NCBI GenBank assembly: GCA_002897695.1
Contig: BDTG01000018.1
Coordinates: 1 to 26,961 of the forward strand
DNA: 26,961 nt
Direction: 5' to 3'
Origin: a bacterium BMS3Abin14
GTDB lineage: Bacteria; BMS3Abin14
Of this stretch, positions 1-26,961 are shown piece after piece. The position numbers and the translations under genes are program-made. Under the pieces are notes generated by a model, which made no database searches, was not told where the DNA came from, and saw only the letters and a list, made by a program, of their open reading frames with translations. How positions within the stretch are numbered: position 1 is the first letter of the stretch; the number at the start of each line of letters is the position of its first letter.

Positions 1-22
1 GCGGGACCGGGCCTGAAATGAA

Positions 23-49
23 AACCCGCCGCAGCCCGCGCGGCGGGTT
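23..49. terminator. GC-rich hairpin, possible terminator
   Basis: Perfect 10-bp inverted repeat (AACCCGCCGC at 23-32, GCGGCGGGTT at 40-49) with a 7-base loop. Read on the minus strand it is followed by TTTTCATTT, which resembles a rho-independent terminator. Read on the plus strand only two T's follow. No gene in the window reads toward it on the minus strand, so it may end a gene lying left of the window or be a repeat. Confidence 0.4.
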
Positions 50-75
50 CGCTGTGAACGCGATGTTTCCCGCGG

Positions 76-125
76 CGCTTTAGCTGCATTTGTTTCGCGC
101 CCGCAAGTTGCCCTTAAATCGGCGC
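76..125 (+). repeat. Imperfect 50-bp direct repeat, copy A
   Basis: Begins CGCTTTAGCTG, shares GCGCCCGCAAG in the middle and ends AAATCGGCGC. The second copy lies at 203-253. Ends and centre are conserved while the rest has diverged. No coding function is visible. Confidence 0.6.
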
Positions 126-202
126 GTAAAGCACTATCCGTAAAAACCGAAAAACCCGTCCCAGCTTTCAGCCGTGGCGGGCATGTTCCCATAAAAAATC
201 CC

Positions 203-253
203 CGCTTTAGCTGAATTTGTATAGCGCCCGCAAGCTGAAGCTCAAATCGGCGC
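203..253 (+). repeat. Imperfect 50-bp direct repeat, copy B
   Basis: Second copy of the repeat at 76-125, same orientation, 127 bp further along. Shared blocks are CGCTTTAGCTG, ATTTGT, GCGCCCGCAAG and AAATCGGCGC. Apart from these repeats and the tandem repeats at 385-459, nothing gene-like is visible in bases 1-560. Confidence 0.6.
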
Positions 254-384
254 TGATGATTATGTATAACACATCGAGAGGCCGTTTTCAAGCTGTGGGA
301 GTTCAGGAGGGGAGGGAGGAAAAGTTCCAGATTTAAGACTCCAGACCCTCCAAAAACTTAACCCGAAACTTGCTTGTCCACCGA

Positions 385-423
385 CTTGTCACGGCGACTT
401 GTCACGGCGACTTGTCACGGCGA
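385..423 (+). repeat. Three tandem copies of a 13-bp unit
   Basis: CTTGTCACGGCGA occurs three times without mismatch (385-397, 398-410, 411-423). It runs directly into the 19-bp tandem repeat that follows. There are no spacers, so it is not a CRISPR array. Confidence 0.9.
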
Positions 424-459
424 AGCTGCAAGCGAAGACGGAAGCTGCAAGCGAAGACG
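422..459 (+). repeat. Two tandem copies of a 19-bp unit
   Basis: GAAGCTGCAAGCGAAGACG is present twice (422-440, 441-459). A near copy in inverted orientation lies at 1287-1311, with the blocks CGGCGAAGCT and GCGAAGACGGG conserved around four variable bases. It is therefore a dispersed element, not a local slip only. Confidence 0.85.
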
Positions 460-564
460 GGACACCAGATCCCAGCTTGCCCGTCGTAGCCTCCTGTCCG
501 AAGCAGTTCAGAAACCACACCTGTTGGCCTTTCCCTTGCATTTCACATCACCACTAGCAACCTA

Positions 565-600
565 TTGACACAGGTATCTTTTTTGATACAATTGAGAGGA
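565..600 (+). promoter_or_regulatory. Toxin-antitoxin promoter with palindromic operator
   Basis: TTGACA at 565-570 and TACAAT at 587-592, 16 bases apart, form a strong sigma-70-type promoter. GTATC (574-578) and GATAC (585-589), separated by six T's, form an inverted repeat that overlaps the -10 box. This is a natural operator for autorepression by the HTH antitoxin. A GAGAGGA ribosome binding site (594-600) precedes the ATG at 605. Confidence 0.75.
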
Positions 601-604
601 CATA

Positions 605-946
605 ATGGTGCCGTTGAAGGTGAACTTTTTCAGGCAGGAAAGCGGATCGGAGCCGGTTCGATCCTGGCTCAAGAGTCTGACTCCTCTTGAAAGAAGACTT
701 ATCGGCCGGGACATAAAGACTGTTCAATGGGGCTGGCCTCTCGGAATGCCCCTGGTTCGAAGTCTCGGAGTTGGGCTCTGGGAGGTTCGAACCGGGCTTC
801 CGGGCCGGATTGCGCGGGTCATTTTCTGCATGTTGGACGATCATATTGTGCTCCTTCACAGATTCATCAAAAAGCAGGCAAAAACACCAAAAGAAGAAAT
901 CAGACTTGCCAAAAAACGAATGACCACATTGCGGGGTGGAAAATGA
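605..946 (+). CDS. higB: Type II toxin, HigB/RelE-like (phage Gp49-like, DUF891)
   Basis: 113-residue protein of the Gp49-like/DUF891 branch of the RelE/ParE toxin superfamily. Members of this branch act as the toxin of type II modules, usually by cleaving mRNA at the ribosome. Family hallmarks seen are the GLWEVRTGLPGRIARVIFC stretch (about residues 57-75), the IVLLHRFIKKQ strand and the basic TPKEEIRLAKKRM C-terminal helix. The stop codon overlaps the next start as ATGA, so toxin and antitoxin are translationally coupled, toxin first, as in higBA. Start ATG 605 has a GAGAGGA site four bases upstream and a strong promoter. It is full length for the family and looks intact. RNase activity is inferred from family only. 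Confidence 0.85.
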   Translation: MVPLKVNFFRQESGSEPVRSWLKSLTPLERRLIGRDIKTVQWGWPLGMPLVRSLGVGLWEVRTGLPGRIARVIFCMLDDHIVLLHRFIKKQAKTPKEEIRLAKKRMTTLRGGK

Positions 947-1239
947 GCACAAAAAGAACTAATCCCCATATCGGAAGTGCTTTTGATGACTTTCTGGAGG
1001 AAGAAGGCACTCTGCACGAGATCGAAATAATCGCGGTAAAGAGAATTATCGCCCACCAGATTGCTGAACTGATGGAGGCGGAGTGCATTTCCAAAACCGC
1101 CATGGCTGCCAGGATGCGTACCAGTCGAGCCGTGCTCGATCGACTGCTTGATTCCGAGAATACGGGAGTAACTTTGAAAACTCTAGGCAAAGCCGCAAGC
1201 GTGCTCGGTAAAAAACTGCACGTCAGTCTGGCTTCCTGA
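943..1239 (+). CDS. higA: Antitoxin, XRE/HigA-like HTH protein
   Basis: 98-residue protein starting inside the toxin stop codon (ATGA overlap at 943-946). The C-terminal half carries a helix-turn-helix of the XRE type: SKTAMAARMRTSRAVLDRLL, then a GVTLKTLGKAASVLGKKLHV tail typical of HigA-like antitoxins paired with Gp49-like toxins. The acidic N-terminal part (DDFLEEEG) is likely the toxin-facing region. It should neutralise the preceding toxin and repress the shared promoter at the GTATC-N6-GATAC palindrome. No separate ribosome binding site is needed given the coupling. Function is inferred from family and arrangement. Confidence 0.85.
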   Translation: MSTKRTNPHIGSAFDDFLEEEGTLHEIEIIAVKRIIAHQIAELMEAECISKTAMAARMRTSRAVLDRLLDSENTGVTLKTLGKAASVLGKKLHVSLAS

Positions 1240-1274
1240 TCTTACCTAACAGACACTTTCCCCCTCACCTCAAT

Positions 1275-1327
1275 CCTCTCCCCCCACCCGTCTTCGCATA
1301 AAGCTTCGCCGCGCCAAGGGGGAGAGG
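1275..1327. repeat. Palindromic dispersed repeat with nested element
   Basis: CCTCTCCCCC (1275-1284) and GGGGGAGAGG (1318-1327) form a perfect 10-bp inverted repeat. Between them, 1287-1311 is an inverted near copy of the 418-461 repeat unit. The whole resembles the REP-like 'ctctccccc/gggggagag' palindromes found between genes in many genomes. No protein is encoded here. Confidence 0.7.
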
Positions 1328-1402
1328 AAGAGTTAGGATGCGGACCATCGGGAAGGGAAGAAGATTGCGGATATGACCTGTTTTATGCTCGCAATGACAC
1401 CG

Positions 1403-1430
1403 TTGGACCTTGGACATTGGACGTTGGGCC
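1403..1430 (+). repeat. Four tandem heptamers TTGGACN
   Basis: TTGGACC, TTGGACA, TTGGACG and TTGGGCC follow one another without gap. This is a short tandem repeat in the 245-bp gap between the antitoxin and the MFS gene. The rest of the gap holds the palindromic repeat at 1275-1327 and no recognisable promoter. Confidence 0.8.
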
Positions 1431-1484
1431 TGGACTTACACCTCCACACTTCCTTTTTAACCTCTCACCCTTTAGACTGACCGC

Positions 1485-2657
1485 ATGGCCGCATCGATAA
1501 TGAAAAAACCCGGCGGGGTGTCCAGGTGGTGGATCCTTGCGATAGTCCACCTTTCCACCCTCGCCTTCGCAATGACCCTGCAGCTCATCCCGCCGCTCCT
1601 GCCGGCCTTCGTCGCGCAATTCGGGATGACCAGGGGACAGGCCGGCCTCCTTATGGCCTTTTTTACGCTTCCAGGTATTTTCCTGTCCCTGCCCGGCGGT
1701 TATCTGGCCGACCATCTCGGGCCCCGGAAGGTCGGGCTCGTATCGCTCTCCCTGTTGGCGGCTGGGACGCTGGTAATGGTCATAGGCGGTTTGCCTTTCC
1801 TTTTCCTCGGAAGGCTTCTCTCGGGAGTCGGAGCCGGTTCACTCATGGTCGTCGTTCCCCAGGTCATTTCCCAAAGATTCGTCGGCCGGGAGATCGGACT
1901 GGCCATGGGACTCTTCAACACCGCGGTCCCTCTGGGCACCATTATGGCCTTCAACCTGATGGTTCCCATCACACAGTCCTTCGGGGTCCTGGCAGCTATC
2001 ACCTGGACGGCTGTTTTCGACCTGCTCGCGCTCGCCGGGTTTTTCCTCATCTTCACCGATCAGCCGTTGGACCCGAACGCCGGGCCCGCTCCCACGGTCA
2101 GGGGAGGGTTGAAAAACCTCGGGAGGGGGATATGGATCACCGCCGCGGTGTGGGCACTGTTCAACATGGCGCTGATGTCCTTCTTCACCTACGGCATCGA
2201 TTTCTTTACCCTCTCAGGGTTCGGCCCGAACTACTCGGCCTTTCTCGCGAGCATCCCCATGATGCTCTCTATCCCACTGGCCCCCGTCGCCGGGATGGCG
2301 CTCGACCGTTACGGCTGGAGAACAGGCCCGATTATCCTGGGGGGGGTGGCCTGCGCAATTGCTGTATTTTGCATCGCCTACTACCCCCATCTGGCCCTCC
2401 TCGAAACCATTGCCCTCGGGGTGGGAGTGGCGTTCATCCCTCCATCCATATTCACCATTGCCGGCGAGGTTCTCCCGAAAGAAAAGATGGGGGTCGGGTT
2501 CGGCCTGCTCAGCACTATTTTCAATATCGGCCTTTTCACAGCCATTCCCGTCCTCGGGGCGATGAAGGACTCGTTCGGCACCTACGGACCGAGCTTCACC
2601 GTGATGGCCGTGCTCCTTCTCGTAAGCTCGCGCCTTTCGTTCCTGCTCAGGAAATAA
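1485..2657 (+). CDS. MFS transporter
   Basis: 390-residue major facilitator superfamily permease with about 12 hydrophobic segments, the usual size. The cytoplasmic loop 2-3 signature is clear at residues 71-84 (GGYLADHLGPRKVG), and a weaker copy GMALDRYGWRTG opens the second half. The substrate cannot be told; the overall look is closest to the NarK/CynX-like 'MFS transporter' group. ATG 1485 is used because it gives a normal N-terminus before helix 1. ATG 1500 is nearly as good, and neither has a clear ribosome binding site. It is followed 59 bases later by an SDR gene on the same strand, so the two may be co-transcribed, though a palindrome lies between. Confidence 0.85.
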   Translation: MAASIMKKPGGVSRWWILAIVHLSTLAFAMTLQLIPPLLPAFVAQFGMTRGQAGLLMAFFTLPGIFLSLPGGYLADHLGPRKVGLVSLSLLAAGTLVMVIGGLPFLFLGRLLSGVGAGSLMVVVPQVISQRFVGREIGLAMGLFNTAVPLGTIMAFNLMVPITQSFGVLAAITWTAVFDLLALAGFFLIFTDQPLDPNAGPAPTVRGGLKNLGRGIWITAAVWALFNMALMSFFTYGIDFFTLSGFGPNYSAFLASIPMMLSIPLAPVAGMALDRYGWRTGPIILGGVACAIAVFCIAYYPHLALLETIALGVGVAFIPPSIFTIAGEVLPKEKMGVGFGLLSTIFNIGLFTAIPVLGAMKDSFGTYGPSFTVMAVLLLVSSRLSFLLRK

Positions 2658-2671
2658 TATCATTATGATAT
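2657..2671. promoter_or_regulatory. 15-bp palindrome between MFS and SDR genes
   Basis: ATATCA-TTA-TGATAT is a perfect inverted repeat starting at the MFS stop codon. It lacks the GC stem and T-run of a terminator, so an operator is more likely. No regulator gene adjoins it. Function is unknown. Confidence 0.35.
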
Positions 2672-2716
2672 CGCATGGTTGTCAATAATCTGTTTTCTAT
2701 GAAAGGAGAAAATCTC

Positions 2717-3466
2717 ATGTTAACAGGAAAGACCGCTATCGTGACAGGTTCAAGCCGTGGAATCGGGGCCGCTTGCGCGGTGCTTCTGGCGCGAAACGGT
2801 GCCGCCGTCGGGATCAACTATGTCGCAAACCAGGCGGCCGGTCAGGAGGTAATGGACCGGATAAAAACAGCCGGCGGTAAAGCTCATCTCGTACAGGCCG
2901 ACGCCAGGGACCGACAGCAGGTCGAAGCCATGATCACTGAAGTGGAAAAGACCCTCGGCCCAATAGACATCCTGGTGAATAATGCCAACATATCCTTTCC
3001 CGTAAAACCGTTCCTTGAATATGCGTGGGAGGAGATCCAGAGCAAACTGACCGGTGAGATCGGGGCATCCTTCAACTGCTGTCAGACCGTCCTTCCCGGG
3101 ATGATCAAACGTGGATATGGACGCATCATCAATATCAGCAGCGGGCTTTCGGTTGCTCCAGGTGATGGCTTCGTAGCCCATTCCACCGCCAAATCGGGGT
3201 TAAACGCCTTTACCCGTGCGCTGGCCCACGAATTTGGCCCAATGGGCATTACCGTCAACACGGTATCCCCCGGTTTGACTGAAACCGATGCCACATCCTG
3301 GTTACCCCAGGAGGCCAAGGCAGGCGCCGCTGCCCACATGCCGCTGCGCCGCATCGGGATGCCTGCCGACATCGCCGGGGCGGTTCTTTTCTTCGCCTCC
3401 GATCACTCGGGGCACATCACAGGGGCATATCTGGGAGTGGACGGCGGCGCCACGATGGTGCAGTAG
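2717..3466 (+). CDS. SDR family oxidoreductase (FabG-like), Tyr-to-His active site
   Basis: 249-residue classical short-chain dehydrogenase/reductase. The cofactor loop TGSSRGIG is at residues 10-17, NNAN (usually NNAG) at 88-91, and the C-terminal PLRRIGMPADIAGAVLF-type segment and GGATMVQ end are typical of FabG-like proteins. The catalytic Ser142 and Lys159 are present at canonical spacing, but the Tyr position is His155 (VAHSTAKSG). The codon is CAT, one base from TAT. Either this is a subfamily with His or the enzyme has lost ordinary reductase chemistry. Start ATG 2717 is chosen over 2675 because AGGAG at 2704-2708 lies eight bases upstream. It ends nine bases from the converging alcohol dehydrogenase. 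Confidence 0.88.
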   Translation: MLTGKTAIVTGSSRGIGAACAVLLARNGAAVGINYVANQAAGQEVMDRIKTAGGKAHLVQADARDRQQVEAMITEVEKTLGPIDILVNNANISFPVKPFLEYAWEEIQSKLTGEIGASFNCCQTVLPGMIKRGYGRIINISSGLSVAPGDGFVAHSTAKSGLNAFTRALAHEFGPMGITVNTVSPGLTETDATSWLPQEAKAGAAAHMPLRRIGMPADIAGAVLFFASDHSGHITGAYLGVDGGATMVQ

Positions 3467-3475
3467 AAACCTGCT

Positions 3476-4474
3476 CTATACCACCAGGACGCCGGCGCCG
3501 TTGATGCGGCCTCCCTTAAGGTCCATGAGGGCAGTGTTGGCGGCAGAGAGCGGAAAGGTCGCAACTTCCGTGCGAATGGGGATTTCGGGGGCCAGATCCA
3601 TGAGTTCCTGCCCATCTTTCCGGGTCGCGGCCGTTACGCTCCTGAGGGTCTTCTCGTAAAAAAGGTGCCTCTCATAGTCCATGGCGGGGATGGAAGACAT
3701 GTGAATGCCGGCGAGGGCAGCCGTACCGCCGCGGTCCAGCGCTTCGAGCGCCCTTAGCACGACCTCCCCTGCCGGGGCGAAGACCACGGCGGCGTCAAAC
3801 TTCACTGGAGGTGTCTCCTCTGTTTTTCCGGTCCATTTCGCACCCAGTTCCTCCGCCAGCCGGCGGTGTGCCTCACCGCGGGAAAAGGCATAGACATCAC
3901 AACCCCAATATTCTGCGATCTGAATAGCCACATGTGCGGATGCTCCAAATCCGAAGAGGCCAAGGCGGCCGCCGGGCTCAATGCCGCTTATCTTCAGGGC
4001 ACGATAACCGATGATCCCAGCGCACAGCAGGGGAGCGGCCTGAACATCGGGGAACCCCTCCGGTATGGAGTAGGCGAAATCCGCCGGAACGATGAGAGCT
4101 TCGGCATACCCTCCATCCCGATGGTAGCCGGTAAACCTCGCCGACTCACACAGATTTTCCATGCCCGAAAGGCAGAACCTGCAGCGCCCGCAGGTCTCGT
4201 TGAGCCAGGCCACGCCCACGCGATCACCCTCCAGGAACCGCTCAACACCCTCACCCAGCGACTTGACCGTTCCCACTACCTGGTGGCCCGGAGTCAGCGG
4301 CAGGTGTGGAAGCGGGAGATCCCCCTCCACCGTGTGAAGGTCGGTCCGGCAGACCCCGCAGGCACATACCTTGACCAGTATCTCGCCAGGGCCGGGGGCG
4401 GGTTCCGGAACGTCCGATCCATGGAGGGACACTTTGGACGCAGGCCCCGTTTTTTCAAGCACCATAGCACGCAT
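3476..4474 (-). CDS. Zinc-dependent alcohol dehydrogenase family protein
   Basis: 332-residue medium-chain dehydrogenase. The catalytic zinc ligands appear as Cys42 (CGVCRTDLH), His64 (PGHQ) and Cys151 (LLCAG). The structural zinc site is the Cys set 95, 98, 101 and 109 (CGRCRFC...C). The cofactor-binding turn GLFGFGASAH is near residue 172-181, in the form typical of the AdhP-like 'zinc-dependent alcohol dehydrogenase' group. All ligands are intact, so it is probably active on alcohols or aldehydes with NAD(P); the substrate is unknown. Its ATG overlaps the stop of the upstream permease gene (TAATG), which indicates translational coupling. It converges with the SDR gene, leaving nine bases and no obvious terminator. 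Confidence 0.9.
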   Translation of the reverse strand: MRAMVLEKTGPASKVSLHGSDVPEPAPGPGEILVKVCACGVCRTDLHTVEGDLPLPHLPLTPGHQVVGTVKSLGEGVERFLEGDRVGVAWLNETCGRCRFCLSGMENLCESARFTGYHRDGGYAEALIVPADFAYSIPEGFPDVQAAPLLCAGIIGYRALKISGIEPGGRLGLFGFGASAHVAIQIAEYWGCDVYAFSRGEAHRRLAEELGAKWTGKTEETPPVKFDAAVVFAPAGEVVLRALEALDRGGTAALAGIHMSSIPAMDYERHLFYEKTLRSVTAATRKDGQELMDLAPEIPIRTEVATFPLSAANTALMDLKGGRINGAGVLVV

Positions 4475-5769
4475 TACTCGGGAGGTACCTTCCTGAGAAC
4501 GACATGCTCCAGCAAAAGCACCAGCACTATCCCCACGATGAGCCCGTTCCCAAGCAGCGCCCTGGCAGTCGGCGGAAACAGGGCCATGAAGGATTTAGGC
4601 AGCATCGAAGCGACCGTCCCCAGAAGGAGTGGAAGGCCAACTACCGTGTAATCCCTGACATTCATAAGCCCATTTCTACCGGCAACAATCGAGATTCCGA
4701 TGCCCATCTGCGCCGCGAGGGTCACAAAAAGCGCCGCCGCGATGACCGCGCCCGGAATGGCAGAAAATACCGCTCCCACCTTCTGAAAAAAAGCCATGGC
4801 GATAAGCATAAGCCCGCACAGGAAAACCGGGAACCTGGATCCGACCCTGGTTACAAGGATCACACCGGGGCTCAGGGAATAGCTAACCGTTCCGACAACG
4901 CCGAAGGCCGCCGCCAGTAACCCCCCGGCGCCCGTATAGCTGATGCCCCGTTCCACCCTGGCTCCAAGGCCTTCCTTCCCCACGACCTCGGCCACCGACA
5001 TGTAGCTTCCAAGCCCGTTGATAAGGACGGCAACGTAGGCCAACAGGAAAGATATGGTCCCTGAGAAGGTGAATCTGGGGGCAGGTCCCAGAAGGGGGTG
5101 TGGAACAGCGATCCAGTGCACCCTGTACACCCCTGAAAGATCCACGCGCCCCAGGGCGAACATGGCCGCAAATCCCAGGGCAATTCCGATGAATATGGAA
5201 AGGTTCCGTGTAAAACCTTTTGTCCAGTGTGACAGCACAATGATAGCCAACATTATCAAGGTTGATATCATCAGTATGAAGGGGTCGCCGTGTGGAGCAG
5301 TTTCGCTCGTCCCGATAAGCATGGGATACAGGACCGGCAGCAGTGTCGTGGAAATAAGTATCAGGACCACTCCCACCACCCTGTCGGTAAAAAGCCGCTC
5401 AAGCCTGCTCACCAGGCCCAGTCCGCCGAGGAGGAGAAGCGCTGCACCTCCAGCGATCATCCCGCCGGATATTACAGCCAGGCCCTGGTCCGAAATGACA
5501 GCCACCGACAGAAGCAGCGCGGCCGACGGTCCGTCTACCAGAGGATAGCGGTGGCCAAACAGGCACTGACCCGCCGTGACCACCCCAACAACCAGGAGAA
5601 AACGCTGAAAGAGCGCTGTGGATTGAATGGGGTCCATGTGAAGAAAACCCGCCATGAGGTTGGAAGTCACGGTGACAAGGGGCAGGACGATCAGGAGCCA
5701 CTGGACCCCGTAAAGAATATTTCTGGCGAAGGGGGGTTTCTGGTCGAGGGTGTAAAGAAGGTCTGCCAT
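4474..5769 (-). CDS. NCS2 family nucleobase/xanthine permease
   Basis: 431-residue membrane protein of the nucleobase:cation symporter-2 family (uracil-xanthine permease type) with about 12-14 hydrophobic segments. Family features are the early QCLFGHRYPLVDGPSAA stretch, the SYMSVAEVVG segment in the middle (transport-motif region, where most members have a Glu) and the later NVRDYTVVG loop. It should import a purine, pyrimidine or similar base with H+ or Na+. The exact substrate is not determinable. It is the first gene of a two-gene unit with the alcohol dehydrogenase (one-base overlap). No strong ribosome binding site precedes ATG 5769, so the start is the less certain part. Confidence 0.85.
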   Translation of the reverse strand: MADLLYTLDQKPPFARNILYGVQWLLIVLPLVTVTSNLMAGFLHMDPIQSTALFQRFLLVVGVVTAGQCLFGHRYPLVDGPSAALLLSVAVISDQGLAVISGGMIAGGAALLLLGGLGLVSRLERLFTDRVVGVVLILISTTLLPVLYPMLIGTSETAPHGDPFILMISTLIMLAIIVLSHWTKGFTRNLSIFIGIALGFAAMFALGRVDLSGVYRVHWIAVPHPLLGPAPRFTFSGTISFLLAYVAVLINGLGSYMSVAEVVGKEGLGARVERGISYTGAGGLLAAAFGVVGTVSYSLSPGVILVTRVGSRFPVFLCGLMLIAMAFFQKVGAVFSAIPGAVIAAALFVTLAAQMGIGISIVAGRNGLMNVRDYTVVGLPLLLGTVASMLPKSFMALFPPTARALLGNGLIVGIVLVLLLEHVVLRKVPPE

Positions 5770-5777
5770 GACGGTGG

Positions 5778-5808
5778 ATTGTCCGACAGGATTGGTGGTT
5801 GAGTCAAC
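5778..5808 (-). promoter_or_regulatory. Possible promoter for permease-ADH unit
   Basis: On the minus strand TTGACT (5807-5802) and GACAAT (5783-5778) are 18 bases apart. The -35 lies within the 11-bp palindrome GTTGAGTCAAC (5798-5808), a possible operator. The -10 match is weak and the implied leader very short, so this is tentative. Confidence 0.3.
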
Positions 5809-5825
5809 GCATATTTTATTGTGGA

Positions 5826-6218
5826 TCAGTGGATGTTGAAACGGATCTCCCCGCGGTCGATCTTCCTCTGGAGATAGGACCTGACCGATCGTTTGACGAT
5901 CTCCCGTGTGGGGGGAAAGATGAGGGCAAAGCCGGTGAAGTCGGTGATAAAGCCCGGGGTAATGAGAAGGGCGCCGCCCAGCAGAAGCATTGCCCCGTTG
6001 ATGAGATCATCCCCGGGGAGGGTCCCCTGCTGCATCTTCCACTGAATGTTGGAGATCACCCGAAAGCCCTGACTGCGCGCATAGTAGGCGCCCAGGACTC
6101 CGGTGAGAATGATGATGAATATGGTATTGAGGGCGCCGATAACCGACCCCACCTTGATGATGAGGTAAAGCTCCATGGCAGGGACCAGGGTGAACAGAAG
6201 AAACAGGCGCAGAAACAA
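5826..6218 (-). CDS. fxsA: FxsA family membrane protein
   Basis: 130-residue inner-membrane protein of the FxsA family; E. coli FxsA overproduction relieves phage T7 exclusion by the F plasmid, and its normal role is unclear. It shows the family N-terminus (FTLVPAMELYLIIKVG), a second hydrophobic segment, the GGALLITPGFITDFTGFALIFPPTR core and a charged tail. Start TTG 6218 is preferred: GGAGG lies six bases upstream and the protein then begins like other members. The first upstream ATG (6299) would add 27 residues encoded by the terminator of the preceding gene. It follows the ferritin-like genes but probably has its own promoter or relies on read-through. Confidence 0.85.
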   Translation of the reverse strand: MFLRLFLLFTLVPAMELYLIIKVGSVIGALNTIFIIILTGVLGAYYARSQGFRVISNIQWKMQQGTLPGDDLINGAMLLLGGALLITPGFITDFTGFALIFPPTREIVKRSVRSYLQRKIDRGEIRFNIH

Positions 6219-6266
6219 AACATACCTCCAGGTCGTGGGTTCTAACAATAGTAACCACTTTTTGGC

Positions 6267-6297
6267 AAAAAAAAAGGGCAACCGTTTCGAGCTGCCC
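6267..6297 (-). terminator. Rho-independent terminator after ferritin-like gene
   Basis: On the minus strand GGGCAGC pairs with GTTGCCC (one G-T pair) around a TCGAAACG loop, and nine T's follow immediately (A-run at 6267-6275 on the plus strand). It sits 23 bases after the stop at 6320 and ends the 4Fe-4S/ferritin-like unit. Confidence 0.85.
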
Positions 6298-6319
6298 ATT
6301 GGTGCAATTATGTCAGTTT

Positions 6320-6847
6320 TCAGTGTTCCAGGGATATCTCCTGGTAGCCCAGCCAGAAACCGGTCCCCTGGAGAGAATCCAGCTCGGCCTGGATGATCTT
6401 CACGTGGCCCTCCTCAATGGCCTGGATGCTCTGGTAGAAGGACCTTGCCACATCCTCTTCGGCCCCGGCGGCCTGTTCAATATAAAATTCCACAGCTTTT
6501 TTCTCAAACCCGAGCGCTTCCTGGAGAGCCTTCATGTCATCAAAGTCATCCTGGGCGTCCACATGGCCGTTCGGAAAAATAAGCTTCTCCTGGTCTATCT
6601 TACCAAACCTGGCAACAGCCTGATCGTACGTCATCCAGGGTTCGTTATTGGTGATGGATTTGAAAAGAGCGGCAAAAATTGCCATGTGCTCCATCTCGTC
6701 CTTGGCCAGCTGCTCGAACACCTTCTTTCCTGCAGGGTCTTTGCTGCTCGCTGCCGCAATCCGATAAAACCTGCACCCTTTCTTCTCGGTTTCAAGCGCG
6801 ATCTGAAGGGCTTTTACATGTGATTCTCTCTTCTCGGACATTTTCAT
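6320..6847 (-). CDS. Ferritin-like diiron protein (rubrerythrin-type helical domain)
   Basis: 175-residue four-helix-bundle protein of the COG1633/ferritin-like group, without a rubredoxin domain. Diiron ligands are seen in the expected order: Glu in helix A (ALETEKKG), ExxH in helix B (KDEMEHMAIF), Glu in helix C (ALGFEKKAVEFY) and ExxH in helix D (IEEGHVKII). It probably binds iron and reduces peroxide or stores or handles iron. Start ATG 6847 has GAGGAG just upstream; a second in-frame ATG follows two codons later. It lies 25 bases after a second ferritin-like gene, with a strong terminator after it. The two proteins are clearly different in sequence, so this is not a recent duplication. 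Confidence 0.85.
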   Translation of the reverse strand: MKMSEKRESHVKALQIALETEKKGCRFYRIAAASSKDPAGKKVFEQLAKDEMEHMAIFAALFKSITNNEPWMTYDQAVARFGKIDQEKLIFPNGHVDAQDDFDDMKALQEALGFEKKAVEFYIEQAAGAEEDVARSFYQSIQAIEEGHVKIIQAELDSLQGTGFWLGYQEISLEH

Positions 6848-6872
6848 AGTCTCCTCTCGCCGTAAGGGATGT

Positions 6873-7367
6873 TTATGCCAGGAGATCCTTCTTCAGGTCG
6901 TTAAGAAGCTTCAGATGTTTTACTTCCTCCAGCCGCAAACGATCAAACGCCTGCTTCCCCGTCCCGTCCCGGGTGGCGTCCCGAAGGAATAAAAAATATT
7001 CAACAGCCTGTTTCTCGGCAAGGATGCCGATGTCGATAGCCTTGATGGCGCTGTCCGCGCCACGAACGATGGCCTCCGCCTTTTCTGGGTTTGGAAACAC
7101 GGGCTGTTTCTCAATCTTTCGGAGGTATTGGGCCATCATCTCCTGGTCTTCCTCACGATACCACTCAGGGGCGAAGATCGGTTCGATCTCCTCCTTGATT
7201 ACCCTGCGATGTTCCTTTTCAGAATTTGCCAGATGCTGAAAAAGGTCCCTGATCCGGTAGTCCGTAGCCGCCTGGGCCACCCTTGTGTAGAAGTTATACC
7301 CTGCAATTTCAAGCTCGAGACCCAAAGTTACGGCCTCATGCGGGCCGTATGCTTTTTTCTGATCCAT
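6873..7367 (-). CDS. Ferritin-like diiron protein, second type
   Basis: 164-residue helical protein of the same broad family as its downstream neighbour. Ligand pattern: Glu in LELEIAGYNFY, ExxH in NSEKEHRRV, Glu in LAEKQAVEYF and ExxH in LEEVKHLKL. The insert between helices B and C (EPIFAPEWYREEDQEMM...) and the GADSAIKAIDIGI segment set it apart from rubrerythrin. There is no rubredoxin centre, so its electron donor must be another protein; the 4Fe-4S protein encoded 90 bases upstream is the obvious candidate (inference). ATG 7367 is chosen because AGGGGGG precedes it closely. A start at 7424 would add 19 residues with no ribosome binding site. Confidence 0.83.
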   Translation of the reverse strand: MDQKKAYGPHEAVTLGLELEIAGYNFYTRVAQAATDYRIRDLFQHLANSEKEHRRVIKEEIEPIFAPEWYREEDQEMMAQYLRKIEKQPVFPNPEKAEAIVRGADSAIKAIDIGILAEKQAVEYFLFLRDATRDGTGKQAFDRLRLEEVKHLKLLNDLKKDLLA

Positions 7368-7457
7368 TGGAGCCCCCCTTGCCATAAATGGCTTGCAAAA
7401 CTGTTCGGGATGAAACACGGCCAACAGCTTGAGATGTTACCAGAAAGAGTTATTAAG

Positions 7458-8279
7458 TTAAAGGGTAAGAGCCCGACCAGGCGAGGCGGCAGCGCCTCCC
7501 AAAGCGTTCTCCTCCACAAAATCACCCTTGATGCCAACCCGGTGAAGCGTAGTGGGGATATCCTTTCCACTCGCCTCAAGGGCCTGTTTGACCAACTGGA
7601 CAAGACCTGAACAGCAGGGGACCTCCATATACACAACCTCGATGGAACGGAGGTCATTCTGCCTGAAGATCTCGGTCAGCTTTTCAAGGCAAGCCTCTGA
7701 ATTGTCCAGCTTGGGGCACCCTACCAACAGGGTTCTTCCTTTCAGAAACCGCCCGTGGAAATCACCGTAGGCGAAAGGGACGCAGTCAGCAGCTATGAGC
7801 AGCCGGGCATGATCGAAGAAGGGCGCATTGGGAGGAGCGAGCATGATCTGAACCGGCCAACTACCCAATTGTGATTCGAGGGAGCCGGAATTACCGACAG
7901 CCGGTCCGGGCATGGCGGCCGGGCCTTCGTTGAAAGTCTGCGGCAGGGATCCCGGACATCCGCCGAAGGATGGTTCGGGTGCCTCAGACAAAACTTCTTT
8001 TTTGTGCGGTCGGCCCTGGGTACCTTCGAGCCCGGAGAGGCTTTGCAGGCGTTTTTCAACCGCATCTTCATCGAACCGGGCGGCATCCCTGTCCACAAGA
8101 GTAATGGCATCCTGGGGGCATTCCCCCAGACAGGCCCCCAGGCCATCGCAGTAGACGTCGCTGACAAGCCTGGCCTTTCCATCTACGATCTGCAGGGCGC
8201 CCTCAGCGCATCCGGGGACACATAACCCGCACCCGTCACACTTCTCCTCATCAATCTGAACTACAGTTCTTACGGCCAT
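7458..8279 (-). CDS. 4Fe-4S dicluster protein with Cys-rich C-terminal domain
   Basis: 273-residue cytoplasmic protein of an anaerobe family with no settled function. The N-terminal ferredoxin part has a full set Cys14, 17, 20, 24 and a second set Cys44, 50, 54 (CDGLGACLGECP) in which one usual Cys position is Leu47. A Gly/Pro-rich linker (about 86-140) holds GGCPG. The C-terminal domain (about 141-252) has further conserved-looking cysteines: 166 (ADCVPF), 188 (GCPKLDN), 197 and the pair 222-223 (VPCCSG), which could bind another cluster. Start ATG 8279 has AGGAGG five bases upstream; a longer frame to 8369 has none. It heads a unit with two ferritin-like genes, behind an FNR-type box, so it may be their reductant or an iron-handling partner. 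Confidence 0.82.
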   Translation of the reverse strand: MAVRTVVQIDEEKCDGCGLCVPGCAEGALQIVDGKARLVSDVYCDGLGACLGECPQDAITLVDRDAARFDEDAVEKRLQSLSGLEGTQGRPHKKEVLSEAPEPSFGGCPGSLPQTFNEGPAAMPGPAVGNSGSLESQLGSWPVQIMLAPPNAPFFDHARLLIAADCVPFAYGDFHGRFLKGRTLLVGCPKLDNSEACLEKLTEIFRQNDLRSIEVVYMEVPCCSGLVQLVKQALEASGKDIPTTLHRVGIKGDFVEENALGGAAASPGRALTL

Positions 8280-8382
8280 TTCAACCTCCTGGTCTATTTT
8301 TGAACGCTTCCGTCTAAATGTAACAAAGGGGAGGGAGAAAAACAGTGGAAACAGCCTGGAGTATCCCAATAAACGCCCTTAT

Positions 8383-8396
8383 TTGATACGGATCAA
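8383..8396 (-). promoter_or_regulatory. FNR/CRP-family binding site
   Basis: TTGATACGGATCAA is an exact match to the FNR consensus TTGAT-N4-ATCAA. It lies about 110 bases upstream of the 4Fe-4S gene start and after the desulfoferrodoxin stop. A weak -10-like GATACT lies at 8365-8360 on the minus strand. The placement suits control of the 4Fe-4S/ferritin-like unit by an FNR-type oxygen (or NO) sensor, probably activation. No fnr gene is in the window. Confidence 0.75.
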
Positions 8397-8441
8397 AAGA
8401 TGTGTCCTCCTCCCCATCCAGGCAGTGGAAGGGAGAAGGAC
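8395..8441 (-). terminator. Candidate terminator after desulfoferrodoxin gene
   Basis: On the minus strand GTCCTTCTCCC (8441-8431) pairs over 11 bp with GGGAGGAGGAC (8414-8404), one pair being G-T, around a 16-base loop. A TTTT run follows five bases later and overlaps the FNR box. The offset of the T-run makes it weaker than a textbook terminator. Confidence 0.5.
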
Positions 8442-8451
8442 ATGAACGACC

Positions 8452-8826
8452 TCAGGACTTCCAGTGCCCGTGAACGTTGCAGTACTCCCGAGCGGTGAGG
8501 GTCTTTGAGTCGATGCAGAAGGTAGCCTCCGGTGCGTCGCCGGGCTTCAGGAACTCCCGGTACGCTTTCCCGTCGGCGACGACCTCGATCCACTCGATGA
8601 AGTGCTCATCCTGCATGGGATGAGGCACACTTCCAACGGAAACCTTGATCCCGTGATCGGTCTGCTGGATAACCGGAACGTGCTTCTCTTTGGCGGCATC
8701 CACGGTGTTCTCCTCCATGAGAATCATTGGCTTGCCGCAGCAGACGAGCTCGCCCATACCTCCGTCGAGCACCTCAACGATATTGCCGCAAAGATCACAT
8801 TTGTAGATCTGTAGCCTGTCAGCCAT
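8452..8826 (-). CDS. dfx: Desulfoferrodoxin (superoxide reductase, 2Fe-SOR)
   Basis: 124-residue superoxide reductase that turns superoxide into hydrogen peroxide with electrons from rubredoxin-type donors, in the cytoplasm of anaerobes. The N-terminal desulforedoxin centre has Cys10, Cys13, Cys29 and Cys30. The catalytic iron site has His49, His69, His75, Cys116 and His119, with Glu47 beside it (KEKHVP). All these match the positions of Desulfovibrio desulfoferrodoxin, so both metal centres should form. ATG 8826 has AAGGAG six bases upstream. It lies 37 bases after rubrerythrin, which would remove the peroxide made here, so the two are a functional pair in one operon. Confidence 0.97.
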
Positions 8827-8863
8827 TTTTATCTCCTTTCCGAGCAACGATAAACGTTCTATT

Positions 8864-9436
8864 TTACCAGTTCTCTGCGAGAAGCTCGAAATGCGCCCTG
8901 GAGTGAGCGCATGCCGGGCATTCACTCGGGGCTTCCTTGCCCGTATGCAGGTAGCCGCAGTTCCGGCAGCGCCACACAACCTCCTCGTCCTTCTTAAACA
9001 CTTTGCCTGCCTCGATATTGGCCTTAAGGCCCAGGTACCGCTTTTCATGTTGTTTCTCGGCCACGGCAATTGCCTCGAAAATGGCCGCGATGTCATTAAA
9101 ACCCTCTTCCCTGGCCACCACTGCGAAACCGGGGTACATTTCCGTCCACTCGTGATTCTCTCCCCCCGCTGATGCCCCAAGATTCTCCGCGGTGGATCCG
9201 ACTACCCCCGCAGGGAAGGAAGCCTGAACCTCGACCTCACCACCCTCGAGGAGCTTAAACAACCTTTTGGCATGTTCCTTTTCCTGGTCTGCCGTTTCCT
9301 CGAAAATCGTTGAAATCTGCACGAACCCTTCTTTCTTTGCCTTGGCCGCAAAGTAAGTGTAGCGGTTTCTTGCCTGAGATTCGCCCGCGAAGGCGGTCAG
9401 TATATTCTTCTCTGTACGTGTCCCCTTGATTTTCAT
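8864..9436 (-). CDS. rbr: Rubrerythrin
   Basis: 190-residue rubrerythrin, an NADH-linked peroxide reductase of anaerobes, at the normal length. The diiron domain shows Glu19 (GES), E52KEH55, a Glu-rich helix around 94-110 and E127KQH130. The C-terminal rubredoxin domain has Cys157, Cys160, Cys173 and Cys176. All ligands are intact. ATG 9436 is chosen: GGAGG stands ten bases upstream and residues [11 protein letters not shown] match the family start, whereas a longer frame (9478) would add 14 unusual residues. It is upstream of desulfoferrodoxin and downstream of perR and the TIGR02757 gene, so it is likely PerR-controlled. Confidence 0.97.
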
Positions 9437-9465
9437 TCTCTTTTTTCCTCCTTTTGTGCGTTCTG

Positions 9466-9484
9466 AAAAACCCGACATGCGGGT
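9466..9484 (-). terminator. Weak hairpin with T-run after TIGR02757 gene
   Basis: Minus strand ACCCG-CATGT-CGGGT (9484-9470) followed by T's (A-run 9466-9470). The stem is only five pairs, so it may attenuate rather than end transcription from perR into rubrerythrin. Confidence 0.4.
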
Positions 9485-9511
9485 CCCGTATACGGACGAT
9501 TCAACCGGTTC

Positions 9512-10297
9512 CTAATGGTTTGCCTCATCCCAAAGAAAAAAATCTTCAAAACTCATGTCATCCCTGATTCCGAGCCTTGTAAGTGAAAAGTCATACCGTA
9601 CAGGGTCGTCCGGCGAAATCTTCCTGAAGGCCGACGTGACCTCCACAGTGGTCCTGAGGTCAGCCTGATTTCTCTTCGTCATGCCGAGCCCCCGGCAGAT
9701 CCGGTGCATGTGCACATCCAAAGGGACCATCAGCATGGTCCTCGGGATATTCCTCCATCCCCCCGGATCCACGTCATCCTCCCTGACCATCCAGCGAAGA
9801 AAAAGGTGTAATCTCTTACATGCGCTTCCCCTCGATGGACAGGGCAGCAGCCTGCCGTCCTCACAGTCCATATTATAGCGAACTTTACCCACGAAGGCGG
9901 TCAGCGCCCCTGTCAGGTCGGTATCCTCTGGCTTCACACCATCCATGAAACAGGACTCCAGAGACCCGTATTGACGAATAATCTCGCCAAGCCCCCAAAG
10001 CAGGGATGCCATCTCCCGCCCGGTAGTCCACCTGTGCTTGAAACCGGCGAAATCATGCGTAATGGCCTCCCTGGTAGACCCAAGGACGTAGGCGGCCGGT
10101 GAGGAAATGACGCCAAAAACCGTTTCGAGGCTTCTGATTATCTGCTGGACCCTTCCGTAGGCCAGAGAGGATGCGACCAGGGCGGCTATCTCCCTGTCGG
10201 CGATATCCTCAAACCTGTAAATGGTCGCAAGGGGATCGGGGTAGACGTACTCCCTGCGATTCAGGCGTCCATACAGAGCGTCAAGCCTCTTTTTCAT
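9512..10297 (-). CDS. TIGR02757 family protein (DUF2400), function unknown
   Basis: 261-residue protein of the TIGR02757 family. Recognised features are the DPLATIYRFEDIADREIAAL opening, LAYGRVQQI, the SRGSACKRLHLFLRWMVR stretch, and the VPLDVHMHRICRGLGMTKR and DPVRYDFSLTRLGI segments. The PLDxHxxRxxRxLG and helical layout recall HhH-type DNA glycosylases, but I cannot assign an activity. ATG 10297 has GAGGTGA seven bases upstream and leaves a seven-base gap to perR; a longer frame to 10354 would overlap perR and is disfavoured. It sits between perR and rubrerythrin in one direction, so it is probably induced with the peroxide response. Confidence 0.85.
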   Translation of the reverse strand: MKKRLDALYGRLNRREYVYPDPLATIYRFEDIADREIAALVASSLAYGRVQQIIRSLETVFGVISSPAAYVLGSTREAITHDFAGFKHRWTTGREMASLLWGLGEIIRQYGSLESCFMDGVKPEDTDLTGALTAFVGKVRYNMDCEDGRLLPCPSRGSACKRLHLFLRWMVREDDVDPGGWRNIPRTMLMVPLDVHMHRICRGLGMTKRNQADLRTTVEVTSAFRKISPDDPVRYDFSLTRLGIRDDMSFEDFFLWDEANH

Positions 10298-10304
10298 GAG
10301 CACA

Positions 10305-10760
10305 TCACCTCGACGGATGCTTCCTGCCGTCCTGGGTCCCCGGGAACGTTTCACCGTCTACAGTTTTCGTATTTCCGGTACAATCGGGGCAGAGGCCGAC
10401 GAATTCCAACCGGTGTCCGAGAAGTCGAAAATTACCCAGCGCCCTCGCTACCTCCTTCAGATCGACCGAGGTTTTGACATGGACGTCCATGACCTTTCCG
10501 CAGCCGACACATCGCGCATGGTAATGGGGAGTCATGTTGCCGTCAAAGCGCCTCTGAGCGCCATCGGCGTCAATCCTTCGAACAATGCCCGCACATGACA
10601 GGACATCCAGGTTACGGTAGACCGTACCCAAGCTGATTCGCGGCATTTTCTCACGAATCACCGAATAGAGGTCGTCCGCTGTGGGATGGCTGTCCATCCC
10701 GGTCAGGGTTTCCAATATCGCCCTGCGCTGTCTGGTCATCCTTGGAAAGTGATTTTCCAT
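10305..10760 (-). CDS. perR: PerR-type Fur family transcriptional regulator
   Basis: 151-residue metal-dependent repressor. The winged helix holds PRISLGTVYRNLDVL (recognition helix). Regulatory metal ligands equivalent to B. subtilis PerR are all visible: His25, Asp73, His79, His81 and Asp92 (the Asp that marks PerR rather than Fur). The structural zinc site is C84VGC87 and C124PDC127. Such proteins sense H2O2 by oxidation of a ligand His and then release DNA. The C-terminal tail (about 128-151) is longer than usual and polar. A 9-bp inverted repeat lies 41 bases upstream over its own -10 box, so it should repress itself and the following TIGR02757, rubrerythrin and desulfoferrodoxin genes. 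PerR rather than Fur is an inference from Asp92 and context. Confidence 0.88.
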   Translation of the reverse strand: MENHFPRMTRQRRAILETLTGMDSHPTADDLYSVIREKMPRISLGTVYRNLDVLSCAGIVRRIDADGAQRRFDGNMTPHYHARCVGCGKVMDVHVKTSVDLKEVARALGNFRLLGHRLEFVGLCPDCTGNTKTVDGETFPGTQDGRKHPSR

Positions 10761-10800
10761 GTTTCAACAATCCCCCTGAGGGCAAGATATCCGACAAAGA

Positions 10801-10842
10801 ATTAGTAATGATACTTATTACTAATATTTCATAAAACGTCAA
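10801..10842 (-). promoter_or_regulatory. perR promoter with Fur/PerR-type operator
   Basis: ATTAGTAAT (10801-10809) and ATTACTAAT (10817-10825) form a perfect 9-bp inverted repeat with seven bases between. The minus-strand promoter TTGACG (10842-10837), 16-base spacer, TAATAA (10820-10815) places the -10 box inside this repeat. AT-rich inverted repeats of this size are the usual targets of Fur-family proteins. Repressor bound here would block the perR operon and could also affect the divergent phosphoesterase gene. Confidence 0.75.
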
Positions 10843-10895
10843 GCTTTTTATTTGAACTGTTACCAGGCCTCAGTGAAATATGATAAACAGGAACG

Positions 10896-12077
10896 ATGCT
10901 GACTTTCATCCTTGTGTACCTTTCCATCTACGGCGGCATGAACGCCTACCTTTTCTGGAAGGCCCAGCGGGCCTTTTCCCTGCACGGCTTCAGGCTCTTC
11001 GTCCTCATCTCGTGTTTAATCCTGATGGTCCTTGGTCCCATCCTGATACGCCTCATGGATCGTGCCGGCATGATCCTTCCAGCCACCATCCTGTCTTATA
11101 TCGTCTATTGCTGGATGGCGGTGGTCCTGTGGTTCCTGTCACTGGGTCTCATCGAGGATATTTTCAATCTTCTGGTGCGGATAGGCTCCCATGTTCTACC
11201 CTCTGCGGCACGCCTTGTTATTCCCGCGAGGCCCGGATTCATCGTCATCGCCCTTATCATCGCTGGAGCCTGCGTGTGGGGCACCATCGAGGCCTCGGCA
11301 ATCAAAGTGAGGAGGGTAACGCTGATAACCCCCCTCCTGAAGTCCGGCTCCATGCCGCTGAAAGTCGCCCTGATCTCCGACCTCCACCTGGGGTTGATTG
11401 TAGGCAGGCGCAGGCTGATCAGGGTTCTTGACCTTCTGAAGGAAAACCAGCCGGATATTCTTGTTTCGACAGGGGACATGGTGGACGGTATCGCTCCCCA
11501 CCTGAACCATCTTTCCAGGCTTTTAGCCGCCTACAGGCCGCCGTTAGGCAAGTTCGCCGTCACCGGAAACCACGAATATTACGCCGGGATAGAGAACAGT
11601 TTGACATTTCTCCGCCAATCCGGTTTTACGGTTCCAAGAGGGCAGCGTATTGATGTTGGGTCCATCTCCATTGCGGGGGTTGACGACTCAGCGGGATACC
11701 GCATGAACGCCTCATCAATGGTTGATGAGAGCACAATCCTGCCGCCGCCGGTACACAGAAGGTTCACCATCCTTCTGAAACATCGGCCCGTTGTTGTTGC
11801 ATCCTCCCGCGGACGCTTTGACCTCCAACTTTCCGGCCACGCCCACGGAGGACAGTTTTTTCCATTCAACCTGCTCGTCCGGATCCGGTATCCCATGATC
11901 GCCGGCCTGTACCCGCTGGGCAACGGCGCCGACCTTTACACGAGCAGGGGCACAGGGACCTGGGGACCTCCAATAAGGCTGGCGGCCCCACCCGAAATCA
12001 CCGTTTTCACCATCGTCCCTGTAAGCCTAAAGGTCCCTGCAGCCTCTGGAAATCCAAACCTGCATGGTGTAGTATAA
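10896..12077 (+). CDS. Membrane-anchored metallophosphoesterase (YkuE/LpxG-like)
   Basis: 393-residue protein with about four hydrophobic segments in the first 130 residues, then a calcineurin-like phosphoesterase domain. The metal-binding blocks are complete: D162LH164, G193D194, G224NHE227 and G314HAH317. Family members of this build hydrolyse phosphoesters at or near the membrane, and some (LpxG, YkuE-like) act on lipid or UDP-sugar lipid substrates; the substrate here is unknown. ATG 10896 is preceded by a modest CAGGAA. It is divergent from perR, sharing a 135-bp region with the PerR-type operator, so peroxide control is possible but unproven. Confidence 0.85.
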   Translation: MLTFILVYLSIYGGMNAYLFWKAQRAFSLHGFRLFVLISCLILMVLGPILIRLMDRAGMILPATILSYIVYCWMAVVLWFLSLGLIEDIFNLLVRIGSHVLPSAARLVIPARPGFIVIALIIAGACVWGTIEASAIKVRRVTLITPLLKSGSMPLKVALISDLHLGLIVGRRRLIRVLDLLKENQPDILVSTGDMVDGIAPHLNHLSRLLAAYRPPLGKFAVTGNHEYYAGIENSLTFLRQSGFTVPRGQRIDVGSISIAGVDDSAGYRMNASSMVDESTILPPPVHRRFTILLKHRPVVVASSRGRFDLQLSGHAHGGQFFPFNLLVRIRYPMIAGLYPLGNGADLYTSRGTGTWGPPIRLAAPPEITVFTIVPVSLKVPAASGNPNLHGVV

Positions 12078-12118
12078 ACCAACGTTCACAAAAGGTTTCC
12101 ATCACACGGGAGATTTTA

Positions 12119-12589
12119 ATGCAAAGATCACCTGCTTTCTTTGCGGCTATGATCTTTACCGCTGCCTTGACGGCCTTCCTGGTCCTGGTTCCCGGCCCGG
12201 CGGAACGCGAAGCTCTGGCCTTTGCGGATGGCTGCCGGGGATTGCAGAACGGGGACCAGATCGTGGTCTATTACTTTCACAGAAAATTTATCTGCCGGTC
12301 ATGTGAGGGCATAGACGAGGTGGTCCTGGAGGGCCTGGAGAGGTACTTCCCCAGTGATTTCAGCGAGGGACGCCTGGCCATGTGCACGGTTAACCTGGAT
12401 GAACCGGGCAACCTGCACTACCTCGACGACTTTGATATCGTCTTTAATTCCATCGTCGTTGTGGACAAGAGAAAAGGGAAAGTCGCCCGTTTCAAAAACA
12501 TCGAGGATCTCTGGGACATCTTTCCCGACCGGAAGGCCACCATTGACCTGATAAGGGATGAGGTCTCGGGATTTCTTGCAGGAAGTTGA
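12119..12589 (+). CDS. ArsF-family thioredoxin-like protein, exported
   Basis: 156-residue protein with an N-terminal hydrophobic segment (about 8-26), probably a signal peptide or anchor. The body matches the 'nitrophenyl compound nitroreductase subunit ArsF' family: VVYYFHRKFICRSC with a CxxC pair (Cys59, Cys62), then AMCTVNLDEPGNLHYLDDF and the SIVVVDK strand. The thioredoxin-like fold with CxxC suggests a redox or metal-binding role outside the cytoplasm. No arsenic or nitroreductase partner gene adjoins it, so the family name should not be read as a function. GGGAGA stands seven bases before ATG 12119. It converges on the histidine kinase gene with six bases between. Confidence 0.78.
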   Translation: MQRSPAFFAAMIFTAALTAFLVLVPGPAEREALAFADGCRGLQNGDQIVVYYFHRKFICRSCEGIDEVVLEGLERYFPSDFSEGRLAMCTVNLDEPGNLHYLDDFDIVFNSIVVVDKRKGKVARFKNIEDLWDIFPDRKATIDLIRDEVSGFLAGS

Positions 12590-12595
12590 CGTCAG

Positions 12596-14098
12596 TTAAC
12601 TATCCGTGCCACACGCCATTCTTTCCTGCGAGAGCACGGGGAGGCGGAAGGAAAAGACGGTCCCGATACCAACGGTGCTCAGAACCTCAAGCTCCCCTTC
12701 GTGAAGATTTACTATCCTTCTGGCAATAGCCAGCCCCAGGCCCGTCCCCTCAGGCGCATCCTCTGCCGAGTCACCTGCGCGGAAGTAGCGATTGAAGATA
12801 TGCGGCAGATCCTCCTTCAGGATGCCGGGCCCGGTATCCTGGACCTGGACGACCATCTCTTCATCCTCCTGATGGATTGATATGGTCACAATGCCCCCAT
12901 CGGAGGAGTACTGGAGAGCATTCTTGACCAGGTTCTCCAGGGTCCTCTCCATAAGGCCGATATCCGCTACAACGAGGGGAAGGTGGCTGGAAAAATCACT
13001 GATAAGCCTGACACCTTTTTTGTCCGCCGAAAGCTGAAACTTCTGGATAATATCCTGGGCCAGCTCGCATACCGAAAAGGGCTCCGGATGGGTGCGAACT
13101 CCATGGGCGTCCAACTGGGACAGCTCGAAAAGATCAGCCACCATTCTCCTCAGCCTGTCGCTCTGCTTCAGGGCGGTTTCAAGGAACCTTTCCCTCTCCT
13201 CGTCAGAAAGGTTTTTTTTCAGGAGGAGGGTCTCCAGGTAGCCCTGAAGGGATGTGAGCGGTGTTCGAAGGTCATGGGAAATATTGGTCACGAGTTCCCG
13301 TCTCAATCGATCCCCATCCTCCAGATCCCAGACCTGTTTTTTGATCCTTTTTGCCATGGCATCAAAGACCATCTGCAGTTTCTCGATCTCGTCCCGCGGA
13401 ATCTTTTTTTCAGCGTCTTCCGGCAATGATATTTCACCATCATCCGGCGGCATGAACGTCTCGATACTGCTGGTAAGCTTCCGCAATCGCCTGGTAAGGT
13501 AGTTGAAGAGAATCAGCCCCGTGATGGAAACCAGGAGCAACCCCAGCAGCGCGTAGTAGATGGAGAGCCGGGCGATATGGCTCGCGGCGAGCATCTTCCC
13601 GATTGACACATCCTCGCCCTCACCGAGCGTAATGTAGAGGTAGCCCTCAACGTCCCCCTTTGTGGGGATGGGACAGGCCGAGAAGATCGTGCGATGGTTG
13701 AGGTCCATGGGATCATCCCCGTAAATGGGCAGTTTTCCCTTCCTGCTGTTGAACATGAAAATCGGCTCAAGCGCTACGTGCTCCAGCAGGAGTTCATCGG
13801 AACGCACGGAAGAGGCGAGGATGTGACCGAACCTGTCAAGAACGTAGACCTGAACGCCTGGATCAACCTGGTGCAGATCATTGTAGATCTCCACCATCAC
13901 CGGTTCGTTTACACCACCGTCTTTGATAATAACACGATGGGAAACGAGTTCCTTGGCGATGGAACGGTTCAGCCTCTGGCTGGCCTCCTGAAAATACATA
14001 CGGTTTGAAAAGAGGGTAATAATGATCAGGATAAAGCCCAGGATGGAGAACAGGGCAAGCATGATGGCGGCGAGCTTTCCGTGGACGGATCTTATCAT
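12596..14098 (-). CDS. Sensor histidine kinase
   Basis: 500-residue membrane kinase. Layout: transmembrane helix about 8-30, extracytoplasmic sensor domain about 31-177, second helix about 178-200, HAMP about 200-255, dimerisation domain with phospho-acceptor His275 (NISHDLRTPLTS), and ATPase domain with N392 (NLVKNALQYS), D420TGPG and G450TGLG. All catalytic motifs are intact. It starts at ATG 14098 within the stop of the response regulator (ATGA), so the pair is coupled; a longer frame to 14146 is disfavoured. The sensor domain signal is unknown. The pair follows phoU, which suggests a link to phosphate or envelope status, but that is an inference. Confidence 0.92.
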   Translation of the reverse strand: MIRSVHGKLAAIMLALFSILGFILIIITLFSNRMYFQEASQRLNRSIAKELVSHRVIIKDGGVNEPVMVEIYNDLHQVDPGVQVYVLDRFGHILASSVRSDELLLEHVALEPIFMFNSRKGKLPIYGDDPMDLNHRTIFSACPIPTKGDVEGYLYITLGEGEDVSIGKMLAASHIARLSIYYALLGLLLVSITGLILFNYLTRRLRKLTSSIETFMPPDDGEISLPEDAEKKIPRDEIEKLQMVFDAMAKRIKKQVWDLEDGDRLRRELVTNISHDLRTPLTSLQGYLETLLLKKNLSDEERERFLETALKQSDRLRRMVADLFELSQLDAHGVRTHPEPFSVCELAQDIIQKFQLSADKKGVRLISDFSSHLPLVVADIGLMERTLENLVKNALQYSSDGGIVTISIHQEDEEMVVQVQDTGPGILKEDLPHIFNRYFRAGDSAEDAPEGTGLGLAIARRIVNLHEGELEVLSTVGIGTVFSFRLPVLSQERMACGTDS

Positions 14099-14844
14099 TT
14101 GCCCGTCAGTTCCTCCGGTTCGGCGAACCTGTACCCCACACCCCATACGGTCAGTATATATTCCGGTTTGACCGGATCATGTTCTATCTTCCCCCGGAGC
14201 CTGTTGATATGGGAGTTGACCGTGTGCTCGTACCCCTCATACCCGTAGCCCCAAACCTGATCCAGCAGCTGGGAACGAGTGTAGACTTTCCCCGGGTTCC
14301 GGGCAAAATGATAGAGGAGGTCGTATTCCCTGGCCGTCAGCCTGACCCTTTTACCGTCCATTCTGACCTTCCTCCTGGCCGCGTCTATGGTCAAACGGCC
14401 TGTGGCAAGGAGGTCCTCACCCTCACCTTCCGGTGCAATCAAAAGATCCGCCCGGCGAAAGATAGCCTTGACCCTGGCAAGGAGTTCCCTGATGCTGAAT
14501 GGTTTGGTCAGGTAATCGTCGGCGCCCGAGTCCAGGCCGGAGACCCGGTCGGCTTCCGAGCTTTTGGCCGTGAGCATGAGGATGGGGAGGGATTTGTCCT
14601 GTTCCCTGACTCTGCTGCAGATCTCCATTCCGTCGATCCCGGGGAGCATGAGATCGAGGATAATCAGGTCGTATGGGTCCTTTCCGGCCATGGACAGCCC
14701 GCTTGTGCCGTCATAGGCCAGTCTCACCTCGTATCCCTGGTCCTTGAGGTGAAGTTCAACGAGGTGCGATATGTCCCGGTCGTCCTCCACAAGAAGGATC
14801 CTTTTAGGTGTCTCGTTGACCATGTCCACATCATAGTCGGGCAT
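14095..14844 (-). CDS. OmpR/PhoB-type response regulator
   Basis: 249-residue response regulator. The receiver domain has the acidic pair in LLVEDDRD, phospho-acceptor Asp64 (LILDLMLPG) and the KPFSIRELLARVKA end. The C-terminal winged-helix domain shows LTAREYDLLYHFARNPGKVYTR and HINRLRGKIE, ending ILTVWGVGYRF. It pairs with the overlapping histidine kinase. Start ATG 14844 is uncertain: ATG 14823 would give a more usual N-terminus and neither has a clear ribosome binding site. It is 43 bases downstream of phoU, so it is probably in the phosphate operon. It is distinct from the PhoB homologue at 21307-21996. Confidence 0.9.
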   Translation of the reverse strand: MPDYDVDMVNETPKRILLVEDDRDISHLVELHLKDQGYEVRLAYDGTSGLSMAGKDPYDLIILDLMLPGIDGMEICSRVREQDKSLPILMLTAKSSEADRVSGLDSGADDYLTKPFSIRELLARVKAIFRRADLLIAPEGEGEDLLATGRLTIDAARRKVRMDGKRVRLTAREYDLLYHFARNPGKVYTRSQLLDQVWGYGYEGYEHTVNSHINRLRGKIEHDPVKPEYILTVWGVGYRFAEPEELTGK

Positions 14845-14887
14845 GGCCAGAATTAGAATAGAATAACTTCACGGAATAATAACGTGC

Positions 14888-15550
14888 TCAGGTGAAGTCT
14901 TCCGCCTGGTGCCGGACGATTTCCCCTTCCACCATGTAGATGACGTCTTCGGCGATATTGGTGGCATGGTCGGCCACTCTTTCGAGGTGCCGGGTAGCTG
15001 AAAGATGGTGGATCAGGTCCTCCGCCCGCTGGGGATTCTTCATGATCCTCTCGTAGATGATGGTGAACATCTCACTGTTCATCTCGTCCACCTCGTCGTC
15101 CATCTTAAGCACCTCACGGGCCATATGTGCGTCCATATTTACCAAAGCGTCGAGGCTCTTTTCCAGCATTTCCTGGGCCTTCTGGGCCATGCCCGCCAGG
15201 TTCAGGGGAACCTCCAGCGGCTCACGGCTGCTCAGGAACAGCGCCCTTTCCGCAAGGTTGACGGCAAGATCCCCTATGCGCTCCAGATCGCTGTTGATGC
15301 GAAGGACAGCCACGATGAACCTGAGGTCGATGGCCACAGGCTGGTGAAGGGCAAGGATCTTCAGCCCCTCCTCTTCAAGGTCCACCTCCATTTTGTCGAT
15401 TTTAAAGTCATCCTCAATGATCTCCCGCGCCAGGCCGGCGTCCCGGGTTTCCAGCGCGAGGACCGATTTCTTCATCGCATCCTCGGCCACGGCCCCCAGG
15501 GCCAGGATCATCTTCTTCAATCTTCCAATCTCGATCTGCAGTCTGGTCAT
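14888..15550 (-). CDS. phoU: Phosphate signalling protein PhoU
   Basis: 220-residue, all-helical protein made of two PhoU repeats. Repeat 1 includes LRFIVAVLRINSDLERIGDLAVNLAE and repeat 2 includes LIHHLSATRHLERVADHATNIAEDVIYM, the two metal-binding E/DxxxD-type motifs of the family. PhoU links PstSCAB to the PhoR kinase and keeps the regulon off when phosphate is plentiful. ATG 15550 is chosen: AAGGAG lies ten bases upstream and the protein then has the family length, while the longer frame to 15679 adds 43 basic residues overlapping pstB. It is the last canonical pst gene before the second two-component pair. Confidence 0.96.
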   Translation of the reverse strand: MTRLQIEIGRLKKMILALGAVAEDAMKKSVLALETRDAGLAREIIEDDFKIDKMEVDLEEEGLKILALHQPVAIDLRFIVAVLRINSDLERIGDLAVNLAERALFLSSREPLEVPLNLAGMAQKAQEMLEKSLDALVNMDAHMAREVLKMDDEVDEMNSEMFTIIYERIMKNPQRAEDLIHHLSATRHLERVADHATNIAEDVIYMVEGEIVRHQAEDFT

Positions 15551-15581
15551 CTGTCCTGTACTCCTTTCCGAAGCGCCGCCG

Positions 15582-16409
15582 TCAACCGAAACGCCCAGTA
15601 ATGTAATCTTCCGTTTGCTTCTTCTCCGGTCTGGTAAAGATCTCCTTCGTCGGCCCGGACTCGATGATGTGACCCTCATAGAAAAACGCAGTATAGTCGG
15701 ATATTCTGGCAGCTTGCTGCATATTGTGGGTAACGACCACGATGGTAAAATCCTTCTTCAAATCGGCTACAAGTTTCTCAATCCTCGCAGTGCCAACCGG
15801 ATCAATCGCGGAAGTAGGTTCGTCCATAAGAATCACTTCCGGTTCCACCGCCAGGGCTCGGGCGATGCAGAGCCGTTGCTGCTGGCCTCCGGAAATGGTT
15901 GTGCCCGGACGGTGGAGCATGTCCTTGACCTCGTCAAACAGGGCCGCCTGCACCAGGGCTTTTTCTACCCTTTCGGTCAGTTGAGCTCTGGACATGCGGT
16001 AATGGAGCCTCAACCCGTAGGCAACATTTTCAAATATACTCAGCGTGAAAGGGGTGGGTTTCTGAAAGATCATCCCCACCCGGCGCCGCACATCCAGGAC
16101 ATCAACTCCCGGGTCGAGGATATTCTCTCCATCCAGTATGATCTCTCCCGCGGCCCGCTGGTTTCTGTACAGCTCGAAGATACGGTTGTAAGCCCTCAGG
16201 TGGGTTGACTTGCCGCAGCCGGATGGACCGATAATGGCGGTCACCCTGTTGGCGGCAATGTCCAGGCTGTTTTTATACAGAGCCTGGTTGTTCCCGTAGA
16301 AAAAATCGAGTTCCCGAATTGAGATCTTGACTTCCTCCCTGGCGGGGCTCTCCTCCGAACGATAGTCGAAGGAGGGAATGATGCTGTTTTTTGAAGTCTG
16401 CTGTATCAT
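15582..16409 (-). CDS. pstB: Phosphate ABC transporter ATP-binding protein PstB
   Basis: 275-residue ATPase of the PstSCAB phosphate importer. Motifs: Walker [10 protein letters not shown] (about 61-69), Q-loop IFQKPTPF, signature [14 protein letters not shown], Walker [14 protein letters not shown] and switch His in VVTHNMQQ. Small departures from the usual PstB text ([18 protein letters not shown]) are conservative. An N-terminal extension of about 27 residues precedes the first strand. Its ATG overlaps the pstA stop (ATGA), and GAGAGGA lies just upstream. Confidence 0.97.
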
Positions 16410-17257
16410 TTTTCATTTCCTCTCAGGGCAAGAAATACCCGGGAAATGATCGTTGTCCCCAGAACCCCCGCCGTTATCAGAAATGCGGCTCCCCACGCCT
16501 GTGCCTGCCAGTCCGTGTAGGGAGACATGGCGTAATTGTAGATGGTGACGGTGAGGTTTCCTGTCGGACCGTTCAGTGATCCGGACCAGTAGGGGCTGTT
16601 GAGCGCGGTAAAGAGAAGAGGCGCCGTTTCGCCGGTGACCCTCGCGATGGCCAGGAGAGATCCGGTGACCAGACCCGTTTTTGCAGCGCCCAGAACCACC
16701 CCCAGGGTGGCTTTCCACCGAGGCGCTCCAAGGGCCAGGGCCGACTCCCGGACAGCGTTGGGCACGAGAAGCAGCATGTCCTCAGTGGTGCGAGAGACGA
16801 CGGGCAACATGATTACGGCCAGGGAGACAGCTCCCGCGTACCCGGAGAAGTGCCCTGCAGGCAGGACCATCACCACGTAGATAAACACTCCGATAATGAT
16901 GGAGGGAGTTCCCATGAGAATATTGGACGAGAACCGGACCACCGTGGCGATTCGGGACTGCCGACCGAATTCCGAAAGAAAAATGCCCGCCAGCATACCT
17001 ACCGGCACCCCTATGACGGTGGCCAGGATGGTCATTACCGCCGTTCCAGCGATAGCGTTGCCAAGCCCTCCGCCGGGAACCCCGGGAGGCGTGGGCAGAG
17101 CCGTGAGAAACTCCCAGTTGATGACCCTGACACCCCGAGCGAGGATCACCCACAGGATCCACCCCAGGAAAATGATTCCCGTCAGGGCGGCCAACATGGA
17201 AATGAACCGGACCGCGCCGTCAGTCCACTTCCTGAGCCAAATGGATCGTTCCCTCAT
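16406..17257 (-). CDS. pstA: Phosphate ABC transporter permease PstA
   Basis: 283-residue inner-membrane permease with about six transmembrane helices. PstA features include [29 protein letters not shown] near the start of the transport domain and the EAA-type loop [26 protein letters not shown] that contacts PstB. It overlaps pstC by one base (TGATG) and pstB by four (ATGA), so the three transporter genes are translationally coupled. Confidence 0.96.
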
Positions 17258-18207
17258 CAGACATCCCCCATCCTGCGTCCCATCCTCCAGAGCCAGAACT
17301 GGGCAGCGGCCTGGATAAGCGCCGTGATCAGGAAGAGAACCAGCCCCAGTTCCACCAGGGAACTCAAGTAAATGTCCGCCGTGGCTTCCGTGAATTCATT
17401 GGCCAGTGTGGAGGCGATGCTGTTGCCGGCGGCAAACAGGGAGGAGGAGATCCGGTGAGTATTCCCGATTACGAAGGTCACCGCCATAGTCTCCCCGATT
17501 GCCCTACCCAATCCCAGGAAACAGGCGCCGACAACCCCCTGGATTCCGTACCTCACGGTTACTTTTCCGGTCACTTCCCACGTTGTGGAACCGAGGCCGT
17601 AGGCCGACTCCTTGACTACGGGGGGAACCATGGCAAAGACTTCCCGGGAGACGGTGGTGATGAAGGGGAGGATCATCAAGGCCAGAATAATACCCGCTGT
17701 CAACATGCCGATTCCCATGGGGGGGCCCTGGAAAAACGGAAGGCTTCCACCTACCCGTCCCAGGAAGGGCTGGACGTATTCCGACATGAAGGGGGCGAAG
17801 ACGAAAAGCCCCCACATGCCGAAGATGATGCTGGGAATAGCTGCCAGAAGCTCGATGGCGCCACCCACCGCGGTGGCTAGGACAGGGGGGGCCAGCTCTG
17901 TCAGGAAAAGGGCAATCACCAGGGCCAGGGGTACGGCGATAACCATGGCTATCGCCGTTGAAACGAGGGTACCAAAAACGCTGCTGAGAGCCCCGAATTG
18001 CTGAGTCACCGGATTCCACTTCAGGGAATACAGAAAACGGATTCCTGTTTCAGCGATTGACAATCGTGCCCCGTATATCAGTTCCGCCAGCACTCCCATC
18101 ACAATGACAATGATGCAGGCGGCGCACGTGAGGGACACCCAACGAAAGAGCGAATCGAATCTTCGTTGCCTCCATCGTCCCGGCTCCCCGGTGTTTTTTG
18201 GTATCAT
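17257..18207 (-). CDS. pstC: Phosphate ABC transporter permease PstC
   Basis: 316-residue partner permease of PstA with about six transmembrane helices after a basic N-terminus. The EAA loop REVFAMVPPVVKESAYGLGSTTWEVT and the family stretch ELLAAIPSIIFGMWGLFVFAPF are clear. ATG 18207 is chosen because GAGGA, lying across the pstS stop codon, is well spaced from it. A start at 18225 would overlap pstS and lacks a ribosome binding site. Confidence 0.96.
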   Translation of the reverse strand: MIPKNTGEPGRWRQRRFDSLFRWVSLTCAACIIVIVMGVLAELIYGARLSIAETGIRFLYSLKWNPVTQQFGALSSVFGTLVSTAIAMVIAVPLALVIALFLTELAPPVLATAVGGAIELLAAIPSIIFGMWGLFVFAPFMSEYVQPFLGRVGGSLPFFQGPPMGIGMLTAGIILALMILPFITTVSREVFAMVPPVVKESAYGLGSTTWEVTGKVTVRYGIQGVVGACFLGLGRAIGETMAVTFVIGNTHRISSSLFAAGNSIASTLANEFTEATADIYLSSLVELGLVLFLITALIQAAAQFWLWRMGRRMGDV

Positions 18208-18215
18208 CCGTTTCC

Positions 18216-19280
18216 TCAGGGCCATACCGGTTTGCCACCGGCTGAGATTTCAGTCTTCCAGGTTTTCTCAACCAGTTTAAACACCGATTCGGGCATGGGG
18301 ACATAATCCAGCTTCGCGGCCAGTTCGGCGCCGTGTTTGTAGCACCAGTCGAAGAAGGAAAGGACCTCTTTCGCCAGGGCTGGTTTTGTCTGTTCCCTAT
18401 AGATGAGAATGAATGAGGCCCCCGTAATAGGCCAACTCCCATCGCCAGGCTGGTCGGTAAGGACGACATAGAATCCGGGGGAATTCTTCCAGTCGGCATT
18501 GGCTGCAGCGGCCTGAAAAGATTCGGACGTCGGGGCCACAAAATTACCGGACTTGTTCTTCAGCAGGACATATGTCAGTTTGTTCTGAAGTGCGTAGGCA
18601 TACTCCACGTATCCTATGGATCCGCTAACCTGCCTCACATAGGTTGCGACACCCTCGTTGCCCTTGCCGCCGACTCCCACAGGCCACTGAACCGCCTTGG
18701 CCGTCCCGACGGCCTCGTGCCAATCGGGGGAAACCTTGTCGAGGTAGTTGGTAAAGATCCATGTGGTCCCCGACCCATCGGCGCGGTGGACAACTGTTAT
18801 CATCTTTCCGGGAAGCTTCAGACCAGGGTTAACCTTTTCAATGGCGGGATCATCCCATTTTACGATCCTGCCGAGGAAGATGTCGGACAGCAGTTCGGGG
18901 GTCAGCCGAAGTTTGCCGGCCTCGATCCCCCGGATATTGACCACAGGCGCAACACCGCCCATGATCAAAGGGAATTGAATCAGTCCGGCCCTTTTAAGCT
19001 CGACAGGCTTCAGGGGGGCATCCGATGCCCCGAAATCCACCGTCCTGGCCTTTATCTGGCGGATTCCTCCCCCGGAACCGATGGACTGGTAGTTGACCCT
19101 TATCTTGTTGAGCTTTTCGTACCTGTAGGCCCACTGAGCATAGACCGGGAAAGGGAAACTGGCACCCGCACCGTTGATGGTCAAGGGGCCGGCCATAGCA
19201 GGTAGTGACAGCCACGAAATTGACGCCAGAGCTATGGCCAGAATGGCGAACTTCAAACGAATCACATTCTTTCTCATCAT
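18216..19280 (-). CDS. pstS: Phosphate-binding protein PstS
   Basis: 354-residue periplasmic phosphate-binding protein. A basic start (MMRKNVIRLK) and hydrophobic segment end in a signal peptidase I-like site (LPAMA-G, about residue 30). Binding-loop motifs are NGAGASFPFPVYAQW, GSGGGIRQ, DFGASDAPL and ADGSGTTWIFTNYL. The length matches the family. ATG 19280 follows AGGAGG by seven bases; a longer frame to 19328 would mask the signal peptide. Four 11-bp PhoB-type repeats stand 64-107 bases upstream, so expression should rise under phosphate starvation. Confidence 0.97.
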   Translation of the reverse strand: MMRKNVIRLKFAILAIALASISWLSLPAMAGPLTINGAGASFPFPVYAQWAYRYEKLNKIRVNYQSIGSGGGIRQIKARTVDFGASDAPLKPVELKRAGLIQFPLIMGGVAPVVNIRGIEAGKLRLTPELLSDIFLGRIVKWDDPAIEKVNPGLKLPGKMITVVHRADGSGTTWIFTNYLDKVSPDWHEAVGTAKAVQWPVGVGGKGNEGVATYVRQVSGSIGYVEYAYALQNKLTYVLLKNKSGNFVAPTSESFQAAAANADWKNSPGFYVVLTDQPGDGSWPITGASFILIYREQTKPALAKEVLSFFDWCYKHGAELAAKLDYVPMPESVFKLVEKTWKTEISAGGKPVWP

Positions 19281-19343
19281 TTTCTTCCTCCTGGAACGGG
19301 TTGTTGGATCATAATTCACATTCGTCATGGTGAGAGGATAGGA

Positions 19344-19387
19344 GGTTTATGTTAAATGCGCGTTAAGGGAAGATTATTTTCCTGTTA
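19344..19387 (-). promoter_or_regulatory. Pho box: four tandem 11-bp repeats upstream of pstS
   Basis: Read on the minus strand, four consecutive 11-mers begin TAAC, TAAT, TAAC and TAAC (19387-19377, 19376-19366, 19365-19355, 19354-19344). The exact 11-base period matches how PhoB monomers bind tandem half-sites on one DNA face. The half-site differs from the E. coli CTGTCAT. Downstream TATCCT is a weak -10. Confidence 0.7.
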
Positions 19388-19407
19388 GGGGAAAACGGGA
19401 CCGGCGT

Positions 19408-21225
19408 TTAGAGACCAGGGTTAAGAGTTCCAGGTTTTATTCCTGGGGCAGGCAGGGTAATGGTAAAGGTACTGCCTATCCCGGGGGTGCTGATCACTTT
19501 GACAACACCTCCGTGAGCCTGGGCTATATGTTTGACGATGGCAAGACCGAGACCCGTTCCTCCCAGGTTCCGACTGCGGAATTTATCTACCCTGTAAAAT
19601 CGCTCGAATATCTTCGACATATGCCGCTTTTCGATACCACAACCCTGATCCCGGACTGAGATCAGAACTTCAGACATCCCCCTGGAAGCTGAAACTTCGA
19701 CCAAATTTCCCTCCGCGCTATACGCGATCCCGTTCTGGATGAGGTTGATTATCGCCTGCGCAAGAAGGGAAGGGCCGGCCATTACGGTAAGGCCATCAGG
19801 ACAGCTGATCGGCACAGAAATGCTTTTTTCCTCAGCCTCGGCGCTGCAGGCTGAAACCGCCTGATGGAGGATCTCATCGACATGCACTTTTTCGAAGGAA
19901 ACTTCGCCCCTGAGCGTCTGGTCCTCGGCCATGGACAGGTTCAGTAGATCCTCCACGATGGCGTTGAGCCTGTCGGAATGCTTCAGGATGATGTCGAGAA
20001 ACCTTTCCGCCGTTGCCCTGTCTTCCAGCGCACCGTCAAGCAGAGTTTCCACAAACCCCTTGATAGAGGTAATAGGGGTCCGGATTTCGTGGGAGGCGTT
20101 GGCGACGAAATCGCGTCTTATCCGCTCCAACCGCCTTACTTTCGAAACGTCGTTAAGCACCACCACGGCCCCGACTCTTTTTCCATCTGCCCCGAGGAGA
20201 GGCGTGCCATGAAGCTGCAGCGTGCTTTCCCGTGGACTCCTGAGAACGATTTCTCCCTCAATGGCCAGGGAACTGCTGATAGTCCTTGCGACAAAATCCT
20301 GCAGGTCCGGATTTCTGACTACCTCCTGGATGGTTCGGCCCTGTGCCTCGCCGGGGTCGGTCCCCAGCATCCTGGACGCGGCCTCGTTGAGACTGATAAC
20401 CCTTTCATCGGCATCCAGCGCCAGCACCCCTTCCGTCATGCTGGAGAGTACCGCCTCCAGTTCGTTCCTCTGGTCGAGAACAACGCGTATCCTGTCGTCC
20501 AGATGCCCGGCCATGTGGTTCATCTCCTCAGCAAGTTCGGCAAACTCCTCCACTTTTGGAACCGGCAGCCTGGCGGAAAACTCGCCGTGGCCAAAGCGTT
20601 TGGCCCCCTCCCGCATGGACCTGAGCGGGGCCGTAATCCTGCGTGACAGGAAAACGCTGAGAAGCGCGACCAGGATTCCCAGAACGATGGCGCCGCCCCC
20701 CAGCCGGACCCTTTGGGTCCAGAGGGCCTCGGAGAGTGTGGAAACAGGCAGAGCCACCCGGACAACACCTTCGTTCGGGTTGCTGAAAATTGGGGCAGCC
20801 ACGTACATGAGAGTCTTTTCCAGAGTGTGGCTGTATCTCACGGATGTGCCGCTTCCATCCCTTATCGCGTCCCTGATCTCAGGGCGATCGGAATGGTTGT
20901 CCATGAGCGCCGGATCTTTTACTGAATCGCACAGCACTTTCCCGGATCGGCGAACTATGGTCACCCGTGTAGCAGACCTGTTCCCGAATTCCCCGCACCA
21001 CCCCGTCAGATCGGGTCGTACTCCAGGGAGGGGAAGGCCCCTTGGAGAGATCTGGGCAATTCCGTCGGCGGCCACCCGTGCGAGGGCTTTGAGATCGTCG
21101 CTTTTCCTCTCGAAGTAAAACCGGGTCATGTCCCGGGCAGCGAACCATGCCACTCCACCCAGAGAGATGGCGGCTATGGCCAGGAAGGAGGGAAGCAATA
21201 CCCATGTGAGGCTTCTACGGAACAC
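19408..21225 (-). CDS. phoR: Phosphate regulon sensor kinase PhoR-like
   Basis: 605-residue histidine kinase. Layout: helix about 8-30, extracytoplasmic domain about 31-172, second helix about 175-195, HAMP about 195-245, PAS domain about 255-360, phospho-acceptor His379 (NASHEIRTPITS), then the ATPase domain with NLIQNGIAYS, DQGCGI and GGTGLGLAIVKHI. The large outer domain is bigger than in E. coli PhoR and resembles the PnpS/PhoR type of Gram-positive and delta-proteobacterial systems. The start is GTG 21225 with CAGGAG six bases upstream. It follows phoB by 81 bases and precedes the pst operon, so it is very probably the phosphate kinase. Confidence 0.93.
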   Translation of the reverse strand: MFRRSLTWVLLPSFLAIAAISLGGVAWFAARDMTRFYFERKSDDLKALARVAADGIAQISPRGLPLPGVRPDLTGWCGEFGNRSATRVTIVRRSGKVLCDSVKDPALMDNHSDRPEIRDAIRDGSGTSVRYSHTLEKTLMYVAAPIFSNPNEGVVRVALPVSTLSEALWTQRVRLGGGAIVLGILVALLSVFLSRRITAPLRSMREGAKRFGHGEFSARLPVPKVEEFAELAEEMNHMAGHLDDRIRVVLDQRNELEAVLSSMTEGVLALDADERVISLNEAASRMLGTDPGEAQGRTIQEVVRNPDLQDFVARTISSSLAIEGEIVLRSPRESTLQLHGTPLLGADGKRVGAVVVLNDVSKVRRLERIRRDFVANASHEIRTPITSIKGFVETLLDGALEDRATAERFLDIILKHSDRLNAIVEDLLNLSMAEDQTLRGEVSFEKVHVDEILHQAVSACSAEAEEKSISVPISCPDGLTVMAGPSLLAQAIINLIQNGIAYSAEGNLVEVSASRGMSEVLISVRDQGCGIEKRHMSKIFERFYRVDKFRSRNLGGTGLGLAIVKHIAQAHGGVVKVISTPGIGSTFTITLPAPGIKPGTLNPGL

Positions 21226-21306
21226 GCAAGGCTCCTGATTTTATCCTGTTCCAGATTATCCTGGCAGGGTCGTGATAAATCCATTGATGTTTTTTTTGCA
21301 AAGCCA

Positions 21307-21996
21307 TCATTCCTTGAACCTGTACCCTACTCCACGGACCGTCTCGATCTGCCCGCCGACATTTCCCAGTTTCTTCCGAAGGCTGAAGACATGAACATCA
21401 ACCGATCTTTCTGTCACCGCGTAGTCGTCACCTTTGACGGCATCCACGATTTGGGACCTGGTGAAGACCCACCCCGGCCGCCGGGCGAGAAAAAGCAGGA
21501 TGTTGAACTCTGTGAAGGTGACCGGGACGGAAACACCACTGGAAACAACCTCGCGTCTCCCGGGGTGGATAGCCAGGCATCCTCTCTCAATAACGGGGGC
21601 TCCGTCGTCCCCGGACCAGGCATTTGAACGCCTGAGAATTGCCTTGACCCTCGCCACAAGAACCTTCGGTGAAAACGGTTTGACAATGTAGTCGTCCGCG
21701 CCCAACTCCAGGCCCACGACAACATCAGTTTCATCCCTCTTGGCCGTGACCATCACGACAGGTATGGAACGCGTGAACTGGTCTGCCAAAAGACGCCTGC
21801 GGACCTCCAGACCGTCAACCCCCGGCAGCATCAGGTCCAGAAGAACGATATCGGGCCGACTGGAGCTCGCGAGGCTGAGCCCTTCCTCTCCTGACCGGGC
21901 CACCTTGACTACAAAGCCCTCCCGTACCAGATTGTACTCAATCAGCTCGGCGATGTCCTCATCATCCTCTATTACGAGGATACGCTTCTTTTCCAT
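21307..21996 (-). CDS. phoB: Phosphate regulon response regulator PhoB-like
   Basis: 229-residue OmpR-family response regulator. The receiver domain has IEDDED, phospho-acceptor Asp54 (VLLDLMLPG) and VTAKRDE, ending KPFSPKVLVARVKAILRR. The winged helix carries FTEFNILLFLARRPGWVFTRSQIVD and RSVDVHVFSLRKKLG. ATG 21996 is chosen over GTG 22002 because AAGGAG is eight bases from the ATG but only two from the GTG. It heads the phoBR pair and probably binds the 11-bp repeats before pstS. Confidence 0.93.
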   Translation of the reverse strand: MEKKRILVIEDDEDIAELIEYNLVREGFVVKVARSGEEGLSLASSSRPDIVLLDLMLPGVDGLEVRRRLLADQFTRSIPVVMVTAKRDETDVVVGLELGADDYIVKPFSPKVLVARVKAILRRSNAWSGDDGAPVIERGCLAIHPGRREVVSSGVSVPVTFTEFNILLFLARRPGWVFTRSQIVDAVKGDDYAVTERSVDVHVFSLRKKLGNVGGQIETVRGVGYRFKE

Positions 21997-22066
21997 CCGC
22001 ACTGCTCCTTTTCAGTTCCGGACCATGCATGCAAGTCGTTCCGTTGTCGGGAATACCTCCCTGACT

Positions 22067-22089
22067 TTTCATGGTCATATACCATGAAA
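22067..22089. promoter_or_regulatory. Perfect 9-bp palindrome between phoB and EamA gene
   Basis: TTTCATGGT (22067-22075) and ACCATGAAA (22081-22089) flank CATAT. It lies about 70 bases before phoB and 120 before the divergent EamA gene. It does not fit the 11-bp direct-repeat pattern seen before pstS and has no T-run, so it looks like an operator for a dimeric regulator not identified here. Confidence 0.5.
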
Positions 22090-22210
22090 TCACCTTAAAT
22101 GTTGAATTTCGGATCCTGGCGACTTAACAACTTAACTGCACCCCCCGGGATGTGATATACATCCTCTGGCTGTTGTGGATCGTTTTAAACCAGGAAAAGG
22201 GCTGGGCGTC

Positions 22211-23092
22211 ATGGAGAAGGGGAAAGACCGATTGAAGGGCACGCTCCTGATGATCATCGGTGTGCTCGTGATCAGCCCCGACACGCTTCTCATCTCTATC
22301 GTAAGCGCAGACCGGTGGACCGTGGTATTCTGGCGAAGCCTCCTCACGGCCCTGACCCTGTCAGTCGTCATGATGATTCGCCACGGGCGGCAGGCAGCCG
22401 CCAGAATGACCGGGATCGGCCCTGGCGGGGTAATGGTAGCTGCCCTGTTCGGCGTCAGCACCATCTCATTCGTCAGCTCCGTGACACTGACCACAGCTGC
22501 AAACTCCCTCGTCATAATTGCTGCCATCCCACTCCTGGCCGCCCTTTTTTCACTGCTGTTTCTTGGTGAACGGATTCCTGTCAGGACATGGTCCGCTGGA
22601 GCTGTCGGTCTGGTGTCCATCGTTATCATCTTTTCCGGGAGCCTTGGCGGCGGGGCTCTGCTTGGAGACCTTCTCGCCCTGGTCACGGCAATTTGCATGG
22701 CAACCAATTTCGTCCTCATCCGGCATTTCCGTCAGACGAGTATGCTGCCCGCGGTGGTTCTGGGAGGAGTGATGTCCACCTTGGCCGTTCTTCCGCTATC
22801 CTCCCCCCTTAGCGTCCATGCACCGGACATCTGGCCCCTGCTGTTCATGGGGATGGTGGTGCTTCCGGTGCCGCTGGTCCTCATGACCATCGCCCCGAAG
22901 CTCATCACGGCCCCCGAAGTGGGCCTCATCATGCTCCTTGAAACGGTGCTGGGACCTCTCTGGGTGTGGCTTGCCATCGGACAGATACCGGCGACGCAGA
23001 CCTTCGTCGGAGGTCTGATGCTGTTGACCACTCTCGTGGTCCACTCCCTGCTTTCCCTCAGAGAGCCCGAATCTGAAGAGGTCATTGTCTAA
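22211..23092 (+). CDS. EamA/DMT family transporter
   Basis: 293-residue integral membrane protein with about ten hydrophobic segments arranged as two EamA halves, the usual drug/metabolite transporter build. Segment 1 is TLLMIIGVLVISPDTLLISIV; the first half ends near ERIPVRTWSAGAVGLVSIVIIFSG, and the second ends with the matching GPLWVWLAIGQIPATQTFVGGLMLL. The substrate is unknown. ATG 22211 is chosen over GTG 22175 because it follows a purine-rich AGGAAAAGGG and gives a normal basic start before helix 1. It is divergent from phoB; a possible link to the shared palindrome is untested. Confidence 0.85.
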   Translation: MEKGKDRLKGTLLMIIGVLVISPDTLLISIVSADRWTVVFWRSLLTALTLSVVMMIRHGRQAAARMTGIGPGGVMVAALFGVSTISFVSSVTLTTAANSLVIIAAIPLLAALFSLLFLGERIPVRTWSAGAVGLVSIVIIFSGSLGGGALLGDLLALVTAICMATNFVLIRHFRQTSMLPAVVLGGVMSTLAVLPLSSPLSVHAPDIWPLLFMGMVVLPVPLVLMTIAPKLITAPEVGLIMLLETVLGPLWVWLAIGQIPATQTFVGGLMLLTTLVVHSLLSLREPESEEVIV

Positions 23093-23099
23093 AGGTGAA

Positions 23100-23118
23100 A
23101 CAGCCTTCCAAGGGCTGT
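23100..23118 (+). terminator. Hairpin after EamA gene, possible terminator
   Basis: ACAGCC (23100-23105) pairs with GGCTGT (23113-23118). A T-run comes only about 12 bases later, so it is a weak candidate. The rest of 23119-23220 holds a common dispersed text (cttggcgtcctttgcgactt) and no gene. Confidence 0.35.
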
Positions 23119-23220
23119 ACCGTGGTAAAATTTTTGCGCTTCTTGGCGTCCTTTGCGACTTGAGTGAGTCACTTTTTTTTGTGTGACGAACGGGCGTGAG
23201 GCTGCTTTGGATCCGGAAGG

Positions 23221-23739
23221 TTATAAAATCTGGACCACTTCGTTAAACGGTTTTCTCTTCTTGTCGCCCTGCTTCTTAAAACCGGCCCCGGGGTAACCGA
23301 GGGGTGTTATGCAGAACACCGTCTCACCGGGTCTGAGGGAAAGGGCCTCATACAGGACATCCGGATCAAAAGCCGCGATCCAGCAGGTCCCCACGCCCTC
23401 GTATTCAGCCGCCAGGATCATGTGGTCCATGGCGATCGTCAGGTCGGTCTCCAGATAGTTGCGGCCGTCTTTCCGGCGCACCCATGCCTGGTCGGGCCTG
23501 CCGACAACGACAAGTATGTGGGGCGCGTCCTTAAACCAGGCGCCCTGATAGCACGGCCGCACCTTCTCCAGCATGTCCCCGGAGGAGACAACCACAAATC
23601 GCCACGGCTGGCGGTTGGCCGCTGAGGGCGCCAGTCTGCCGGCCTCCAGAATTCTGTATAGGGTTGCCTCGTCCAGGGGCCTTTTCGGATCATAGTCCCT
23701 TATGCTTTCCCGGTTCCGGATCAGCTCATAAAATTCCAT
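23221..23739 (-). CDS. Nitroreductase family protein
   Basis: 172-residue FMN-dependent nitroreductase-fold protein. The N-terminal RNRESIRDYDP and LAPSAANRQPWRFVVV segments are the FMN-phosphate and flavin-contacting parts; AAEYEGVGTCWIAAFD and ITPLGYPG in the C-terminal half are also typical. Members reduce nitro compounds, quinones or other acceptors with NAD(P)H; the natural substrate is unknown. The short form with the KRKPFNEVV end is common in anaerobes. ATG 23739 has AAGGAGG eight bases upstream, whereas a frame from 23784 adds 15 residues from a repeat. Confidence 0.88.
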   Translation of the reverse strand: MEFYELIRNRESIRDYDPKRPLDEATLYRILEAGRLAPSAANRQPWRFVVVSSGDMLEKVRPCYQGAWFKDAPHILVVVGRPDQAWVRRKDGRNYLETDLTIAMDHMILAAEYEGVGTCWIAAFDPDVLYEALSLRPGETVFCITPLGYPGAGFKKQGDKKRKPFNEVVQIL

Positions 23740-23764
23740 ATTTCGTGCCTCCTTGGGAAAAGCA

Positions 23765-23849
23765 GTGCCTGGTGCCTGGTTCATGGCGCTTAGTTTAGTT
23801 CCAGTTCAAGTTCAAATCCACCGTTCCCAAGAAACCAGGTACCAGGTGT
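23765..23849. repeat. Inverted repeat of CCTGGT text
   Basis: GTGCCTGGTGCCTGGTTC (23765-23782) and the reverse complement-like GAAACCAGGTACCAGGTGT (23831-23849) form an imperfect inverted repeat around 48 bases. It fills most of the gap between the nitroreductase and ATPase genes and could form a long stem. It looks like a dispersed intergenic repeat. Confidence 0.6.
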
Positions 23850-23885
23850 TAAACGCCCTTATCTGACCTTCGGGGGCGAAGAAAG

Positions 23886-26351
23886 TTAAAGGTGGCGATT
23901 GAGATGCAGCGTATCCTGCACACGGCCAAGGAAAGCACGGTGTGTCGGCGTTTCATGACGCAGGCGCTGGTATACGTGCACCTTGACCAGATCGGTGACC
24001 AGGGCCGAGGAAATGGAGTAGCCCCAGATAAGAGCGATCTCCGGCCAGGTAATGGGAGTGATGAGGCCGAAACCATAGGCCGCCACCAGGGTCGCTGCAA
24101 TCTTGGTGATCACTGCGGACCAGATCATAATGGGCGCCGGCCATGGGCGTTTCCAGAAGTATCCTTTGGAACGCGCTACGAAGAGAACCAGGTGGCCGGC
24201 CACTGCCATCTTCAGGAAAACGTAGGTCTGGATCTGCGCCACATCCAGCTTGAGCCAATCCATGGCGATGAGCAGCATACCCATGCTGCCGATCACACCG
24301 ATGATACCCATGGACGTGGCCACGGTTATCACCTGTCGCATCTCCCAGTGGACCGGGTCTTTCTCCAGCCCTGTCCGATCGTAGGCGATGGTCATGATGG
24401 GCACATCGTTGAAAAAGGCGAGCATGATGATCATGACAGCCGTAATGGGATAGAAATCGAAGGACACCATGGCCAGCACAACGAACAACATGATGCGAAT
24501 AGTTTCACTGATTCGATAGATGGCGTAGGCGTTCATGCGCTCGAAAATACGGCGCGCCTCCTCAATGGCGCGTACGATCACCGACAGTCCCGGGGCTGAA
24601 AGCACCAGGTCGGAAGCGGCGCGTGCGGCATCCGTGGCCCCGCTCACGGCTATGCCCACATCCGCCTGTTTGAGGGCGGGAGCGTCGTTAACTCCATCGC
24701 CGGTCATGCCGCAGATGTGGCCGCGACGTTCCAGGATCTTGATGATGGCGAACTTGTGCTCGGGGAATACCTCAGCGAAGCCGTCGGCCTTCTCCACTGT
24801 TTCCATTCCCGTTCCGTAGTCTTTGCCGTCGTCATCGACGGGTAAGGCATCTGCCTTGAGAATATTGCTGCCCAGCCCCAGTTTGATAGCCATCTGCCGT
24901 GCGATGGCAACGTTGTCACCCGTAACCATCTTCACGGAGACGCCATAGGCTCTAGCATCCGCTATGGTCCTTGCCGAGTCCTCGCGGGGCGGGTCGAAGA
25001 GTGAGAGGATGCCGAGAAAGGTCCAGCCGGTGTCGCCGGTATCCTTGCGTGTCACGCCAAGGGCGCGGTAGCCCTGGGCGGCGAAAGCATCTATCACCTT
25101 CTGCGCTCGCGCCTGCTCACCACCGGAGAGGCCGGCCATCTGCATGATGACCTGTGGTGCGCCCTTGGCCACCTGAAAGGTGCGGCCGGCGGCGTCCCGG
25201 ATCGTCGCCTCGGTGCGTTTGTGTACCGGGTCGAAAGGAACGAAGGTGGTCTGGGAGAGGGCCGTGAGCTGTGTCTTGTCTTTCAACCCTTCTAACACGG
25301 CATCGTCAATGGCATCACGGTTCTCCGCGCGCGAGGCCAGCGCTGCGGCCAGAAGCACTGCCTGTTCATCGTCAGCATTGAAGACCTCGATATCGCCCAA
25401 TGTCAGGCGGTTCTGCGTCAGGGTGCCCGTCTTGTCCGAGCACAGCACATCCATGCTGGCCATCTCCTCGATGGATTCCAGTCGGGTAACGATAGCTTTG
25501 TGTTTTGACAACGCCATGGCGCCCACCGCCATGGTCATGGAGAGCACCGCCGGCATAGCCACCGGGATGGAGGCCACGATGAGGATGAGGGCGAACTGTA
25601 CAAGCTCGATCCAGGGTGCGCCCCGGTGCAGTTGCTCCAGAACCAGCACCGTCACCAGCGCCAGGCTGACATAGATGAGATAGTCGCCGATCGTGAGTAC
25701 TGCTTTCTGGAAATGGGAGACGGTTTTCGCTTGCTGCACCAGGCTCGCGGTCTTGCCGAAGCGGGTATTAGCGCCGGTGGCCATTACCTCGGCGACCACC
25801 TCGCCTTGCTTGGCTACGGTGCCTGAGAAGGCCTCGTCACCTGCCAGCTTTGTCACCGGCAGGGATTCTCCGGTAAGCGCCGATTGGTCGACACTGAGGT
25901 AGTCGCCCTCAACCAGTTTTACGTCGGCGGGGATGACGTCGCCCAGACGAATGCGAATTATATCCCCGGGCACCAGATCTTTGGCATCCATTTCCTGCCA
26001 TTTCCCGTCCCGCAGCACGCGAGCCCTCATGGCCAGTTGCTTCTTCAGCGCCTCCACGGCGTTGCCGGCAGTGTACTCCTGCCAGAAACCGACAGCGGCG
26101 TTGAAAAAGAGCAGGACAAGGATGATCCAGAAATCAGCCCAGTGCCGCACCAGGGCAGAGAGGGTCGCCGCCACCTCGATCATCCATGGGATAGGGCCCC
26201 AAAAATACCCCAGGAACTGAACCAGAATAGAAGTCTTCTTAACCTCAAGGGCATTGGGGCCATACTGCGCCAGACGGCGGGCGGCCTCGCTGCTGCTGAG
26301 TCCCCGACTCGAATCGACGGTATCGGTAACCACATCGGATTTAGTGTTCAT
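23886..26351 (-). CDS. Plasma-membrane proton-efflux P-type ATPase
   Basis: 821-residue P-type ATPase of the P3A (H+-ATPase) group. Motifs in order: TGES at 160-163 (actuator), PVAMP at 263-267 in helix 4, phosphorylation site D306KTGT, TGDN near 478 and GDGVNDAP at 551-558. Helix 6 has N648-D649, where the Asp matches the essential proton-site Asp of plant and fungal H+-ATPases. About ten transmembrane helices are predicted. It lacks a long C-terminal autoinhibitory domain. It should pump H+ out of the cytoplasm, useful for pH homeostasis. ATG 26351 is chosen since GAGGAG is ten bases upstream; ATG 26360 lies almost on top of that site. Confidence 0.92.
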   Translation of the reverse strand: MNTKSDVVTDTVDSSRGLSSSEAARRLAQYGPNALEVKKTSILVQFLGYFWGPIPWMIEVAATLSALVRHWADFWIILVLLFFNAAVGFWQEYTAGNAVEALKKQLAMRARVLRDGKWQEMDAKDLVPGDIIRIRLGDVIPADVKLVEGDYLSVDQSALTGESLPVTKLAGDEAFSGTVAKQGEVVAEVMATGANTRFGKTASLVQQAKTVSHFQKAVLTIGDYLIYVSLALVTVLVLEQLHRGAPWIELVQFALILIVASIPVAMPAVLSMTMAVGAMALSKHKAIVTRLESIEEMASMDVLCSDKTGTLTQNRLTLGDIEVFNADDEQAVLLAAALASRAENRDAIDDAVLEGLKDKTQLTALSQTTFVPFDPVHKRTEATIRDAAGRTFQVAKGAPQVIMQMAGLSGGEQARAQKVIDAFAAQGYRALGVTRKDTGDTGWTFLGILSLFDPPREDSARTIADARAYGVSVKMVTGDNVAIARQMAIKLGLGSNILKADALPVDDDGKDYGTGMETVEKADGFAEVFPEHKFAIIKILERRGHICGMTGDGVNDAPALKQADVGIAVSGATDAARAASDLVLSAPGLSVIVRAIEEARRIFERMNAYAIYRISETIRIMLFVVLAMVSFDFYPITAVMIIMLAFFNDVPIMTIAYDRTGLEKDPVHWEMRQVITVATSMGIIGVIGSMGMLLIAMDWLKLDVAQIQTYVFLKMAVAGHLVLFVARSKGYFWKRPWPAPIMIWSAVITKIAATLVAAYGFGLITPITWPEIALIWGYSISSALVTDLVKVHVYQRLRHETPTHRAFLGRVQDTLHLNRHL

Positions 26352-26422
26352 CGCGCGCATTCTCCTCAAAGGGCTTGGTGCCGCCCATGAATTATGGCAT
26401 TTCCATGCTCCATGTACGGAAT

Positions 26423-26428
26423 ATTATA
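26423..26428 (-). promoter_or_regulatory. Perfect -10 box upstream of the H+-ATPase gene
   Basis: TATAAT on the minus strand, about 72 bases before the ATPase start. No good -35 box stands at 16-18 bases, so the promoter may need an activator. The call is tentative. Confidence 0.4.
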
Positions 26429-26460
26429 GCCTATCCTAACCCGGCAAAGGTCTTGCTTAA

Positions 26461-26484
26461 CTTCCTTCATTAGCTTGAAGGAGG
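26461..26484 (+). promoter_or_regulatory. Hairpin that covers the ribosome binding site of the transposase gene
   Basis: CTTCCTTCA (26461-26469) pairs with TGAAGGAGG (26476-26484) around TTAGCT, nine pairs with one G-T. The 3' arm contains the GGAGG site that serves the ATG at 26491. In mRNA this would hide the ribosome binding site and keep transposase synthesis low. Confidence 0.5.
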
Positions 26485-26490
26485 GCATTC

Positions 26491-26550
26491 ATGGGAAGGC
26501 CAATGCGAATCCGGTTCCCAACGGTAGTTTACCACATTTTCCCGCACGGC
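26491..26550 (+). pseudogene. REP-associated tyrosine transposase (RAYT), 5' fragment
   Basis: ATG 26491, six bases after GGAGG, opens a frame that begins MGRPMRIRFPTVVYHIFPHG. This is the N-terminus of the Y1/REP-associated tyrosine transposase family (typically M-x-RP-x-RI-x-x-P-x-x-x-YH-x-x-x-RG). The frame meets a stop four codons beyond (26563-26565), just after the point where IS21-like sequence begins (about 26551). Full members are about 150-300 residues with a catalytic HUH and Tyr, all missing here. The simplest reading is a working gene cut by the insertion; the rest may lie beyond the element. Only 20 residues support the family call, but the start, spacing and motif agree. Confidence 0.65.
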
Positions 26551-26556
26551 TGCGTA

Positions 26557-26622
26557 TTCCGGTGAAACTGGACACCTGTTCCGCTTGAAACTGTCCACTG
26601 AATCCAGGGCAAACTGTCCAGT
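26557..26622. repeat. Three terminal repeats of the IS21-like element
   Basis: Units starting at 26557 (TTCCGGTGAAACTGGACACC), 26579 (TTCCGCTTGAAACTGTCCAC) and 26602 (ATCCAGGGCAAACTGTCCAGT without its last base) share TCC-N4-5-AAACTG-N2-CA. They are 22-23 bases apart. Multiple terminal transposase-binding repeats are typical of IS21-family ends. Confidence 0.75.
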
Positions 26623-26654
26623 AGTCGGAGCGTAGCGACGCCGGTGTTTTCTTT

Positions 26655-26961
26655 TTACCCTAAGTGTTCAGTTTGGTGCAACAGATTTGCTTGTTTTCTC
26701 ATGGATTCTCCTTTCAGATTGATTTTGTGAGCGTTGTGAATGATCCGGTCGAGGATGGCATCGGCGATGGTGGGGTCCCCTATAGCCTCATGCCATGCCT
26801 CGATGGGCAACTGGCTTGTGACGATGGTTGACTTTTGTCCGTACCGGTCTTCCATGAGTTCGAGCAGGTCGTGTCGTTGCCCAGTGTTCATGGGCGCCAT
26901 ACCCAGGTCATCCAGGATGATGAGATTGGTTTTGGCCCATGTCATCATCAGTTTTGGATAC
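26655..26961 (-). CDS. istB: IS21-family transposition helper ATPase IstB, C-terminal part
   Basis: About 102 residues up to the window edge, open at the 5' side (reading ...YPKLMMTWAKT). The Walker B stretch LIILDDLGM, RHDLLELMEDRYGQKSTIVTSQ (sensor region, quoted in two parts: RHDLLELMEDRY and GQKSTIVTSQLP) and AILDRIIHNAHKINLKGESM are the well-known IstB C-terminal half. IstB is the AAA+ ATPase that assists the IstA transposase in target choice. The Walker A region lies outside the window. The stop at 26655 is in a normal place, so the visible part looks intact. Confidence 0.92.
   Translation of the reverse strand, partial: YPKLMMTWAKTNLIILDDLGMAPMNTGQRHDLLELMEDRYGQKSTIVTSQLPIEAWHEAIGDPTIADAILDRIIHNAHKINLKGESMRKQANLLHQTEHLG

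Follow-up and report, generated by a model that had tools for sequence, protein, structure and literature searches.

Ferredoxin-like proteins encoded behind HcpR-type boxes are known from the HcpR regulons of Desulfovibrio, Desulfuromonas and Clostridioides difficile. The gene was named frdX by Rodionov and colleagues and is preceded by HcpR sites with the consensus TTGAC-N4-GTCAA (PMC545781, PMC1274295); its product is known as a ferredoxin-like protein associated with the hybrid cluster protein, Hcp (PMC545781, PMC1274295, PMC12915319). In C. difficile, NO raises frdX expression about 220-fold and a knock-down of the gene is sensitive to NO, and the exact function of FrdX is described as unclear, though the protein is required for NO resistance (PMC12915319). 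Also known are rubredoxin-less, rubrerythrin-like peroxidases that are fed by a separate reductase (PMC3317640).

The window (the whole 26,961-nucleotide stretch of DNA analyzed here) carries three genes, frdX-flp1-flp2, that resemble the HcpR regulon in encoding a ferredoxin-like protein behind an HcpR-type box. They differ from it in two respects: searches of the host and of 11 relatives turned up no hcp, and the fixed neighbors are two ferritin-like diiron proteins, FLP1 and FLP2. The known part is the FrdX/Hcp NO-defense unit; the new part is FrdX with two FLPs in a lineage where hcp was sought and not found. Classification as an hcp-frdX operon was rejected for this reason, and the locus is filed as a variant.

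FrdX and its usual partner

The gene at 7458..8279 (minus strand) was described in the original prediction as an unassigned 4Fe-4S protein lacking a partner. Its product of 273 residues combines an N-terminal 2[4Fe-4S] ferredoxin domain (Fer4 matches, residues ~4-63) with a C-terminal domain (~106-262), and shared operon context together with full-length homology identifies it, with high confidence, as FrdX, the ferredoxin-like partner of Hcp. It aligns over its full length with ferredoxin-like proteins of hcp operons (L040, L060, L090, L097 and others) at 44-56% identity, and these belong to the same family, with all 13 invariant cysteines in common. Its likeness to the FrdX of the published HcpR regulons runs through operon context and homologs, not through direct alignment.

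In 72 FrdX sequences from many phyla, the eight cysteines of the ferredoxin domain are all invariant, as are C108, C166, C188, C222 and C223 of the C-terminal domain (13 in all). The extra C-terminal cysteines pointed out earlier are therefore largely borne out, namely 166, 188, 222 and 223; C108 had been missed, and C197 is not conserved, being peculiar to the window FrdX (Tyr in 65 of the 72 homologs, Cys in the window alone). The C-terminal domain is conserved across many bacterial phyla and in one archaeal MAG. Across the 72 members, residues 106-262 hit no Pfam family, and the domain matches no NCBIfam model and, by sequence, no solved structure. An AlphaFold model is alpha/beta and confident (pLDDT 88.9, pTM 0.83), and in it C166, C188 and C222/C223 each come after one of three consecutive strands, a placement that would suit a metal or thiol site. 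Fold searches gave a best Z of 6.8 with VIA (1g5c, 106 residues at 3.8 A), a level shared by unrelated Rossmann-like folds, and Foldseek E-values of at least 1.4e-2 throughout; a beta-carbonic anhydrase-like fold is not accepted, its middling matches being tied with other folds.

A survey of one genome per species yielded 80 frdX loci from many phyla, of which the 76 outside the host's family were compared. The commonest neighbor is hcp, found near frdX at 28 of the 76 and in every case within 1.5 kb. An HcpR-like or Rrf2 regulator lies near frdX at 40 of these loci, a flavodiiron protein at 9, rubrerythrin at 8 and desulfoferrodoxin at 7. Within the host's family, hcp (TIGR01703 over its cut-off) was found in none of 12 genomes, seven of them at least 90% complete; the sole candidate elsewhere in the host genome is CO-dehydrogenase-like, falls far below the cut-off, and was rejected. 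The family thus retains FrdX in the apparent absence of the partner it usually has, with FLP1 and FLP2 as fixed neighbors. All 12 family genomes encode a flavodiiron NO/O2 reductase at another locus, so NO/O2 reduction does not necessarily rest on the frdX unit.

The diiron proteins and the conserved island

FLP1 (6873..7367, PF02915) and FLP2 (6320..6847, PF02915/PF13668), both on the minus strand, are rubredoxin-free ferritin-like diiron proteins that follow frdX, as had been read from the sequence. They are only 22% identical, and each keeps two E-X(28-30)-E-x-x-H ligand sets. Their nearest solved relatives, TM1526 (1vjx) and 2oh3 (COG1633), are both uncharacterized. They share with ferriperoxin and sulerythrin the ferritin-like fold class, the diiron ligands, the absence of rubredoxin and the need for an external donor (PMC3317640); they differ in that a sequence comparison with sulerythrin gave nothing at E<=1, and peroxidase activity is, by analogy, putative for them. 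The unit ends at a strong intrinsic terminator, GGGCAGCTCGAAACGGTTGCCC-T9 (6267..6297, minus strand; 8-bp stem, -13.2 kcal/mol), likewise as predicted, and the grouping of the three genes into one unit is supported.

The order FrdX-FLP1-FLP2 is retained across genera of the host's family. The linkage to ferritin-like genes, which had been put forward as the check on the prediction, accordingly recurs in the family; outside it, such genes lie near frdX at only 5 of 76 loci (at one within 1.5 kb). Since the linkage is weak there, the partnership of FrdX with the FLPs may be mere co-regulation. Among the hits of the literature searches, no paper connects FrdX with ferritin-like proteins.

The C-terminal domain is linked to diiron proteins twice in the host genome, as a stand-alone copy is encoded with a hemerythrin HHE gene in an apparent operon on contig C10 of the host genome (L116:7984-8592 and 7424-7981, minus strand). 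This copy is without the ferredoxin domain and has all five invariant cysteines. A similar pairing is seen in L127, and HHE genes lie near FrdX in L078 and L057.

Upstream of the unit, all on the minus strand, lie genes for a desulfoferrodoxin (superoxide reductase, 8452..8829), a rubrerythrin with its own rubredoxin domain (8864..9436), a DUF2400/TIGR02757 protein (9512..10354) and a Fur-family regulator (10305..10760) that among NCBIfam models matches PerR best, with a score under the curated cut-off. Neither these genes nor the hairpin described below had been mentioned before. Where contigs are long enough, the family keeps the order PerR-DUF2400-Rbr-Dfx-[Rrf2]-FrdX-FLP1-FLP2-FxsA with small exceptions, and the peroxide/superoxide defense context suggested for the unit is to that extent upheld. 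Between the desulfoferrodoxin gene and the box stands a strong hairpin followed by a short U-rich stretch (8403..8442, minus strand; -27.4 kcal/mol, z -4.18), possibly the end of the upstream unit; a same-genus genome (L120) has a hairpin of other sequence at the same place (z -2.31). DUF2400/TIGR02757 also recurs beside rubrerythrin or flavodiiron genes, both in the host's family and in the Actinomycetota loci L041, L043 and L053. Elsewhere in the window, 12596-22002 holds a phosphate-uptake cluster (periplasmic phosphate-binding-like protein, two permeases, ATPase and PhoU-like protein, with a response regulator/histidine kinase pair on both sides), its genes being named from ORF translations alone.

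Given the PerR-like regulator and the peroxide genes upstream, the locus can also be read in terms of oxidative stress alone: in this view the unit serves mainly peroxide/superoxide defense, FrdX donates to two rubredoxin-free rubrerythrin-like peroxidases, and PerR is the main input with the box one of several. The fixed island fits this, as do the Rbr, Dfx or FprA genes that adjoin frdX in several Actinomycetota and Nitrospirota loci, and a rubredoxin-less ferriperoxin with an external reductase provides a precedent (PMC3317640). We nonetheless consider it unlikely: the commonest neighbor of frdX in the 76 outside loci is hcp rather than a peroxidase, and in the window the hairpin and the box stand between frdX and the Dfx-Rbr genes.

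The box and its candidate regulator

The palindromic box of HcpR/DNR/FNR type, TTGATCCGTATCAA, lies at 8383..8396 (minus strand), spanning -117 to -104 relative to the start of frdX; it is a perfect TTGAT-N4-ATCAA palindrome 104-117 nt 5' of the ATG at 8279. The original prediction had correctly placed a perfect FNR-consensus site before the 4Fe-4S gene. Within the 2.28-Mb genome, TTGATACGGATCAA is the sole perfect TTGATNNNNATCAA, where about one is expected by chance. Genome-wide enrichment was rejected as evidence, because counts are near expectation and most sites fall inside ORFs; with about one perfect site per 2.3 Mb close to chance, the weight of the box comes from its position and conservation.

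These were assessed by counting perfect TTGAY-N4-RTCAA sites within 300 nt 5' of frdX against shuffled sequence. Such sites precede frdX at 7 of 10 family loci (shuffle mean 0.02), L126 being left out of the count as it has hardly any upstream sequence, and no box, and at 7 of 76 loci outside the family (shuffle mean 0.135). The seven family boxes (window, L120, L035, L036, L038, L123, L124) lie at -107 to -166, with the core retained and the flanks diverged; L120 has an identical core, at -107. The remaining three loci (L037, L125, L128) have no box before frdX and carry an Rrf2 gene directly upstream instead. The same box class is found upstream of hcp at all eight loci with an HcpR-like neighbor and at one of the loci with an Rrf2 neighbor. 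Box and upstream Rrf2 gene are nearly mutually exclusive before frdX and hcp, in the family and across phyla, and genome G010 has one locus of each type. From this distribution, frdX/hcp units seem to be regulated either by an HcpR-type box or else by an Rrf2 regulator.

Outside the family, frdX promoters have a -10-like hexamer starting 22 nt past the box, the spacing expected of an activator bound at -41.5. A canonical class II promoter was sought at the family frdX genes, and no -10 was found at class II distance from the box, so that activation through the box is something we infer there. The position of the box relative to the start codon differs between the window and L120 by 10 bp, about one helical turn, which would, weakly, fit a class I activator. 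At the seven family loci with a box, the stretch 9 to 30 nt beyond it also holds a GTTTT...GTT block, which is loosely conserved and has no recognizable -10 around it.

Compared with the published consensus (PMC1274295), the sites are HcpR-type palindromes, and the box is assigned to the HcpR/DNR class, a better match to an NO regulator than to an oxygen regulator. The sole clear Crp/Fnr HTH protein of the host genome is encoded on contig C43 (L117:2104-2844), and its architecture, lack of a cysteine cluster and ExxSR helix class it as DNR/HcpR type. Its only cysteines (53, 126, 178) are not conserved in orthologs and form no N-terminal cluster, a lack it shares with HcpR/DNR regulators. The recognition helix, VETFSR, is of the FNR-type ExxSR form and fits TTGA half-sites; most hcp-adjacent HcpR proteins have PETLSR. 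Of the solved structures, P. aeruginosa DNR scores highest against it, at 95.5 bits, and the best FNR-type entry reaches 43.8; identity to hcp-adjacent HcpR-like regulators is 33-37%. Heme/NO binding of the DNR/HcpR kind is putative for it. It differs from HcpR/DNR regulators in being encoded on another contig, not beside frdX. Overlapping its stop codon is a ygbA-like gene (YgbA_NO, nitrous-oxide-stimulated promoter) of an NO-induced kind (pair L117:2104-3203). No ortholog was found in G003, G004, G006 and G011, three of which keep the box, and G004 lacks a detectable ortholog although it is 99% complete; in G001 the gene is cut by a contig end.

A second perfect TTGAY-N4-RTCAA box in promoter position stands upstream of a DUF1858-DUF438-hemerythrin-PAS gene on contig C28 (L140:1-1447, minus strand), 22 nt ahead of a TATTCT -10; of the 8 family orthologs, 5 have a perfect copy. 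Genes of this type are reported to be induced by nitrosative stress and, in desulfuricans, to respond to NO or nitrite (PMC5701242). The regulator class, the YgbA_NO overlap and this second box favor NO over oxygen as the signal, and NO-type regulation of the frdX unit is likely.

The second box also bears on the idea that the unit serves Fe-S repair or iron handling, with the FLPs capturing or donating iron under nitrosative stress while FrdX senses or repairs clusters, much as YtfE/RIC. YtfE/RIC and DUF438-hemerythrin NO-repair proteins are likewise diiron proteins, and in the host genome they too are linked with this class of box and with genes for FrdX domains; the stand-alone C-terminal domain paired with hemerythrin (contig C10; also L127) points the same way. 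They differ in their hemerythrin fold and in being encoded elsewhere in the genome; the FLPs are not YtfE homologs, and their intact catalytic-type diiron ligands fit catalysis as well. Iron handling is an improbable main role.

The regulation originally proposed, by a canonical 4Fe-4S FNR in an oxygen-responsive regulon controlling a peroxide-reductase or iron-handling unit, fares worse. The box is a perfect FNR consensus, and a superoxide reductase, a rubrerythrin and a PerR-like regulator are neighbors; but a regulator with the FNR cysteine cluster was sought in the host genome and not found, the one clear Crp/Fnr protein there resembles DNR/HcpR, and elsewhere frdX and hcp with the same box class adjoin HcpR-like regulators, so we hold FNR control to be quite unlikely. 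That the genes are constitutive housekeeping genes behind a chance palindrome, as the single genome-wide site at an expectation of about one might suggest, is very improbable: seven family loci conserve the core, at -107 to -166, amid flanks that have diverged, where 0.02 would be expected.

Proposed role of the unit

On balance, we favor the view that frdX-flp1-flp2 is a nitrosative/oxidative stress unit in which the diiron proteins have taken the partner role of Hcp. NO would be sensed by the DNR/HcpR-type regulator encoded on contig C43, which would bind the TTGAT-N4-ATCAA box and switch on the three genes, with transcription stopping at the 6267-6297 terminator. FrdX would carry two [4Fe-4S] clusters, its five invariant C-terminal cysteines would probably build a further cluster or thiol site, and it would hand electrons to a metal-center partner, this being Hcp in most of the lineages examined that have a recognizable neighbor. 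In the hcp-less family FLP1 and FLP2 would be the most likely partner, acting as peroxide or NO reductases or as iron handlers in Fe-S repair; electron transfer from FrdX to the FLPs is a step we propose only tentatively.

A lineage that has frdX, in which no hcp was found and which has two small diiron proteins instead, uncouples FrdX from Hcp, and FLP1 and FLP2 provide a minimal, testable partner set for it. It is conceivable, if doubtful, that the C-terminal domain gives FrdX a third metal or thiol site and that the protein is a general donor of electrons to various metal-center NO or peroxide reductases; here it would then drive the two rubredoxin-free FLPs, as an NO or peroxide reductase not described before.
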